Shown one piece after another: positions 1 to 64,000 of a stretch of 64,000 nucleotides of DNA (the first letter of the stretch is position 1; each line of letters starts with the position of its first letter). This stretch comes from Cellulosimicrobium protaetiae (GTDB lineage Bacteria; Actinomycetota; Actinomycetes; Actinomycetales; Cellulomonadaceae). Where the stretch lies: positions 2,232,001 through 2,296,000 of the forward strand of contig NZ_CP052757.1 of NCBI RefSeq assembly GCF_009708005.2, given 5' to 3'. The notes beneath the pieces were generated by a model. The model was not told the DNA's origin. It did no database searches and worked only from the letters and a program-made list of their open reading frames with translations. The position numbers were made by a program, and so were the translations under genes.

Positions 1-299
1 GCCAGGTCTCCGCGATCGTCGACGCGGTCGAGGAGGCGATGTTCAAGGCGGGGTCCAAGCCGATCCGCCGCGAGGGCAAGCAGGAGGCGCGCTGGGTCCT
101 CATCGACTTCGGCGACGTCGTCGTGCACGTGCAGCACGCCGAGGACCGCGTCTACTACGCGCTCGAGCGCCTGTGGAAGGACTGCCCCGTCGTCGAGCTC
201 CCCGAGGACGCGCGCGGCGGCGACGGCACCGCCGACGACGCGGACGACACGACCGGCGGCGACGGCGCCATCCGCCTCTCGGGGGAGCCCCTGGCGTGA
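1..299 (+). CDS. rsfS: Ribosomal silencing factor RsfS, 3' part
   Basis: The 5' end lies before the window; 98 codons are visible in frame from base 3. The visible part matches the RsfS/Iojap fold: a helix ending in VEEAMFKAG, a basic turn, then WVLIDFGDVVVHV, followed by YYALERLWKDCP. RsfS binds ribosomal protein uL14 and blocks joining of 30S and 50S subunits when nutrients are scarce (family knowledge). The acidic tail after residue PED is low-complexity and varies between relatives. The stop overlaps the GTG of the next gene (GTGA), so the two are probably translationally coupled. The identification is firm; only the N-terminus cannot be checked. Confidence 0.93.
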   Translation, partial: QVSAIVDAVEEAMFKAGSKPIRREGKQEARWVLIDFGDVVVHVQHAEDRVYYALERLWKDCPVVELPEDARGGDGTADDADDTTGGDGAIRLSGEPLA

Positions 300-976
300 G
301 CGCCGGCACGCTCGTCCTCCTGCGTCACGGCCGGACGGCGTACAACGCCACGATGCGGCTGCAGGGCCAGGTCGACATCCCCCTGGACGCCGTCGGGCAG
401 TGGCAGGCGGAGCAGGGTGCCCAGGCCCTCGCGAGCGCGCACCGCGCGACGCGTGTCGTCGCGTCCGACCTCGTGCGTGCCGCCGACACCGCGCGGGCGT
501 ACGCCGGTGCGATCGGCGCGGAGGTCCTGTTCGACCCGCGGCTGCGCGAGCGCGGCTTCGGGGAGTGGGAGGGCCTGACGGGCCCGGAGATCGCCGAGCG
601 GTGGCCGGACGAGTACACGGCGTGGCGCCGGGGCGAGGAGCCCACGCGCGCCGGCGCCGAGACCAAGGCCGCGGTTGCCACGCGCCTCGTCGAGGCCGTC
701 ACCGAGCACGTCGAGTCGCTCGGGACGGACGACACGCTCGTCGTCGTGTCGCACGGCGCCGCGATCACGCTGGCCGTCACCGCCCTGCTCGGGCTGGACC
801 CGGAGCGCTGGCGCGGGATCTCCGGGCTGCACAACGTCCACTGGTCCCACCTGCACCGCTCCGCGCCCGCCGCGACGCCCGCGTGGCGGCTCGTGGCGCA
901 CAACGTCGGGGCAGGGTTCCCGCTCGACGAGTGGAACGCGGGACCGGATTGGAATCTGGAGCCGGTTTCTGCGTAG
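296..976 (+). CDS. Histidine phosphatase family protein (phosphoglycerate mutase-like)
   Basis: 226-residue protein starting at a GTG that overlaps the rsfS stop. The phosphohistidine signature LLRHGRTAYN lies at residues 8-17 and the second catalytic histidine is in SHGAAI near residue 153, both typical of the branch-2 phosphatase superfamily. Family members are cofactor-dependent mutases or, more often, broad phosphatases, and the sequence does not separate these. A histidine phosphatase directly after rsfS is common in actinobacteria (glucosyl-3-phosphoglycerate or sugar-phosphate phosphatases have been proposed in other species), but the substrate here is unknown. The longer in-frame ORF beginning at 173 was rejected because its first 41 codons lie inside rsfS. 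Confidence 0.9.
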   Translation: MSAGTLVLLRHGRTAYNATMRLQGQVDIPLDAVGQWQAEQGAQALASAHRATRVVASDLVRAADTARAYAGAIGAEVLFDPRLRERGFGEWEGLTGPEIAERWPDEYTAWRRGEEPTRAGAETKAAVATRLVEAVTEHVESLGTDDTLVVVSHGAAITLAVTALLGLDPERWRGISGLHNVHWSHLHRSAPAATPAWRLVAHNVGAGFPLDEWNAGPDWNLEPVSA

Positions 977-979
977 ACT
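949..979 (+). promoter_or_regulatory. Possible promoter for tRNA-Ala
   Basis: TTGGAA (949-954) and TAGACT (974-979) are separated by 19 bp. They sit across the end of the phosphatase gene, about 77 bp before the tRNA. The spacing is longer than the usual 17-18 bp, so this is a tentative call. Confidence 0.25.
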
Positions 980-1055
980 AGCGACGCTCCGCAGGACGGG
1001 AAACCGGCCGGGGGAGTGTTCATCCAGTGTTTGACCAGGATCTTCGCGGATCCAC

Positions 1056-1131
1056 GGGGCTGTGGCGCAGCTGGTAGCGCACCTGCATGGCATGCAGGGG
1101 GTCAGGGGTTCGAGTCCCCTCAGCTCCACCA
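1056..1131 (+). tRNA. tRNA-Ala (anticodon GGC)
   Basis: The cloverleaf can be read directly. The acceptor arms are GGGGCTG (1056-1062) and CAGCTCC (1121-1127), with the G3:U70 wobble pair that marks alanine tRNAs. The anticodon stem CCTGC/GCAGG encloses loop ATGGCAT with anticodon GGC, which reads GCC and GCU codons. The T-arm GGGGTTCGAGTCCCC is intact and the discriminator is A. The 3' CCA is encoded. Total length is 76 nt. Confidence 0.97.
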
Positions 1132-1153
1132 GAAGGTATTCAGCAGAGCACAG

Positions 1154-1187
1154 GACGAAGGCGAGAGCACACGCTCTCGCCTTCGTC
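1154..1187 (+). terminator. Hairpin terminator after tRNA-Ala
   Basis: A perfect 15-bp stem (1154-1168 with 1173-1187) closes on the 4-nt loop ACAC. There is no T-run, as is usual in high-GC actinobacteria. It lies between the tRNA and the convergent TetR gene, so it may work in both directions. Confidence 0.75.
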
Positions 1188-1278
1188 GTCGTCAGGGTGC
1201 GCCGTTCCGACGAGGTGCCTGTGCGGGCGATCGGTCGAGGCTTCCGCCTCCGAGCCGGTGCGGATCAGATCGCTCGTG

Positions 1279-1851
1279 TCATGACCCCGGTCGAGGGTCG
1301 AGGACGCCTCGGGAAGCCTCCAGGACCGTCGTGAACGTCTCCGAGTCGTCGAGCGCGTGCGCCAGGACGATCGCGCCCTGGATGTCAGCGACGACACGAA
1401 TGGCCTCCGACCGGGCGCCCTCGATCCCAGCGACTTCGAGGGCGCTGCCGAGCGCGTCGATCCACTCGGTGAAATAGTCGTTGATCGCCACCGTGAACAG
1501 GTCACGGGGCCTGCTCAGGGCGAACGAACCTGGCAGGCAGGCGCGCCGGCCGGAGCGGAAGTAGACCTCGACCGCGTCGAACATCGACTCGACGGCAGCC
1601 CGAGCGCTCTCGGGAGTGGCGGCCTCCTGCAAGGGGGCGAAGAGGTTCCCGCGGAACCACGCGTCCACGTCGTCGAGCACCGCTTGGGCCATCTCGCGCT
1701 TCCCGCCCGGGAAGAAGTGATAGAGGCTGCCCTTGCCGAGCCCGCTGGCCTCGGTCAGCAGAGCCATGCTCGCTCCGTCGAAACCGTGCTCGCGGAACAC
1801 CTCCGCCAGGGCACGAACAGCGCTCTCGCGTGAGGACGTCGTAGCACTCAC
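1279..1851 (-). CDS. TetR/AcrR family transcriptional regulator
   Basis: 190 residues from a GTG start. The N-terminal TetR helix-turn-helix is clear: alanine-rich helix 1, then GFDGASMALLTEASGLGKGSLYHFFPGGK around residues 22-51. The C-terminal ligand-binding half ends in a helix with RVVADIQGAIVLAHALDD, a layout seen in TetR_C_11/YxaF-like repressors. The gene lies 6 bp downstream of the NTF2-like gene on the same strand, so both are probably one transcript. That transcript starts behind the palindromes at 2339-2386, which suggests autoregulation (inference). The ligand is unknown. Confidence 0.88.
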   Translation of the reverse strand: MSATTSSRESAVRALAEVFREHGFDGASMALLTEASGLGKGSLYHFFPGGKREMAQAVLDDVDAWFRGNLFAPLQEAATPESARAAVESMFDAVEVYFRSGRRACLPGSFALSRPRDLFTVAINDYFTEWIDALGSALEVAGIEGARSEAIRVVADIQGAIVLAHALDDSETFTTVLEASRGVLDPRPGS

Positions 1852-1857
1852 CGGATC

Positions 1858-2325
1858 TCAGAGCCCCAGCTCGCCCAGGCCCGGGTGGTCGGTCGGTCGC
1901 GGGCCGAGCGGCCAGTGGAAGAGGCGGTTGTCCTCGGTGATCGGCTGGTCGTTGATCGACGCGAGGCGCCTGCGCATGAGGCCGTTCTCGTCGAACTCCC
2001 AGTTCTCGTTACCGTGCGAACGGAACCACCGCCCGTCTGCGCGCCGCGACTCGTACACGAATCGGACCGCGATGCGGTTGCCCTGGTGCGCCCACACCTC
2101 CTTGATCAGGCGGTACTCCAGCTCTCGCTCCCACTTGGCGGTCAGGAACCGGACGATCTCCTGCCGCCCGGTGACGAACTGGTCCCGGTTCCGCCACCGG
2201 CTGTCCGGCGTGTACGCGAGCGCGATCCGCTCCGGCTCGCGGGTGTTCCACGCGTCTTCGGCGGCGCGGGTCTTGACCGTCGCGGTCACGTCGTCGAAGG
2301 GTGGCAGAGGTGGACGCGAGGGCAT
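1858..2325 (-). CDS. DUF1348 / nuclear transport factor 2-like protein
   Basis: 155-residue protein of the SnoaL/NTF2-like fold, recognisable as DUF1348 from [52 protein letters not shown] and the tail [11 protein letters not shown]. These small cone-shaped proteins often act as isomerases, hydratases or unknown small-molecule enzymes. No catalytic residues can be assigned. It is the first gene of a two-gene operon with the TetR regulator, directly behind a double operator, so it is the likely target of induction. Starts at ATG 2325. Confidence 0.85.
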
Positions 2326-2338
2326 GGCATGCCTTTCG

Positions 2339-2386
2339 TTGTACCGATCGGTACAAGCAGCGTACCGGGCTGTACCGTCCGGTACA
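2339..2386 (-). promoter_or_regulatory. Double TetR-type operator
   Basis: A perfect 18-bp palindrome, TTGTACCGATCGGTACAA (2339-2356), is followed by TGTACCG-TC-CGGTACA (2371-2386). Their centres are 31 bp apart, close to three helical turns, so two repressor dimers would bind one face of the DNA. A further half site, GTACCG, lies at 2362-2367. The site is immediately upstream of the DUF1348-TetR operon and is most simply the operator of that TetR protein (inference). Confidence 0.75.
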
Positions 2387-2454
2387 ACGGCTGGGTATGC
2401 CTTGTTCTCGGACGTCGTGCCGTGACCAGGGCGACGTCCGACGTGTCGGCGAGC

Positions 2455-3417
2455 CTAGGAGGTGCTGACGTGCACGTGGTCGAAGTGGTTCGCGGTCGCG
2501 CCGCCGCGGTCCTCCATGCCGGACCACGCGCTCGCGGGGTCGCCGGCCATCCAGATCTGCTGCTGGTAGATGAGGTACGTGATCCCCAGCGCGCCGGCGT
2601 TCGCCTGCAGGTATCGGGCGATCTGCCACCCGGTCTCCCCGGTGATCATGATGTCGAGGGCGCGGCCCGAGCCGTGGTCGCCGCTGTCGCCCGGGCGGAT
2701 CCCGCCGTAGGAGGTCACCTGCGGGAAGTTCGCGCACACCGAGCGGTACACGGCGCGGGCGTTGGCCCGCAGCGACGACTCGATCCCGGTGCTCACCGTG
2801 CACGCGGCGTCGGAGGTGCCGCCGGCGCTCGCGGCCGCGGCCTGCGGGGCCTCGGGCTGCGACTCGGCGAGGAAGCTCGACTTGATCCAGGCGGCGGCCC
2901 CGGCCCAGACGACCTGGCTCCACTCGCCCTCGGTCGTCCCCGTCACGTCGACGGCGGTCGCGAACTCGGCCGTCGCGACGCGCTCCGCGTCCGCCGCGGG
3001 GGCCGTCCGCACGTTGACGGCGTCCGTGGTCCACAGCTGCCCCGTCACGGCCGGGACCGGCGGGGGAGTCGGGGCGGCCTCGGCCGCGGGGACGACCGCG
3101 ATCTCTGCCGCCGTCTCGATCACGGCGACCTCCTGCGCTGCTGCGGGCGGCGCGCTGCGCTGCGACGAGCGGCTCGCGGCACCGCTGCCGCGCTCCGCGC
3201 TCAGGGTGTCGGCGGCGGACGGCTCGACGCTCAGCGGCGCGAGGTCGGGGTTGCCCTCGGCGGGCTGTGGCCCCGCACCGACGACGCCGGCACCGAGGAG
3301 CCCGACGAGCGCGAGCGCGGGGAGCTTGAGCGAGCGTGCCGGGAGGGCGGGCAGCGACGGTAGTCGACGGGTGCGCACGGGACGTTCAGGGGCTGCGCTG
3401 TGGCGGCCTCGAGACAT
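2455..3417 (-). CDS. Secreted SH3-domain protein with M15-like C-terminal domain
   Basis: 320 residues from ATG 3417, chosen because GGAGCG lies just upstream; a longer start at 3456 is possible. A basic N-terminus precedes a hydrophobic segment (LALVGLLGAGVVGAG) that acts as signal peptide or anchor. An Ala/Pro-rich stretch follows, then a bacterial SH3 domain (residues about 128-190, with VNVRTAPAADAERVA). The C-terminal domain (about 205-320) carries SGDHGSGRALDI and ends NHFDHVHVSTS. These match the His/Asp and final His signatures of M15/VanY-type zinc peptidases. It probably binds or cuts peptidoglycan outside the cell. An MtrA-like motif sits in its promoter. Confidence 0.82.
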   Translation of the reverse strand: MSRGRHSAAPERPVRTRRLPSLPALPARSLKLPALALVGLLGAGVVGAGPQPAEGNPDLAPLSVEPSAADTLSAERGSGAASRSSQRSAPPAAAQEVAVIETAAEIAVVPAAEAAPTPPPVPAVTGQLWTTDAVNVRTAPAADAERVATAEFATAVDVTGTTEGEWSQVVWAGAAAWIKSSFLAESQPEAPQAAAASAGGTSDAACTVSTGIESSLRANARAVYRSVCANFPQVTSYGGIRPGDSGDHGSGRALDIMITGETGWQIARYLQANAGALGITYLIYQQQIWMAGDPASAWSGMEDRGGATANHFDHVHVSTS

Positions 3418-3780
3418 GGTGCGCTCCGCTTCGTTCGTGGTCAGGACCGCGCCCATGTAACCAAACCGTGATCTAGAAAGTCCAGCCCGGACCGCGGTCC
3501 GCCGTCTGACCTGGGCCGGAGCGCGACGTGCTCCCGGCCGACCCGAACGCGAACGCGAGGTGCGCGCGTCGTCAGGCGCCGTGCCGGTCGCGTGCGCGGC
3601 GCACGGGAGACCGGCGGACGGTGGGCGCGGGCGGACCATGGCAGCGCGGCGGAAGAACTCGATAACGATTTTCATTGAAATAGTTCGTCGAATGTGCAGA
3701 ATAGGAAGGCGTCGATAGTTCAACGACTGAACATTATTGACGGCCCTGGAGTCTCGCTCGATCACAAAGGTGTCGATCGC
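3418..3780. other. Divergent intergenic region with a Fur/Zur-like box
   Basis: 363 bp separate two divergent secreted-protein genes. Besides the MtrA-like repeat it holds an unusually AT-rich patch. Within that patch, GATAACGATTTTC (3661-3673) is an imperfect inverted repeat. It overlaps the odd-length palindrome TTTCATTGAAA (3670-3680). Together they resemble Fur/Zur-family boxes. AAAGGTG at 3766-3772 is the ribosome binding site of the gene at 3781. Nothing else was recognised. Confidence 0.4.
3457..3473. promoter_or_regulatory. MtrA-like direct repeat upstream of the cell-wall protein
   Basis: GTAACC-AAACC-GTGATC resembles the actinobacterial MtrA consensus, which is two GTAACC-type hexamers 5 bp apart; the second hexamer matches at 4 of 6 positions. 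MtrAB controls cell-wall hydrolases in several actinobacteria. The site lies 40 bp upstream of a likely hydrolase start. The assignment is an inference from motif and context. Confidence 0.45.
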
Positions 3781-9463
<5,683 letters not shown>

Positions 9464-9497
9464 CCCGGTCGCCCGCGGCCCTCAGGGGCACCTCGCA

Positions 9498-9543
9498 GCA
9501 CGACGAGGGGCGCCGTCCGGACGGACGGCGCCCCTCGTCGTGC
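9498..9543. terminator. Strong bidirectional terminator
   Basis: A perfect 20-bp stem (9498-9517 with 9524-9543) closes on the 6-nt loop CGGACG. It lies between the convergent aldo/keto reductase and the zinc-ribbon gene and can serve both. Confidence 0.85.
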
Positions 9544-9559
9544 GCGGGAGGAGACCCGG

Positions 9560-10006
9560 TCAGCCGCAGTCGTCGCAGATGCCCGTCGCGGGCAGCACCG
9601 TGAAGCACGTGGGGCACACGGCCGGCGGCTTCTCGGGCTCAGAGGCGCGCGGCGTCGTCTTGCGGGGGGTGCGGGGTGCGGTCGCGGCCTTCGCCGCGGT
9701 CCGACGGGCGGGCGCCGGCGCCGCGGGCGCCGCACCCGGCACGTCGAAGCCGCGCTTGCGCAGCAGGTCCGCGACGCCCACGGGGCTGTTGCGGAACTCC
9801 TCGGCGGTCGCGACGCGGCCGGTCGCGTACCGGTGCGCGACGCCGAGGATCGCCTGGGCGTCGTAGGCGCGGTCCTCGTGGAGGAGGGGCGTGCCGGGGG
9901 TCGCGGTGAACCCGTAGACCCCGAGGAAGGCGTCCCGGCCCCGGTCGTCCCAGTCCGCGATCGCCTGGAGGATGTGCTGCCGGGTCACTGCCGAGAAGGT
10001 TGCCAC
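9560..10006 (-). CDS. Conserved hypothetical protein with C-terminal zinc ribbon
   Basis: 148 residues. The N-terminal 90 residues (VTRQHILQAIADWDDRGRDAFLGVYGF) look like a small helical domain. An Ala/Pro/Lys-rich linker follows, then CPTC at about 131-134 and CDDC near the end. That CxxC...CxxC spacing is typical of a short zinc ribbon. I do not recognise a function. The protein could bind nucleic acid, but nothing proves this. It stands alone on its strand upstream of a strong terminator. Confidence 0.75.
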   Translation of the reverse strand: MATFSAVTRQHILQAIADWDDRGRDAFLGVYGFTATPGTPLLHEDRAYDAQAILGVAHRYATGRVATAEEFRNSPVGVADLLRKRGFDVPGAAPAAPAPARRTAAKAATAPRTPRKTTPRASEPEKPPAVCPTCFTVLPATGICDDCG

Positions 10007-10085
10007 GGGACGAGCCTAGACCGCCCCGCACGGCGGCCCGGACGGACGGCGCGTGACCTCCGACACCGGCATCCGGGCGCGCCCG

Positions 10086-11018
10086 TCAGGGGATGGTGTA
10101 GCCCGCCGCGCGGAACAGCTCGTACCACTCTGCACGCGTCAGCGGCACCTCGGAGCCGAGGGCCGCGCCCGCGACGCGCTCGGGGTTCGTCGTGCCGAGC
10201 ACGACCTGTATCCGTGCCGGGTGCCGCGTGATCCACGCGGTCGCGATCGCGATCGGCGGCACCTCGTAGCGTGCGGCGAGCCGGTCGATCACGGCGTTGA
10301 GCTCCGGGTACTCCGGCGAGCCCAGGAACACTCCGGTGAAGAACCCCGCCTGGAACGGCGACCACGCCTGGACCGTGATGTCGTGCAGGCGGCAGTAGTC
10401 GAGGATCCCGCTGTCGCGGCTGATCGACTGGTCGAGGCCCTGCATGTTCGCCGCGACGCCCTGCGCGACGACCGGCGCGTGCGTGATCGAGAGCTGGAGC
10501 TGGTTCGCGACGATCGGCTGCTCGACGTACCGGCGCAGCAGCTCGATCTGGCCCGGCGTGTGGTTGGACACCCCGAACGCGCGCACCTTTCCCGCGGCGT
10601 GCAGGTCGGCGAACGCGCGCGCGACCTCCTCGGGCTCGACGAGGGCGTCGGGTCGGTGCAGCAGGAGGAGGTCGAGATAGTCCGTGCGCAGCGCGCCGAG
10701 CGACCCCTCGACGGACGCGACGAGGTGCTCGTACGAATAGTCGAAGTACGGGCCCTCGCGCACGATCCCGGCCTTCGACTGGATGACCCACTCCGCACGC
10801 TCGGCGGGGGAGAGGCCGAGGGCCTCGGCGAACCGGCGCTCGCAGCCGTGCAGGTCGGTGCCGTAGACGTCGGCGTGGTCGAGGAACGTGATGCCGGCGT
10901 CGCGTGCGGTGCGCACGAGCGTGCGGACCTCGTCGTCGGTCTTGTCCTGGATGCGCATGAGGCCGAGCACGACGTTCGGGACGACGAGGTCCGTGCCGGG
11001 CAACGTGAAGGTCTTCAT
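10086..11018 (-). CDS. Aldo/keto reductase (YdhF-like oxidoreductase)
   Basis: 310 residues from ATG 11018, with GGAG upstream. The AKR catalytic residues are present: DHADVYG (Asp, Tyr), IQSKAGI (Lys) and LLLHRPD (His). FGVSNHTPGQIELL follows, and the NADPH-binding end is VVLGTTNPERV. The long insert GLDQSISRDSGILDYC fits the YdhF/AKR11-12 group more than the DkgA group, so it is not a duplicate of the reductase at 8618. It is divergent from the LysR gene at 11152, whose product may control it (inference from arrangement). Confidence 0.9.
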   Translation of the reverse strand: MKTFTLPGTDLVVPNVVLGLMRIQDKTDDEVRTLVRTARDAGITFLDHADVYGTDLHGCERRFAEALGLSPAERAEWVIQSKAGIVREGPYFDYSYEHLVASVEGSLGALRTDYLDLLLLHRPDALVEPEEVARAFADLHAAGKVRAFGVSNHTPGQIELLRRYVEQPIVANQLQLSITHAPVVAQGVAANMQGLDQSISRDSGILDYCRLHDITVQAWSPFQAGFFTGVFLGSPEYPELNAVIDRLAARYEVPPIAIATAWITRHPARIQVVLGTTNPERVAGAALGSEVPLTRAEWYELFRAAGYTIP

Positions 11019-11115
11019 CGGTGGAGCTCCTTCGTCGAAGGTGTCGGACGGCCGGTCGGGTGTGACGGGTCCCGACCGGTGCGAGCCTAGGAAGCGATAA
11101 CCTAGAAGTCCAACG

Positions 11116-11127
11116 ATTGTCAGCAAT
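11116..11127. promoter_or_regulatory. Putative LysR binding site
   Basis: ATTG-TCAG-CAAT is a short inverted repeat, embedded in a T-N11-A context in a locally AT-rich stretch. It lies between the divergent reductase and LysR genes and 25 bp before the LysR start, where LysR regulators usually bind. Confidence 0.5.
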
Positions 11128-11151
11128 GAGATAAAGAAATGTGAGTCATCA

Positions 11152-12105
11152 ATGGACCTTCGGCAGATGGAGTACCTCGTCGCGCTCGCCGACGAGCGCC
11201 AGTTCACCCGTGCTGCCCAGCTCGTCGGCGTCTCGCAGTCGGGCCTGTCCGCCGCGGTGCGCAGCCTCGAGGAGGAGCTCGGCGCGAGCCTGTTCACGCG
11301 CACGACGCGTCGCGTCGAGCCCACCGAGGCGGGCCTGGCGCTGCTGCCGCACGCACGGTCCATGCTCGCGCAGGCGGCCGCGGGCCGCGACGCGGTCGTC
11401 CGCGCCACGCGTGCCCTCTCCGGGTCGCTGCGCGTCGGCTCGGAGCAGTGCCTCGGCGTCGTCGACGTCACCACGCTGCTCGAACGCTTCCACCGCCGCT
11501 ACCCCCAGGTGGAGATCCACTTCGCGCAGGCCGGTTCGCACGACCTGCTCGCGCGCGTGCGCGAGGGCGACCTCGACGTCGCGTTCGTCGCGACCACCGA
11601 GCACCTGGGCCCGCTGTCGCAGACCGTGCTGGGCAGCGAGCCGCTCGTGCTCGTGTGCGCGCCCGAGCACCCGCTCGCCGCGCGCGGCCGGGTCGACTGG
11701 GCCGACCTCTCCGGCCAGGAGTTCGTCGACTTCGACCCGTCGTGGGGCGCGCGCCCCGTCAACGACGCGACGTGCGCCGCGCACGGCGTGCACCGCCGCG
11801 TGCGGTGCTCCGTCAACGACGTGCACACGCTCCTCGAGCTCGTCGACCGCGGGCTCGGCATCGCGCTCGTGCCGCGGCACGTCGCCGCGAAGCCGCAGGC
11901 CGAACGCCTCGTCACGCTCGCGCTGCCGGAGGGCGGTGCGCCGAGCTGGACCGTGTCGGTCGTGACCGGGCGCTGGGACAGCGCGGCGTCCGCCGCCCCC
12001 CAGCTGCTCGAGCTCCTCGCCGACGCGCCCGCGTGCCGCGGCGTCGACGTGGTGCGACCCGAGGGCGAGACCGCCGGCGTCGAGGTCGTGGCGGAGGTGC
12101 GGTGA
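11152..12105 (+). CDS. LysR family transcriptional regulator
   Basis: 317 residues. The N-terminal winged helix is typical: MDLRQMEYLVALADERQFTR, then VSQSGLSAAVRSLEEELGASLFTRTTR. A LysR substrate-binding domain fills the rest (residues about 90-290), with LRVGSEQCLGVVDV and the second lobe ending GIALVPRHVA. It is divergent from an aldo/keto reductase and overlaps the start of an MFS gene (GTGA), so it may regulate either or both. The inducer is unknown. Confidence 0.93.
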   Translation: MDLRQMEYLVALADERQFTRAAQLVGVSQSGLSAAVRSLEEELGASLFTRTTRRVEPTEAGLALLPHARSMLAQAAAGRDAVVRATRALSGSLRVGSEQCLGVVDVTTLLERFHRRYPQVEIHFAQAGSHDLLARVREGDLDVAFVATTEHLGPLSQTVLGSEPLVLVCAPEHPLAARGRVDWADLSGQEFVDFDPSWGARPVNDATCAAHGVHRRVRCSVNDVHTLLELVDRGLGIALVPRHVAAKPQAERLVTLALPEGGAPSWTVSVVTGRWDSAASAAPQLLELLADAPACRGVDVVRPEGETAGVEVVAEVR

Positions 12106-13425
12106 CCCCGCCCGCGGGCGCCGACGCACCGCTCTTCCCGCTCCGCAGCGTCGTCCTCGGCGCGTTCGTCCCGACGCTCGTCCTCGAGATCGGCATCGGG
12201 GCGATGCTGCCCGTCGTCGCGGTCACCGCGACGGGCCGTGGCGCGAGCCTCACGGTCGCCGGGCTCGTCGCGGCACTCGTCCCGATCGGCAAGATCCTCT
12301 TCGACCTCCCGGCCGGGGCCCTGGCCCAGCGGCTCGGCGACCGCACGGCGATGCTGCTCGCGGGCGGGGTCGCGGTCGTCGCGTTCACGACGGTCGCCCT
12401 CACGCCGAACCTGTGGGGGCTCGCGGCCGGCGTCCTCGCCCTGGGGGCGTCGACCGCCGTCTTCAACCTCGCCCGCCAGGCGTACCTCACGGAGATCACC
12501 CCGCCGCTGCGGCGGGCGCGCGTCCTGTCCACGCTCGCGGGCGTGCACCGCATCGGCCTCTTCCTCGGCCCGTTCGCCGGGGCCGCCGTCATCGCGGCCA
12601 CGGACGTGCGGGGCGCCTACTGGCTCGGTGCGGGCCGCTGCCGCGGCCGTGGTGATCCTCGCCGTCGTGCGCCCGGAACCGGGTCCGGCGGCGCACGACG
12701 GGTCCGGCCGCGAGCACGCCCGGGTGCGGCGTGAACGGAGCGGGCCGCGCGTGACCATCGCGCGCGTGGTGCGCGAGCACCGGCGTCTCTTCGCGACGCT
12801 CGGCGTCGCGATCCTGCTGCTCAGCGCGGTGCGCGGTGCGCGGCAGACGGTCATCCCGCTGTGGGGCGAGCACCTGGGCCTCGACGCCGAGGTGACGTCG
12901 CTCGTCTTCGGCGTCTCCGGCGCGCTCGACATGCTGCTCTTCTACCCGGCGGGGAAGATCATGGACCGGTTCGGCCGGCTCTGGGTCGCGGTGCCGTCGA
13001 TGCTCACCATGGCGCTCGCGCTCGCGCTGCTGCCCTTCGCCCACACCGTCGTCGCGGTCACGGTCGTCGCGGCGCTGCTCGGCGTCGGCAACGGCATGGG
13101 CTCGGGCATCGTCATGACGCTCGGGGCCGACGTCGCGCCCGCGGACGTGCGCCCGACCTTCCTCAGCGTGTGGCGGCTGTTCCAGGACACCGGTGACGCA
13201 CTCGGCCCGCTCGTGCTCTCGGCCGGGGCGGCGCTCGGGTCGCTCGCCGCCGGGGTGTGGGCGACGTCGCTCCTCGGCGCGGGGTCCGCGGCGGCCCTCG
13301 CGCGCTGGGTGCCGCGCTGGTCGCCGCTCGCGAACCTCGTGCGGCGCGGTCGCGGCACCGACCTTCCGCCGCCCGGCGACGCCGGGGCGGACGCTCGTCA
13401 GATCCAGTCCCGCTCGCGGGCGTAG
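12102..13425 (+). pseudogene. MFS transporter interrupted by a frameshift
   Basis: GTG 12102 overlaps the LysR stop. The first frame encodes about six membrane helices and runs normally to YWLGAG near 12635. It then becomes an Arg-rich sequence ending at 12734. Skipping one base inside GCGGGCCGC (about 12630-12640) restores AAAAVVILAVVRP and the remaining six helices to the stop at 13425. The two halves together make a normal 12-helix MFS efflux protein of about 440 residues. The cause is either a real +1 mutation or a sequencing error in a G/C run. The 3' end overlaps the convergent response regulator by 28 bp. Confidence 0.82.
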
Positions 13426-14000
13426 CGGGCGGCCTCGTGCCGGGTCCGCGTCTGCGTCTTCTGCATCGCGCTCGACAGGTAGTTGCGCACCGTGCCCTGC
13501 GCGAGGTGCAGGCGTCCCGCGATCTCGGCGACCGAGTACCCCTCGCGGGTCACGCGCAGCACGTCGAGCTCGCGGTCCGTGAGCGGGACGTCGTCGATGA
13601 TCGCCGCGGCGGAGACGTCCTGGTCGACCCACCGGCGGCCCGCGTGCAGCGCCGCCAGGACCTCCGCGATGTGCGTCGGGTCGGCGGACTTGCTCACGAA
13701 CCCCTGCACGCCGAGCCGCAGGGCCTTGCGCAGCACCCCGGGCCGCGCGTGCCGGGTGAGCATGAGGATGACCTGCTCGGGCAGGGCGCGGCGGATCTCG
13801 GCGACGGCGGCGAGTCCGTCCGTCCCCGGCATCTCGAGGTCGATGACGAGCACGTCGGGGCGGTGGGCGAGCGTCGCACGCACGGCGTCGTCGCCGTCGA
13901 CCGCCTCCGCGAGCACCGTGACGTCCCCCACGAGCGGGAGCAGCGACGCGAGCGCCCTGCGGAGCAGGACCTCGTCGTCGGCGAGAACGATCGTCGTCAT
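13398..14000 (-). CDS. NarL/DesR-type response regulator
   Basis: 200 residues. The receiver domain has the acidic pair ADDE, phospho-acceptor Asp in VLVIDLEMPGTDG, and Lys in FVSKSAD. The C-terminal LuxR-type HTH reads LTDRELDVLRVTREGYSVAEIAGRLHL (about 136-195). It is translationally coupled (ATGA) behind the histidine kinase. It most likely controls the divergent ABC transporter at 15413-17088, in the manner of DesKR-like pairs (inference from layout). Confidence 0.92.
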   Translation of the reverse strand: MTTIVLADDEVLLRRALASLLPLVGDVTVLAEAVDGDDAVRATLAHRPDVLVIDLEMPGTDGLAAVAEIRRALPEQVILMLTRHARPGVLRKALRLGVQGFVSKSADPTHIAEVLAALHAGRRWVDQDVSAAAIIDDVPLTDRELDVLRVTREGYSVAEIAGRLHLAQGTVRNYLSSAMQKTQTRTRHEAARYARERDWI

Positions 14001-15250
14001 CCGGCCCCGCCTCCCGGGCCCGCGCCGGACGGACGGGCGGTGCGTCCCGGCGCCGGGAGCCTGACGGAGGTCCGGAACCGCCCGTCGGCGACCTCGGCCG
14101 TGAGCTCGCCCCCGTCGTCGGACACCCGCCGGGCCAGCGCGGCCAGCCCCCGCAGGGTCGGCTGCCCGTCGTCGTCGTCGACGACGCCGTCGTTGACGAC
14201 GGTGAGACCGTCCCCGGTCACCGCGACGTGCACGAGCGTCGCCCGCGAGTGGCGCAGGACGTTCGTCGTCGTCTCGCGCAGCACCTGCCCGAGGAGGTCG
14301 TCGGCGCGCTCGCCCAGGTCCGGCGGCCGGTCGACCCGGACGTGGATGCCCGCCGCCTCGAAGAGGTGGCGCGCGTTCTCGAGCTCGGCCGAGAGGTTGA
14401 GCCGGCGCTGCCCGTAGGCGAGCTCTCTCGCCTGCGCGATCGTCTCCCCGACCAGGTCGTACGTCTCGCGCAGCTCCTGCTCCGCCCGGGCAGGGTCCCT
14501 CGTGACCAGTCGCTGCGCGAGGGCGATCTTCAGCTTCACGACGTGCAGCGTGTGGCCCTGGATGTCGTGCAGGTCGCTCGCGAAGCGCATCCGCTCGCGG
14601 ACGACGGCGAGCTCGGCCTCGCGCTCGCGGGCCTCCTCGAGCTCTCGCACGACGTCGTAGAACCCCTTGTTCGGGTACCGCAGGCCGATCAGCGCCACGG
14701 TGAAGCCCGTAGGGATGATGACGAGCGAGACCAGGCCGCCCGCCGTCGGGGCGCCGTCGGCGAGGAGGCCCCACGTGCCCACGGCGGCGACGTACGCGCC
14801 GACCGCGACCGCCGCCTGGGCCCGGCGGCGCGGGAGCTCGGGGACCACCAGGCAGGCCACGATCGCGAGCGCGTAGTACGCGCCCTGGACGTCGCCGCCG
14901 ACCGCGAGCACGCCGTACGGCCAGACCGCCGCCGACACGACGAGGCACGGGAGCGCCACGCGCAGCACGTCGCCGGCCGTCCACCGCTCGAACGCGACCA
15001 GGGCCGCGACCAGGCCGGCACCCAGCACGAGGGCGTCGGCCCAGGTCTGCGCCTGCCGGGCGATCAGGAGCACGCCGACCGCGACGAGCAGGGGGAGCAT
15101 CGTCACGAGGTTGAGCCGACGGAACCGGCGGGGCGTGCCCCGCTGTGCCCCTCGGGTGGCCTCCGGGCTGCTCGTCCGGCCGGCCCCTCGCGGCCACGGA
15201 CGCGCCGTCGTCGGCGCGCCCGGCCCGGCGGGAGCGCGGTGGTCGTCCAT
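13997..15250 (-). CDS. DesK-like sensor histidine kinase
   Basis: 417 residues from ATG 15250; an upstream in-frame start at 15325 is less likely. After a disordered Pro/Ala-rich N-terminus come about five membrane helices (residues about 50-190). A HisKA_3 dimerisation domain follows, with the phospho-His in FASDLHDIQGHTLH, then a HATPase_c domain (VLRETTTNVLRHS). The H-box and Asn box are intact, so it should be active. It overlaps the response regulator gene and faces an ABC-2 exporter operon. Confidence 0.9.
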   Translation of the reverse strand: MDDHRAPAGPGAPTTARPWPRGAGRTSSPEATRGAQRGTPRRFRRLNLVTMLPLLVAVGVLLIARQAQTWADALVLGAGLVAALVAFERWTAGDVLRVALPCLVVSAAVWPYGVLAVGGDVQGAYYALAIVACLVVPELPRRRAQAAVAVGAYVAAVGTWGLLADGAPTAGGLVSLVIIPTGFTVALIGLRYPNKGFYDVVRELEEAREREAELAVVRERMRFASDLHDIQGHTLHVVKLKIALAQRLVTRDPARAEQELRETYDLVGETIAQARELAYGQRRLNLSAELENARHLFEAAGIHVRVDRPPDLGERADDLLGQVLRETTTNVLRHSRATLVHVAVTGDGLTVVNDGVVDDDDGQPTLRGLAALARRVSDDGGELTAEVADGRFRTSVRLPAPGRTARPSGAGPGGGAG

Positions 15251-15412
15251 GGGCGGCTCGCTGTCTCGAGGGAGGGTTGCCTCCCAGTATCCGGTCGCCG
15301 TCGCGGGCTCGGCCAGTGACACCACGTCATGCCCGAGGGGTCCGGGACGTCACGTCGAGAACCTGACGGCACGACACTGGGCACGCCGGGCCGTCGGGAG
15401 TCTGATGGAGCC

Positions 15413-16327
15413 ATGACTCCCCACCCTGCGACCACTCCCGTGATCGACGTCGACCGGCTCGGCGTCGCGTACGGCGACTTCCACGCCGTGAAGGACCTGT
15501 CGTTCCAGGTCGAGCGCGGCGAGCTCTACGCCCTCCTCGGGACCAACGGCGCCGGCAAGACCTCGACGCTCGAGGTCGTGGAGGGCCACCGCCGGGCGAC
15601 GTCGGGCTCGGTCCGCGTCCTCGGCTCCGCCCCGACCGACCGCCGCGCCGTACGCCCGCGCACGGGCATCATGCTCCAGGAGAGCGGGTTCGCGCCCGAC
15701 CTCACCGTCGTCGAGACCGTCCGGCTGATCGGCCGGCTGTCCGGGCGCGAGGACTCGGCCGAGCGCGTGCTGGGCCTCGTGGACCTCCCGCACAAGGCCG
15801 AGACCCGGGTCGCCCAGCTCTCGGGGGGCGAGAAGCGACGGCTCGACTTCGCCACCGCCGTCTACGGCCGCCCCGAGCTGATCTTCCTCGACGAGCCCAC
15901 CACCGGTCTCGACATCCAGTCCCGAGACGCCCTGTGGGACACCGTCCAGCAGCTGCGCGACGACGGCGCGACGGTCGTGCTGACCACCCACTACCTCGAG
16001 GAGGCGCAGCAGCGCGCCGACCGCATCGGTCTCATGCACGGCGGGACCCTCCGTCGCCAGGGGACCGTCGCGGACCTGACCCGCTCCCTGCCCGCGTCGA
16101 TCCGCTTCTCCCTCCCGCCCGACGCCCCGACGCCCCCGAGGCAGGCAGCCCCGCTCGGCGACCGGTCGTGGGCCATCGAGACGTTCGAGCTCCAGCGAGA
16201 CCTCAAGCACCTGCTCGACTGGGCGGCCGCGGGCGACGTGGCGCTCGAAGGACTGTCCGCCGCCCCCACCCGCCTGGACGACGTCTTCCGCGCCGTCGGC
16301 AACGAGCCGGCGGACGTCGCGGCGTGA
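15413..16327 (+). CDS. ABC transporter ATP-binding protein (ABC-2 / DrrA-like)
   Basis: 304 residues from ATG 15413. Walker A is GTNGAGKTS, the signature is QLSGGEKRRLDFA, Walker B is LIFLDEPTTGLD, and the switch His is in TTHYLEE. The C-terminal part after residue 230 is the accessory domain common in DrrA-like exporters. It pairs with the permease 41 bp downstream and is divergent from the DesKR-type genes. The function is export of an unidentified lipid, peptide or drug. Confidence 0.93.
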   Translation: MTPHPATTPVIDVDRLGVAYGDFHAVKDLSFQVERGELYALLGTNGAGKTSTLEVVEGHRRATSGSVRVLGSAPTDRRAVRPRTGIMLQESGFAPDLTVVETVRLIGRLSGREDSAERVLGLVDLPHKAETRVAQLSGGEKRRLDFATAVYGRPELIFLDEPTTGLDIQSRDALWDTVQQLRDDGATVVLTTHYLEEAQQRADRIGLMHGGTLRRQGTVADLTRSLPASIRFSLPPDAPTPPRQAAPLGDRSWAIETFELQRDLKHLLDWAAAGDVALEGLSAAPTRLDDVFRAVGNEPADVAA

Positions 16328-16368
16328 CCGCCGTCCCCCGCTCGTCGACCTGAACCCCAGGAGAACCC

Positions 16369-17088
16369 ATGCTTCCCATCGCGCAGAGCGAGCTGGTCCA
16401 GCTCGTCCGCAACCGGGCCGTGCTCGTCACCAGCCTGCTCATGCCCGTCGCGGCCAGCATCTTCTTCATCGGCTACCGCGACGTCTTCGCACGGATCGGC
16501 AGCCTCGGCTACGTCGCGGCCGTGCTCGTCTTCACGATCGCCGCGTTCACCCTGTACGCGACGACCGTGACCACCCTGGCCGGACGCCGTCAGGACCTCT
16601 TCCTCAAGCGGCTGCGCTCGACCGCCGCGGGCGACGCGGCCATCCTTTCCGGCCTCGTGCTGCCCGTCGCCGCGATCGCCGTCGTCCAGATCGCGGTGAT
16701 CCTCGCGGTCTTCGCTGCGGTCGGCGGTGCCCCGGCGGACGCGCTGCTGGTCGTCGTCGCGGTCGTCGCGACCTTCGTCATGATGCTCGCCCTCGGGGTC
16801 GCGACGGCCGGTGTGACGACCTCGCCCGAGCACGCGCAGGTCACGACCCTGCCGCTGAGCCTGGGGACGATCGCCGTCGCGAGCTGGGTGGGGATCACCG
16901 GCACGCAGGACCTCGCGGCCCTCAAGCGCGCGCTGCCCGGCGGCGCGGCCACCGAGCTCGTGGTGGCGGCCTGGAACGGCGGCGTCCCGCTGACCGACGC
17001 GCTCCTGCTCCTCGTCCCGACGGTCGCGTGGGTCGTCGTGGCCGTCGCGCTCGCGGCGCGGATGTTCCGCTGGGAGCCTCGGCGATGA
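16369..17088 (+). CDS. ABC-2 type permease
   Basis: 239 residues with about six hydrophobic helices: residues 17-35, 44-65, 95-122 and 124-145, then a helix containing SWVGITG, and a final one near 205-225. The cytoplasmic stretch RRQDLFLKRLRSTAA between helices 2 and 3 is the coupling loop typical of ABC-2 permeases. The upstream CAGGAG is a good ribosome binding site. The stop overlaps the start of the GPP34 gene (ATGA), so the transporter and GPP34 are one operon. Confidence 0.88.
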   Translation: MLPIAQSELVQLVRNRAVLVTSLLMPVAASIFFIGYRDVFARIGSLGYVAAVLVFTIAAFTLYATTVTTLAGRRQDLFLKRLRSTAAGDAAILSGLVLPVAAIAVVQIAVILAVFAAVGGAPADALLVVVAVVATFVMMLALGVATAGVTTSPEHAQVTTLPLSLGTIAVASWVGITGTQDLAALKRALPGGAATELVVAAWNGGVPLTDALLLLVPTVAWVVVAVALAARMFRWEPRR

Positions 17089-17774
17089 GCGCGCGCGAGC
17101 TGCTGATCGTCGACGACCTCATGCTGCTGCTCCTGGACGACGACGGGGCATCCATCCAGGCCGCCGGGACGCTCTACTACTCGCTTGGCGGGGCCGTGCT
17201 CACCGAGCTCGCGCTCCTCGGCCGGATCGAGGTCGACGAGTCCGGGGTCCTCAACGGCCCGCGCGTCTCCCCGGCGGGCGAGGGTCCGCTGCCCGACCCG
17301 CTGCTCCAGTCGGCGTACGACACCATCGCCGAGAAGACCCAGCGCGTCCAGCCGCTGCTCGTCGCGATCGGCGCCGACCTGTGGCGCGAGGTGATCGAGC
17401 GCCTCGCGGCCCGTGGCCTCGTCCGGCGCGAGGAGCGCACGGTGCTCGGCCTGTTCCGCAGCACGCGCTGGCCGGCCGCGGACGAGGAGCACGAGGCCGC
17501 CCTCCGGGCGCGGATCCGGCGGGTCCTCGAGGACGGCGAGGCACCGGACGCGCGGACCGCGGCGATCGTCGGGCTGCTGTCCGCGAGCGGTGCCCTGCCG
17601 TCCCTGCGGCCGCCGCTGCCCTGGACGTCGGTGACCGTGACACGGGCCAAGGAGCTCGAGGTCGGCCACTGGGGACCGGAGGCGGTCGCGTCGGCGGTCA
17701 CCCGCACGGCAGCCGCGGTCGCCGCCGCGAGCGCGGTCGCCGCGGTCAGCGTCTCGACGGCGGGCGGTCGTTGA
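17085..17774 (+). CDS. GPP34 / GOLPH3 family phosphoprotein
   Basis: 229 residues matching the GOLPH3/VPS74 family: LLIVDDLMLLLLDDDGAS at the N-terminus, YYSLGGAVLTELALLGRIEV, then DPLLQSAYDTIAEK and a C-terminal helical bundle. In eukaryotes the family binds phosphatidylinositol-4-phosphate on Golgi membranes. The bacterial members are common in actinobacteria and uncharacterised. The Ala/Val-rich tail after residue 205 could associate with membrane. Translational coupling to an ABC-2 exporter suggests a shared membrane or cell-envelope role (inference). Confidence 0.9.
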   Translation: MSARELLIVDDLMLLLLDDDGASIQAAGTLYYSLGGAVLTELALLGRIEVDESGVLNGPRVSPAGEGPLPDPLLQSAYDTIAEKTQRVQPLLVAIGADLWREVIERLAARGLVRREERTVLGLFRSTRWPAADEEHEAALRARIRRVLEDGEAPDARTAAIVGLLSASGALPSLRPPLPWTSVTVTRAKELEVGHWGPEAVASAVTRTAAAVAAASAVAAVSVSTAGGR

Positions 17775-17872
17775 CGGCGCTCCCTCCGCCCGGTCGGCTG
17801 TGCAGGGGGCGTCGAGAGCGGGGCGCTGGGAAAGGGGGTGCGCCGCCCGTCCGGCGCCCCTAGCGTGGCGTG

Positions 17873-18124
17873 ATGGCGAGCCCCCCGACACCCCCGGACC
17901 CGTTCCCCGACCCGTTCGACCACCAGGTGACCAAGGACGGCCGCGTCCGCGTCTCGCGCGGCGGGCGCGTCGTCGTCACCGTCGCGGGGACGGCGGCCGA
18001 CCGGCTCGCGGAGGCCCTGGAGCGGGCCGTGGCCCGCGACGACGAGGGCGAGGTCCAGCTCCTGCTCGCCCGGGCCACGGGGAACTACCGTCGCGGCAAC
18101 GAGAAGCGCGCGCACCGCCCGTGA
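17873..18124 (+). CDS. Small hypothetical protein
   Basis: 83 residues from ATG 17873 (a GTG one codon upstream is also possible). A Pro/Asp-rich N-terminus is followed by a compact segment, RVRVSRGGRVVVTVAGTAADRLAEALERA, that looks like a beta-hairpin and a helix. I do not recognise the family. It stands between GPP34 and the ECF41 operon. The coding call rests on codon bias and good spacing only. Confidence 0.55.
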   Translation: MASPPTPPDPFPDPFDHQVTKDGRVRVSRGGRVVVTVAGTAADRLAEALERAVARDDEGEVQLLLARATGNYRRGNEKRAHRP

Positions 18125-18143
18125 CGCAGGTCACCCGCCCGGA

Positions 18144-18170
18144 TGTCACGCGGGGCGTCCGGGACGCGTC
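18144..18170 (+). promoter_or_regulatory. ECF41-type promoter
   Basis: TGTCACG (18144-18150) and CGTC (18167-18170) are 16 bp apart. The described ECF41 target is TGTCACA with CGTC 16-17 bp downstream. The site is 61 bp before the carboxymuconolactone decarboxylase gene, which overlaps the ECF41 sigma gene. This indicates autoregulation of the operon. Confidence 0.78.
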
Positions 18171-18231
18171 TGGATGGTCGACCAGTCGCTCGACCGGCGC
18201 GCACCGCGCCGGCTGACGGGAGGAGACCCTC

Positions 18232-18825
18232 GTGGCCCGCATCTCGCTCGACCCGCCCCGGACCCTGCTCAACCGCACGCTCGCCGCGCTCTCCCGGCGC
18301 CGGTACGGCGCCGTGCTCGAGCCGCTCGCCGCCGTCGGGCACAACCCGCGCGTCGCGACCACCTACTGCGTCCTCGAGGCGGGCGTCGCGCGCTGGCGTG
18401 CGCTCGACCCGGCGCTCGCGGCGCTCGCGGTCATGGCGACGGCCGTCCGGATCGGCTGCTCGTGGTGCGTCGACTTCGGCTACTGGGAGTCCGAGCACGA
18501 CGACGTCGACCCGCGCAAGCTCCACGACGTCCCCGCCTGGCGGGAGAGCGAGGCGTACACCACCGCCGAGCGACGCGTGCTCGAGTACGCCGAGGCGGCC
18601 ACCGCCACCCCGCCGACGGTGACGGACGAGCTCGCTGCGGCCCTGGTCGACGACCTGGGCGAGCCGGCGTTCGTCGAGCTGACGGCCCTCGTCGCGCTCG
18701 AGAACCTGCGGAGCCGGATCAACGCGGCACTGGGTCTGTCGAGCCAGGGCTTCAGCGACCGGTGCGAGATCCCGCTCGCGGGCGGCCTGCGCACGGCGGG
18801 GACGGCTGGCAGGCTGGCGGGGTGA
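18232..18825 (+). CDS. Carboxymuconolactone decarboxylase family protein (ECF41-associated)
   Basis: 197 residues from GTG 18232. It is a CMD/AhpD-like helical protein with an AhpD-type redox motif, CSWCVDFGYWE (residues about 79-89), which provides the CxxC pair and a nearby acidic residue. Such proteins act as peroxidases or decarboxylases. It is co-transcribed and overlaps by GTGA with the ECF41 sigma gene. CMD proteins are one of the three enzyme types known to be encoded beside ECF41 factors and form their usual target. The physiological substrate is unknown. Confidence 0.9.
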   Translation: MARISLDPPRTLLNRTLAALSRRRYGAVLEPLAAVGHNPRVATTYCVLEAGVARWRALDPALAALAVMATAVRIGCSWCVDFGYWESEHDDVDPRKLHDVPAWRESEAYTTAERRVLEYAEAATATPPTVTDELAAALVDDLGEPAFVELTALVALENLRSRINAALGLSSQGFSDRCEIPLAGGLRTAGTAGRLAG

Positions 18826-19712
18826 GCGACGACGCGACCCCACCGGTCGAGGCGGCCCTGGAGCCGTTCGCGGCCCACCGGCGCCTGCTCTTCACGGTCG
18901 CCTACGAGATGACGGGCTCCGCGGCGGACGCCGAGGACGTCGTGCAGGAGGCGTGGCTGCGCTGGTCGGCCGCGGACCGCTCGGACGTCCTGGACCCGCG
19001 CGCCTACCTGGTGCGTGTCACGACCCGGCTCGCGCTCGACCGGCTGCGCACGCTGCGGGCGCGGCGCGAGACGTACGTCGGGTCGTGGCTGCCCGACCCG
19101 CTCCTGACGACGCCCGACGCGGCGCTGCAGGTCGAGCGCGCGGAGGACGTGTCGATGGCGCTGCTCGTCGTCCTGGAGACGCTGAGCCCGCTCGAGCGCG
19201 CCGTGTTCGTGCTGCGCGAGGTCTTCGACCTCCCCTACGACGAGATCGCGGCCGGGCTCGACCGAGCGCCCGAGGCCGTGCGCCAGACCGCGCACCGCGC
19301 GCGCGAGCACGTGCGCGCGCGCCGCCCGCGGTTCACACCGCCCGACGATGCGCAGCGTGCCGCCGTCGAGCGGTTCATGGTCGCGTGCGCGACGGGCGAC
19401 ACGGCGGCGCTGGTCGAGACGCTCGCGCCGGACGTCGTCGTCGTGAGCGACGGCGGCGGGAAGGCGCGGTCGGCCCTGCGACCCGTCGCGGGCGCGGACA
19501 AGGTGGCGCGCATGCTCGTCGGCCTCGCGGCCAAGCCCGAGACGATCGCGATGGCGTACGAGCCCGCCCTCGTGAACGGCGCGCTGGGCGGCGTGTGGAC
19601 AGTGGACGGGGAGACCGTCATGGCGGCGGCCGTCGAGTACGACGGGGAGCGGGTCGCCCGCGTCCTGCTGTTCCGGAACCCGGAGCGGCTGGCGGGCCTC
19701 AGACGAGCGTGA
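18822..19712 (+). CDS. sigJ: ECF41 (SigJ-like) RNA polymerase sigma factor
   Basis: 296 residues from a GTG overlapping the CMD stop. Sigma region 2 (AYEMTGSAADAEDVVQEAWLRW) and region 4 (LSPLERAVFVLREVFDLPYDEIA) are intact. A C-terminal SnoaL/NTF2-like domain of about 110 residues follows (VERFMVACATGDTAALVETLAPDVV). Fusion to this domain and a neighbouring CMD gene define ECF41, which has no anti-sigma factor; the extension itself controls activity. The symbol follows SigJ usage and is approximate. The matching promoter lies at 18144-18170. Confidence 0.92.
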   Translation: MSDDATPPVEAALEPFAAHRRLLFTVAYEMTGSAADAEDVVQEAWLRWSAADRSDVLDPRAYLVRVTTRLALDRLRTLRARRETYVGSWLPDPLLTTPDAALQVERAEDVSMALLVVLETLSPLERAVFVLREVFDLPYDEIAAGLDRAPEAVRQTAHRAREHVRARRPRFTPPDDAQRAAVERFMVACATGDTAALVETLAPDVVVVSDGGGKARSALRPVAGADKVARMLVGLAAKPETIAMAYEPALVNGALGGVWTVDGETVMAAAVEYDGERVARVLLFRNPERLAGLRRA

Positions 19713-19917
19713 GGACGCCCAGCACACCGACGGCCAGGGCGAGCGCGAGCGAGATCGCGATGAGCGCGACGTGCACCGTGAGGAAGCGCGTCGCGCGACC
19801 CTCGGCGTCACGCGCACGAGGGTCCTTGGCGATGCGCTGGAGGAAGCGGGGCCAGATGAGCAGGTTCCACGCGGCCGTCACGAGCAGGACGACCGACCAG
19901 ACGACGGGGAGTTCCAC
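19699..19917 (-). CDS. Small SCO4848-like membrane protein
   Basis: 72 residues from GTG 19917, chosen because the preceding in-frame codons are basic and unlike the family. Two membrane helices are clear (VVWSVVLLVTAAWNLLIW and VHVALIAISLALALAVGVLG), with a basic loop FLQRIAKDPRARD between them, as in the SCO4848 family of small actinobacterial membrane proteins. The function is unknown. Its 3' end overlaps the convergent sigma gene by 14 bp. Confidence 0.8.
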   Translation of the reverse strand: MELPVVWSVVLLVTAAWNLLIWPRFLQRIAKDPRARDAEGRATRFLTVHVALIAISLALALAVGVLGVLTLV

Positions 19918-20001
19918 GCGACGAGCATGACAGCGGGTGGCGGCCTCCCGGGACGGGACGGACCGTGCGGCCTGTGGGATCGACCACATCGACTCCGAGG
20001 G

Positions 20002-20020
20002 TCAGGTGAGGCTACCCTTG
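20002..20020 (+). promoter_or_regulatory. IdeR/DmdR/DtxR-type iron box
   Basis: TCAGGTGAGGCTACCCTTG matches the actinobacterial iron-box consensus TTAGGTTAGGCTAACCTAA at 14 of 19 positions, with the central AGGCTA intact. It is 68 bp before the start of a siderophore-interacting protein, a classic iron-regulated target. Confidence 0.8.
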
Positions 20021-20087
20021 CCGACGGTCACCGTGGTCGCGGGGCCGCCGTCCGCCCGGTCCCGGGCCGCACACCGAGGAGCCCCAG

Positions 20088-20918
20088 GTGGCCACCTTCA
20101 AGATGGTCAAGCCCACCGACGCCCACGTCGTCACGCTCGACGTCGTCGGGAGCAAGCGGGTGAGCCCGAACGTCGTGCGGGTCACGCTCGGCGGCGAGGG
20201 CATGGACCTCTTCACGCCCATGGGCTACGACCAGTGGTTCCGGCTGTTCCTGACCCGCGACGACCAGGACTCCCTGCGCCTGCCCACCCGCACGTCGGGC
20301 ATGTGGTACGTCCAGTACCTCGCGACGCCCAAGGCGCGCCGCCCCTGGGTCCGCAACTACACGGTGCGCGCCGCGCGGCCCGACCTGCGCGAGATCGACG
20401 TCGACTTCGTCGTGCACGGTGACGCCGGTCCCGCGTCGTCGTTCGCACTGTCCGCGCAGCCGGGGGACCGCGTCGGCCTGCTCGACCAGGGCGTCGGCTA
20501 CAACCCGCGCGTCCCGCACGACTGGACGCTCGTCGTCGCCGATGAGACCGGCCTGCCCGCCGTCGCCGGCATCTGCGAGTCCCTGCCCGACGACGCGCGC
20601 GGCCTCGCGATCGTCGAGATCCCCGAGGCGGCGGACGCCCAGGACTTCCGCGTCCCCGCCGGGGTCGAGCTGCGCTGGGTCGTGCGCCAGGACGCGGCGC
20701 CCGCGGGCACCGACCCGCACGCGCTCCTGCCCGGCGCGCTGGCGCTCGAGGCCGTGCGGTCGGCGGACCTGCCGTCGGGGCCCGTCTACGCGTACGCGGT
20801 GGGGGAGGCGGCGCTCGCGACCGGGGTGCGGCGCCACCTCGTCAACGACCGGGGCGTGCCGAAGACCACCATCGACTTCGTCGGGTACTGGCGGCACGGG
20901 CACGCCGCGTCGGCCTGA
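20088..20918 (+). CDS. Siderophore-interacting protein (FAD-dependent ferric-siderophore reductase)
   Basis: 276 residues from GTG 20088, with GAGGA upstream. The FAD-binding signature RNYTVR (about residues 88-93), the HGDAGPASSFA loop, the dinucleotide-binding LVVADETGLPAVAGI and the final WRHGHA are all diagnostic of the SIP/ViuB family. These enzymes release iron from imported ferric siderophores in the cytoplasm using NAD(P)H or ferredoxin. An iron box lies in the promoter, so expression should rise when iron is low. No siderophore synthesis or uptake genes lie nearby. Confidence 0.95.
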   Translation: MATFKMVKPTDAHVVTLDVVGSKRVSPNVVRVTLGGEGMDLFTPMGYDQWFRLFLTRDDQDSLRLPTRTSGMWYVQYLATPKARRPWVRNYTVRAARPDLREIDVDFVVHGDAGPASSFALSAQPGDRVGLLDQGVGYNPRVPHDWTLVVADETGLPAVAGICESLPDDARGLAIVEIPEAADAQDFRVPAGVELRWVVRQDAAPAGTDPHALLPGALALEAVRSADLPSGPVYAYAVGEAALATGVRRHLVNDRGVPKTTIDFVGYWRHGHAASA

Positions 20919-20949
20919 CCGGCCGCGGCGAGGTCGGTCCGACCGGTCC

Positions 20950-20983
20950 GCGCGCCGTCGGGCCCGCAGGCTCGACGGCGCGC
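20950..20983. terminator. Convergent-gene terminator hairpin
   Basis: A perfect 11-bp stem, GCGCGCCGTCG (20950-20960) with CGACGGCGCGC (20973-20983), encloses a 12-nt loop. It lies between the convergent siderophore-interacting protein and desaturase genes and probably ends both. Confidence 0.7.
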
Positions 20984-20993
20984 CCGTGCCGCG

Positions 20994-22103
20994 TCAGACC
21001 TTGCGGAGCTGGCGGAACATCGGGCAGTCGAACGGGTCGCGCGCGGACAAGCCCACGCGGTTGAGGTAGCGCACGACGATGCCGTACGACTGCACGAGGC
21101 TGGTCTCGGTGTACGGCAGGCCGAGGTTCGCGCAGTGCTCGCGCACGATCTCGCGCGCCCGGGCGAGGTGGGGCCGCGGCATGCTCGGGAAGAGGTGGTG
21201 CTCGATCTGGAAGTTGAGCCCGCCCATGAGGATGTTCATCCACCAGCCGCCGCGGATGTTGCGCGACGTGAGGACCTGCTTCGACAGGAAGTCGATCTTC
21301 GTGTTCTCGGGGATGATCGCCATGCCCTTGTGGTTCGGCGCGAACGACGCCCCCATGTAGACGCCGAAGACGGCGAGCTGGACCCCGAGGAACGCGAACG
21401 CCAGGCCGAGCGGCAGGACCCAGAAGATCGCGCCGACGTAGAGAGACAGGCGCAGCGTGAGGATCACGAGCTCCACGACGCGGGCCCGGACGTTGCCGCG
21501 CTTGCGGCCGCCCGCGAGGAGCGAGCGGTACGCCTGGACGTGCAGGTTGAGGCCCTCGAGCGTGAGCAGCGGGAAGAACAGCCAGCCCTGGTACCGGTTG
21601 ATCACGGCCCGGAAGCCCTTCGCAGCCGCCGCGTCCTCGTCGAGGAAGACCACGACGTCCGGGGCGATGTCCGGGTCCTTGCCGCGCTGGTTGGGGTTCG
21701 CGTGGTGGCGGGTGTGCTTGTTCATCCACCACGAGTGGCTGATCCCCACGACGCCGTTGGCGAGCGTGCGACCGAGGCGGTCGTTCGCCGGTCCGGACGT
21801 GAAGACCTGCCGGTGCGACGCCTCGTGGGCGACGAACGCGAACTGGGTGAAGATCAGCCCGAGCGCCCCGGCGATCAGGAGCTGGAACCACGAGTCGCCG
21901 AGGAGGACGAACCCCGCGACGGCCCCGCCGAGCGCGAGGGTCAGCACGGCGAGCGTCCACAGGTAGTAGCCGTGCGTGCGGTGGAGCAGCCCGGCGTCGC
22001 GCACGGTGCGCGACAGCGCGCTGTACGTGCTGGTCACGGCGCCGGGCTCGTCGGTGCGGGGGCGGGTGGCCCGGAAGCCCGGGCGCACTGCGGCAGAGGT
22101 CAT
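20994..22103 (-). CDS. Membrane fatty acid desaturase
   Basis: 369 residues. The three histidine clusters of the di-iron desaturases are present: HEASH (near residue 104), KHTRHH (near 139) and IEHH followed by PRPH (near 300). Four membrane helices surround them (YLWTLAVLTLALGGAVAGFV and others). These enzymes put double bonds into acyl chains and adjust membrane fluidity using electrons from ferredoxin. Start ATG 22103. A 16-bp palindrome upstream suggests a TetR-type repressor. Its fitness partner (ferredoxin or reductase) is not visible beside it. Confidence 0.92.
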   Translation of the reverse strand: MTSAAVRPGFRATRPRTDEPGAVTSTYSALSRTVRDAGLLHRTHGYYLWTLAVLTLALGGAVAGFVLLGDSWFQLLIAGALGLIFTQFAFVAHEASHRQVFTSGPANDRLGRTLANGVVGISHSWWMNKHTRHHANPNQRGKDPDIAPDVVVFLDEDAAAAKGFRAVINRYQGWLFFPLLTLEGLNLHVQAYRSLLAGGRKRGNVRARVVELVILTLRLSLYVGAIFWVLPLGLAFAFLGVQLAVFGVYMGASFAPNHKGMAIIPENTKIDFLSKQVLTSRNIRGGWWMNILMGGLNFQIEHHLFPSMPRPHLARAREIVREHCANLGLPYTETSLVQSYGIVVRYLNRVGLSARDPFDCPMFRQLRKV

Positions 22104-22180
22104 GTGCGGCCTCGCAGGGTGTCGGTGTCGACTTCCCAGCCGCGGAGGTGAGCGGGTGCTCGTGGTGCAGATCACCCCAC

Positions 22181-22196
22181 CCTACGGGACCGTAGG
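22181..22196 (-). promoter_or_regulatory. Palindromic operator of the desaturase gene
   Basis: CCTACGG-GA-CCGTAGG is a 16-bp inverted repeat with perfect 7-bp arms, 78 bp upstream of the desaturase start. TetR-family regulators of fatty acid genes bind palindromes of this type. The regulator is not encoded next to it. Confidence 0.65.
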
Positions 22197-22281
22197 TTGC
22201 ACGCGCGAGCGCGGGGGGTGAAGAAGCCGCGCAGGAGTTCGTGGTGCGGTGTCGGCAGGGCGTCTCCCGGCCGGCCGGCCG

Positions 22282-23235
22282 CTAGGCCGCGAAGCGGAAC
22301 GTCTGGCGGTACTCCGTCGGCGTGATGCCGACCGCGCGGCGGAAGTGGTGCCGCAGGAGTGCCGCGGACCCGAACCCGCAGCGACGTGCGACCTCCTCCA
22401 GGTCCAGCGTCGACTCCTCGAGGAGAGCCTGGGCGTGCGCGACGCGCTGCGACGTCAGCCACGCGAGCGGCGTCGTCCCGGTCTGGGCGACGAACGCGCG
22501 CGCGAACGTACGCTCCGAGGTGACGGCGCGCCGCGCGAGGTCGCGGACGGTGAGCGGCTCGTCGAGGTGCTCGGTCATCCATTCGAGGAGCTCGGCGAAC
22601 GAGTCCTCCGCGCACTCCGGGACCGGCCGCTGGACGAACTGGCGCTGGCCGCCGTCGCGCTGCGGCGGCACGACCATGCGCCGCGCGATCGTGTTGGCGA
22701 CCTTCGCCCCGAGCTCGCGCCGGACGAGGTGCAGGCACGCGTCGATCCCGGCAGCGGTCCCGGCGCTCGTGACGAGGTTGCCGTCGTCCACGAACAGCAC
22801 GTCCGGGTCGATGTCCAGGTTCGGGTACTGCCGCCGCAGCTCGTCGGCGTGCATCCAGTGCGTCGTGACCCGGCGCCCCTCGATCACCCCGGCCGCGGCG
22901 AGCAGGAAGACGCCCGAGCACACGCTGAGCAGCAGGGCGCCGCGCGCCGACGCGCGCCGCACGGCGTCCAGCACCTCGGGCGGGTAGTGCGAGCCGATGC
23001 GGATCGCCGGGACGATGAGGAGGTCGACGTCGTCGGTCGCGTCGAGCCCGTGCTCGGGGACCACCAGTGCCCCGACCGACGTGCGCACGGGGGCGCCGGC
23101 GACGGGGCCGCACACCCGGAAGTCGAAGGACGGCACGCCGTCCTCGCTGCGGTCGAGGCCGAACACCTCGCACACGACGCCGAACTCGAACGGGGCCAGG
23201 CCGTCGCACACGACGGCCGCGACGGAGCGCACCAT
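22282..23235 (-). CDS. GlxA-type regulator (DJ-1/PfpI domain plus AraC HTH)
   Basis: 317 residues from ATG 23235; a GTG three codons upstream is possible. The N-terminal half (about 1-170) is a DJ-1/PfpI-like domain with the nucleophile-elbow sequence SVCSGVFLLAAAG. The C-terminal half (about 205-310) is a double AraC HTH: LTVRDLARRAVTSERTFARAF and LDLEEVARRCGFGSAALLRHHF. Such regulators sense small nitrogenous molecules (for example carnitine, choline or arginine) in relatives. The ligand here is unknown, and no catabolic operon lies next to it. Confidence 0.92.
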   Translation of the reverse strand: MVRSVAAVVCDGLAPFEFGVVCEVFGLDRSEDGVPSFDFRVCGPVAGAPVRTSVGALVVPEHGLDATDDVDLLIVPAIRIGSHYPPEVLDAVRRASARGALLLSVCSGVFLLAAAGVIEGRRVTTHWMHADELRRQYPNLDIDPDVLFVDDGNLVTSAGTAAGIDACLHLVRRELGAKVANTIARRMVVPPQRDGGQRQFVQRPVPECAEDSFAELLEWMTEHLDEPLTVRDLARRAVTSERTFARAFVAQTGTTPLAWLTSQRVAHAQALLEESTLDLEEVARRCGFGSAALLRHHFRRAVGITPTEYRQTFRFAA

Positions 23236-23325
23236 GCACGGCACGCTACGCCCGTGGCGGGATCTTGTCGAGAGGTGTCAGTCCTGCCACTCGTCGGTCG
23301 AGGCGAGCGGAGCGAGGGTGGAGCC

Positions 23326-23742
23326 ATGGACATCTTCTGGGGTGTGGTGGTTCTTCTCCTCGTCGTCGGCCCGACCGTCGCGGCGCTCGCGGTGCGGCGC
23401 GAGGACCCTGCGCGGCCGTGGTTCCCCGCGGGGTCCGACGGCGCGTGGCCGGGTGCGGGCGCGTGGGGCGACCGGACGGTCCACGGCGAGCGCTGGGACC
23501 GCGACGCGCAGCGCCTCGACGCCGACCTGCGGGCAGCGGCCTCCCGGCCCGAGTCCCGGCCCGCGTCCGTGGATGCGCACGAGGTCGCGGCCGAGCTCGT
23601 GCTGCGGCGCGTCGTCCCGAACCCCGCCGTGCGCGACGGCGTCCGGGGCGTCCTCCCGGCATCGGTGACGCCCGCCGAGCCGTCGTCGGCAGGAACGAGC
23701 ACGTCGGCGCGCGCGGCGCGGCGTGTGCCGCTCCCGCGCTGA
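23326..23742 (+). CDS. Hypothetical membrane-anchored protein
   Basis: 138 residues. One N-terminal membrane helix (IFWGVVVLLLVVGPTVAAL) is followed by a Trp/Gly-rich polar stretch and a helical segment, HEVAAELVLRRVVPNPAVRDGVR. The C-terminus is disordered. No family is recognised. ATG 23326 follows GGTGGAG at a good distance. It is divergent from the GlxA-type gene with a short gap, so a shared promoter region is possible. Confidence 0.65.
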   Translation: MDIFWGVVVLLLVVGPTVAALAVRREDPARPWFPAGSDGAWPGAGAWGDRTVHGERWDRDAQRLDADLRAAASRPESRPASVDAHEVAAELVLRRVVPNPAVRDGVRGVLPASVTPAEPSSAGTSTSARAARRVPLPR

Positions 23743-23836
23743 CCGTCCCGAGGATCGGCGCGGGCGGAGGGCATCACGCGGCCGCCGACCGGCGGGCGGC
23801 TCTGACCGGGCGGGCGCGTCACCCGGGTTCCCACGC

Positions 23837-23871
23837 ACGACGGCCCGGAGCGTGGAGGTCCGGGCCGTCGT
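23837..23871 (-). terminator. Terminator of mqo
   Basis: A perfect 13-bp stem (23837-23849 with 23859-23871) closes on a 9-nt loop. It begins 25 bp past the mqo stop codon on that strand. No T-run is present. Confidence 0.75.
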
Positions 23872-23895
23872 CGGGGGAGGGGCGTCAGATCGTGG

Positions 23896-25416
23896 TCACG
23901 CTCGCGAGCCGACGGTGTCGACGTCCGCGCCGCCCGTGAGCTGGTCGAGACCCTCGAGCTCCTCGGCCTCCCACGGGGCCTGGCCGAGGCTCGGGATCAT
24001 CGTCGCGAGCTCGGGGCGCCACTTGGTGAAGCGGGCGGGGAAGCAGCGCTCGAGCAGGTCGATCATCGCGGGGACCGCGGTCGACGCGCCCGGGGACGCG
24101 CCGAGCAGGCCGGCGATGGAGCCGTCGCCCGCGGCGATGACCTCGGTGCCGAACTCGAGGACGCCCTTGCCGTCCTCGTCCTTCTTGATCACCTGGACGC
24201 GCTGGCCCGCGGTGATGGTCTCCCAGTCCTTCGGGTGCGCCGTCGGCATGAAGCCCTGGAGCGCCGTGAACTTGGTCTCCGGGCTCGCGAGGAGCTGTCC
24301 CACCAGGTACTGGGTGAGGTCGAGGTTCTTCAGGCCCGCGCCGACCATCGAGCCGAGGTTGTGCAGGCGCAGCGACGTGAACAGCCCGAGGTACTTGCCC
24401 TTCTTGAGGTACTTGGGGCTGAACCCGGCGTACGGGCCGAACATCAGGTACGTCTTGCCCTCGACGACGCGCGTGTCCAGGTGCGGGACGGACATGGGCG
24501 GCGAGCCCACGTCGGCCTTGCCGTACACCTTGGCCTGGTGCTGCGCGACGAGCTCGGGGCTGGCGGTGCGCAGGAACTCGCCGCTGATCGGGAAGCCGCC
24601 GTAGCCCTTGGCCTCGGGGATGCCCGCGGCCTGGAGCAGCGGCAGCGCGCCGCCGCCGGCGCCCACGAACACGAACCGGGCCTCGACGGTCGAGCGGCGC
24701 TTCGGGGCGTTCCACGAGCGGTCCTTGACCGTCAGGCGCCAGCGGCCGTCCTTCGTCTTCTTGAGGTTCTTGACCTCGTGCTCGAGGTAGAGCTGCGTGC
24801 CCTGCGAGACCAGGTAGTCGACGAGCTGCTGCGTGAGGGCGCCGAAGTCGACGTCCGTGCCGCTCGTCGCGCGCGTCGCCGCGACGGGCTCGTCCTCGTC
24901 GCGCTCGGCGACGAGGAGCGGCGCCCACTCGGCGATCACGGCGGGGTCGTCGCTGAACTCGAGCTCGCTGAACAGCGGGTGCTGGCGCAGCGTCTCGAAC
25001 CGGCGGCGCAGGTACTCGACGTTCTCCGCGCCGCGCACGAACGTCATGTGCGGCGTGCGGGAGATGAAGCTCGCGGGCTGCGGGAGAGCGCCCGTCGTGA
25101 GCAGGTGGTGCCAGAACTCGCGCGACACCTCGAACTGCTCGTTGATCTTCACCGCCTTGGTGATGTCGATCGAGCCGTCCGCCTTCTGGGGCGTGTAGTT
25201 CAGCTCGCACAGGGCGGCATGACCCGTCCCCGCGTTGTTCCACGGGTTCGACGACTCCTGCGCCACGGCGTCCAGACGCTCGTAGATGCGCACGGTCCAG
25301 GAGGGCTCCAGGACCTTGAGGAGAGCTCCCAGCGTGGCGCTCATGATGCCACCGCCGATGAGGGCTACGTCGATCTGGTCTGCGCTGCTTGCGGGGTTGC
25401 TCGCTCGACTCGACAC
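23896..25416 (-). CDS. mqo: Malate:quinone oxidoreductase
   Basis: 506 residues, the normal length for Mqo. The FAD-binding N-terminus is DVALIGGGIMSATLG, followed by the family hallmarks NPWNNAGTGHAALCELNYTP, SFISRTPHMTFVRG and GFPISGEF. The C-terminal half carries MFGPYAGFSP and the FAD-contact region ending ASPGASTAVPAM. Mqo is a peripheral membrane enzyme that oxidises malate to oxaloacetate and passes electrons to menaquinone. It replaces or complements malate dehydrogenase in the citric acid cycle. It is monocistronic with its own terminator. Confidence 0.97.
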   Translation of the reverse strand: MSSRASNPASSADQIDVALIGGGIMSATLGALLKVLEPSWTVRIYERLDAVAQESSNPWNNAGTGHAALCELNYTPQKADGSIDITKAVKINEQFEVSREFWHHLLTTGALPQPASFISRTPHMTFVRGAENVEYLRRRFETLRQHPLFSELEFSDDPAVIAEWAPLLVAERDEDEPVAATRATSGTDVDFGALTQQLVDYLVSQGTQLYLEHEVKNLKKTKDGRWRLTVKDRSWNAPKRRSTVEARFVFVGAGGGALPLLQAAGIPEAKGYGGFPISGEFLRTASPELVAQHQAKVYGKADVGSPPMSVPHLDTRVVEGKTYLMFGPYAGFSPKYLKKGKYLGLFTSLRLHNLGSMVGAGLKNLDLTQYLVGQLLASPETKFTALQGFMPTAHPKDWETITAGQRVQVIKKDEDGKGVLEFGTEVIAAGDGSIAGLLGASPGASTAVPAMIDLLERCFPARFTKWRPELATMIPSLGQAPWEAEELEGLDQLTGGADVDTVGSRA

Positions 25417-25552
25417 GCTCCGATTCTACGCTTGTGAAAGAGTGCACTAAGTGTGCGGTGCGTCACGGGCGTGCGTCACACTTTCGCGGGACGAACGTCC
25501 CGAGCGGCACAGGCCGGACGTCTCACCCTGCACGGAAGGACCCCGATCTCGC

Positions 25553-25615
25553 CGAGGTGGAACCGTGGTCGCGCGAGGTAGAACCTTGGTCGGTCGAGGC
25601 AGAACCGTGGTTCTT
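25553..25615 (+). repeat. 21-bp repeat array 1 (three units)
   Basis: Three head-to-tail 21-bp units of the type GAGGTAGAACCGTGGTCGCG. They share the core G(T/C)(A/G)GAACC-T/G-TGGT. They form one arm of composite element A, which continues through a 30-bp linker into the hairpin at 25646. Units differ at a few fixed positions, so the array is not a recent perfect amplification. Confidence 0.85.
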
Positions 25616-25645
25616 GTGCTCGACGGCGGTCTGGTCGCCCTGGGT

Positions 25646-25744
25646 GGGCGGGGTGGGTGGTGGTGCCGCGTCTACCATCCGCCGCTCGTTCCTCGCGGCT
25701 CCCGCCAGGCCCGCCACGACGCGGCACCACCACCCACCCCGCCC
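25646..25744 (-). repeat. Palindromic hairpin element, copy A
   Basis: Perfect 27-nt complementary arms (25646-25672 and 25718-25744) enclose 45 nt. In the reverse orientation, the enclosed core contains CCGC-GAGGAACGA-GCGG, a nested mini-hairpin, and ends CGGATGGTA. The same core is found at 38313-38357 and 56577-56622. The outer arm is G-rich (GGGTGGGCGGGGTGGG at 25642-25657) and could form a G-quadruplex. Confidence 0.9.
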
Positions 25745-25975
25745 TACTCCGTCTCACCTTGGTCGTCGCTCACCCGGGCGACCGCCCGCGGTGCTGAGTC
25801 CGGCCTGCGCCGCACGACCGGCCGGGTCGCCGTACCTCGGCGCCACGCCACTATCGCCGGCTGGAGCGCCGTCGCGTCGAGCAGGTGGTCTTGGTGCGTC
25901 GTGCTCGCGGGACGCGCCCAGGTCGCCTGCTCGACCAGCCGGGACGACCTGGTCGGCGTCTCGCTGACCATGGCA
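25745..25975 (-). repeat. Flanking block of composite element A
   Basis: This stretch is homologous, in inverse orientation, to 56385-56549. Three blocks can be aligned by eye, for example GCTCACCCGGGCG (25768-25780) and GGTCGCCTGCTCGACC (25920-25935), the latter with a few substitutions. It lies on the hairpin side away from the 21-bp array, exactly as in the other copy. It may be decayed coding sequence or a non-coding part of the element. Confidence 0.6.
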
Positions 25976-26191
25976 CGGGTGTCCCGATCCTCACGGGCGC
26001 CCGTTCCAGGGGGCACCGGCGATCGCGAGCGGCACGTCGCCATCCCGCTCAGGCGAGACGATCGCCGAGCGGTGGGGGTGGGCTCGGATGCGAAGGGGCG
26101 TCAGAGCCGCGCTCCTCGAACCCACGGCCGAACGACCGGGGTGACGGCGCGGCAGCCCCGAGCACCGAGACCACCCCCGCCGCGGACGCAG

Positions 26192-26254
26192 CCACGCGGG
26201 CTCGGGACGCGACCACGCGGGTTTGGGACGCGACCACGCGGGCTTGCGACGGCG
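26192..26254. repeat. Three 21-bp tandem repeats, divergent family
   Basis: Units CCACGCGGG(C/T)T(C/T)GGGACGCGA recur at exactly 21 bp. On the reverse strand they contain GTGGTCGCG, the same core as the neighbouring arrays, so they may be a diverged relative of those units. Confidence 0.65.
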
Positions 26255-26378
26255 ACGCCGACGACGGCGAGTGACCCACCGCCGTCGGGCACGACCATGT
26301 CGAGGGGGCCCGACCGCACCAGGCGGTGTGACCCCTATCCCGGCGGGCGACCGATCGTCGTCGGGCACCGCAACCAGC

Positions 26379-26455
26379 GTTCTCCTTCGGCGGACTGTGG
26401 GTCTACCTCGCGTGACTGCGGTTCTCCTTCGGCGGACCGGGGTTCTCCTTCGGTG
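26379..26455 (-). repeat. 21-bp repeat array 2, running into a gene 3' end
   Basis: On the reverse strand there are four units of the CCGAAG(G/T)AGAACC type with 21-bp period. The two units inside the neighbouring gene have GAG where the third has TAG. The gene therefore reads through them and ends at that TAG (26403-26405). The linker GTCGGGCAC (26360-26368) next to the array also flanks array 5. Confidence 0.8.
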
Positions 26456-27278
26456 GGGAGTAGGGGGAGGGCCAGGGGCCGATCTCGGGGAGGGAGGCGG
26501 CGGCGTCGGCGCGGTGGGCGACCGGCTCGACGGCGGGGGTGCGGCCCGCGAGCCAGGCGGCGATGTCGGTGAGGCGTCCGCGGACGACGACCGCTCTCGG
26601 CGCACCGGACCCGGGGGCGTTCTCCTCCTGGGCGTCCGCGTGGGGGATCGACCCGGGTTCGGTCGCCGTGCGGAGACCGGCGGGGCCGACGACGAAGGAC
26701 GCGGGCTGCCCGACGACCTCGACCACGACGTCGTCCGTGAGCCGGACCCCGAGGAAGTCGAGGAGGTGCAGGCCGAGCGGACGCGGCCAGGTGTCGAGAC
26801 CGATCCCGGCGTCGAGGTCGACGGCGTGGATCCGGACCTCGCGCCACCAGGCGACGAGGGCGTCGGCGACCGTGCCGTCGCGGTACGTCACCGGAGCGTC
26901 CCACCCGGCCGAGCCGGGACCGGGCCACGCGGCGTCGAGGCGCTCGGCGAGGGCCTCGAGCGCGGCGACGTGCTCCGCGACCGACCGGTGTGCGCCCTCC
27001 TGGATGCCGGCCTCGCGCCCGGCGGCGCCGCCGTCGTACACCTCGACGAGCTCACCGTGGGCGGCGTGCTCGGCCTGGCGGGCCATCGCGGTACCGATCG
27101 CCGTGACGTGCGCGAGCACGTGGCTGCGCGACCAGCCGGGCAGGGCGGACGGGCCGGCGAGGCCCGCCGCGTCCAGGGCACGCGTCGTGGCGGTGACGAC
27201 GTCGAGTGCGGCGCGCGCGTCGCGACGCACCTCCTCGATGTCGGGCACGGCGAGCGGGCTGGTTCCGGTCAGGGCCAC
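26403..27278 (-). CDS. Maleylpyruvate isomerase/DinB-like mycothiol-dependent protein
   Basis: 291 residues from GTG 27278, with GGAG upstream. The N-terminal DinB-like four-helix domain has the metal-binding pattern WSRSHVLAHVT and EVRIHAVDLD, typical of the MDMPI (mycothiol-dependent maleylpyruvate isomerase) N-terminal domain. The TIGR03083-like C-terminal domain follows (VVVRGRLTDIAAWLAGR). Substrates of most paralogues are unknown. The last 20 or so residues (PPKENPGPPKENRSHAR) are encoded by the 21-bp repeats and look like an acquired tail. The start overlaps the pdxH stop by 10 bp. Confidence 0.88.
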   Translation of the reverse strand: MALTGTSPLAVPDIEEVRRDARAALDVVTATTRALDAAGLAGPSALPGWSRSHVLAHVTAIGTAMARQAEHAAHGELVEVYDGGAAGREAGIQEGAHRSVAEHVAALEALAERLDAAWPGPGSAGWDAPVTYRDGTVADALVAWWREVRIHAVDLDAGIGLDTWPRPLGLHLLDFLGVRLTDDVVVEVVGQPASFVVGPAGLRTATEPGSIPHADAQEENAPGSGAPRAVVVRGRLTDIAAWLAGRTPAVEPVAHRADAAASLPEIGPWPSPYSPPKENPGPPKENRSHAR

Positions 27279-27946
27279 AGGAGCTCCTTCGTCCAGTCGG
27301 CGGGCGCGTCGGACGACGCCGTGTAGCGCAGGCGGGTCTGGCCGTCGGGTGAGGACGCCCAGAATTCGACGCTCGTCGGCTCGAGCGCGTAGGCCGTCCA
27401 GGCGTCGAGCACGAGGTCCGGCTCGGCGCGCACCCGTTCGAGCGCGGCGTCCCACGCGGCCCGGTAGGCGCCCCGCGACGCGAGCGGGGTGCTCTGCGGG
27501 CCCGCGAGCGCGGTCGCGCGCGAGAAGCCGGAACGGGCGAGGAAGTCGGCTGCCGACGCGTCCGGGCCGAGCGGGACGACCGGCCCGCACACCCGCACCT
27601 GGCGGCCGTGCTCGCGCCAGAAGAAGGTCAGCGCGGCGTTCGGGTTCTGCGCGATGGCCACGCCCTTGGGTGAGTCGGCGCGGGTCGCGAAGACCCAGCC
27701 GTCGCCGTCGACGTCTTTGAGGATCAGCGTCCGGGCGTCGACCCGGCCGCCCGCGTCGGCCGTGGAGAGCGTGGCGGCGTGCGGTGCGGGCAGGCCGGCG
27801 TCGATCGCCTGCTGGAGCCAGTCGACGAAGAGCGTGCTCGGGTCGTCCGGTGCCGAGCCGACGTCGAGGCCGGGCAGGTCTGGACCGAACACCGGCAGTG
27901 CGCGCAAGCGCTCACGAAGCGTCGGGGGGTCGGGTGTCTCGGTCAT
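27269..27946 (-). CDS. pdxH: Pyridoxamine 5'-phosphate oxidase family protein
   Basis: 225 residues. The FMN-binding PNPOx barrel is complete: RVDARTLILKDVDGDGWVFAT, FFWREHGRQVRVCGPV, and the C-terminal PNPOx dimerisation segment SVEFWASSPDGQTRLRYT. PdxH oxidises pyridoxine/pyridoxamine 5'-phosphate to pyridoxal 5'-phosphate with FMN and oxygen. The final residues are KELLWP rather than the usual RLAP end, so it could be a paralogue with a related role. It is coupled to the TetR gene upstream (ATGA) and the mycothiol-dependent gene downstream. Confidence 0.85.
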   Translation of the reverse strand: MTETPDPPTLRERLRALPVFGPDLPGLDVGSAPDDPSTLFVDWLQQAIDAGLPAPHAATLSTADAGGRVDARTLILKDVDGDGWVFATRADSPKGVAIAQNPNAALTFFWREHGRQVRVCGPVVPLGPDASAADFLARSGFSRATALAGPQSTPLASRGAYRAAWDAALERVRAEPDLVLDAWTAYALEPTSVEFWASSPDGQTRLRYTASSDAPADWTKELLWP

Positions 27947-28515
27947 GCGTCCTCCGGGGTGGTCGGGCCGGGGTCGAGCAGCGCGACGAACCCGCGGGCC
28001 GCGGCGGTCATCGCGTCGGGGTCGTCGAGGGCGCGCGCGAGGACGTACCCGCCCTGCACGATCGCGACGGCGGCGTGGGCGCGGTCGCGGGCCGCGTCGT
28101 CGGGCAGCCCGTCCTCCGTGAGGACGGCGGCGGCCAGGTCGACGAGCCCGCGGAAGTAGGCGCGGACCTCGGCGGCCAGCACGTCGTCGTCCATGACGGC
28201 CTGGTCGCTGACGAGGCGACCGACCTTGCACCCGGCGAGCGCCGGGCGCGGTCGCTCGAGGTAGCGGACGAGGCGCTCGACGGCGGAGCCGCTCGCGTCG
28301 AGGTCGCGGTGCGCGGCGTCGAGCCCGGCGGCCGTCGTGGCGTGGACGGCCGCGGCGGCGAGGTCGTGCTTGGTGGGGAAGTGGTGGTACAGGCTGCCCT
28401 GGCCCACACCGCTCACGGCGAGGACCTGGCGCGGGCTGGTCGCGCCGACGCCCTGGGCCCAGAACAGCTCCTGCGCGGCGGCGACGAGGCGCTCGCGGGC
28501 GTCGGTCGTCGTCAT
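27943..28515 (-). CDS. TetR family transcriptional regulator
   Basis: 190 residues. The HTH reads SPRQVLAVSGVGQGSLYHHFPTKHDLA (about 27-53). The C-terminal domain has the GCKVGRLVSDQAV segment of TetR_C_16/LfrR-like proteins, with a Cys that could respond to ligand. It is the first gene of a three-gene operon with pdxH and the MDMPI-like gene, and is divergent from a DHA2-type MFS transporter at 28610. The palindrome at 28526-28541 lies between them, so it probably represses the transporter and its own operon. Confidence 0.9.
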   Translation of the reverse strand: MTTTDARERLVAAAQELFWAQGVGATSPRQVLAVSGVGQGSLYHHFPTKHDLAAAAVHATTAAGLDAAHRDLDASGSAVERLVRYLERPRPALAGCKVGRLVSDQAVMDDDVLAAEVRAYFRGLVDLAAAVLTEDGLPDDAARDRAHAAVAIVQGGYVLARALDDPDAMTAAARGFVALLDPGPTTPEDA

Positions 28516-28525
28516 GCGACCACCG

Positions 28526-28541
28526 TACCTACCTCTAGGTA
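28526..28541. promoter_or_regulatory. TetR operator in the TetR/MFS divergent region
   Basis: TACCTA-CCTC-TAGGTA is an inverted repeat with perfect 6-bp arms, 11 bp before the TetR start and 69 bp before the MFS start. Its place and shape fit a TetR dimer site. Confidence 0.68.
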
Positions 28542-28609
28542 TGGTGTCGAGCCGTCTCTCTGCGGAGCGCCAGCCGTCACACCTCGCCGTCCCGCTCGGT
28601 CGGGACGGC

Positions 28610-30028
28610 ATGAGAGTCCAGTCGTACGGTGGGTCGGTGACGGTGCAGCAGCGGGTGCTGGTGGTCGCGGTCCTCGCGTCGTTCGTGTCGTTCCTGGACG
28701 GCTCGGTGGTCAACGTCGCGCTGCCCGCGATCTCGGCCGAGCTGACGACCGGTCCGGTCACGGGGCTGGCGCTGCAGCAGTGGGTCGTCGACGCCTACAT
28801 GATCACGCTGGGCGCCCTCATCCTCCTCGCGGGATCGCTGTCGGACGTCCACGGCCGGCGCCGCATCATGGCGATCGGCCTCGTCGGCTTCGCGGTCACG
28901 TCCGTCGCGTGCGCGCTGGCCCCCGACGGGCTGTTCCTCGTCGTGGCGCGCGGGCTCCAGGGCGTCGCGGGCGCCCTGCTCGTGCCCAGCTCGCTCGCCA
29001 TGATCATCTCGACGTTCGACGGCGAGCGGCAGTCCCGCGCGATCGGCTCCTGGACCGCGTGGACCAGCACGGCGTCGCTCGTCGGGCCGCTGCTCGGTGG
29101 GATCCTCATCGACACGATCTCGTGGCGCTGGGTGTTCTGGATCAACGTGCTCCCCGTCGCGGTGACGCTGTGGCTGCTGCGGGGCGTACCGCGGTCCGCC
29201 GCGGAGGAGCCGGGCGCCGGGGCCACCCGCCGCATCGACGTCGCCGGGGCGACGCTCGCCGCCGTCGGGCTCGCCGGGACGGTGTTCGCGCTCATCGAGC
29301 AGGGCCGGTTCGGCTGGGCGAGCCCGGTGGTGTGGGGACCGGGCGTCGTCGGGGTCGCGTGCCTGGTCGTGTTCGTGTGGTGGGAGCGGCGCGCCCCCGA
29401 CCCGATGCTCCCGCCGCGGCTGTTCCGGGTGCGCAACTTCGCGTGGGGCAACCTCGCGACCGCCGCCATCTACGGCGCGCTCTACTTCGGCGGGTTCGTC
29501 GTCACGCTGTTCCTCCAGCAGGTCGGCGGGTACAGCGCGACCGCCGCAGGGCTCGCGCAGCTCCCCGTGACGCTCGTGCTCCTCGCGCTGTCGACGCGGT
29601 TCGGGGCGCTCGCGGGCCGCTACGGACCGCGCCTGTTCATGACGGTCGGGCCGATCGTCGGCGGTGCCGGCTACCTGCTCCTGCTCACGACGACCGAGGA
29701 CGCCGTGTACGTCACCCAGGTCCTGCCCGGTCTCGTGCTCTTCGGCCTCGGCCTCGCGATGACGGTCGCGCCCCTCACCTCCGCGATCCTCGGTTCCATC
29801 CCGGCGGCCGACGCCGGGATCGGCTCGGCGGTGAACAACGCGGTCTCCCGCGTCGCGGGGCTCGTCGTCATCGCGCTGGCGGGCGTGATCGTCGGCGGCG
29901 TGCTCGACCTCGACGGCTTCCACCGCTCGCTCGTCGTGACCGCCGCGCTCCTCGTGCTGGGCGGCGTGCTGAGCTGGGTCGGCATCCGCAACGAGCGCGT
30001 GCGCGACGCGGCGCGGACGACCACGTGA
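28610..30028 (+). CDS. MFS drug transporter (DHA2 family, 14 helices)
   Basis: 472 residues from ATG 28610; GTG 28637 (463 residues) is also possible. The N-terminus has the DHA2 motif FLDGSVVNVALPAI. Motif A follows (GSLSDVHGRRRIM), then motif C-like GPLLGGILIDTISWRWVFWIN. About 14 membrane helices are visible. It is likely a proton-driven efflux pump for drugs or toxic metabolites, controlled by the divergent TetR. The substrate is unknown. Confidence 0.9.
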   Translation: MRVQSYGGSVTVQQRVLVVAVLASFVSFLDGSVVNVALPAISAELTTGPVTGLALQQWVVDAYMITLGALILLAGSLSDVHGRRRIMAIGLVGFAVTSVACALAPDGLFLVVARGLQGVAGALLVPSSLAMIISTFDGERQSRAIGSWTAWTSTASLVGPLLGGILIDTISWRWVFWINVLPVAVTLWLLRGVPRSAAEEPGAGATRRIDVAGATLAAVGLAGTVFALIEQGRFGWASPVVWGPGVVGVACLVVFVWWERRAPDPMLPPRLFRVRNFAWGNLATAAIYGALYFGGFVVTLFLQQVGGYSATAAGLAQLPVTLVLLALSTRFGALAGRYGPRLFMTVGPIVGGAGYLLLLTTTEDAVYVTQVLPGLVLFGLGLAMTVAPLTSAILGSIPAADAGIGSAVNNAVSRVAGLVVIALAGVIVGGVLDLDGFHRSLVVTAALLVLGGVLSWVGIRNERVRDAARTTT

Positions 30029-30065
30029 GCGGTCACGGTGAGACTGCTTGGCCGGCGCGCGTCCC

Positions 30066-31244
30066 TCACCGGACCGTCTGCAGGTCGTGCGTGGAGGTGT
30101 TGAGGCGACGTGCGCCGTCGGGCACGTCGGGCGGGAACGCGACGACGATGTCCTCGATCCGGACGCCGAAGCGGCCGGGCAGGTAGATGCCCGGCTCGAC
30201 CGAGAAGCACATGCCGGGCTCGATCGGGCGGTCCTCGCCCTCCACCATGTACGGCGGCTCGTGGGTCGTGGTGCCGATGCCGTGCCCGGTGCGGTGCACG
30301 AAGAACTCGCCGTAGCCCGCGTCGGTGATGACGGCGCGTGCGGCGCGGTCGACGTCCTGGCAGGTCGCGCCCGGCCGCACGGCGTCGACCCCGGCCTGCT
30401 GGGCGCGGCGGACGACGTCGTAGACCTCGCGCTGCTGCGCCGCGACGGCGTCGTCGGTGCCGCCCTCGACGACGACCGTGCGCGTCGTGTCGGAGCCGTA
30501 CCCGTCGCGCAGCCCGCCGAAGTCGAGCACGACGAGGTCGCCCGGCTCGATCACGCGGTCGCCGGCGTCGTGGTGCGGGTCGGCGCCGTTCGGGCCCGCG
30601 CACACGAGCGTGAAGTCGACCTGCTCGTGCCCGTGCTCGCGCAGGAACCGGTCGAGGTCGGCCGCGACGTCCCGCTCGCGCCGACCCGCGAACGTGACCT
30701 CGCGGATCTGGGCGAACGCGGCGTCGGCGGCGACGCCCGCGGCGGCGAGGCGCTCGACCTCCTGCGCGTCCTTGACGGCGCGCAGTGTCGGGACTGCGTC
30801 GGTGAACGCGGTGAACCGCGCGTCCGGGAGCGCGCGCTGGAGCCCGAGCACGTGCAGCGCCCACGTCGAGTCCGAGACGGCGTAGGTTCCGGCCGGGTCG
30901 AGGAGGCGCGCGGCGGCGTCGTGCTCGTCCTCGCCGTCGCGCCAGGTCGCGACGTCGAGCCCGTCCGCGCCGGGCGCCGCGGCGAGGTCCCCGCGCTCGA
31001 GCAGCGGCACGACGACGGAGGGCCGGCCCGAGTCGTCCGGCACGCCCGCGGGGATCGCGAGCAGCGTCAGTCGCTCGGTCTCGGGCGGGGCGTACCCGGT
31101 GAAGTACGCGAGGTCGGGTCCGGGGGAGACGAGAAGGCCCGCCATCCCGGCGTCGCGGGCGTGCGCGGCGGCGCGTTCGCGCCGGGCGGCGTAGACCTCG
31201 GGGCCGAAGCCGGCCCCCGGACGTGCGGCGTCGGTGCTGCTCAT
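30066..31244 (-). CDS. pepQ: M24 family Xaa-Pro aminopeptidase
   Basis: 392 residues. An N-terminal creatinase-like domain (about 1-150) is followed by the M24 pita-bread domain. The five metal ligands can be seen: Asp in VLDFGG, Asp in GYGSDTTRT, His in HRTGHGIG, Glu in SVEPGIY and Glu in IEDIVV. It cleaves Xaa-Pro bonds (aminopeptidase P or prolidase), using two metal ions in the cytoplasm. The symbol is approximate because pepP and pepQ cannot be separated by eye. It is monocistronic. Confidence 0.9.
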   Translation of the reverse strand: MSSTDAARPGAGFGPEVYAARRERAAAHARDAGMAGLLVSPGPDLAYFTGYAPPETERLTLLAIPAGVPDDSGRPSVVVPLLERGDLAAAPGADGLDVATWRDGEDEHDAAARLLDPAGTYAVSDSTWALHVLGLQRALPDARFTAFTDAVPTLRAVKDAQEVERLAAAGVAADAAFAQIREVTFAGRRERDVAADLDRFLREHGHEQVDFTLVCAGPNGADPHHDAGDRVIEPGDLVVLDFGGLRDGYGSDTTRTVVVEGGTDDAVAAQQREVYDVVRRAQQAGVDAVRPGATCQDVDRAARAVITDAGYGEFFVHRTGHGIGTTTHEPPYMVEGEDRPIEPGMCFSVEPGIYLPGRFGVRIEDIVVAFPPDVPDGARRLNTSTHDLQTVR

Positions 31245-31268
31245 GGTGCCAGCCTGGCATCCCGCACC

Positions 31269-31340
31269 CGCGAGATCGACCCGAGCGCTCCGTCGTCGAC
31301 CCCCTGACGCTCCATCTCGGACGTACGGGTCGATCTCGCG
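31269..31340. repeat. Inverted repeat upstream of the cupin gene
   Basis: Perfect 15-nt arms, CGCGAGATCGACCCG (31269-31283) and its complement (31326-31340), enclose 42 nt with a smaller AGCG/CGCT pairing inside. A related hairpin follows the cupin gene at 31753. It ends 28 bp before the cupin ATG. Confidence 0.75.
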
Positions 31341-31368
31341 ACGGGCAGGGCCGTGGCAGGGTGGGCGC

Positions 31369-31749
31369 ATGAGCGACGTGCGCAACCTCTTCGCGGCCCT
31401 CGGCGCGTTCGCCGGGCACTGGCAGCCGCACCGCGTGGCGAGCCTCAACGACGAAGACGTCAAGGTGGTGAAGGTGCTCGGCGAGTTCGTCTGGCACACC
31501 CACCCCGAGACCGACGAGCTGTTCCTCGTGCTCGCGGGCGAGCTGACGATCGACCTGCGCGAGGGCGGCGTCGAACGGGCGGTCGTGCTGGCCCCGCACG
31601 ACCTGTTCGTGGTGCCGCGCGGCGTCGAGCACCGGCCACGGGCCGCCGTCGAGACGTCCGCGGTGCTCGTCGAGCGACGGGGGACGGTGAACACGGGGGA
31701 CGCGGGTGGTGACCTGACGTCGCCGTTGCGCGAGCTGCCCGACGCCTGA
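31369..31749 (+). CDS. Cupin domain protein
   Basis: 126 residues. Single cupin barrel with conserved motif 1 (FVWHTHPETDELFLVLAGEL, metal-binding His and Glu) and motif 2 (VVPRGVEHRP). Small cupins of this class act as metal-dependent sugar isomerases, dioxygenases or regulatory sensors; the reaction is not evident. The gene stands alone between two related hairpins of the CGAGATCGACCCGAGCG family, an arrangement suggesting a cassette or matched insulating terminators (inference). Confidence 0.85.
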   Translation: MSDVRNLFAALGAFAGHWQPHRVASLNDEDVKVVKVLGEFVWHTHPETDELFLVLAGELTIDLREGGVERAVVLAPHDLFVVPRGVEHRPRAAVETSAVLVERRGTVNTGDAGGDLTSPLRELPDA

Positions 31750-31752
31750 CGA

Positions 31753-31820
31753 CGAGTTCGACCCGAGCGGCCGAGTTCGACCCTCGGTGGGCCGATCTCG
31801 CGACGCTCGGGTCGATCTCG
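31753..31820. repeat. Inverted repeat downstream of the cupin gene
   Basis: 17-nt arms (31753-31769 and 31804-31820) pair at 16 of 17 positions and share CGACCCGAGCG and its complement with the upstream hairpin. A nested CCGAG/CTCGG pairing lies inside. It begins 3 bp after the cupin stop and ends before the convergent oxidoreductase stop, so it can also act as a terminator for both. Confidence 0.75.
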
Positions 31821-31826
31821 CGGGAC

Positions 31827-32762
31827 TCAGACCCGGACGACGACCTTGCCGCGCACGTGGCCCGACTGGCTCGCGCGGTGCGCGTCGGCGGCGTCGGCGA
31901 GGTCGAACACCTCGGCGACCTCCGGGCGCAGCAGGCCCTCGTCGCCAAGGCGCGCGAGCTCGGTGAGGTCCGCCACGTCGGGGCGCACCCAGACGTAGTG
32001 CCCGCCGAGCTCGTCCCGGGCGCGGGCGTCCGTGATCGAGGCGACCGTCCCGCCGTCGCGCAGGACCTGGGGCACGGAGTCGAGCGCGTCGCCGCCCACG
32101 TAGTCGAGGACGACGTCGACGCCCTCGGGCGCGAGACCCGTGACGCGGTCCGCGAGACCCTCGCCGTACGTCACCGGCTCGGCGCCCAGCGAGCGGAGGA
32201 AGTCGTGGTTGCGCTCGGACGCCGTGCCGATCACCCGCGCGCCGAGCGCCCGCGCGATCTGGACGGCGAACGACCCGACGCCCCCGGCCGCGGCGTGCAC
32301 GAGGACCGTCTGCCCCTCGGCGACCCCGGCACGCCGGATCGTCTGGTACGCCGTCAGGCCCGCGAGCGGGACCGCGGCGGCCTCCTCGAACGACCACGCC
32401 GCGGGCTTGCGCGCGAGCGTGCGGACCGGCGCCGCGACCAGCTCGGCGAACGTCCCGCCCGACACCTCGCCGCCGACGACGTCCTTGCGCACGTATCCGT
32501 ACACCTCGTCACCCACCTGGAGCTCGGGGGTATCCAGCCCGACGCGCTCGACGACGCCCGCGACGTCCCACCCGGGGACGACCGGGAAGACGGCGTCCAT
32601 GAGCTGGTCGAGGTACCCCTCGCGGACCTTCCAGTCCACCGGGTTGACGCTCGCGGCGCGCACGCGCACGAGCACGGAGTCGGGCCCGACCTTGGGGGTC
32701 GGGAGGTCGGTCGTCTCGAGGACGTCTGGGCCGCCGTAGCGGGAGTACGTGATGGCTCGCAT
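31827..32762 (-). CDS. NADP-dependent quinone oxidoreductase-like protein (MDR family)
   Basis: 311 residues. Zinc-free medium-chain reductase: RAASVNPVDWKVREG, then the substrate-domain sequence VPGWDVAGVVERVG. The nucleotide-binding motif AAAGGVGSFAVQIARALGAR follows, and the C-terminus is HVRGKVVVRV. Enzymes of this type (zeta-crystallin/QorA-like) reduce quinones or enones with NADPH. Start ATG 32762. It is downstream of the VOC gene on the same strand with a 100-bp gap that contains one 21-bp repeat unit. Confidence 0.9.
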   Translation of the reverse strand: MRAITYSRYGGPDVLETTDLPTPKVGPDSVLVRVRAASVNPVDWKVREGYLDQLMDAVFPVVPGWDVAGVVERVGLDTPELQVGDEVYGYVRKDVVGGEVSGGTFAELVAAPVRTLARKPAAWSFEEAAAVPLAGLTAYQTIRRAGVAEGQTVLVHAAAGGVGSFAVQIARALGARVIGTASERNHDFLRSLGAEPVTYGEGLADRVTGLAPEGVDVVLDYVGGDALDSVPQVLRDGGTVASITDARARDELGGHYVWVRPDVADLTELARLGDEGLLRPEVAEVFDLADAADAHRASQSGHVRGKVVVRV

Positions 32763-32842
32763 GAAGGCGGCAACCGCGTGACCGCCCGCCCGATTCCCGC
32801 GGTCGCCGAGACAGAGCCTCTTCCGAGGGGCCCGTGGTCTGC

Positions 32843-32863
32843 CGAAGTAGAACCGTGGTCGGT
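32843..32863 (+). repeat. Single 21-bp repeat unit
   Basis: One unit of the GAAGTAGAACCGTGGTCGG type, adjoining the stop codon of the VOC gene (32863-32865, reverse strand). It shows the unit can occur singly and again at a gene end. Confidence 0.8.
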
Positions 32864-33270
32864 CAGCCCTCGAACGCCGTGGGGTCCATGAAGAGGACCT
32901 CCCACTGGTGGCCGTCGGGGTCGGCGAAGCTGCGGGAGTACATGAAACCGCCCTCCTCCTGGGGGTCCTTGACGGCCGTCGCGCCGGCGGCGAACGCGGC
33001 GTCGGCGAGGCGGTCGACCTCCTCACGGCTGTCGACGCTCAGCGCGTTGATGACCTCGGTCGTCGCGGTCGCGTCGGCGACGGACTTGTTCGTGAACTGC
33101 TTCGCGAACTCCTCGGTGAGGAGCATGACGTAGATCGTGTCGCTGATGACGATCGAGGACGCGTTCTCGTCCGTGAACTGCTCGTTCACGGTGTAGCCGA
33201 GCGCCGTGTAGAACGCCTTCGAGGCGTCGAGGTCCTTGACGGGCAGGTTGACGAAGATCTGCGTGCTCAT
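32863..33270 (-). CDS. VOC family (glyoxalase/bleomycin-resistance-like) protein
   Basis: 135 residues: IFVNLPVKDLDASKAFYTALGYTV at the N-terminus, then YVMLLTEEFAKQF and a C-terminal half ending FADPDGHQWEVLFMD. This is a PhnB/lactoylglutathione-lyase-like fold of two paired beta-alpha-beta-beta-beta units. It is less Ala/Arg-rich than its neighbours, with more Asn, Lys, Phe and Ile, and it may be a transferred gene (inference). The function is unknown; such proteins often act in detoxification. Confidence 0.88.
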   Translation of the reverse strand: MSTQIFVNLPVKDLDASKAFYTALGYTVNEQFTDENASSIVISDTIYVMLLTEEFAKQFTNKSVADATATTEVINALSVDSREEVDRLADAAFAAGATAVKDPQEEGGFMYSRSFADPDGHQWEVLFMDPTAFEG

Positions 33271-33371
33271 GAGTGCGCCTCCGGCGTCGTGGGCGGTTCG
33301 CCCGGTACGTGGTGTCGTGGGGATAGACGACGGGTGCCCCACGAACTCATCGGCGGAGGGCTACGCGTGCC

Positions 33372-34616
33372 TCAGACGAGCACGTCGCCGTCGCGCGCGA
33401 CGACCCGGCCCCCGGCGATGACGAGCGCGCGGCGCGGGGCGCGCACGACGGCGTCGGGCACGTTCTCGGCCTCGACGAGCACGACGTCCGCGGGCGCGCC
33501 GACGGCGAGGTCGTGCACGTCGCGGCCGACGAACCGGGCGGCGTCGGACGTCGCGACGCGCGCGGCAGTGACGAGCTCCTCGTCGTGCCGGAACCGGGAC
33601 AGGCGCGCGAGCTGCGTCGTGAGGGCGAGGAGGTCCCCGGTCCCGTAGGGCGACCACAGGTCACGGATCCCGTCGGTGCCGAGCCCGACGGCCACGCCCG
33701 CGGCACGCAGCGCGTGCACCGGCAGGGGCGCGGCGCCGATCGGCGCGACGGTCGTCATGGTGATGCCCGCCTCGCCCATCGCGGCGACGAGGTCCGCCTG
33801 GCGCGACGCCGGGACGTCGCCGACCGCGAAGCCGTGCGCGACGTTGACCCTGCCCTGGAGCCCGGCGCGCAGCGTGCGGTCGATCATGAGCTCGACCTGG
33901 AACGCCCCGAGCTCGCCACCGTCGTGCAGGTGCACGTCGATCCCGACGCCGCGCCGCTCGGCGATCGCGAAGAGCCCGTCGAGCTGGCCCACGGGGTCGC
34001 GGTCGATGGACGCCGGGTCGAGCCCGCCGACGTGCTCCGCGCCCGCAGCCGCGGCCGCGTCGAGGAGGTCGAGCACGCCCGGGCGGCGCAGCACGCCGTC
34101 CTGCGGGAACGCGACGATCTCGGCGTGCACGGCGCCGGCGAGCGCGGCGAGCGCCTCGCGCACGACGTCGATGCCGCGCAGGCCCAGGCCGAGGTCGACG
34201 TCCACGTGGGTGCGGATCGCCGTCGTGCCGTGGCGGACGAACTCGCGCAGCACCGCGAGCGTGACGTCGACGCCGGGGATCCCGAGCTCGTCGCGGTGCG
34301 CGCGCTCGTGCGCGATGCGCCCCTGCGTCGTCGCCTCGCCGCCGTAGCTGACCCACGGCTTGCCCCACCAGCTCTTGTCGACGTGCGCGTGCGCGTTGAC
34401 CAGTCCCGGCAGGGCGAGCAGACCTCGACCGTCCACGACACCGTTCGCCCCGCCGTCGCCGGGCGCTCCGGTGCCCGACGGTGCAGGCGCGGCCGGGTCG
34501 TGCGGCGTCACCGCGGTGATCAGACCGTCGGTGACGTGCAGGTCGACCCGCTCGCCGCCCCACGGGCGGACGTCGCGCAGGACGCTGACGGTCTCGGGGG
34601 TGCTCATGCTGGTCAT
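33372..34616 (-). CDS. Amidohydrolase (cytosine deaminase-like)
   Basis: 414 residues from ATG 34616, which overlaps the upstream stop (ATGA); ATG 34607 is an alternative. The amidohydrolase metal sites are visible: VNAHAHVDKSW, DVHLHDGG, NVAHGFAVGD and GLGTDGIRDLW. The HAHVDKS pattern and overall order match the CodA/N-isopropylammelide hydrolase branch, which deaminates or opens nitrogen heterocycles. It is co-transcribed with an extracellular beta-propeller lipoprotein and divergent from a GntR regulator. The substrate is unknown and may be a cytosine- or triazine-like molecule. Confidence 0.88.
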   Translation of the reverse strand: MTSMSTPETVSVLRDVRPWGGERVDLHVTDGLITAVTPHDPAAPAPSGTGAPGDGGANGVVDGRGLLALPGLVNAHAHVDKSWWGKPWVSYGGEATTQGRIAHERAHRDELGIPGVDVTLAVLREFVRHGTTAIRTHVDVDLGLGLRGIDVVREALAALAGAVHAEIVAFPQDGVLRRPGVLDLLDAAAAAGAEHVGGLDPASIDRDPVGQLDGLFAIAERRGVGIDVHLHDGGELGAFQVELMIDRTLRAGLQGRVNVAHGFAVGDVPASRQADLVAAMGEAGITMTTVAPIGAAPLPVHALRAAGVAVGLGTDGIRDLWSPYGTGDLLALTTQLARLSRFRHDEELVTAARVATSDAARFVGRDVHDLAVGAPADVVLVEAENVPDAVVRAPRRALVIAGGRVVARDGDVLV

Positions 34617-35860
34617 GCGGCGGGTCCTTCCGGGAGCGGGACGACGACCTGCGGCCGTCCGGGGATCTGGATCTCGTACGACTCGAGCGTGGCGAGGTCG
34701 ACGACCGTCGCGCCGTCCCACGCCTCGGCCTGCGTGTACCCGCCGGCGAGCACGGCGCTCAGGGCGCCGGTCCCGGGGTCGGTCCACGTGGTGACGGTCT
34801 CGTGCCGGCGCGTCAGGGGAGCGACCCGCTCCTCGCCGGTCGCGGGATCGAGGACCGCGACGTTCGGGCCGCCGGTCGCGTTGCCGAACGGCCCGTTGCC
34901 CACGACGACGACGCGGCCGTCGGGCGTGCGCGCGACGCCGTGCTGGTGGCTGTCCGCCGCGGAGGGCACGGTCGTCGTCGTGCCCGTAGCCGGGTCCAGG
35001 CGGACGAGCACGCGCCCCTGGTAGGGGAGCAGGAGCGCGCCGTCGTCGTCGAGCACCGAGTAGTGCGGCTTCTCGAACGACGCGAGGCCGCCCTCGGTGC
35101 CGAACGGCGCGACCTCGATCCGCCGCGTCTCGAACGTCGTCGTGTCGACGACGTGCACGGAGAACTGGTCGTGGTCGACGGTGTACACCTCGCCGCCGTC
35201 GGTCGCGACGAGGACGTCGAAGGTTCGCAGCCCGACGGGCGTGCTCGCCACGACCTCGCGCGCCGCGACGTCGACGGTCTCGAGCGTCGACGAGTCGCCG
35301 CGGTGGACCGCGACGTGGACGCGTGCGCCGTCGGGCGACACCGCGATGCCCATGCCCCCGCGCCGGTGCTCGCCGAACCCGACCCGGGCGGGCGAGTCCC
35401 GGTAGGGGATGAGGTCGACGCGCTCGCGCGACGTCAGGTCGACGACCGCGACGCCCTGCGCCGTCGAGACGTACGCGCGCATGCTCGGGGCGTGCACGGC
35501 GATGCCCCACGGCGCGGCCCCGACCTCGACGCGGTCGACGACGGCGCTGCCCTCGCGGACCGTCGGGTCGACGACGGCGAGACCGTCGGACTCCGCCTCG
35601 GTCGCGAGGAGGTAGCGGGGGGCTGCGTCCTCCGGCTCGACGGTGGGCTCGGCCTCGGGCGCGGGCACCTCGGGGTCCGAGGCGGGGGAGCTCGGGCCGG
35701 GCGGAGCCGGGTCGGGCGTGGTGGGGTCGGCCGGGCTCCCGGGAGAGCACGCGGCGAGGAGCACGGCCAGGCTCGTGATCCAGAGCGCGCCGCGGCGCCA
35801 CGCACGGGTCGCCGCGGTCGTCCGACCGGGCGCGGTGGTGTGCCGAGGGTTCGCCAGCAT
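34613..35860 (-). CDS. Secreted lipoprotein with YncE-like beta-propeller
   Basis: 415 residues. The signal sequence ends in a lipobox (LAVLLAACSPG), so the mature protein is lipid-anchored. An acidic Pro/Glu/Asp linker follows. From about residue 80 there are repeated beta-propeller blades: GLAVVDPTVREG, GIAVSPDGARVHVAV, VLVATDGGEVYTVD and VLDPATGEERVA. Such propellers bind ligands or partners outside the cell. It sits between GntR and the amidohydrolase in one locus, so a role in sensing or binding the amidohydrolase substrate is plausible (inference). Confidence 0.85.
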   Translation of the reverse strand: MLANPRHTTAPGRTTAATRAWRRGALWITSLAVLLAACSPGSPADPTTPDPAPPGPSSPASDPEVPAPEAEPTVEPEDAAPRYLLATEAESDGLAVVDPTVREGSAVVDRVEVGAAPWGIAVHAPSMRAYVSTAQGVAVVDLTSRERVDLIPYRDSPARVGFGEHRRGGMGIAVSPDGARVHVAVHRGDSSTLETVDVAAREVVASTPVGLRTFDVLVATDGGEVYTVDHDQFSVHVVDTTTFETRRIEVAPFGTEGGLASFEKPHYSVLDDDGALLLPYQGRVLVRLDPATGTTTTVPSAADSHQHGVARTPDGRVVVVGNGPFGNATGGPNVAVLDPATGEERVAPLTRRHETVTTWTDPGTGALSAVLAGGYTQAEAWDGATVVDLATLESYEIQIPGRPQVVVPLPEGPAA

Positions 35861-35867
35861 GGCAGAA

Positions 35868-35877
35868 TGGTATACCA
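35868..35877. promoter_or_regulatory. GntR operator
   Basis: TGGTATACCA is a perfect palindrome and matches the TGGT-N-ACCA pattern of FadR-subfamily GntR regulators. It lies in the 51-bp divergent region between the lipoprotein and GntR starts and probably controls both. Confidence 0.75.
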
Positions 35878-35911
35878 AAACCCGCTCAGGGGAATCCGGG
35901 AGGATGACGGC

Positions 35912-36619
35912 ATGGCACCTCGCTCCGCCTCCGCCACCGGCGCGCCCGGGCTCGACACGCCCGAGCCCGACACGTCCGAGCACGGGACGTTCGAGCCCGA
36001 GGCGCTGCGGGTCGCGCGCGTCCTGCGCGACCAGATCGTCGACGGGGAGCGCGGTCCCGGCAGCAGGCTCGTCGAGCGCGAGCTCGCCGACGAGCTCGGC
36101 GTGAGCCGCGTCCCCGTGCGCGAGGCGCTCCGCGCGCTCGTCGCCGAGGGGCTCGTCACGCCGCGACCGCGCAGCTGGGCCGTCGTGCGCACCTTCTCGC
36201 CCGACGACGTCGCGCACCTGCTCGAGGTGCGCGCGGCCCTCGAGGTGCTCGCCGCGCGTCGGGCCGCCGAGCGCGCGGCACCGCAGGACCTGACCGCGCT
36301 CGCCGACGCGCTCGCGCGCGAGGAGCAGGCCGCGGCCCGCGACGACGCGACGGCCGCACGCCGGGCGGCCGCCGACTTCCACGAGGCGCTGCTCGCGGCC
36401 GCCGGCAACAGCGTGCTCGACGAGCTCACGGCCGTCACCGCCAGCCGGTCGCGCTGGCTGCTCGGCCAGCACGAGGACCTCGCAGGCATGGCGGGCGAGC
36501 ACCGCCACCTGCTCGACGCGATCCGCGCCGGCGACGCCGACGAGGCGGCGCACCAGGTGGCCGCCCACCTGGAGACGTCACGCCGCGCCCTCACCGCACG
36601 ACGCGCCGCCGCGGACTGA
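35912..36619 (+). CDS. GntR family regulator (FadR/FCD type)
   Basis: 235 residues from ATG 35912, preceded by GGGAGGATG. The winged HTH is IVDGERGPGSRLVERELADELGVSRVPVREALRAL. The C-terminal FCD ligand domain includes EVRAALEVLAARRAAER, ADFHEALLAAAGN and EHRHLLDAI, which carry metal-binding His and Asp residues. It is divergent from the lipoprotein-amidohydrolase pair with a palindrome between. It likely represses that operon in the absence of its substrate. Confidence 0.92.
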   Translation: MAPRSASATGAPGLDTPEPDTSEHGTFEPEALRVARVLRDQIVDGERGPGSRLVERELADELGVSRVPVREALRALVAEGLVTPRPRSWAVVRTFSPDDVAHLLEVRAALEVLAARRAAERAAPQDLTALADALAREEQAAARDDATAARRAAADFHEALLAAAGNSVLDELTAVTASRSRWLLGQHEDLAGMAGEHRHLLDAIRAGDADEAAHQVAAHLETSRRALTARRAAAD

Positions 36620-36624
36620 CCACG

Positions 36625-37122
36625 TCAGCCCGCGGTGCGCTCCGCCCGCGGCTCCAGGACGACGACCGCGGTCTCGGAGGGGCGACGCGCCGCGAACCCG
36701 TCGAGCCCGTCGTCGTACGTACGCCACCGCTCCCAGAGCCGGGCCCGCTCCGCACCCTCGGCCGCCCGGCCGTGCACGGCGCGCGACTCGCCGTGCAGCT
36801 CCACGGTCGTGTCCGGGTGGGCCTGGAGGTTGAGCCACCACGCGGGCTCGGGCGCCGCCCAACCGTTCATCGCGAGGGTCACGAGGTTCGGTCCGTCCTC
36901 GAAGTACCCGACGATCACGGCGTGCTGGCGACCGGTGCGCCGGCCCACGGTGCGGAGCAGGAGCGTGCCCCACTTCTGCTCCCGGGGCTTCCAGAGGCCG
37001 CGCCGGCGGCCCGTGACGCGGTAGTACGCGCGGTGCACGACCCAGGCCGTGCGGACGAACCAGCGCGGTGGGAGCCGGGGCGGGCGCTCGGGGGCGGGAG
37101 GTGCGGACGACGTGTCGGTCAT
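36625..37122 (-). CDS. Deazaflavin-dependent nitroreductase-like protein (DDN family)
   Basis: 165 residues. TLLLRTVGRRTGRQHAVIVGYF and PAWWLNLQAHPDTTVEL are diagnostic of the F420-dependent DDN/nitroreductase split-barrel family found in actinobacteria. The N-terminal 40 residues are basic and Pro-rich. These enzymes use reduced F420 to reduce nitro-aromatics or enones, and some protect quinones. Substrate not known. Its stop nearly meets the GntR stop, so the two genes are convergent. Confidence 0.9.
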   Translation of the reverse strand: MTDTSSAPPAPERPPRLPPRWFVRTAWVVHRAYYRVTGRRRGLWKPREQKWGTLLLRTVGRRTGRQHAVIVGYFEDGPNLVTLAMNGWAAPEPAWWLNLQAHPDTTVELHGESRAVHGRAAEGAERARLWERWRTYDDGLDGFAARRPSETAVVVLEPRAERTAG

Positions 37123-37206
37123 GGTCACCGTCCTGCGTCGGAGGGGAGCCGAGGAACCTCGACGCAGCAACCGTCCCGCGAGGCCGCGGTCGACGTCAAC
37201 GGTCGG

Positions 37207-39918
37207 TCAGCGGTCTAGCCTCGCGGGCTCCTCGCGCACGACGTCGGTCGGCGCCTTGTCGCGCCGCCACCCCTTCCACACGGGGTGCCGCAGCTTGCCG
37301 AACGGGATGTCGTCCGCCTCGCCCTCGCCCGGCCCCGTCCACTCGGCGTAGACCACCTCGGCGACCCGGCGTGGGGAGACCCAGCGCGCGTCGCGCGCGT
37401 CCTCGCGCGGGACACCCGTCGCGGGCGGCGTCGTGCGCTCGATCCGGCCGAGCTCGGCGACGAGGTCGCGCCGCTCGGCGTCCGTGAAGCCCGACCCGAC
37501 GCGCCCCACGTACACCAGCCGGTCGCCGTCGGGCACGGCGAGCAGGAGAGAGCCCATCAGGTGCGTGCGGTCGCCGTGCCCCGGGCGCCACCCGACGACG
37601 ACGACCTCCTGCGACTGTGCGTGCTTGAGCTTGAGCCAGAGCGCCGACCTGCGGCCCGACGAGTACGTGCCGTCGCGCCGCTTTGCGACCACACCCTCGA
37701 GCCCCAGCCGTTTCGACGTGTCCAAGGCGGCGTCGAGGTCGCCGTCGAACGCGGGAGGTACGTGGACCGGCGCGTGCGCGTCGCCCAGCACGTCCTCGAG
37801 GATCTCGCGCCGCTCGTCGTAGGGGCGCTTCGCGAGGGAGCGCCCCGCCGTCTCCAGGACGTCGAACACCATGAGGTCGACCGTGACCCGGCGCCGCGCG
37901 GCGGCGACGTCCGCCGGCTTGGCGATGTTCGCGCGCTGCTGGAGGCGCCGGAAGCTCGGCCGCCCCTGCGCGTCGAGCGCCACGATCTCGGCGTCCAGCA
38001 CGACCGGCAGCGCCTCGGCCGGGACCTGCTCGGCGAGCGCCTGCAGCTCCGGGTACGTCACCGTCATGTCCTTGCCCGAGCGGCTCACGAGCCGCACACG
38101 GCCCTCGGACACGTGCGCGAGCGCCCGGAACCCGTCCCACTTCATCTCGAAGGCCCAGTCGTCGCCGTCGTGCAGGTCGCCCGCCGACGCGGGCGACGCG
38201 AGCATGGGCCGCCAGTCCGTCCGAGCCGGCGCTGGCTCGTCGTGATCGTGGCCGGGCGACACCCCGCGGCGAGGCGACGACGAAGCGGGGGGTGGGGAGG
38301 AGGTGCCGGGTCGTGGCGGGCCTGGCGGGAGCGGCGAGGAACGAGCCGCGGATGGTAGACCCGGCGCCTCCTCCCCACCCCCCGCGCCCCGACCCCCGCC
38401 CTGGCCCTGACCCTGCGGTCTTCCGCCCGCCCGGCCCGGCTTCGGCGCCATGAGGTGGATGAGCCAGTTGTCCTCGTCGCGGCCGTCGCGGCCGCCCGTG
38501 TGGATGAGGGCGAGCCGGCGCGTGCCGTGCTGCTCGCCGTGGAGGGTGACGATGACCTCCTTGCCGTCGCGCCACTTCTCCAGCTCGTACGTGCCGGCGT
38601 CCCAGATGGTCACCTCGCCCGCGCCGTACTCGCCCCGCGGGATCGTGCCCTCGAACGCCCCGTAGGCGAGCGGGTGGTCCTCGGTCTGCACGGCGAGGTG
38701 GTTCTTCTTCGGGTCGGTGGGCTCGCCGCGGGGGAGCGCCCAGCTCACGAGGACGCCGTCGTGCTCGAGCCGGAAGTCCCAGTGCAGGCGTCGGGCGTGG
38801 TGCTCCTGGATGACGAAGCTGTTGCCCTCGCTCGCCGGTGGCGCCTCGTCGGGCACGGGCTCGGGCGTGCGCCGGGCGTCGCGCATGGAGCGGTAGCGGT
38901 GCAGGCGGTCGGGCCGCTCGTCGTCGCTCCCCGTCCCGGTGCCCTCCGCGCCGTCGCTGCCCGACGTCGCGGCGCCCTTGCGCTCGAACGTCGCCATGCG
39001 CTCGGGCGTGGGCTCGAGCGCGGAGAGGTGGCCCAGCGTGAGCGCCGCGAGCGGGTCGCCGATGGTCCGCACGCGCTCGACGACCTCGTCGGCGTCGAGG
39101 TGGCTCAGGTCCGGGTCGTCGAGCTCCTCCCACGTGCGGGGCGCGGCGACGGTCGGGTGCTCGCGCCCGCGCAGCGAGTACGGGGCGATGGTCGTCTTGT
39201 TGCCGTTGTTCTGGCTCCAGTCGACGAGCACCTTGCCGCCGCGCAGCGACTTCTTCATGTCGCTCACGACGAGGTCGGGGTGCTCGGCCTCGAGGTAGCG
39301 CGCGAGCTCGTGCGCGACGGCGGACACGGCTGCGGCGTCCTGCTTGCCGTCGAGCGCGGCGTACAGGTGGATCCCCTTCGAGCCGCTCGTCACGGGCAGG
39401 GGTTCGAGGCCCATGCCCTGGAGGATCCGGCGGGCCAGGCGCGCGACCTCGGCGCACTCGGGCAGCCCGGCGCCCGGGCCGGGGTCGAGGTCGAGCACGA
39501 GCCGGTCGGGGTTCAGGTGGACGCCCGTGCGGCCGAACTGCCACTGCGGCACGTGCAGCTCGAGCGACGCCGTCTGGCCGAGCCACGTGAGCGTGGCCAG
39601 GTCGTTGACGAGCACGTAGTCGTTCGCGCTGCTCTTGTGCTGGATGCGGCGCGTACGCACCCACGACGGCACGCCCTGCCCGGCGTTCTTCTGGAAGAAC
39701 ACCTGCCCGTCGACCCCGTCCGGCCAGCGCTTGCGGGTCGCGGGGCGGTTGGCGCAGTGGGGGAGCATCACGTCGGCAACGGCGGCGAGGTACGCGAGGA
39801 CGTCCGCCTTGGTCGTCCCCGTGGCGGGGTACAGGACCTTGTCGAGGTTCGTGAGCCGCAGCCGGTGGCCACCGACGCTCACCGTCTCGCCCGCGCTGCG
39901 GCTCGATGAGGTGGCCAT
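37207..39918 (-). CDS. ligD: Multifunctional DNA ligase D (polymerase, phosphoesterase, ligase)
   Basis: 903 residues from ATG 39918. Domain order: primase/polymerase (about 15-310, HLNPDRLVLDLDPGPGAG, SGSKGIHLYAAL and DWSQNNGNKTTIAPYS); 3'-phosphoesterase (about 345-490, HHARRLHWDFRLEHDG and PRGEYGAGEVTIWDAG); ATP-dependent ligase (about 560-890, nucleophile Lys593 in EMKWDGFRAL). All active sites are present, so this is a complete non-homologous end-joining LigD. The Pro/Gly/Ser linker at residues about 512-545 is encoded by hairpin copy B. Its partner Ku is encoded 5 kb away at 45218. Confidence 0.95.
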   Translation of the reverse strand: MATSSSRSAGETVSVGGHRLRLTNLDKVLYPATGTTKADVLAYLAAVADVMLPHCANRPATRKRWPDGVDGQVFFQKNAGQGVPSWVRTRRIQHKSSANDYVLVNDLATLTWLGQTASLELHVPQWQFGRTGVHLNPDRLVLDLDPGPGAGLPECAEVARLARRILQGMGLEPLPVTSGSKGIHLYAALDGKQDAAAVSAVAHELARYLEAEHPDLVVSDMKKSLRGGKVLVDWSQNNGNKTTIAPYSLRGREHPTVAAPRTWEELDDPDLSHLDADEVVERVRTIGDPLAALTLGHLSALEPTPERMATFERKGAATSGSDGAEGTGTGSDDERPDRLHRYRSMRDARRTPEPVPDEAPPASEGNSFVIQEHHARRLHWDFRLEHDGVLVSWALPRGEPTDPKKNHLAVQTEDHPLAYGAFEGTIPRGEYGAGEVTIWDAGTYELEKWRDGKEVIVTLHGEQHGTRRLALIHTGGRDGRDEDNWLIHLMAPKPGRAGGRPQGQGQGGGRGAGGGEEAPGLPSAARSSPLPPGPPRPGTSSPPPASSSPRRGVSPGHDHDEPAPARTDWRPMLASPASAGDLHDGDDWAFEMKWDGFRALAHVSEGRVRLVSRSGKDMTVTYPELQALAEQVPAEALPVVLDAEIVALDAQGRPSFRRLQQRANIAKPADVAAARRRVTVDLMVFDVLETAGRSLAKRPYDERREILEDVLGDAHAPVHVPPAFDGDLDAALDTSKRLGLEGVVAKRRDGTYSSGRRSALWLKLKHAQSQEVVVVGWRPGHGDRTHLMGSLLLAVPDGDRLVYVGRVGSGFTDAERRDLVAELGRIERTTPPATGVPREDARDARWVSPRRVAEVVYAEWTGPGEGEADDIPFGKLRHPVWKGWRRDKAPTDVVREEPARLDR
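38285..38385 (+). repeat. Palindromic hairpin element, copy B (inside ligD)
   Basis: 28-nt arms (38285-38312 and 38358-38385) pair at 27 of 28 positions, with G-T at the exception. They enclose 45 nt matching copy A except for two paired changes in the mini-hairpin: CGGC-GAGGAACGA-GCCG in place of CCGC...GCGG. It adds about 34 codons to the ligD linker without a stop or frameshift. The arms themselves differ from A and C but in a complementary way. Confidence 0.9.
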
Positions 39919-40099
39919 GGGCCCATCGTGGCGCGCACGGGACGGCGCCGCCCGCGGGGCGGGGCCGGACGCGGGACCAAGGGCCCTGTCCGCGGGCCGT
40001 CGCGGGAACTTCCCGGCGCCCCCGACCGTGCACACTGGAGGAGGCGGCCCGACCGGACCGGGAGGACCGCCGTGACGAAGCAGGACCGAGAGGAACACC

Positions 40100-40873
40100 G
40101 TGACGCACCTGACGACCGACGACGTCCCGCCGTCCGGGGAGATCCGTCCCCGGGTGCGCGAGTTCCGCCGGCTGATGATGACGTACAAGTTCGGCATCGA
40201 CGAGGTGATGACGAAGATCACCGTCCTGCGCGACGAGTTCCGGCACATCCACGACTACAACCCCATCGAGCACCTGGGCTCGCGCCTGAAGTCGATCGAC
40301 TCGATCTTCGCCAAGGCGCAGCGCAAGGGGATCCCGATCACCCCGGAGGGCGTGCGCGAGAACATGTTCGACGTCGCGGGCGTGCGCGTGACGTGCAGCT
40401 TCGTCTCCGACATCTACCGGGTGCGCGACATGCTCGTCGGCCAGCGCGACCTCACCGTGCTGGAGGAGCGCGACTACATCGCGCACCCCAAGGGCAACGG
40501 GTACAAGAGCCTGCACCTCATCGTGAAGGTGCCGGTCTTCCTCTCGGACCGGGTCGAGGACGTCGTCGTGGAGATCCAGCTCCGCACCATCGCGATGGAC
40601 TTCTGGGCGAGCCTCGAGCACAAGATCTACTACAAGTACCAGCGGGAGGTGCCCCAGCACCTCACCGACGCCCTCAAGCTCGCGGCCGACGTCGCGGCGA
40701 CGCTCGACACGACCATGGAGCGCATCCACGACGAGGTCCGCGAGCTGGACGGCGCGGCCGAGCCCGTCGAGACGACGGACGCGCTCGTGTCCCCGCGCGA
40801 GATGGTCGAGAGCTTCATGCGCACGGTGCAGGTCGCCGACGAGGCGTTCCACGATCGCCGCCGCGACGGCTGA
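40100..40873 (+). CDS. Small alarmone synthetase (GTP pyrophosphokinase family)
   Basis: 257 residues from GTG 40100, with GAGAGG upstream. RelA/SpoT synthetase domain: FRHIHDYNPIEHLGSRLKS, FDVAGVRVTCSFVSDIYRV and HPKGNGYKSLHLIV, then VEIQLRTIAMDFWASLEHKI. The HD hydrolase, TGS and ACT regions of long Rel proteins are absent, so it is a YjbM/RelP-type small synthetase making (p)ppGpp from GTP or GDP and ATP. It should raise stress signalling without a ribosome. Its divergent neighbour is ligD. Confidence 0.93.
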   Translation: MTHLTTDDVPPSGEIRPRVREFRRLMMTYKFGIDEVMTKITVLRDEFRHIHDYNPIEHLGSRLKSIDSIFAKAQRKGIPITPEGVRENMFDVAGVRVTCSFVSDIYRVRDMLVGQRDLTVLEERDYIAHPKGNGYKSLHLIVKVPVFLSDRVEDVVVEIQLRTIAMDFWASLEHKIYYKYQREVPQHLTDALKLAADVAATLDTTMERIHDEVRELDGAAEPVETTDALVSPREMVESFMRTVQVADEAFHDRRRDG

Positions 40874-40874
40874 C

Positions 40875-40902
40875 GCCGCTCACCCCACCGGGGGCGAGCG
40901 GC
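40875..40902. terminator. Terminator between alarmone synthetase and ABC permease
   Basis: GCCGCTC-A-CCCC and GGGG-C-GAGCGGC pair over 11 bp with one A-C mismatch around an ACCG loop. It lies between two convergent genes and starts 2 bp after the synthetase stop. Confidence 0.65.
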
Positions 40903-40924
40903 GACGGCCGGCGGCGGGGCGGGC

Positions 40925-41731
40925 TCAGGTCCAGCGGAACCAGCGCGCGGCGCCGACGGTGCCGACGACGACGGCGCCGCCGAGCGCGACGAGGTGCGCC
41001 GTGTCCAGGGGCCGTCCCGCCCACGCGTCGCCCAGGGACTGGACGGCCGCGCCGAACGGCAGCAGCTCCCCGGCCCGGGCGACGGGCTCCGGGAGGTTGG
41101 ACGGGTCGCCGAACATGCCGCCCGTCGCGCCGAACGCGAAGAACGCGACGAGACCGAGCGCGAGCGCGGCGTTGGGGGTCGGCGCGACGGCGGCCACCAG
41201 CATCCCGACCGCGTACGTCGCGGCCGACGCCAGGGCCAGCACGCCGAGCGCGACCCCCGGGGACGCGGGAAGCCGCGCGTCGAACGCCGCCGTCGCGACG
41301 ACGAGCGCGAGCGTGACGCCCCCGGCGGTCTGGGCGACGCTCACCACGACCTGCGCGACGAGCACCATGGCGGGCGACGCGGGCGTGACGGACAGGCGCT
41401 TGAGCACCCCGGACCGCCGGTAGTAGGCGAGGAAGCTCGGCATGTTGATGACGCCGATGATCCCGACGACGATCGCGAGCACGACCGGCACGACGAACAC
41501 GTCGAACGCGGTGCGGCCCCCCGACCCCGGGACCACGACCTCGGTCGCCTCGCTGACCCCGTACATGACGAGGATCAGCACGGGCATGCCGAACGGCATG
41601 ACGAGACCGGCGGTGTCGCGCACGACCATCCGGGCCTCGGCGCCGACGAGGGCGACCCACGCGCCCGGTCCGGGCCGGTGCGGGGTGCGCCGCCCGGACG
41701 GCGTCGTGACGGCGGGCGCGGTGGTGGTCAT
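40925..41731 (-). CDS. ABC-2 type permease
   Basis: 268 residues with six membrane helices, among them AGLVMPFGMPVLILVMYGV and FVVPVVLAIVVGIIGVINM. The coupling sequence YYRRSGVLKRLSVTPASP is typical of ABC-2 exporters (compare DrrB). It is coupled (ATGA) to the ATPase gene upstream. Together with the divergent histidine kinase and response regulator it repeats the module seen at 13.4-17.1 kb. Confidence 0.9.
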   Translation of the reverse strand: MTTTAPAVTTPSGRRTPHRPGPGAWVALVGAEARMVVRDTAGLVMPFGMPVLILVMYGVSEATEVVVPGSGGRTAFDVFVVPVVLAIVVGIIGVINMPSFLAYYRRSGVLKRLSVTPASPAMVLVAQVVVSVAQTAGGVTLALVVATAAFDARLPASPGVALGVLALASAATYAVGMLVAAVAPTPNAALALGLVAFFAFGATGGMFGDPSNLPEPVARAGELLPFGAAVQSLGDAWAGRPLDTAHLVALGGAVVVGTVGAARWFRWT

Positions 41732-42699
41732 GCGGCCTCCTCGGTCGGGACGGTCGTCGCGCGGGGATCGCCCGTCGGGACCTCGGTGAGCGGGCGTCCG
41801 GTCAGCGCGAGGAACGCGTCGTCGAGCGTCGCGCGCTCGAGCCGGGTCTCGGTCGCGACGACGCCTGCCCGCACGAGCGCGGTGCTCACCTCCTGGAGCA
41901 GGTCGCCGCGCCCGGTCACCACGACCTGCTCCCCGCGGACCGCCACCTCGTCCACGCCGGGGACCCGGTCCAGGAGGGCGGGCGGGAGCGGTTCCGCGAC
42001 GCGGAAGCGCACGCGCTGGTCCAGCCCGGCACCCGCGACGAGGCCCGCCGGGGTGTCGTGCGCGACGACACGACCGCTCTCGATGAGAGTCACGCGGTCG
42101 CACAGCCGCTCGACCTCCTCCATGAGGTGCGAGACGAGGAGCACGGTCGCGCCGCCGTCGCGCAGACTCTCGACCACCCGCCAGACCTGGCGGCGGGCCT
42201 GCGGGTCGAGGCCGGTCGTGAGCTCGTCGAGGATCACGACGCGCGGGTCCCCGACGAGCGCGAGGACGATCGCGACCCGCTGCTGCTGACCTCCCGAGAG
42301 CCGCTCGTAGCGCACGTCGCGCTGCTCCTCGAGCCCCAGCGTCGCGACCAGCTCGTCGGGGTCGCGGCCCGTGCCGTAGAACGTGCGGTAGAGGTGCGCG
42401 AGCTCGCGCACCGTCAGCGCGCCGTGCAGGAAGCCTGACTGGAGCTGCACCCCCAGCACCTGGCGCACCGCGGCACGGTCGGTGAACGGGTCGAGGCCGA
42501 GCACCTGCACGGTCCCCTCGTCGGGGCGGCGCACGCCCGCGACCATCTCGACCGTGGTCGTCTTGCCCGCCCCGTTCGGGCCGAGGATCCCCAGGACCTC
42601 GCCCTCGACGGCGACGAGGCTGACGTCGTCCACCGCCGTCGTCGTGCCGCCCCTGCGCCGGTAGCGCTTGGTGAGGTGCCGTGCGTCGACGGCGTCCAT
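41728..42699 (-). CDS. ABC transporter ATP-binding protein with altered Walker B
   Basis: 323 residues from ATG 42699. Walker A is GPNGAGKTT, the signature is LSGGQQQRVAIVLALVGD and the switch His is in VSHLMEE. Walker B reads VVILDELTTGLDP: the catalytic Glu is kept but the usual Pro is Leu. The DrrA-like C-terminal domain follows (about 225-315). The ATPase should work. It forms an exporter with the permease at 40925. Confidence 0.93.
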   Translation of the reverse strand: MDAVDARHLTKRYRRRGGTTTAVDDVSLVAVEGEVLGILGPNGAGKTTTVEMVAGVRRPDEGTVQVLGLDPFTDRAAVRQVLGVQLQSGFLHGALTVRELAHLYRTFYGTGRDPDELVATLGLEEQRDVRYERLSGGQQQRVAIVLALVGDPRVVILDELTTGLDPQARRQVWRVVESLRDGGATVLLVSHLMEEVERLCDRVTLIESGRVVAHDTPAGLVAGAGLDQRVRFRVAEPLPPALLDRVPGVDEVAVRGEQVVVTGRGDLLQEVSTALVRAGVVATETRLERATLDDAFLALTGRPLTEVPTGDPRATTVPTEEAA

Positions 42700-42871
42700 G
42701 TCGTCCTCCCTCGTCGTCGGTGCGTCCGTGCGACCGGTCGGGTCGGTCCCGCCCGGTCGCTCCGTCGACGCTAGGGACCACGGTGACCGTCGCGCGCGTG
42801 CCGGTCGTCACCGACGGTGCCCATGACTTCCGGCACGTCGCGCCCGGCCGGATGGTCCGTAGGGTGGAGGG

Positions 42872-44068
42872 ATGCGACGGACCGACCCGGAGGTGTGGGC
42901 GGGCATCGCGATGCTCGTCGTGGTCCTCGGCATCGGGGCGCTCGTCCTGATCGCCGCGGCCGGCTCCGTGACGGTGCCGCTCGGCGCGTGGCTCGGGGTG
43001 TTCGCCGCGTTCGTCCTGGTCACCGTGGGGATCGCCCTCGGGCCGGGGTTCGCGACACCCCGGGCGTACACCTTGCTCGGGGCGCAGGTCGTCCTCGTCG
43101 CGACGCTCGTGCTCACGGCCCCCGGCGCGGGCTGGCTCCCGATCCTGCTCGTCGTCGTCTCGGCGCTGAGCGTCTACGTCGCCCCCGTCCGCGTCGTGGC
43201 GGTCGTCGTCGCCGTGAACACCGTCGTCGCCGGGGCCGCCGTCGGCCTGCGCGGCTCCGTCACCGACGCCCTGCTCACGGCGACGATCTACCTGCTGCTC
43301 CAGGTCGCGAGCGTCGGCTCGACCCTCGCCCTCCAGCGCGAGCGGCGCATGCGCGAACAGCTCGCCGTTGCGCACGTCGAGCTGCGTGCCGCCGCCGTGC
43401 TGCGCGACGAGTCGACACGTTCCGACGAGCGCCTGCGGATCGCGCGCGAGCTGCACGACGTGCTCGGCCACCAGCTCACCGTGCTCGCGCTCGAGCTCGA
43501 GACGGCGAGCCACCACGACGGCGACCAGGCGCGAGAGCACGTGGTGCGGGCGAAGGGCGTCGCCCGGGAGCTGCTCGGCGACGTGCGCGCGACCGTGGGT
43601 GAGCTGCGGCGGCAGGCGCCGAGCCTGCAGGAGTCGCTCGGCTCGCTCGTCGAGCGCGTGACGGTGCCGCGCGTGCGTGTCGTGGTCGACGACGGCGTCA
43701 CGGTCGACGAGGAGCAGACGGTCGTGCTCGTGCGCGTCGTCCAGGAGGCGCTGACCAACGCGATCCGGCACGCGGAGGCGACCGTGCTCGACGTCGCCGT
43801 CACCGCCGAGGAGGGCAGGGTGCTGCTCGTCGCGCAGGACGACGGGTGGGGCGCGGCCCGCGTGGAGCCGGGGAACGGGCTGCGGGGGATCGAGGAGCGC
43901 GTCCGGGCCGCGGGCGGGACGGTCCGCCTCGACGGGCGGAGCGGGTTCCGAGTCGAGGTCGAGCTCGCGCTGGAACACCGGGCCGTCCTCGGCGCGGACC
44001 GTGCCGGGGGCGCCCGGGTGCTCCCGCGCGGCCCCGGTCCCGTCGGCACGACCACGGCCGACGCATGA
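42872..44068 (+). CDS. Sensor histidine kinase (HisKA_3 type)
   Basis: 398 residues. Five or six membrane helices fill residues 10-160 without a large external loop. HisKA_3 follows with the phospho-His in IARELHDVLGHQLTVLALELE, then HATPase_c with EALTNAIRHA (N box) and NGLRGIEERVRAAGG (G box). The lack of an external domain suggests intramembrane sensing, for example of antibiotics or cell-wall stress. It is coupled to the response regulator and divergent from the ABC exporter. Confidence 0.92.
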   Translation: MRRTDPEVWAGIAMLVVVLGIGALVLIAAAGSVTVPLGAWLGVFAAFVLVTVGIALGPGFATPRAYTLLGAQVVLVATLVLTAPGAGWLPILLVVVSALSVYVAPVRVVAVVVAVNTVVAGAAVGLRGSVTDALLTATIYLLLQVASVGSTLALQRERRMREQLAVAHVELRAAAVLRDESTRSDERLRIARELHDVLGHQLTVLALELETASHHDGDQAREHVVRAKGVARELLGDVRATVGELRRQAPSLQESLGSLVERVTVPRVRVVVDDGVTVDEEQTVVLVRVVQEALTNAIRHAEATVLDVAVTAEEGRVLLVAQDDGWGAARVEPGNGLRGIEERVRAAGGTVRLDGRSGFRVEVELALEHRAVLGADRAGGARVLPRGPGPVGTTTADA

Positions 44069-44733
44069 GCGGCACCCCGGTCCGTGTCGCCCTCGTGGAC
44101 GACCAGACCCTCGTGCGGCAGGGGATCCGCAGCCTCCTCGAGCTCGCGCCGGACGTCGAGGTCGTCGCCGAGGCGGAGGACGGGATGGCGGCGCTCGCGG
44201 CCGTGCGCGAGCACGCGCCGGACGTCGTGCTGCTCGACCTGCGCATGCCGCGCCACGACGGGATCTGGGCGCTCGAGGCCCTGCGCGAGAGCGGCGACGA
44301 CACCCCGGTGCTCGTGCTCACGACGTTCGACGACGACGCCCTCGTCCTGCGGGCCCTGCGGGCCGGCGCGCGCGGCTACCTCCTCAAGGACGTGACGCTC
44401 GAACAGCTCACCGGCGCCGTCCGGACGCTCGCCTCCGGCGGCACGCTCGTGCAGCCGTCGATCACGGACCGTCTGCTGCGCGCGGTCCGGGCGGGGGAGC
44501 CCCCGGCCGAGGAGGCGGACGACGGTCCCGTGGTCGTCCAGGACCTCACGGAGCGCGAGCTCGAGGTGCTCCGCCTCGTCGCGGCCGGGTACTCGAACCG
44601 CGAGATCGCGCACGCCCTCTTCCTGGCGGAGGGGACCGTGAAGAACCACGTGTCGACCGTGCTGCTCAAGCTCGGGGCGCGCGACCGCACGCGCGCCGTC
44701 CTGCGCGCGCTGCACCACGGTCTCCTCGGCTGA
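44065..44733 (+). CDS. NarL-type response regulator
   Basis: 222 residues from ATG 44065 (ATGA overlap with the kinase). The receiver has DDQ at the N-terminus, phospho-Asp in VVLLDLRMPRHDG, Thr in TTFDDD and Lys in LLKDVTLEQL. LuxR-type HTH is LTERELEVLRLVAAGYSNREIAHAL. The probable target is the divergent ABC exporter at 40925-42699, an arrangement like LiaRS or BceRS-like detoxification loci (inference). Confidence 0.93.
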   Translation: MSGTPVRVALVDDQTLVRQGIRSLLELAPDVEVVAEAEDGMAALAAVREHAPDVVLLDLRMPRHDGIWALEALRESGDDTPVLVLTTFDDDALVLRALRAGARGYLLKDVTLEQLTGAVRTLASGGTLVQPSITDRLLRAVRAGEPPAEEADDGPVVVQDLTERELEVLRLVAAGYSNREIAHALFLAEGTVKNHVSTVLLKLGARDRTRAVLRALHHGLLG

Positions 44734-44774
44734 CGCGTACACCGTCGCGCCCGGGCGCCCGGCACCGCCCGACG

Positions 44775-45077
44775 TCAGAGCAGCGTCTCGACGCCGATCC
44801 GCACCCGGTCGCCGACGTCGACGCCCTCGGCGCGGCGCACCGCCGCCTTGATGGGGACGACGAACGTCTTGCGCTGCGCGTCCGGGAACACCGACGTCGA
44901 CCAGCGCTGCGCCCCGAGCGTCACCTCGACCTTGACCGAGCCGAACCCCGCGGGCGGGAGCGGCAGCTCCGCGATCTCGTCGCTCACGTCCTCCGGCAGC
45001 GCGGCGAACACCCAGCTGTCGGTGCGCGCCTCCCACCGCCACAGCTCGGCCTCGAACTCGAACCTCGTCCCCGCCAC
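44775..45077 (-). CDS. DUF1905 domain protein
   Basis: 100 residues from GTG 45077. It matches DUF1905: FEAELWRWEARTDSWVFAALPED, GFGSVKVEVTLGAQRWSTSVF and YVVPIKAA-like KTFVVPIKAAVRRAEGV, ending with GDRVRIGVE. The fold is a small beta-barrel often fused to YdeI/OmpD-associated domains. The function is not known. Its position beside ku may be accidental. Confidence 0.82.
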   Translation of the reverse strand: MAGTRFEFEAELWRWEARTDSWVFAALPEDVSDEIAELPLPPAGFGSVKVEVTLGAQRWSTSVFPDAQRKTFVVPIKAAVRRAEGVDVGDRVRIGVETLL

Positions 45078-45217
45078 GAGACCATGGTGCCGCGGGCCAC
45101 CCACACGCGCGCCGTCGTCGTCCGGCGGGCCGCGGACGTCTCCCGGACGCCGCCCGGGCGCCGTCCTGCGAGCCGCCACCCCTCGCGGGCTCGCGGGCGG
45201 GGCGCCACCATGGACGG

Positions 45218-46249
45218 ATGAGGGCCATCTGGAAGGGCGCCGTCACGTTCGGCCTCGTCAACGTCCCCGTCAAGGTGTACTCCGCGACGGAGGACCACGA
45301 CGTGCCGCTGCACCAGGTGCACGACAAGGACGGCGGGCGCATCCGCTACCGGCGCGTGTGCGAGATCGACGGCGAGGTCGTGCCGTACGAGAACATCGAC
45401 AAGGCCTACGACGACGGCGAGAGCACGGTCGTGCTGACCAAGGAGGACTTCGCCGCGCTGCCCGCCGAGCGCAGCCGCGAGATCGAGGTCGTCGAGTTCG
45501 TGCCGAGCGAGCAGATCGACCCGCTGCTGCTCGACCGCAGCTACTACCTGGAGCCCGACTCTGCCTCGAACAAGGCGTACGTGCTCATGCGCCGCACGCT
45601 CGAGGAGACCGACCGCACGGCGATCGTGAAGTTCGCGCTGCGCCAGCGCACGCGGCTCGCCGCGATGCGCGTGCGCGACGACGTGCTGGTCCTCCAGACG
45701 CTGCTCTGGGCGGACGAGGTGCGCGAGGCCGCGTTCCCCTCGCTCGACGCCGAGGCGAAGGTGACCGACAAGGAGCTCGCCATGTCGGCGCAGCTCGTCG
45801 CGAGCTTCGAGGCCGACTTCACGCCCGAGGAGTACGAGGACGACTACCAGGCGCAGCTCCGCCAGCTCATCGAGGCCAAGATCGAGCAGGGCGACGCGCT
45901 CGACACCGCCGAGACGTTCGGTGAGCAGCCCGAGGAGGGCGAGGGCGCCGAGGTGATCGACCTCATGGAGGCGCTGCGCAAGTCCGTCGCGTCGTCGAAG
46001 AGCTCGCGGGCGGGCGGGTCGTCGGCGAAGGGCTCGGGTTCGACCGGCGGGTCGACGGCGAAGGGCGGGTCGGGCGGCAAGGCTGCGTCGTCGTCGGGCA
46101 AGGGCTCGACCGGCGCGCCGTCGAAGAGCGGCGGCAGGAAGGCGGAGGGCGCGAAGAAGCCCGCCGCGAAGAAGGGGGCGAGCCGCTCGACGTCCTCGAA
46201 GGAGAAGTCGACCGCGACGAAGACGACGCGGAAGAAGGAGTCGGCGTAG
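45218..46249 (+). CDS. ku: Ku protein of non-homologous end joining
   Basis: 343 residues. It starts RAIWKGAVTFGLVNVPVKVYSAT, the bacterial Ku hallmark, and contains HDKDGGRIRYRRVCEIDGEVV and IDPLLLDRSYYLEPD. The core ends about residue 265. The remaining 75 residues are Ser/Gly, then Lys-rich (KKPAAKKGASRS), an extended C-terminal tail that in other bacteria aids DNA binding. Ku binds double-strand ends as a homodimer and recruits LigD. ligD is 5.3 kb upstream on the other strand, so the pair is not an operon. Confidence 0.96.
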   Translation: MRAIWKGAVTFGLVNVPVKVYSATEDHDVPLHQVHDKDGGRIRYRRVCEIDGEVVPYENIDKAYDDGESTVVLTKEDFAALPAERSREIEVVEFVPSEQIDPLLLDRSYYLEPDSASNKAYVLMRRTLEETDRTAIVKFALRQRTRLAAMRVRDDVLVLQTLLWADEVREAAFPSLDAEAKVTDKELAMSAQLVASFEADFTPEEYEDDYQAQLRQLIEAKIEQGDALDTAETFGEQPEEGEGAEVIDLMEALRKSVASSKSSRAGGSSAKGSGSTGGSTAKGGSGGKAASSSGKGSTGAPSKSGGRKAEGAKKPAAKKGASRSTSSKEKSTATKTTRKKESA

Positions 46250-46399
46250 GCGCTGGTCGCAGCGACGCTCCGCCGGGCCGGGCCGGGTCGGCCGGACCGG
46301 CAGGCCGAGGCGGACGCGATGAGTTCCGTCCGCGGCGCCCGTCGGAACCCGTGGGCGGTCGCCCGACGGCCCGTACGACCTTGACGAACGGAGACGACG

Positions 46400-46852
46400 A
46401 TGCGCGCGATCGTGCCGAGCCTGTGGTTCGACGGCAACCTCGAGGAGGCCATCACCTTCTACGCGAGCGTCTTCCCCGACGCGAAGGTCGGGGACGTGTT
46501 CCGCCAGCCCGACGGTACGGCGGTGTCGGCGGACTTCGAGCTCGCCGGGCACCGGTTCGCGGCCATCAACGGCGGCCCGCAGTTCCCGTTCACCGAGGCG
46601 GTGTCGTTCGTCGTCGAGTGCGAGTCGCAGGACGAGGTCGACGAGTACTGGGCGGCGCTCACCGACGGCGGGCAGGAGTCGCAGTGCGGGTGGCTCAAGG
46701 ACCGGTTCGGGCTGTCGTGGCAGGTGGTCCCCGTCGAGTTCCTCGCGATGCTCCAGGACCCCGACCCAGCCCGCGTCCAGCGCGTCGTCGACGTGATGAT
46801 GACGCAGGCCAAGCTCGACCTGGGACCGCTGCGGGCGGCGTACGACGGCTGA
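46400..46852 (+). CDS. VOC family protein (PhnB / 3-demethylubiquinone methyltransferase-like fold)
   Basis: 150 residues: IVPSLWFDGNLEEAITFYASVFP, then ADFELAGHRFAAINGGPQF, and CGWLKDRFGLSWQVVP. This matches the PhnB-like VOC family often mis-annotated as 3-demethylubiquinone-9 methyltransferase. The true activity is unknown. ATG 46400 follows GGAGACG. A hairpin at 46902 ends the transcript. Confidence 0.9.
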   Translation: MRAIVPSLWFDGNLEEAITFYASVFPDAKVGDVFRQPDGTAVSADFELAGHRFAAINGGPQFPFTEAVSFVVECESQDEVDEYWAALTDGGQESQCGWLKDRFGLSWQVVPVEFLAMLQDPDPARVQRVVDVMMTQAKLDLGPLRAAYDG

Positions 46853-46901
46853 CCCCGGACGGCGCAGACGGCGGGGTGCACAGGAGGTTTGCCGGGGATG
46901 T

Positions 46902-46922
46902 CCAGACCGTCCCCAGGTCTGG
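46902..46922 (+). terminator. Hairpin after the VOC gene
   Basis: CCAGACC (46902-46908) pairs with GGTCTGG (46916-46922) around a 7-nt loop, followed by TTGAA. It is short but well placed 50 bp past the stop. Confidence 0.5.
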
Positions 46923-46986
46923 TTGAATGCGCTCGACATCTCCGCCGACGGCACCCGCCGTCCTCTCGTGAAGGACCACGAACCGA

Positions 46987-48717
46987 GTGAAGAAGCTCCT
47001 TGCCGGCACCGTGGGGACGGTGCTGGCCCTCGGCGGGCTGGGTGTCGTCACCGCGACCCCCGCAGCCGCCGCCACCCAGCACGTCCAGGTCACCTGCAGC
47101 TACATCGACATCAGGCTCGACGCCTACCCGGACGGGACGTCGTTCACCTTCGCCCTCGACGGTGAGACCGAGACCACGACGTTCGACGGCTCCTTCGGCG
47201 TCTGGCGCGACGTCGACTGGTCGACCACGCACGACTGGAGCGTCGTCGTCGACGCCCCGGACGGCGCCGAGGGCGACTTCTCGGACGGCGGGACGACCAC
47301 GCCGTGCGAGACCAACCCGAACACCACCGCCTGGACCGACGCCTCCTGCGGGGAGATCACCACGAGCGTCGTCGAGTACCCCGCCGGGTCGCGCGTCGTG
47401 GCGACGGTCGACGGGGCCGTCCTCGCCGACGAGACGGTCGACGGTTCCTACTGGAACCTGTGGGCGCTCGACTGGCAGACGGCGCACGACTGGTCCGTCG
47501 TGCTCGACGCGCCGGACGACTCCCTCGACCGGACGTGGTCGGGGACCACCGAGCCGTGCCTGTTCGACCCGAGCCTGCGCGTCTCGGTCAACGCCTGGTG
47601 CGAGACGTTGTCGGTCTCGGTCGACGGGTACCCCGTGGGCACGGCGGTCGCCGTGCGCGTGGGGGGCGGCGTCGTCGGCGAGGGCGCGATCGACGCGAGC
47701 GGGTACTTCTGGGGCGAGTGGGCTATCGACGGGACGTCCGCGCAGGAGTGGGCGGTCGAGATCGACGCGGCCGACGACGCGCTCGACCGCGTCGAGACCG
47801 GGTCGTCCGAGCCGTGCTGGGTGCCGCCGAAGACGGTCGAGCCCGTGTCACCGGACGTGGTGACCGACTGTGCGGCCACCCCGGCCGACGTCGTGCTGCC
47901 CGAGGACACCGAGGCGATCACCTACACCCGCACCGATGAGGGGGTCGTCGCGACGGCGTCGCCCGGCTACGAGCTCCCCTTCTGGTTCGACCAGTGGCGG
48001 CCGCACGGCGACGGGCAGCTTCTCCTCGGCTGGTATGCCGCGCTCCGCCCGTCGTGCGACTTCGCCGACGTCTCCGTCCAGCCGGTGTGCGTCGAGGGCG
48101 TCGCGTCCGTCGACATCTCCGTGACGCCGCCTCCCGGCGCGACCGAGGACAACTCGACCTTCTACATCGAATGGCAGGGGCCCGGCGGAGGCTACGACGT
48201 GGTGTACGGCGACGCCGGGTTCGGGCACCCGTGGACGACACGCCAGCCGTGGCCGGGGTTCATCACTCACGACGACGGGACCCTCTCACCGACGTACGAC
48301 CCGACCTGGCGCCTCGACGACGTCGACCTCGTCCTGTACGCGACCGTGGCAGCCGACGGCGGTGCCTACTCGGTCGGGTACCGCGCGCACGTCGAGGACG
48401 CGCCGACGGCCGACCCGTGCGCCGACGACCCCGGGCCGCACTTCTCCGTCGACGTGAGCCAGCGATGGCTCGCGGGCAAGCCGTACCTGACCGTGCGTGT
48501 CCTCAACGAGGGAGACAGCACCGCGGACGTGAGCGTCGCGACGCCGTTCGGCCGCAAGCACTTCCCAGGCGTCGCGGCGGGTGCGAGCGCGTACCAGGCG
48601 TTCGCCGTCCGGACGACGGAGCCGGTCGAGGGCCAGGTGCACGTCTTCTTCACGGCCGACGTCGACGGCGAGCGGGTCACGCGGGAGCGTGTCGTCCCGT
48701 TCCGGCTCGGCGGGTAG
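46987..48717 (+). CDS. Secreted protein with three 84-residue repeats and shared C-terminal domain
   Basis: 576 residues from GTG 46987. The signal peptide is KKLLAGTVGTVLALGGLGVV ending in ATPAAAA. Three repeats follow, each bounded by two Cys residues: 37-107, 121-191 and 205-277, with an exact 84-residue period and a conserved W-A-x-D-W-x-T-x-x-x-W-x-V pattern. The Cys pairs probably form disulfides that close each repeat. A Trp/Tyr-rich region (about 285-480) comes next. The last 90 residues (RWLAGKPYLTVRV, KHFPGVAAGASAYQAFAVR) are homologous to the end of the protein at 3781. No enzyme motif is seen; it may bind surfaces or polymers. Confidence 0.82.
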   Translation: MKKLLAGTVGTVLALGGLGVVTATPAAAATQHVQVTCSYIDIRLDAYPDGTSFTFALDGETETTTFDGSFGVWRDVDWSTTHDWSVVVDAPDGAEGDFSDGGTTTPCETNPNTTAWTDASCGEITTSVVEYPAGSRVVATVDGAVLADETVDGSYWNLWALDWQTAHDWSVVLDAPDDSLDRTWSGTTEPCLFDPSLRVSVNAWCETLSVSVDGYPVGTAVAVRVGGGVVGEGAIDASGYFWGEWAIDGTSAQEWAVEIDAADDALDRVETGSSEPCWVPPKTVEPVSPDVVTDCAATPADVVLPEDTEAITYTRTDEGVVATASPGYELPFWFDQWRPHGDGQLLLGWYAALRPSCDFADVSVQPVCVEGVASVDISVTPPPGATEDNSTFYIEWQGPGGGYDVVYGDAGFGHPWTTRQPWPGFITHDDGTLSPTYDPTWRLDDVDLVLYATVAADGGAYSVGYRAHVEDAPTADPCADDPGPHFSVDVSQRWLAGKPYLTVRVLNEGDSTADVSVATPFGRKHFPGVAAGASAYQAFAVRTTEPVEGQVHVFFTADVDGERVTRERVVPFRLGG

Positions 48718-48796
48718 ACGCGGGCGACGCCCGAGCAGGAGGGCCCGGTGGCGCGTCGACGGACGTGCTACCGGGGCCTCCCGCGTGAGGGACTGC

Positions 48797-49423
48797 TCAG
48801 CCCGTCGACGCGCGGCGCAGCGCGACGAGCTCGCCGATGAGCCGGAGGAGGTCGTCGACGTCGTCGCCCGGGCGCGGCCCCCGGAAGGCGAGGTCCTCGC
48901 CCGCGGTGTCGTCGCCGTCGTCCTCCTCGTCGCCGCCGGTGTCGCGGCCGAGCACGTCGCTGCTCAGCGCGGCGTGCGCGTACAGCCCGTCGCTGAGCAG
49001 GACGATCGCGTTGGCGACGACGGGGTCGCCCACCTCGTCGAGGACGGTGCGGGTCCACGCGTCGTGCGCGCCGTCGAGCGCGGCGCGGGCGCGCGGGTAC
49101 GACCCCTGTGCGAGCCGGGAGACGGCGAGGTAGACGAGCTCGAACTCGGTGTCGACGAGCGTCGAGGTGCGGATGAGGTAGTCGACGGCGCCAGCGGGTG
49201 CGGCACGCATCGCCTCGACGTCGGCGGCGGTGAGCTCGCGCAGGTGCGCGGTGAGGCCGTCGGCGAGCGCGTCCTTGGACCCGAAGTGGTAGAGCAGCCC
49301 GCCCTTGGAGACCCCGGCCCGCTCGGCGACCGCCTCCAGGGTGGCGGCGCGCTCGCCCTGCTCGACGAGCAGGGACGCGAACGCGCGCAGGACCTTGGCG
49401 CGGGCGGCGGGGGGTGGGGGCAT
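48797..49423 (-). CDS. TetR family transcriptional regulator
   Basis: 208 residues. HTH is TLEAVAERAGVSKGGLLYHFGSKDALADGL. The C-terminal domain (TetR_C_8-like) is followed by an acidic stretch (RDTGGDEEDDGDDTAGED) unusual for the family. It is divergent from the MFS gene at 49644, with an operator between them (49568-49581). It most likely represses that efflux pump. Confidence 0.9.
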   Translation of the reverse strand: MPPPPAARAKVLRAFASLLVEQGERAATLEAVAERAGVSKGGLLYHFGSKDALADGLTAHLRELTAADVEAMRAAPAGAVDYLIRTSTLVDTEFELVYLAVSRLAQGSYPRARAALDGAHDAWTRTVLDEVGDPVVANAIVLLSDGLYAHAALSSDVLGRDTGGDEEDDGDDTAGEDLAFRGPRPGDDVDDLLRLIGELVALRRASTG

Positions 49424-49567
49424 GGTTCCGAGGGTAGTGGGAGGGCGTGCTGCCCCGGCCGTCCGACCGGGGCGGAGCCTGTCGACCAGGGCTCGGCAGG
49501 GGAGAGGTCGCGGTGCGCGACGTCACACCGGGCTCGGGATGACGGCGACTCTTTGGATCGTTACTGT

Positions 49568-49581
49568 ACCGTCTGGACGGT
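49568..49581. promoter_or_regulatory. TetR operator of the MFS gene
   Basis: ACCGTC-TG-GACGGT is an inverted repeat with perfect 6-bp arms. It overlaps an AT-richer promoter-like stretch (TTTGGATCGTTACTG) in the TetR/MFS divergent region. Confidence 0.7.
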
Positions 49582-49643
49582 CTGGAAGTCCGGCGCCACC
49601 GCGCCGCCCCGACCGCCCGCAGAACGTGGAAGGACCTCTCGCC

Positions 49644-51212
49644 GTGACGACCCCCGTGACGACGACCCCGACGGCCGTCTCGACCGAAGCAGCCCAGCGC
49701 GCACCCGCGACGCGCGGACCCGCGCGCGGCTCCGCCGGTCGCTGGTTCGCGCTCGCCGTGCTGATGCTCCCGGTGCTGCTCGTGTCGATCGACAACACCG
49801 TGCTGAGCTTCGCGCTGCCCCAGATCTCCGAGTCGCTGCGCCCGAGCGGGACGCAGCTGCTGTGGATCATCGACATCTACCCGCTCGTGCTCGCCGGCCT
49901 GCTCGTGCCGATGGGCTCGTTCGCCGACCGCGTCGGCCGCCGCCGGCTGCTGCTCCTCGGTGCCGTGGGCTTCGCCGCCGTGTCGGTCGTCGCCGCGTAC
50001 GCGCCCACGGCCGGCGCGCTCGTCGCGTCGCGTGCCGCGCTCGGCTTCTTCGGCGCGATGCTCATGCCCTCGACGCTCTCGATCCTGCGCAACGTCTTCG
50101 TCGAGCGCGAGGAGCGGCGCCTCGCCATCGCGATCTGGGCGGCCGGGTTCGCCGCCGGGTCGGCGCTCGGCCCGATCGTCGGCGGGTTCCTGCTCGAGCA
50201 CTTCTGGTGGGGCTCGGTCTTCCTCCTCGCCGTCCCCGTGCTCGTGCTGCTGCTCGCGCTCGCGCCGTTCTTCGTGCCCGAGTCGCGCGACCCCGCCCCG
50301 GGCCGCATCGACGTGCTGTCGATCGTGCTCGTCATGGCGACCATGACCCCCGTCGTCTACGGCATCAAGATGCTCGCCAAGTCCGGGGTGAGCAGCCTCG
50401 CGGTGGGGAGCGTCGTCGTCGGCCTCGTCGCGGGGGCGCTGTTCGTGCGCCGCCAGCTGCGCCGGCCCGACCCGATGATCGACGTGCGGCTCTTCACGCA
50501 CGGCGCGTTCAGCGGTGCCGTGCTCGTCAACCTGCTGTCCGTGTTCTCGCTCGTCGGGTTCCTGTTCTTCGTGTCCCAGGACGTGCAGCTCGTGCTCGGG
50601 CTCACCCCCATGCAGGCGGGCGTCGCACTCCTGCCGGGCCTGCTCGTCATGATCGTGGCGGGCCTCGGCGTCGTGCGCGTCGTGCGCCGCGTGCGCCCGG
50701 CGCACGTCGTCGCCGTCGCGCTGCTGTTCTCCGCGGCCGGGTACGCGATCGTCGCAGCGGGCGCGGGGGAGAGCACCCTCCTGCTGCTCGTCGTGGCGTT
50801 CGTCGTCCTGTCGCTCGGCGTCGGCGCGGCCGAGACCGTGTCGAACGACCTCATCGTGTCCTCCGTCCCCGCCGCCAAGGCGGGCGCGGCGTCCGCGATC
50901 TCCGAGACCGCGTACGAGGTCGGCGCCGTGCTCGGCACCGCCGTCCTCGGGAGCATCCTCACCGCGTCGTACCACGCGAACGTCGTCGTCCCCGCGGGAG
51001 TGCCCGCGGCCGACGCCGTCGCCGCGGCCGAGACGCTCGGCGGCGCGACGCAGGTGGCGTCCACCCTGCCCGCCGGGCAGGCGCAGTCGCTGCTCGACTC
51101 CGCGCACGCTGCGTTCGGCAGCGGCGTGGGCACGACGTCGCTCATCGGGGTCGTGCTCATGCTCGTCGCCGCGGGCGTGGCGCTCGTCACGCTGCGCGGC
51201 GCGAGGTCCTGA
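49644..51212 (+). CDS. MFS multidrug transporter (DHA2, 14 helices)
   Basis: 522 residues from GTG 49644, with GGAAGGA upstream. The N-terminal 35 residues are Thr/Ala-rich. Then come SIDNTVLSFALPQISESL (DHA2 start), GSFADRVGRRRLLLLG (motif A) and GSALGPIVGGFLLEHFWWGSVF (motif C). Fourteen helices can be counted. It resembles SmvA/QacA-type quaternary ammonium and drug exporters. It is divergent from its likely TetR repressor and ends at a strong hairpin. Confidence 0.92.
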   Translation: MTTPVTTTPTAVSTEAAQRAPATRGPARGSAGRWFALAVLMLPVLLVSIDNTVLSFALPQISESLRPSGTQLLWIIDIYPLVLAGLLVPMGSFADRVGRRRLLLLGAVGFAAVSVVAAYAPTAGALVASRAALGFFGAMLMPSTLSILRNVFVEREERRLAIAIWAAGFAAGSALGPIVGGFLLEHFWWGSVFLLAVPVLVLLLALAPFFVPESRDPAPGRIDVLSIVLVMATMTPVVYGIKMLAKSGVSSLAVGSVVVGLVAGALFVRRQLRRPDPMIDVRLFTHGAFSGAVLVNLLSVFSLVGFLFFVSQDVQLVLGLTPMQAGVALLPGLLVMIVAGLGVVRVVRRVRPAHVVAVALLFSAAGYAIVAAGAGESTLLLLVVAFVVLSLGVGAAETVSNDLIVSSVPAAKAGAASAISETAYEVGAVLGTAVLGSILTASYHANVVVPAGVPAADAVAAAETLGGATQVASTLPAGQAQSLLDSAHAAFGSGVGTTSLIGVVLMLVAAGVALVTLRGARS

Positions 51213-51225
51213 CGACGCCCCGCCC

Positions 51226-51260
51226 CGCGCGTCCCGCGCACCCGAGCGGCGGGACGCGCG
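51226..51260 (+). terminator. Terminator of the MFS gene
   Basis: Perfect 12-bp stem CGCGCGTCCCGC (51226-51237) with GCGGGACGCGCG (51249-51260) and an 11-nt loop, 13 bp after the stop. Confidence 0.75.
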
Positions 51261-51308
51261 GCGCTCGCGGTTGGCGAGGGCGCCACGGATCCGGGAGGCT
51301 GGGCGGTG

Positions 51309-53156
51309 ATGAGTCGTCCGCACCGCACCCCGCCCCGCTGGGTCCGCTGGACCCTCTCCGTCCTGCTCGCGCTCGTGCCGTGCTTCGTGTGGGGCGTCAC
51401 GACCGCGACGGCCGAGCGCAGCCTCGGGCCGCACGAGGCGCTCTACGAGGTGACGACGAACGGCCTCGTCACCGTCGACCTCGGCCCGCTCGGCACGCTC
51501 CAGATCGAGTCCCCGCTGCCGCTCGGGCTCGGCGCCGACGTCACGGTGCAGGAGATCCCCGCCGACCTCACCGCGGTCGGCCAGGCGGACACGCTCGAGG
51601 GCCTGTCGCAGGACCTCGAGGACTACCTGCGCTTCTTCGGCGGCCCGCAGGAGACGATCGGTTCGGTCTCCCGGGCCCTCGTCGTCGACGCGCTGCGCCG
51701 GACCGGGTTCGCGATCCTCGTCGTCGCAGCCGTCGGCGCCGGGATCTACCTCTTGCTCGGCGCGCAGCGCCGCCGCGAACTCACCGGTCGCGTCGCGCCG
51801 CGGACCTACGAGATCACCGCGGGGGTCGTCCTCGTCTCGCTCGTCGGCGCGTCGCTGGTGGCCAGCGACCCGGGCACCACGACCGGCCAGTCCCAGCGGG
51901 CGTCCGCCGTCTTCGACGGGACCCCCCTCGAGGGGGCGCGGATCACGGGTCGCCTCGCGGGCGTCGTCGACACCTACGGCGCGCTGCTCATCGACCTGTA
52001 CCGGGAGAACGAGGACTTCTACTCGCGCGCGAACGCCAACCTCGTCGCCGCGTGGGACCGGCGCGAACGCATCCAGCGCCTGACGCGGCCGCTGCCCGCG
52101 GCCGAGAGGCCCGACGACGAGACGTCCGACGACGAGGCGCCCGACGGGGGCTCCTCCGAGGGCGAGGCGGGGGCCACGACCGACGGGCCGCCGTCGGGCA
52201 CGGAGGCCGAGGCGACGGACGACGCGACCGATCCCGGCACGGGCGTCCCCGGTGCGGAGGGCGGGGCGGACGCCCAGGTGACGGAGGAGCCGACGCCCGA
52301 GCCCGCTGCCGAGGAGGAGCTCGTGACCCTCCTGGTGGTGAGCGACCTGCACTGCAACACCGGCATGACACCGCTCATCCGGACCGTGGCCGAGCGGTCG
52401 GGCGCGACGATCGTGCTCAACGCCGGCGACACGACGATGAACGGCACCGCGGTCGAGTCGTTCTGCGTCGACTCGTTCGCGTCGGCGGTCCCGGACGGCG
52501 CGACCATGGTGGTCGCGGACGGCAACCACGACAGCGTCGAGACGTCGGGCCAGGAGCGGGCGAACGGTCAGACCGTCCTGGACGGCAAGGTCGTCGAGGT
52601 CGACGGGATCCGCATCCTCGGGGACCGCGACCCGCTCGAGACACGCCTCGGTCTCGGCAGCCAGCCCCCGCGCGAGGAGACGCCCGAGGAGTACGCGGCC
52701 CGCCTCACCGAGGTCGCGTGCGCGGAGCAGGAGGACGGCGACGGCATCGACCTCCTCATGATCCACACGCCGCGCATGGGCAACGAGGCGCTCGACTCCG
52801 GCTGCGTCCCGAACCAGATCTCCGGCCACATGCACACCCGCTCCGGCCCGGAGCGGATGGGTGGCGGCGTCCGGTACGTGAGCGGCAGCACCGCCGGGGC
52901 GGTCAAGGACCAGCTCCGGGTCGGCCCGCTCAAGGGCACGGCCGAGATGACCGTGCTGCGCTTCGACCCCGAGCAGCGACGCATCGTCGACTGGCAGCTC
53001 GTGCAGATCGGGACCGACGAGTCCGCGAAGGTGTGGCCGCGGATCGCCTGGCCGACGCCGTCGGGCGTGCCCGTGGTCGAGGAGCCCGACACCCCGGAGG
53101 GCGGCGACGTCCCCGCGGACGAGCCGACCGGCGACGTCCCCGCCACCGAGGGCTGA
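51309..53156 (+). CDS. Membrane-anchored metallophosphoesterase
   Basis: 615 residues from ATG 51309 (GTG 51306 also possible). An N-terminal helix (VRWTLSVLLALVPCFVWGV) is followed by an external domain (residues about 35-135) and two more helices (about 139-157 and 172-188). A long acidic low-complexity linker follows. The C-terminal calcineurin-like domain (about 338-580) has all its motifs: VSDLHCNTG, NAGDTTM, DGNHD, MIHTPRMG and ISGHMHT. It therefore should bind two metal ions and hydrolyse phosphoesters, probably outside the membrane. The tail is again acidic. The substrate is unknown. Confidence 0.88.
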   Translation: MSRPHRTPPRWVRWTLSVLLALVPCFVWGVTTATAERSLGPHEALYEVTTNGLVTVDLGPLGTLQIESPLPLGLGADVTVQEIPADLTAVGQADTLEGLSQDLEDYLRFFGGPQETIGSVSRALVVDALRRTGFAILVVAAVGAGIYLLLGAQRRRELTGRVAPRTYEITAGVVLVSLVGASLVASDPGTTTGQSQRASAVFDGTPLEGARITGRLAGVVDTYGALLIDLYRENEDFYSRANANLVAAWDRRERIQRLTRPLPAAERPDDETSDDEAPDGGSSEGEAGATTDGPPSGTEAEATDDATDPGTGVPGAEGGADAQVTEEPTPEPAAEEELVTLLVVSDLHCNTGMTPLIRTVAERSGATIVLNAGDTTMNGTAVESFCVDSFASAVPDGATMVVADGNHDSVETSGQERANGQTVLDGKVVEVDGIRILGDRDPLETRLGLGSQPPREETPEEYAARLTEVACAEQEDGDGIDLLMIHTPRMGNEALDSGCVPNQISGHMHTRSGPERMGGGVRYVSGSTAGAVKDQLRVGPLKGTAEMTVLRFDPEQRRIVDWQLVQIGTDESAKVWPRIAWPTPSGVPVVEEPDTPEGGDVPADEPTGDVPATEG

Positions 53157-53210
53157 CGCGTCGCGCGTCGGTCCTCGCCGCGGGTGGCCGAAGACGGCAG
53201 GATGTGAGGT

Positions 53211-53915
53211 ATGAGCAGGTCCACGCGCTGGATCATCGTGTCGGTGGTCCTTGCGCTCGTCGTGGTGCTCCTCGCACCGTTCGTGTACTCGGAGGTGCAG
53301 GACGGTCGTACACCGCCCCCGCTCGGCCTCCAGTCGCCGGGGGAGGGGACGGCGTCGGCCGCCCCCGCCGAGCCTGGTCCCTTCGACGTGGACGGCGAGT
53401 GGGTCGTCGGGCCGGGCTCCGAGGCAGGCTTCCGGGCCGACGTCCTGGACGCGCCCGTCGACGAGGCGGTCCTCCTCGGCACCACCTCGGACGTCACGGG
53501 GACCTTTCGCGTGCGGTCGGGCGAGCTCCAGACGGCGTCGGTGACGGTCGCGACGACGTCCCTGCGGACCGGGTCCGCGGTCGCGGACCGGCAGCTCCAG
53601 CAGGCCCTCGAGTCGGACCTCTACCCGACGACCCTGTTCTCCCTGACCTCCCCGCTCGACGTGAGCGAGCTCGCGAGCACGACGGACCCGGTCCTGCTCG
53701 AGGCGTCCGGCGCGCTCACGCTGCGCGACGAGACCGAGGCCGTGACGGTGGCGCTCGAGGCGCAGCGGTCCGGGGACGGCGTCCTCGCGACGGGTGCGAT
53801 CGGCGTGCGCTTCTCCGACTTCGGCATCGCGGTGCCGCCGAGCGCGCCCGTGCAGGTCCGCGACGAGGGCACCGTCGAGGTGCGGCTCCAGCTCGTCCGA
53901 CCCGCGACTCCCTGA
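53211..53915 (+). CDS. YceI family lipocalin-like protein
   Basis: 234 residues. One N-terminal membrane helix (WIIVSVVLALVVVLLAPFVY) anchors the protein. From about residue 55 the YceI barrel is visible: DGEWVVGPGSEAGFRADVLD, LRTGSAVADRQLQQALESDLYP (diagnostic), TLFSLTSPL and a final GVRFSDFGIAVPPSAPVQV. YceI proteins bind isoprenoid quinones or polyisoprenoids. ATG 53211 is preceded by a GAGGT sequence. Confidence 0.92.
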   Translation: MSRSTRWIIVSVVLALVVVLLAPFVYSEVQDGRTPPPLGLQSPGEGTASAAPAEPGPFDVDGEWVVGPGSEAGFRADVLDAPVDEAVLLGTTSDVTGTFRVRSGELQTASVTVATTSLRTGSAVADRQLQQALESDLYPTTLFSLTSPLDVSELASTTDPVLLEASGALTLRDETEAVTVALEAQRSGDGVLATGAIGVRFSDFGIAVPPSAPVQVRDEGTVEVRLQLVRPATP

Positions 53916-53950
53916 GGCCCGGGGGCGAGCCCGTGACCTAGGGTGGTCGG

Positions 53951-54709
53951 GTGGACCACCCGACCGACCTGACGCCCGTCGCCCAGGACTACCTCAAGGT
54001 CGTCTGGGCCGCCCAGGAGTGGTCGGACGAGAAGGTGACGACCAAGCTCCTCGCCGAGCGCATCGGCGTCGGCGCCTCGACGGTGTCGGAGACGGTGCGC
54101 CGGCTCAGCGCCCAGGGGCTCCTCGACCACGCGCCGTACGGCGCGATCACGCTCACCGAGCGCGGCCGCAGCCTCGCGCTCGCCATGGTGCGACGCCACC
54201 GGCTCCTCGAGACCTACCTCGTCTCCGAGCTCGGCTACGGCTGGGACGAGGTGCACGACGAGGCGGAGGTTCTCGAGCACGCCGTCTCCGACCTGCTCGT
54301 GGAGCGGATCGACGCGCGCCTCGGGCACCCGACGCGCGACCCGCACGGCGACCCGATCCCGGGCGCGGACGGGACCGTCGTCCGCCCGCCCGCCGTCCCG
54401 CTCGCGGACCTCGTCGTGGGCGACCGGGGGACCGTGGTGCGGATCTCCGACGCCGATCCCGACGTCCTGCGCTACCTCGCGGAGATCGGGGTCGGGCTGG
54501 ACACCGGCGTCGAGGTGCGCGAGCGGCGCGAGTACGCCGGCATCCTCTCGGTCGTCTGGTCGCCGCCGGCGACAGCCGACGGGGGTGGCCCCGCGGCGGG
54601 TACCGGGTCGGGCGAGCGCGACGCGCCGGGCCCGACACCGCCCGCCCAGCTCGGCCTGCGCGCCGCCGACCACGTGTGGGTCGTGCGCGCGGAGCCTGTG
54701 CCCGCCTAG
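53951..54709 (+). CDS. DtxR/MntR family metal-dependent regulator
   Basis: 252 residues from GTG 53951. The HTH is TTKLLAERIGVGASTVSETVRRLSAQGLL. The metal-binding dimerisation domain follows, with RRHRLLETYLVSELGYGWDEVHDEAEVLEHAVSD (the ligand-bearing E-x2-x-x-E/H pattern) and GHPTRDPHGDPIP. A C-terminal FeoA/SH3-like domain (LVVGDRGTVVRISD) is present. It may sense manganese or iron. The iron box at 20002 could be a target of this or another DtxR homologue. It is not linked to a metal transporter here. Confidence 0.9.
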   Translation: MDHPTDLTPVAQDYLKVVWAAQEWSDEKVTTKLLAERIGVGASTVSETVRRLSAQGLLDHAPYGAITLTERGRSLALAMVRRHRLLETYLVSELGYGWDEVHDEAEVLEHAVSDLLVERIDARLGHPTRDPHGDPIPGADGTVVRPPAVPLADLVVGDRGTVVRISDADPDVLRYLAEIGVGLDTGVEVRERREYAGILSVVWSPPATADGGGPAAGTGSGERDAPGPTPPAQLGLRAADHVWVVRAEPVPA

Positions 54710-54755
54710 ACTGACGGCCAGCCCCTGCTCTCGTCGCCGACGCCGCCGACACGCC

Positions 54756-54769
54756 TCGAATCGATTCGA
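54756..54769 (+). promoter_or_regulatory. Perfect 14-bp palindrome upstream of the MFS gene
   Basis: TCGAATCGATTCGA lies 65 bp before the transporter start. The central CG and AAT/ATT arms resemble LacI/GalR sites, but several other families use such palindromes. No regulator gene is adjacent. Confidence 0.5.
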
Positions 54770-54833
54770 CACTCGTCGGTCCGAGGTCTCCCCGACACCG
54801 ACCGACCCACGACGCCCGAGGCACGAGGACACG

Positions 54834-56129
54834 ATGACCGACCGCACCACGCCCGCGCCCCCGGCCGGCGCGACCGCTCCGAGCCCAGGACGGTTGCGCG
54901 GGGCAGGCCCCGCGCTCCTCGCGCTCGCGATGGGCGGCTTCACCATCGGCACCACCGAGTTCGCGACGATGGGCCTGCTCTCCGACATCGCGACCGACCT
55001 CGACGTCTCCATCCCCACCGCGGGCCACGCGATCACGGCCTACGCCGTCGGGGTCGTCGTCGGGGCGCCGCTGCTCACCGTCGTCGCCGCACGCCTGCCG
55101 CGCAAGACGCTGCTCGTCGCCCTCATGGCGTTCTACACGCTCGGGAACCTGTTCTCCGCGACGGCGGGGAGCATCGAGACCCTCGTCGCCGGCCGGTTCC
55201 TCGCGGGACTGCCGCACGGCGCGTTCTTCGGTGTCGGCGCGGCGGTCGGTGCCGCCGTGGCCGGTCCGGGACGGCGCGGACGAGCCGTCGCGACGATGAT
55301 GGCCGGGCTCACCATCGCCAACGTCGTCGGCGTCCCGCTCTCGACCTTCGCCGGGCAGCAGCTCGGCTGGCGCGCCGCGTTCGTCGTGGTCGGCGCGCTC
55401 GGCCTGGTGACGCTCGCCGCCCTGTGGTGGCTGATCCCGGCCGGCGCGGGCAACGAGGACTCCAGCGTGCGCCGCGAGCTCGGCGCGCTGCGCAACGGGC
55501 CGCTCTGGCTCGGGTTCGTCGGTGCCGCGGTCGGGTTCGGCGGCATGTTCGCCGTCTACTCCTACGTCGAGCCGACGATCACGCGCGTCACCGGGCTGTC
55601 GTCCGCCGCGGTGCCGCTCGTGCTCGCGATCTTCGGCGTCGGCATGACCGTCGGCACCGTGCTCGGCGGCCGCCTCGCCGACCGCTCGGTCATGCGCACC
55701 GTCTACCTCGGGTTCGTCTCCACCGGCGTGACGCTCGCGCTGTTCGCCCTCACCGGGCAGCACCCCGTCCCCGCCGTGCTGTCGCTCTTCCTGCTCGGCG
55801 TGACCTCCCAGGTCCTCGGCCTCGCGCTGCAGACGCGCCTCATGGACCTCTCGCCCGCCGCGCCCTCGCTCGGCGCGGCCCTGTGCCACTCCGCGCTCAA
55901 CGTCGGCAACGCGAACGGGGCCTTCCTCGGCGGCCTCGTCATCGCCGCCGGCTGGGGCTACCTCGCCCCGGCCTGGACCGGCGTCGTCCTCACCGCCGCC
56001 GGCCTCGGGATCATCCTCCTCGTCGGCCGCCGCCCGGCCGGCGTCGTCGTCGCCACCCTGCCGAACGCCACCCAGCCGGACGACGCCCCGGCACCCGCCG
56101 AGACCACCACCCCCGCCCTGCCGAAGTAG
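54834..56129 (+). CDS. MFS transporter (DHA1, Cmx/AraJ-like)
   Basis: 431 residues. It starts with FTIGTTEFATMGLLSDIATDL, the hallmark of DHA1 sugar-efflux/chloramphenicol exporters (AraJ/CmlR/Cmx). Other motifs are PHGAFFGVGAAV and GRLADRSVMRT (motif A of the second half). Twelve helices are visible. The final codons CCG AAG TAG coincide with the first 21-bp repeat unit: the repeat supplies the stop. The protein end is Thr/Pro/Ala-rich. A perfect palindrome in its promoter suggests regulation. The substrate is not known. Confidence 0.92.
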   Translation: MTDRTTPAPPAGATAPSPGRLRGAGPALLALAMGGFTIGTTEFATMGLLSDIATDLDVSIPTAGHAITAYAVGVVVGAPLLTVVAARLPRKTLLVALMAFYTLGNLFSATAGSIETLVAGRFLAGLPHGAFFGVGAAVGAAVAGPGRRGRAVATMMAGLTIANVVGVPLSTFAGQQLGWRAAFVVVGALGLVTLAALWWLIPAGAGNEDSSVRRELGALRNGPLWLGFVGAAVGFGGMFAVYSYVEPTITRVTGLSSAAVPLVLAIFGVGMTVGTVLGGRLADRSVMRTVYLGFVSTGVTLALFALTGQHPVPAVLSLFLLGVTSQVLGLALQTRLMDLSPAAPSLGAALCHSALNVGNANGAFLGGLVIAAGWGYLAPAWTGVVLTAAGLGIILLVGRRPAGVVVATLPNATQPDDAPAPAETTTPALPK

Positions 56130-56248
56130 AACCGTGGTCGCGCGAGGTAGAACCGTGGTCGCGCGAGGTAGAACCGTGGTCGCGCGAGGTAGAACCGTGG
56201 TCGCGCGAAGTAGAACTCTGGTTCGCCGAGGTAGGACTCTTGGTCGGG
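56123..56248 (+). repeat. 21-bp repeat array 4 (six units)
   Basis: Six head-to-tail 21-bp units. Units 2-4 are identical (GAGGTAGAACCGTGGTCGCG plus one base), unit 1 has GAAG for GAGG, and units 5-6 diverge. The TAG of unit 1 is the stop codon of the MFS gene. There are no spacers, so this is a tandem array and not CRISPR. Confidence 0.92.
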
Positions 56249-56384
56249 TCAGGCCCGCGGACCCGGGCCACGACGGTGGTCCTGGGTCTCAAGCTCGCGA
56301 GGTCGGGCCCACGGCGACCGTGCTCGGTCCTCAGGTCCGCGGGTTCGGGCCCGGGGCGCCCGCCGTCGGACCCGCCATCGCCCG

Positions 56385-56549
56385 GCGACCGGCCGACCAG
56401 GCCGTCCCGGCAGACCGAACAGGCGACCATGGCTCGTCAGACACCCCGGACGAACCGAAGCCACCTGCTCGACACGACGGGGCGACGGCTCGGCGTGCCG
56501 CAGCGACGGCGGCCGCCCGGGTGAGCCACGACCAGGGCGAGACGACGCC
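56385..56549 (+). repeat. Flanking block of composite element C
   Basis: This block is the inverted counterpart of 25745-25975. Matching stretches include CGCCCGGGTGAGCC (56513-56526) and GACCAGGCCGTCCCGGC (56396-56412). It lies next to hairpin C on the side opposite the 21-bp units, as in copy A. The 130 bp between array 4 and this block show nothing recognisable. Confidence 0.6.
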
Positions 56550-56649
56550 GGTCGGGGTGGGTGGTGGTGCCGCGTCGTGGTCGGGCCTGGCGGGAGCCGC
56601 GAGGAACGAGCGGCGGATGGTAGACGCGGCACCACCACCCACGCCGACC
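56550..56649 (+). repeat. Palindromic hairpin element, copy C
   Basis: 27-nt arms (56550-56576 and 56623-56649) pair at 26 of 27 positions. The 46-nt centre matches copy A, with one extra T near its start, and keeps CCGC-GAGGAACGA-GCGG. It is oriented opposite to copy A and the same as copy B. Confidence 0.9.
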
Positions 56650-56687
56650 ACCCAGCGCAACCACACGCCGTCGGGCACAAGAGCCAG

Positions 56688-56712
56688 GGTTCTACTTCGC
56701 GCGACCTGGGTT
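56688..56712 (-). repeat. 21-bp repeat array 5, left part
   Basis: One complete unit and the first four bases of a second, in reverse orientation to array 4. The array is cut here by the IS30-family element and resumes at 58015. The linker before it (56670-56680, CGGGCAC and neighbours) is shared with arrays 1 and 2. Confidence 0.8.
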
Positions 56713-56715
56713 GGC

Positions 56716-58012
56716 GGTCTCAACTGGTCATCGCAACATCCTGATTCGAGGGGTGTTTTCGGATGGTGCGTGGTGGGGTGTCGGTGCCGCGGCAGTGGCG
56801 GCGGGAGTTCTGGCGGGCGTTCGTCGATGGCGTGCCTGTGGTCGCGGCGGCCGCGGGGGTGGGCGTGTCGACCCGCACGGTGCAGGCCTGGATCGCTGAG
56901 TCTGGCGGGGTGCCTGATATCGATCTCGCCGCGCCCACGGGCCGGTTCGTGTCGTTCGAAGAACGCGAGCGGATGGCGTTGCTGCGTGCCGAGGGTCATT
57001 CGTACGCGGCGATCGGGCGGCGGCTGGGCCGTCCACGCTCGACGATCTGGCGTGAGTTGACCAACCCGGGCCGGCGGGCGAGCGATGGTCGGTATGTGCC
57101 CTCGGTCGCGCAGGCCCACCGCGACCGGCAGGCCGCGCGTCCCAAACAGGATCGGCGCAAGCTCGCGCTCGACCCGCGCCTGGCGGGCTATGTCTGCGAC
57201 CGGCTGGACGGCACCGTGCGACCGGACAGCCGCCGCGCACGGGTGTGGAGCCCGCAGCAGATCGCGAACCGCCTCCCGGTCGACTTCCCCGATGATGAGT
57301 CGATGCGGATCAGTCACGAGGCGATCTATCAGGCGTTGTATGTCCAGGGCCGTGGCGGGCTGCGCGCCGAGCTGCACACCGCGCTGCGGACCGGACGCGC
57401 CCGCCGCCGCCCTCGGGCCCAGGCCCGCACCAAGCGTCAGGGGCAACGCCTGCTACCGCCCGATGTCCTGATCAGCGAACGCCCGGCCGAGATCGCCGAC
57501 CGCGCCGTGCCGGGCCACTGGGAGGGCGATCTGATCATCGGTGCCGGCAACAAGTCCGCGATCGGGACCCTGGTCGAGCGCAGCACCCGGTTCGTGATGC
57601 TGCTGCACCTGCCGCACGGCTACGCCGCCGAGCAGGTCGCAGAAGCGATGCGGACCAAGATCCGGGCCCTGCCCGAGCACCTACGACGCACCCTCACCTG
57701 GGACCGGGGCCGAGAGATGACACCGAACGTCGGCATCGACATCGGATTCACCGATCCCATCGACCTGTTCTTCTGCGACCCGCACGCACCCTGGCAGCGC
57801 GGCAGCAACGAGAACACCAACGGGCTCCTACGCCAGTACTACCCCAAAGGCACCGACCTGTCCGTGCACCCCGCATCCGACCTCGAAGACGTCGCAGACG
57901 CCCTCAACACCCGACCCCGCCAAACCCTCGGCTGGGCCACCCCCGCCGAGAAGCTCGCCGCGCTACTCTCACCAACCTGACCAACCCGATGTTGCGATGA
58001 CCGGTTGAGACC
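56716..58012 (+). mobile_element. IS30-family insertion sequence
   Basis: About 1.3 kb with 25-bp terminal inverted repeats (56716-56740 and 57988-58012) that match at 24 of 25 positions; the outer end is GGTCTCAAC. It holds one complete transposase gene. It splits a 21-bp repeat array. I see no convincing target duplication directly outside the inverted repeats. Confidence 0.92.
56763..57980 (+). CDS. IS30 family transposase
   Basis: 405 residues. An N-terminal HTH (VVAAAAGVGVSTRTVQAWIAESG) is followed by the IS30 HTH_38 motif (RMALLRAEGHSYAAIGRRLGRPRSTIWRE). The catalytic core has Asp in GHWEGDLIIG, Asp in TWDRGREM and Glu in NENTNGLLRQYYPKG, the DDE triad with the usual 33-residue spacing of the family. 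The gene is intact, so the element may be active. It lies inside terminal inverted repeats. Confidence 0.96.
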   Translation: MVRGGVSVPRQWRREFWRAFVDGVPVVAAAAGVGVSTRTVQAWIAESGGVPDIDLAAPTGRFVSFEERERMALLRAEGHSYAAIGRRLGRPRSTIWRELTNPGRRASDGRYVPSVAQAHRDRQAARPKQDRRKLALDPRLAGYVCDRLDGTVRPDSRRARVWSPQQIANRLPVDFPDDESMRISHEAIYQALYVQGRGGLRAELHTALRTGRARRRPRAQARTKRQGQRLLPPDVLISERPAEIADRAVPGHWEGDLIIGAGNKSAIGTLVERSTRFVMLLHLPHGYAAEQVAEAMRTKIRALPEHLRRTLTWDRGREMTPNVGIDIGFTDPIDLFFCDPHAPWQRGSNENTNGLLRQYYPKGTDLSVHPASDLEDVADALNTRPRQTLGWATPAEKLAALLSPT

Positions 58013-58014
58013 AA

Positions 58015-58098
58015 GGTTCTACCTCGCGCGACCACGGTTCTGTCTCGCGCGACCAGAGTTCTACGTCGCGCGACCACGGTTCTATCTCGGCGACGAGT
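58015..58098 (-). repeat. 21-bp repeat array 5, right part
   Basis: Four further units (58015, 58036, 58057 and 58078), in the same orientation as the fragment at 56688. Together they show that the IS30 element entered an existing array of at least five units. Confidence 0.88.
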
Positions 58099-58219
58099 AG
58101 CGCGGCTTCGGGGCGCTCCCAGCCGGGATCCAGCGACGCGCGGTAGGTTGTGCCCTGCGCGCACCGCCGTGCGCGCCGTCACGTCCGGCGCGAGCCGGTG
58201 ACCCACGAGGAGCGTCCCC

Positions 58220-58876
58220 GTGAGCAAGAGCGCCACCGCCGGTGCGAGCGTGTCCGCCGGCCACGACGACGAGCCGCTGCCGTCGTCGGGCCCCCGCCCG
58301 ATCAGCACGCGAACCATGGGCTGGCTGCTCGTCGTGCTGGGCGCGATCGGCCTCTTCGGCTCGGCGGCGCTGGCGATCGAGAAGTTCCTCAAGCTCGCGG
58401 ACCCGAACCACGTGCCGTCGTGCAGCATCAACGCGCTGCTCGATTGCGGCGACGCGATGGACTCCTGGCAGGGGTCGCTCCTCGGGTTCCCGAACCCGCT
58501 GCTGGGCATCGCGGCGTTCCCCGTCGTCATCACGACGGGGGTGGTCGTGCTCGTCGGCGCGCGGCTCCCGCGCTGGTACTGGCTCGCGCTCCTCGGTGGG
58601 ACGACGCTCGGGATGGGCCTGGTCGTCTTCCTCGTCTGGACGACGATGTACGCCATCTCGGCGATGTGCCCCTACTGCATGGTCGTGTGGTTCGCCATGC
58701 TCCCGCTGTTCTGGTACCAGGTGGTCCACGCCGTCCAGGAGGGGTACCTGCCCGCGGGTGACGGCGTGCGGCGCACCCTCGTCGGCAACCGGCACCTGTT
58801 CCTGGCGATCGGCTACGTCGCGCTGGTCGCGTGGATCTTCCTGGTCAAGGGCCCGGTCATCATCTCGATGTTCTGA
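58220..58876 (+). CDS. Vitamin K epoxide reductase (VKOR) family protein
   Basis: 218 residues from GTG 58220, with GAGGAGCG upstream. Five membrane helices. VKOR residues are present: CSINALLDCG (Cys pair near residues 69 and 77), the Ser/Asn GSLLGFPNPLLGIAAF, and the redox CPYC motif near 152-155. Bacterial VKOR re-oxidises DsbA-like enzymes using menaquinone and so drives disulfide formation in exported proteins. Cys-rich secreted proteins in the window (for example at 46987) would need it. No DsbA partner lies next to it. Confidence 0.93.
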   Translation: MSKSATAGASVSAGHDDEPLPSSGPRPISTRTMGWLLVVLGAIGLFGSAALAIEKFLKLADPNHVPSCSINALLDCGDAMDSWQGSLLGFPNPLLGIAAFPVVITTGVVVLVGARLPRWYWLALLGGTTLGMGLVVFLVWTTMYAISAMCPYCMVVWFAMLPLFWYQVVHAVQEGYLPAGDGVRRTLVGNRHLFLAIGYVALVAWIFLVKGPVIISMF

Positions 58877-58918
58877 CCGCTCCGGGAGGTGTCGCCCGAC
58901 CCGCCATGAGGCCGCTCG

Positions 58919-59374
58919 TCAGCGCCAGGCGGGCTGGTCCGGCGCGGCGTCCTGCGGGTGTCCGTGGCCGCCCGGCTGCTGAGCGGCGGGCGGCGCCACC
59001 TGGGCCTGGTGGGCCGACTGCGCCGTCGCGCCGGGCTGACCCGCCGGGATCGGGCTGACCACGACCGCGGTGCCGTACGCGCACACCTCCGAGAACGACG
59101 CCGCGATCTCGCCCGTGTCGAAGCGCATGCCGACGACGGCGTTCCCGCCCCGACGCTGCGCCTCCTGCACCATGCGGTGCATGACCTCCTGGCGGGACTC
59201 GTAGACGAGCTTCGTGTACTCGGTCACCTCGCCGCCGCCGATCGAGCGGAACGAGGCGACGAAGTTCGCCCCGATGTTCGCGCTGCGCACGGTCATGCCC
59301 ATCACCTCGCCGAGCACCGCGTCGATGCGGTAGCCGGGCACCTCGTTGGTCGTCACGATGATCACGGCGCACAT
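58919..59374 (-). CDS. YbjQ/DUF74 family protein
   Basis: 151 residues. The N-terminal 107 residues are YbjQ-like: [30 protein letters not shown], then [16 protein letters not shown] and [11 protein letters not shown]. The Ala/Gln/Pro-rich tail is poorly conserved. Family members form pentameric rings and are thought to bind metals or ligands; the role is unknown. Start ATG 59374; an internal GTG four codons later would also keep the domain. Confidence 0.88.
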
Positions 59375-59433
59375 CCTCGCACGGGGTGGACGGGCCGCCG
59401 TCGGGCCTCTCGCCGGCCGGTAAACTCGGCCGG

Positions 59434-62433
59434 GTGACCACGCCTGACACCACCTCGATCCCGCACGCCCCGGACACCCCCGCCGCGGGTGGCCCCGCCC
59501 ACCGCTACACGCCGGCGCTCGCGGAGCAGATCGAGCTCAAGTGGCAGGAGCTCTGGGAGCAGCGTGGCACGTTCTTCGCCGCGAACCCCACGGGGGAGCT
59601 CACGGACGGCGACGGCAACGGCCCCGAGGGCGCGAGCCCGTACTTCATCATGGACATGTTCCCGTACCCGTCGGGGGCAGGCCTGCACGTGGGGCACCCC
59701 CTCGGGTACATCGCGACGGACGTCGTCGGGCGCTTCCGGCGCATGCGCGGCGAGAACGTGCTGCACGCGCTGGGCTACGACGCGTTCGGTCTGCCCGCCG
59801 AGCAGTACGCCGTGCAGACGGGCCAGCACCCGCGCGTCACGACCGAGGCGAACATCACGAACATGCGTCGCCAGCTGCGCCGCCTCGGCCTGGCGCACGA
59901 CTCGCGCCGCACGTTCGCGACGATCGACCCCGACTACGTGCGCTGGACGCAGTGGATCTTCCTCCAGATCTTCGACTCCTGGTACGACGCCGACGCGCTG
60001 CGCCCCGACGGCGGTCGCGGTCGCGCACGCCGCATCGGCGAGCTCGAGGCCGAGCTCGCCTCCGGTGCGCGGCCGGTCCCGGGCGGCGTCGAGGGCGTCG
60101 AGGAGGGTGCGGACTGGGCGACGCTCACGCCGGAGCAGCGCCGCGCCGTCGTCGACTCCCAGCGCCTCGCGTACGTCGACGAGTCGCCGGTGAACTGGGC
60201 CCCGGGCCTCGGTACGGTCCTCGCGAACGAGGAGGTCACGGCCGACGGCCGCTCCGAGCGCGGCAACTTCCCGGTCTTCCAGCGCAGCCTGCGCCAGTGG
60301 AAGATGCGCATCACCGCGTACGCCGACCGCCTCGCCGACGACCTCGACCTCATCGACTGGCCCGAGAAGGTCACGGCGATGCAGCGCAACTGGATCGGTC
60401 GCAGCGAGGGTGCGCTCGTGCGGTTCGCCGTGCTCGGCACGCCCGACGGCGCGAACGACGCCGCGGCGGAGTCCGGCGGCGAGATCGAGGTCTTCACGAC
60501 GCGACCCGACACCCTGTTCGGTGCGACGTTCATGGTCGTGTCGCCCGAGCACCCGCTGCTCGACGAGGTCCCGGCGCACTGGCCCGACGGCACGTCGAGC
60601 GCGTGGACGGGCGGGCACCGCTCGCCGGTCGAGGCGGTCGCCGCCTACCGCCGCGAGGCCGCCGCGAAGACGGCGGTCGAGCGCCAGGCCGACGCCGGCA
60701 AGAAGACGGGCGTGTTCACCGGGCACCTCGCGGTGAACCCCGTGAACGGCCAGACGATCCCCGTGTTCACCGCCGACTACGTCCTCATGGGCTACGGCAC
60801 CGGTGCGATCATGGCCGTCCCGGGTGGCGACGAGCGCGACTTCGCGTTCGCCGAGGCGTTCGGGCTGCCGGTCGTGCGCACGGTCGAGCCCGCGGGCGGG
60901 CTGCCGGAGGACTTCACGGGCCCGTACACGGGCGACGGGGTCGCCGTCGGCTCGTCGAACGACGAGGTGTCGCTCGACGGCCTCGACGTGGCGGAGGCCA
61001 AGCGGCGCATCACCGAGTGGCTCGTCGGCAAGGGCCTCGGCGAGGGCACCACGACCTACCGCCTGCGCGACTGGCTGTTCAGCCGCCAGCGGTACTGGGG
61101 CGAGCCGTTCCCGATCGTGTGGGACGAGAACGACCAGCCCGTCGCGATCCCCGACGCCCTGCTGCCCGTCGACCTGCCCGACGTGCCCGACTACGCGCCG
61201 CGCACGTTCGACGCCGACGACGCCGACTCGTCGCCCGAGGCACCGCTCGGCCGCAACGACGAGTGGGTCAACGTCACGCTCGACCTCGGTGACGGCCCGA
61301 AGCAGTACCGCCGCGACACCAACACCATGCCCAACTGGGCTGGGTCGTGCTGGTACTACCTGCGCTACCTCGACCCGCGGTGGGACGGCGGCGCGGACGA
61401 CGTCGTGGTCGACGAGGGCCTCGAGCGGTACTGGATGGGACCGGAGCACAACCCGAGCGCCGGTCGCGCCGGGGGAGTGGACCTGTACGTCGGCGGCGTC
61501 GAGCACGCCGTCCTGCACCTGCTCTACGCGCGCTTCTGGCACAAGGTCCTCTACGACCTGGGTCACGTGACGAGCGTCGAGCCGTTCCACAAGCTCTTCA
61601 ACCAGGGCTACGTCCAGGCGTACGCGTTCACCGACGCGCGCGGCCAGTACGTCCCCGCCGCCGAGGTCGTCGAGGAGCCGGCGTCCGACGGCTCCGGCGA
61701 GGTCGTGTACCGCTGGAACGGCGAGGTCGTGCAGCGCGAGTACGGCAAGATGGGCAAGTCGCTCAAGAACGTCGTCACGCCCGACGAGATGTACGCCGAG
61801 TACGGCGCCGACACGTTCCGCGTCTACGAGATGTCGATGGGCCCGCTCGACCTGTCGCGCCCGTGGGAGACGCGCGCCGTCGTCGGGTCGCAGCGGTTCC
61901 TCCAGCGCTTGTGGCGCAACGTCGTCTCGGAGGAGACGGGCGAGGTGACGGTCGTCGACGAGCCCGCGTCGCCCGAGACGCTGCGCGCCGTGCACCGCGC
62001 CATCGCCGACGTGCAGGTCGAGATGGAGCACATGCGCCCCAACACGGCGATCGCGAAGCTCATCACGCTCAACAACCACCTCACGTCGCTCGACCGCGTG
62101 CCGCGCGAGGCCGTCGAGCCGCTCGTCCTCATGACGGCGCCCGTCGCGCCGCACATCGCCGAGGAGCTGTGGCAGCGCCTGGGCCACGAGCGCTCGCTCG
62201 CGCACGAGCCTTTCCCGACGGCCGACGAGCGCTACCTCGTCGAGGACACCGTGACGTGCGTGGTCCAGGTCAAGGGCAAGGTGCGCGCCCGCCTGGAGGT
62301 CCCGCCGTCGATCTCGGAGGAGGACCTCACGGCTGCCGCGCTCTCGGAGCCGAACGTCGTGCGCGCGATCGACGGCGCGGAGGTCCGCAAGGTCATCGTC
62401 CGCGCCCCGAAGCTGGTCAACATCGTCGTCTGA
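59434..62433 (+). CDS. leuS: Leucyl-tRNA synthetase
   Basis: 999 residues from GTG 59434. The class I signatures are present: HIGH as HVGH (in [15 protein letters not shown]) near residue 85, and KMSKS as KMGKS (in [16 protein letters not shown]) near residue 772. Between them lie the CP1 editing domain ([44 protein letters not shown]) and [19 protein letters not shown]. The C-terminal anticodon-binding and LeuRS-specific domains are complete. It attaches leucine to tRNA-Leu and removes mischarged residues. Confidence 0.98.
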
Positions 62434-62445
62434 CGCCCCTTTCGC

Positions 62446-62502
62446 TGAGTGCATGAAATAGTCGCGTCCGACCTGCTCGGGCGCGACTATTTCATGCACT
62501 CA
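62446..62502. repeat. Hairpin repeat 1 flanking the DUF559 gene
   Basis: Perfect 21-bp arms at 62446-62466 and 62482-62502, beginning TGAGTGCATGAAATAGTCGC, enclose a 15-nt loop. The arms are identical to those at 63476-63532. The terminal TGA of the right arm (reverse strand) is the stop codon of the DUF559 gene. The arms are more AT-rich than the surroundings. It also lies 12 bp after leuS and can terminate it. Confidence 0.93.
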
Positions 62503-63405
62503 CGGGCGGGTGGATGTCCGACGGCGGTCCCGTGCCGCACGCACGCGGCGCACCAGGCGCTCCGGGTGGCGGAGCACGTCGTCGGCCGTCGCCGTGACGA
62601 TGATCCAGCCGGCGTCCTCGAGCCGCTGCCGCCGCTCCACGTCACGCCGCCACGTCGCCGGGTCGGTCCGGTGGACGTCGCCGTCGTACTCGATCGCGAT
62701 GCGCAGCTCGGGGTAGGAGAGGTCGGGCAGGGCGAGGAACCGACCGGCGTCGTCGTACGCCGGGACGTTCACCTGCGGGCACGGCAGACCGGACTGGACC
62801 AGGAGAAGCCGGGTGCGCGTCTCCATGCTCGAGTCCGTCCCCGGCCTGACGAGGTCGATCGCCTCGCGGCACCGCACGATGCCGCGCATCTTGTACGTTG
62901 CGTCCAGGAGACGGCGTAGCTCTCGCACGGTCGTGGCAGGGGCCTTCCGCCGGGTCGCGGAGTCGGCGAGCACGACGACGTCGTCCGGCGGGAGCGAGTG
63001 GGACAAGTGCAGCCAGGTCTGGGCTGCGGAGGTCACCGGGAGCCCGTGCGCGGTGGTCGTCGTCAGTGCACGCTGGCCGCAGAAGTGCGCGACGACGTTC
63101 GCCCGCTGCAGCCTCTGGTCGCGGCGCGGCGTCACGACGTGGATCCGGTCGTCGTCGGCGAGCCGCCAGGGCACCTCGATCCCGAGCAGCCGGAGTGCCG
63201 TGACGTGGCTGAACGCCGCGCCGTCGGGCAGTACCCTGGCCGCGGCCCTGCACACGTCGAGGACGGACACGAGGCTCCCGCGCGGGACCCGCACCCCGGC
63301 GAACGGTGCCTCGAGCGAGGGGCTGCGCAGCGACGCGGGCGTCATCCCGAAGGTCTGCGCCGTGCGCGTACGGAAGGGGCGGGTCGGGCTCTGCCGGGTC
63401 ACCAT
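62500..63405 (-). CDS. DUF559 domain protein (endonuclease-like, AbiEi-like N-terminus)
   Basis: 301 residues from ATG 63405; ATG 63346 is an alternative. The N-terminal region (VRVPRGSLVSVLDVCRAAARVLPDGAAFSHVTALRLLGI) resembles the DNA-binding/AbiEi-type domain often fused to DUF559. The C-terminal domain has PDLSYPELRIAIEYDGDVHR, then RRDVERRQRLEDAGWIIVTAT, the Asp/Glu-x-Asp pattern of very short patch repair (Vsr)-like PD-(D/E)XK nucleases. Actinobacterial chromosomes often carry several. The role is unknown, with defence or DNA repair suggested. It is enclosed by two identical-arm hairpins, one of which gives its stop codon. Confidence 0.85.
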   Translation of the reverse strand: MVTRQSPTRPFRTRTAQTFGMTPASLRSPSLEAPFAGVRVPRGSLVSVLDVCRAAARVLPDGAAFSHVTALRLLGIEVPWRLADDDRIHVVTPRRDQRLQRANVVAHFCGQRALTTTTAHGLPVTSAAQTWLHLSHSLPPDDVVVLADSATRRKAPATTVRELRRLLDATYKMRGIVRCREAIDLVRPGTDSSMETRTRLLLVQSGLPCPQVNVPAYDDAGRFLALPDLSYPELRIAIEYDGDVHRTDPATWRRDVERRQRLEDAGWIIVTATADDVLRHPERLVRRVRAARDRRRTSTRP

Positions 63406-63475
63406 GCCGACCGAGGATGCCGCCCGCTCCGACCCAGCGAAACCCCGCCCCCCGCGGCTGTGGACAACCACACCG

Positions 63476-63532
63476 TGAGTGCATGAAATAGTCGCGCTCA
63501 CCAGGCCCGGACGCGACTATTTCATGCACTCA
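63476..63532. repeat. Hairpin repeat 2 flanking the DUF559 gene
   Basis: Arms at 63476-63496 and 63512-63532 have the same 21-bp sequence as repeat 1. The 15-nt loop differs, but when one copy is inverted the two loops share CGGA at the same end. The pair therefore behaves as inverted copies around one gene. This copy lies between the DUF559 promoter region and the HerA-like gene. Confidence 0.93.
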
Positions 63533-63543
63533 GCGAGTCAAGG

Positions 63544-64000
63544 TCAGCGGCGGCGCGTGCCGAAGATGGTGCGGGTGAGCTCGCGGCCGAGCTGGGTGCC
63601 TGCCGAGCGGAGGAACGAGTCGAGCGGGTTCGCCGGGCGGGAGCGCGACGAGCCGGACGAACCCGACCCGGACTGGGGCTTCGCGGCGTCGCGCTCGAGC
63701 TTCGCGCGCATCTTCTCCAGCTCGGCCTGCTCCTTCTTGGCCGCGCGCTCGGCCTCCCTGGCGGCCTCCTTCGCCGCCTTCTCCTGGGCGGCCGCCTCGG
63801 CCTCGGCGGCCGCAGCGGCGGCACGGGCGGCGGCCTGCTCCTGCACCCTGACCTGCAGCAGCTCGAACGCCGACTCGTTGTCGACCGCCGTCCCGTAGCG
63901 CGCGAACCCGGGGGACGCCGCGACGATCCCGTCGAGCACGGCCGCGGGCGCTGGCTCCATCGACGACTGCGGCGCCCGCACGCGGGTCCAGGCCACCGGG
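63544..64000 (-). CDS. HerA-like helicase (DUF853), C-terminal part
   Basis: The 5' end lies outside the window; about 152 residues are visible. VAWTRVRAPQSSMEP matches the conserved C-terminal part of YjgR/DUF853 ATPases (relatives of HerA). A long charged helix rich in Ala, Glu and Lys follows (about 60 residues, likely coiled coil), then NPLDSFLRSAGTQLGRELTRTIFGTRRR, the family's usual end. The ATPase motifs lie upstream and cannot be checked. Confidence 0.88.
   Translation of the reverse strand, partial: PVAWTRVRAPQSSMEPAPAAVLDGIVAASPGFARYGTAVDNESAFELLQVRVQEQAAARAAAAAAEAEAAAQEKAAKEAAREAERAAKKEQAELEKMRAKLERDAAKPQSGSGSSGSSRSRPANPLDSFLRSAGTQLGRELTRTIFGTRRR

Follow-up and report, generated by a model that had tools for sequence, protein, structure and literature searches.

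To our knowledge, the majority of palindromic repeats in bacteria are conserved at the ends and loose in the centre, and those that are best known depend on a Y1 transposase. In MITEs, ERIC and Correia elements, the terminal repeats are the conserved part. Integron attC sites form a bottom-strand hairpin 3′ of a gene, with arms that are variable but paired, and are conserved at the base and variable at the tip. For REP and REPIN sequences, dispersed palindromes associated with RAYT (TnpA_REP), the single-strand hairpin is likely the active form, according to a passage of PMC8266576. Rickettsia palindromic elements, as presented in an excerpt of PMC10969869, are palindromes of ~150 bp that lie in frame inside unrelated genes and are reported to encode a conserved peptide.

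The element analyzed here is a hairpin of ~100 nt that occurs three times in the window (the whole 64,000-nt stretch of Cellulosimicrobium protaetiae DNA that was analyzed). We read it as a dispersed bacterial palindromic repeat, set apart by a fixed centre, free arms and a fold on one strand. From the palindromic repeats described above it departs in that the centre is fixed rather than the ends and in that no Y1 transposase was found in its carriers. It shares with REP and REPIN the form of dispersed palindromes, and differs from them in its fixed core with free arms, its length, its long stem and the lack of a Y1 transposase in 40 genomes. As with Rickettsia palindromic elements, copies are inserted in frame in unrelated genes, including that of LigD, but the peptides and frames differ across host genes. 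Like bacterial MITEs, ERIC and Correia elements, it is small, multi-copy and patchy among strains; unlike in MITEs, the arms vary freely across the family around the fixed centre and are common only within a major subfamily of 35 copies. Relative to attC the pattern of conservation is reversed, and copies are dispersed whereas attC sites are arrayed. Its covarying stems and conserved loops resemble those of structured RNA families in Rfam, but no Rfam model matched at its gathering score in a search of the window, and at a lax threshold copy B returned microRNA models only (best E 0.049, 21.9 bits versus a gathering score of 150). No description of the element was found in open-licence PubMed Central papers, searched with few terms per query, or in the excerpt of the MITE review PMC10969869.

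Candidate partner genes were searched with protein profiles. The Y1 (HUH) transposase profile PF01797 matched none of 40 genomes, 22 of them carriers of the element, while 5 of 14 control genomes were positive, and a Y1 transposase was rejected as partner. Reverse transcriptase (PF00078) was present in 4 of the 22 carriers (G032, G065, G118 and G154) and 2 of the 18 non-carriers (G004 and G015), and was not found in the element's own genome; with only 4 of 22 carriers positive, a reverse transcriptase partner or a retroelement product (group II intron, retron) was rejected. Neither a REP-type nor a retro-type partner fits the element.

Structure of the window copies and the folded strand

The dimensions and positions given for the three copies in the first-pass annotation were borne out by an inverted-repeat search of the window: copy A has arms of 27 nt that are 100% complementary and a spacer of 45 nt, copy B has arms of 28 nt (96% complementary) and a spacer of 45 nt, and copy C has arms of 27 nt (96% complementary) and a spacer of 46 nt. 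Copy A lies on the minus strand relative to copies B and C; when it is read on that strand, all three run as arm, GTC, GTGG(N)NGGGCCTGGCGGGAG, mini-stem, GAGGAACGA, mini-stem, CGGATGGTA, GAC, arm. The parts are as follows:

25646..25744, minus strand: copy A, major subfamily, with arms 25718-25744 and 25646-25672 and a 45-nt core
25686..25694, minus strand: apical loop GAGGAACGA of copy A, closed by the mini-stem 25682-25685 / 25695-25698
38285..38385, plus strand: copy B, with unique arms, within the ligD reading frame and antisense to ligD
38313..38331, plus strand: 5′ conserved core strand GTGGCGGGCCTGGCGGGAG of copy B, from an alignment of 48 sequences
38332..38348, plus strand: covarying mini-hairpin CGGC-GAGGAACGA-GCCG of copy B, apex at 38336-38344
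38349..38357, plus strand: 3′ conserved core strand CGGATGGTA of copy B, from the same 48-sequence alignment
56550..56649, plus strand: copy C, major subfamily, apex at 56601-56609

The paired differences described earlier between the copies are present in the window sequence, namely the matched arm change GCCGCGTC/GACGCGGC to GCCGGGTC/GACCCGGC, the arm change GGTGGTGG to GAGGAGG, and the mini-hairpin change CCGC/GCGG to CGGC/GCCG. The apex, which had been called constant, is so within the window, where GAGGAACGA is identical in the three copies, but it varies family-wide: 48 diverse copies have GAGGNACGA (40), GACGAAGGA (3), a shortened form (1) or other tips (4; L097, L098, L100 and L111). 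Among 87 copies collected by pattern, the apex is GAGGAACGA in 43, GAGGGACGA in 20, GAGGCACGA in 19, GAGGTACGA in 4 and GACGAAGGA in 1, and two loci of another family (L313 and L314) have a longer hairpin between GAG and CGA. The usual apex GAGGNACGA may be read as two sheared G·A pairs, one G-C pair and a GNA triloop; an arrangement of G·A, A·G and G-C (or C-G) under a GNA triloop would explain both the free position and the paired change of G-C to C-G. In the 5′ core strand, TGG, GGG and CTGGC are invariant or nearly so in the 48 sequences. The fold of the core strand comprises a long stem (median 27 bp, free in sequence but paired), an internal loop TGG(N)NGGGYCTGGCGGGAG / CGGATGGTA, a variable mini-stem and the usual cap. 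That the ACGA of the loop might pair with a TCGT at the base of the arm was considered by eye and dropped, as the TCGT side varies while the loop does not, and a resemblance to 5S rRNA words was also dropped.

The RNA fold of one copy has an energy of -84.4 kcal/mol (z = -9.8), and 0 of 200 dinucleotide shuffles were as low. Covariation was scored in two sets of copies. In 14 copies from the own genome, 99.4% of cells pair, 18 of 25 pairs have a both-sided change, and the covariation score is 0.538, compared with 0.115 for shuffled sequences and at most 0.139 for slid partners. The corresponding values for the 48 diverse copies, drawn from many genera and gathered with a model that has this same structure and so favours paired arms, are 93.5%, 23 of 25 pairs, and 0.694 compared with 0.166 and at most 0.132; the observed pairing, number of both-sided changed cells and score were equalled by 0 of 500 shuffles, and the 23 pairs with both-sided change by 7 of 500. 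Arm differences therefore keep pairing in both sets, and the selection on folded RNA or single-stranded DNA that the first-pass annotation had suggested is supported by the covariation, the types of mismatch and the folding energies.

For mismatches, folding energies, gene positions, in-ORF counts and comparisons of homologous flanks, copies were collected with a pattern requiring the apex G(A/G)(G/C)GNA(C/G)GA or a narrower one, so that copies with other tips are left out; the collection held 153 distinct copies, 9 of which were set aside for poor arms. Arm mismatches were counted over 1226 pairs, the inner 14 bp of 89 distinct arms, and 96.9% of these pairs are Watson-Crick. Read on the core strand, the mismatches there include 14 G·U and 2 A·C, where composition predicts 3.9 and 3.8. 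By arm position, G·U and A·C number 8 and 0 at positions 0-10, 10 and 7 at positions 10-20, where the bias is weak, and 21 and 5 at positions 14-30; mini-stems have 9 G·U versus 2 A·C (41 distinct stems). G-A mismatches in the first one or two positions of an arm mostly reflect a register artefact and were disregarded (of 14 G-A within the inner 14 bp, 13 fall in the first 10). The core strand folds with the lower energy in 85 of 87 copies with RNA parameters and in 87 of 87 with DNA parameters. Because G·U exceeds A·C on this strand and its folding energy is better, the G-rich core strand is probably the folded one, as RNA or single-stranded DNA.

Copies in the own genome and spread among genomes

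A covariance model (R1) built from the 14 own-genome copies matched the 4.78-Mb genome 59 times at E ≤ 0.01, and a DNA search with copy C found at least 40 distinct places (40 of 136 candidates were scored). Thirty-five loci with similar arms and common flanks form the major subfamily, which includes copies A and C, while the remaining own-genome copies, copy B among them, have arm sequences of their own. That the element has multiplied, to 35 similar copies in this genome, is well supported. Alignment of the 35 copies showed no sharp ends to the unit. In three weak copies (L250, L251 and L252) the core is interrupted.

The surroundings of copies A and C contain the following:

25549..25611, strand not assigned: 21-bp array adjoining copy A
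56122..56246, strand not assigned: 21-bp tandem array CGAGGTAGAACCGTGGTCGCG to the left of copy C, consensus of 35 copies
56778..57980, plus strand: IS30 family transposase gene (NF033563) adjoining copy C
58009..58094, strand not assigned: 21-bp repeat in inverted orientation, to the right of copy C and the IS30 gene

The 21-bp repeat is GACCACGGTTCTACCTCGCGC and its complement; its arrays adjoin copies of the major subfamily and are inverted around copy C. As these arrays adjoin its copies, the repeat unit of the major subfamily is a larger composite. At another locus (L125, 3914-4091) a partial element of ~63 bp occurs three times in tandem, adjoining runs of N and C, and is possibly an assembly artefact.

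Further copies, which had been expected in related genomes, were found in other genera and families. R1 matched 38 of 121 genomes of the family, in 11 of 25 genera. A second covariance model (R2), used for the order and phylum, matched 24 of 297 order genomes, which belong to six families and 14 of 95 genera; both counts include the own genome. In the phylum sample R2 matched 1 of 296 genomes, the own genome only; searches of more than 40 genomes used stricter filters, with which weak copies may be missed. In a pattern scan of named genomes, Cellulosimicrobium made up the majority of the 80 matches listed of at least 120, with 3 from Luteimicrobium and 4 from records titled Sphaerisporangium cinnabarinum, and several matches have flanks in common with own-genome copies. 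The copies under the last name lie in records of S. cinnabarinum ATCC 31213 (L122, L131, L155 and L193); the flanks of L131 are homologous to those of an own-genome locus (L236), and the record is probably mislabelled.

Position relative to genes and constraint on resident copies

Neighbouring genes were classified with a rough GC3 gene caller, and orthologous copies were counted apart. The 64 intergenic copies with unique arms were tandem antisense (29), convergent (26), tandem sense (9) or divergent (0). The zero depends on the stricter gene caller, since a laxer pass that allowed short ORFs gave 11 divergent copies among 159, major-subfamily copies included (tandem antisense 68, convergent 46, tandem sense 31). 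For the 29 tandem antisense copies, the median distance from the core to the stop of the antisense gene is 58 nt. Elsewhere in the order, 20 loci in other families comprise 14 that are intergenic, 5 within ORFs and one (L309) without a clear assignment. At 13 of these 14 the gene on the right runs antisense and has its end at the element, the other (L311) being tandem sense; the in-ORF loci are antisense at L306, L315 and L317 and sense at L308 and L310. Unique-arm copies therefore adjoin gene 3′ ends or sit in ORFs, antisense more often than sense. Copies of the major subfamily do not obey this orientation rule: 15 of them were convergent (9), tandem sense (2), tandem antisense (1), inside a gene (1) or without a class (2), and copies A and C in the window are sense to their neighbouring genes.

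Two sites recur in several genera, one between nrdE and nrdF and one between infB and rbfA, and both are also occupied beyond the family, infB in f17 (L321) and nrdE in f13 (L316). NrdE, NrdF, IF-2, YebC and IlvC were named by profile search, and RbfA and others were read from the sequence. At the nrdE site the core is present in 11 of the 30 best-matching family genomes, with one more decayed, and at the infB site in 6 of 15 from the genus. In the own genome the nrdE site has the element and the infB site lacks it. Judged by eye, a separate hairpin follows the infB stop codon in 14 of the 15 genomes, with or without the element, and sites of either kind without the element often bear another hairpin. 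Insertion of the core into pre-existing hairpins was unsupported, as the core-less nrdE and infB sites have unrelated stems. The hairpin at element-less nrdE sites in genomes of the genus (L254, L255 and L258-L261) has the form GTCGGCCAC...GTGGCCGAC with a variable tip, and is perhaps a second repeat family. The own-genome nrdE copy (L242/L256) matches a copy from another genus (L089, genome G116) in arms and near flanks, rather than that of the sister species, and recombination may have transferred it.

Within ligD, copy B is in frame and falls between the phosphoesterase and ligase domains:

37207..40248, minus strand: gene for ATP-dependent DNA ligase LigD (NF007210)
Amino acids 449-598 of LigD: phosphoesterase domain, profile match to TIGR02777
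Amino acids 693-1004 of LigD: ligase domain, profile match to TIGR02779

A check of 16 in-ORF loci gave rows for 13, of which 11 were antisense and 2 (L135 and L310) sense; a rougher count of 32 copies gave 21 antisense and 11 sense, some of the ORFs being spurious. In-frame copies occur in LigD and in other unrelated proteins, orthologues included, which we take from their sequences to be an NHL-type protein, a RecB-like protein, a P-type ATPase and an HrpA-like helicase. The host genes use different frames, and the peptide read through the element differs among them. A coding function was rejected on this account, and because the peptide varies, it is the nucleic acid that is kept.

Change in place was followed in 28 clusters whose copies have homologous flanks; a further cluster, with more than 12 members, was left out. 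Mean identity was 96% for the core (22 positions), 81% for the arms (36 positions), 67% for the flanks and 56% for shuffled flanks. Both-sided Watson-Crick changes outnumbered other arm changes in 16 clusters and were fewer in 9; three of these nine (led by L085, L116 and L119) look like register or assembly trouble, and the remaining six have little beyond a single one-sided change. Over 92 copy pairs, which are non-independent within a cluster, there were 270 both-sided and 129 one-sided changes. It is well supported that resident copies stay constrained, with pairing kept at homologous positions, and likewise that the element is a real family of dispersed ~100-nt hairpins in some Actinomycetales whose copies are constrained in place.

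Candidate functions of the element

With the fold on the mostly antisense strand, a sense minority in operons and ORFs, and no divergent copies under strict gene calls, the simplest single reading would be a core strand that acts once it is transcribed and is tolerated or useful mainly in antisense. From the sequence comparisons we tentatively propose a dispersed hairpin family whose core strand, active once in RNA, would end or process transcripts running in the core direction. A sense-oriented element would then cut operons and ORFs, and most copies there would for that reason be antisense; between convergent genes and at gene 3′ ends, it could keep antisense or convergent transcription out of the gene. 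We infer here that the core strand is transcribed, as well as its effect and any protein partner. A fuller version is somewhat unlikely, namely that the fixed-core hairpin represents a class of strand-specific cis elements of Actinomycetales. Such elements would lie mostly antisense at gene 3′ ends or in ORFs and shield genes from transcription coming from the wrong side; duplication would have spread them, and selection would keep them in place.

The main rival to a role in transcription is a slightly less likely possibility. It takes the element to be non-autonomous and mobile, the single-stranded DNA hairpin of the core strand being the substrate of an unrecognised trans-acting recombinase or transposase; the core would be the recognition site, as in REP/REPIN or attC, and position and orientation would result from the insertion mechanism or from purging. 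The 35 similar copies, the variable presence after infB (6 of 15 genus genomes) and nrdE (11 of 30, one more decayed), the in-frame copies within ORFs and the confinement of the fold to one strand speak for such an element, and GNA triloops are stable in DNA hairpins. It fits less well with the lack of a Y1 transposase in the 40 genomes, 22 of them carriers, and with the distribution of reverse transcriptase, found in 4 of the 22 carriers but not in the own one. In addition, the arms, which would be its ends, differ among copies outside the major subfamily, and pairing is kept by resident copies at homologous positions, something that mobility by itself does not demand.

The other explanations are less probable. 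Template switching (quasipalindrome correction) is known in bacteria and might, during replication, be the main process keeping the arms complementary, with only the core selected or recent; this is unlikely, for although it accounts for the near-perfect pairing of arms even when wholly different in sequence (96.9% over the inner 14 bp), G-U predominates among the leftover mismatches on one strand (14 to 2 and 9 to 2), and the unpaired core is common to families whereas the arms are not. In another reading, the element serves the sense gene as an ordinary transcription terminator or mRNA stabiliser, the core forming its loop. This would suit the start of the arm at a median of ~41 nt past the stop codon (55 copies, range -3 to 135) and the other hairpins often found at element-less infB and nrdE sites. 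It is quite improbable given a loop of ~45 nt, a sense strand that is less stable and carries the A-C form of most mismatches, the copies within ORFs, and the separate hairpin that precedes the element after infB. By analogy with gyrase-bound BIMEs, the element might also be a chromosomal site that is bound, as duplex or cruciform, by a nucleoid or topology protein; its 3′-end position and dispersed copies resemble those of REP and BIME sequences, but strand asymmetry of mismatches is unexpected for a duplex or symmetric cruciform, 273 of the 297 genomes of the order had no match, and we regard this as very unlikely. As its stems change, the element retains its fold in place, and its orientation is strongly biased. 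It offers a testable case either of an unrecognised RNA element acting on antisense transcription, as tentatively proposed, or of the substrate of an unrecognised single-strand recombinase.

Other inverted repeats were observed in the window. Strong repeats at 62446-62502 and 63446-63562 have TGAGTGCATGAAATAGTCGCG in common, and a perfect 22-bp hairpin with a 2-nt spacer at 9498-9543 is perhaps an ordinary strong terminator.
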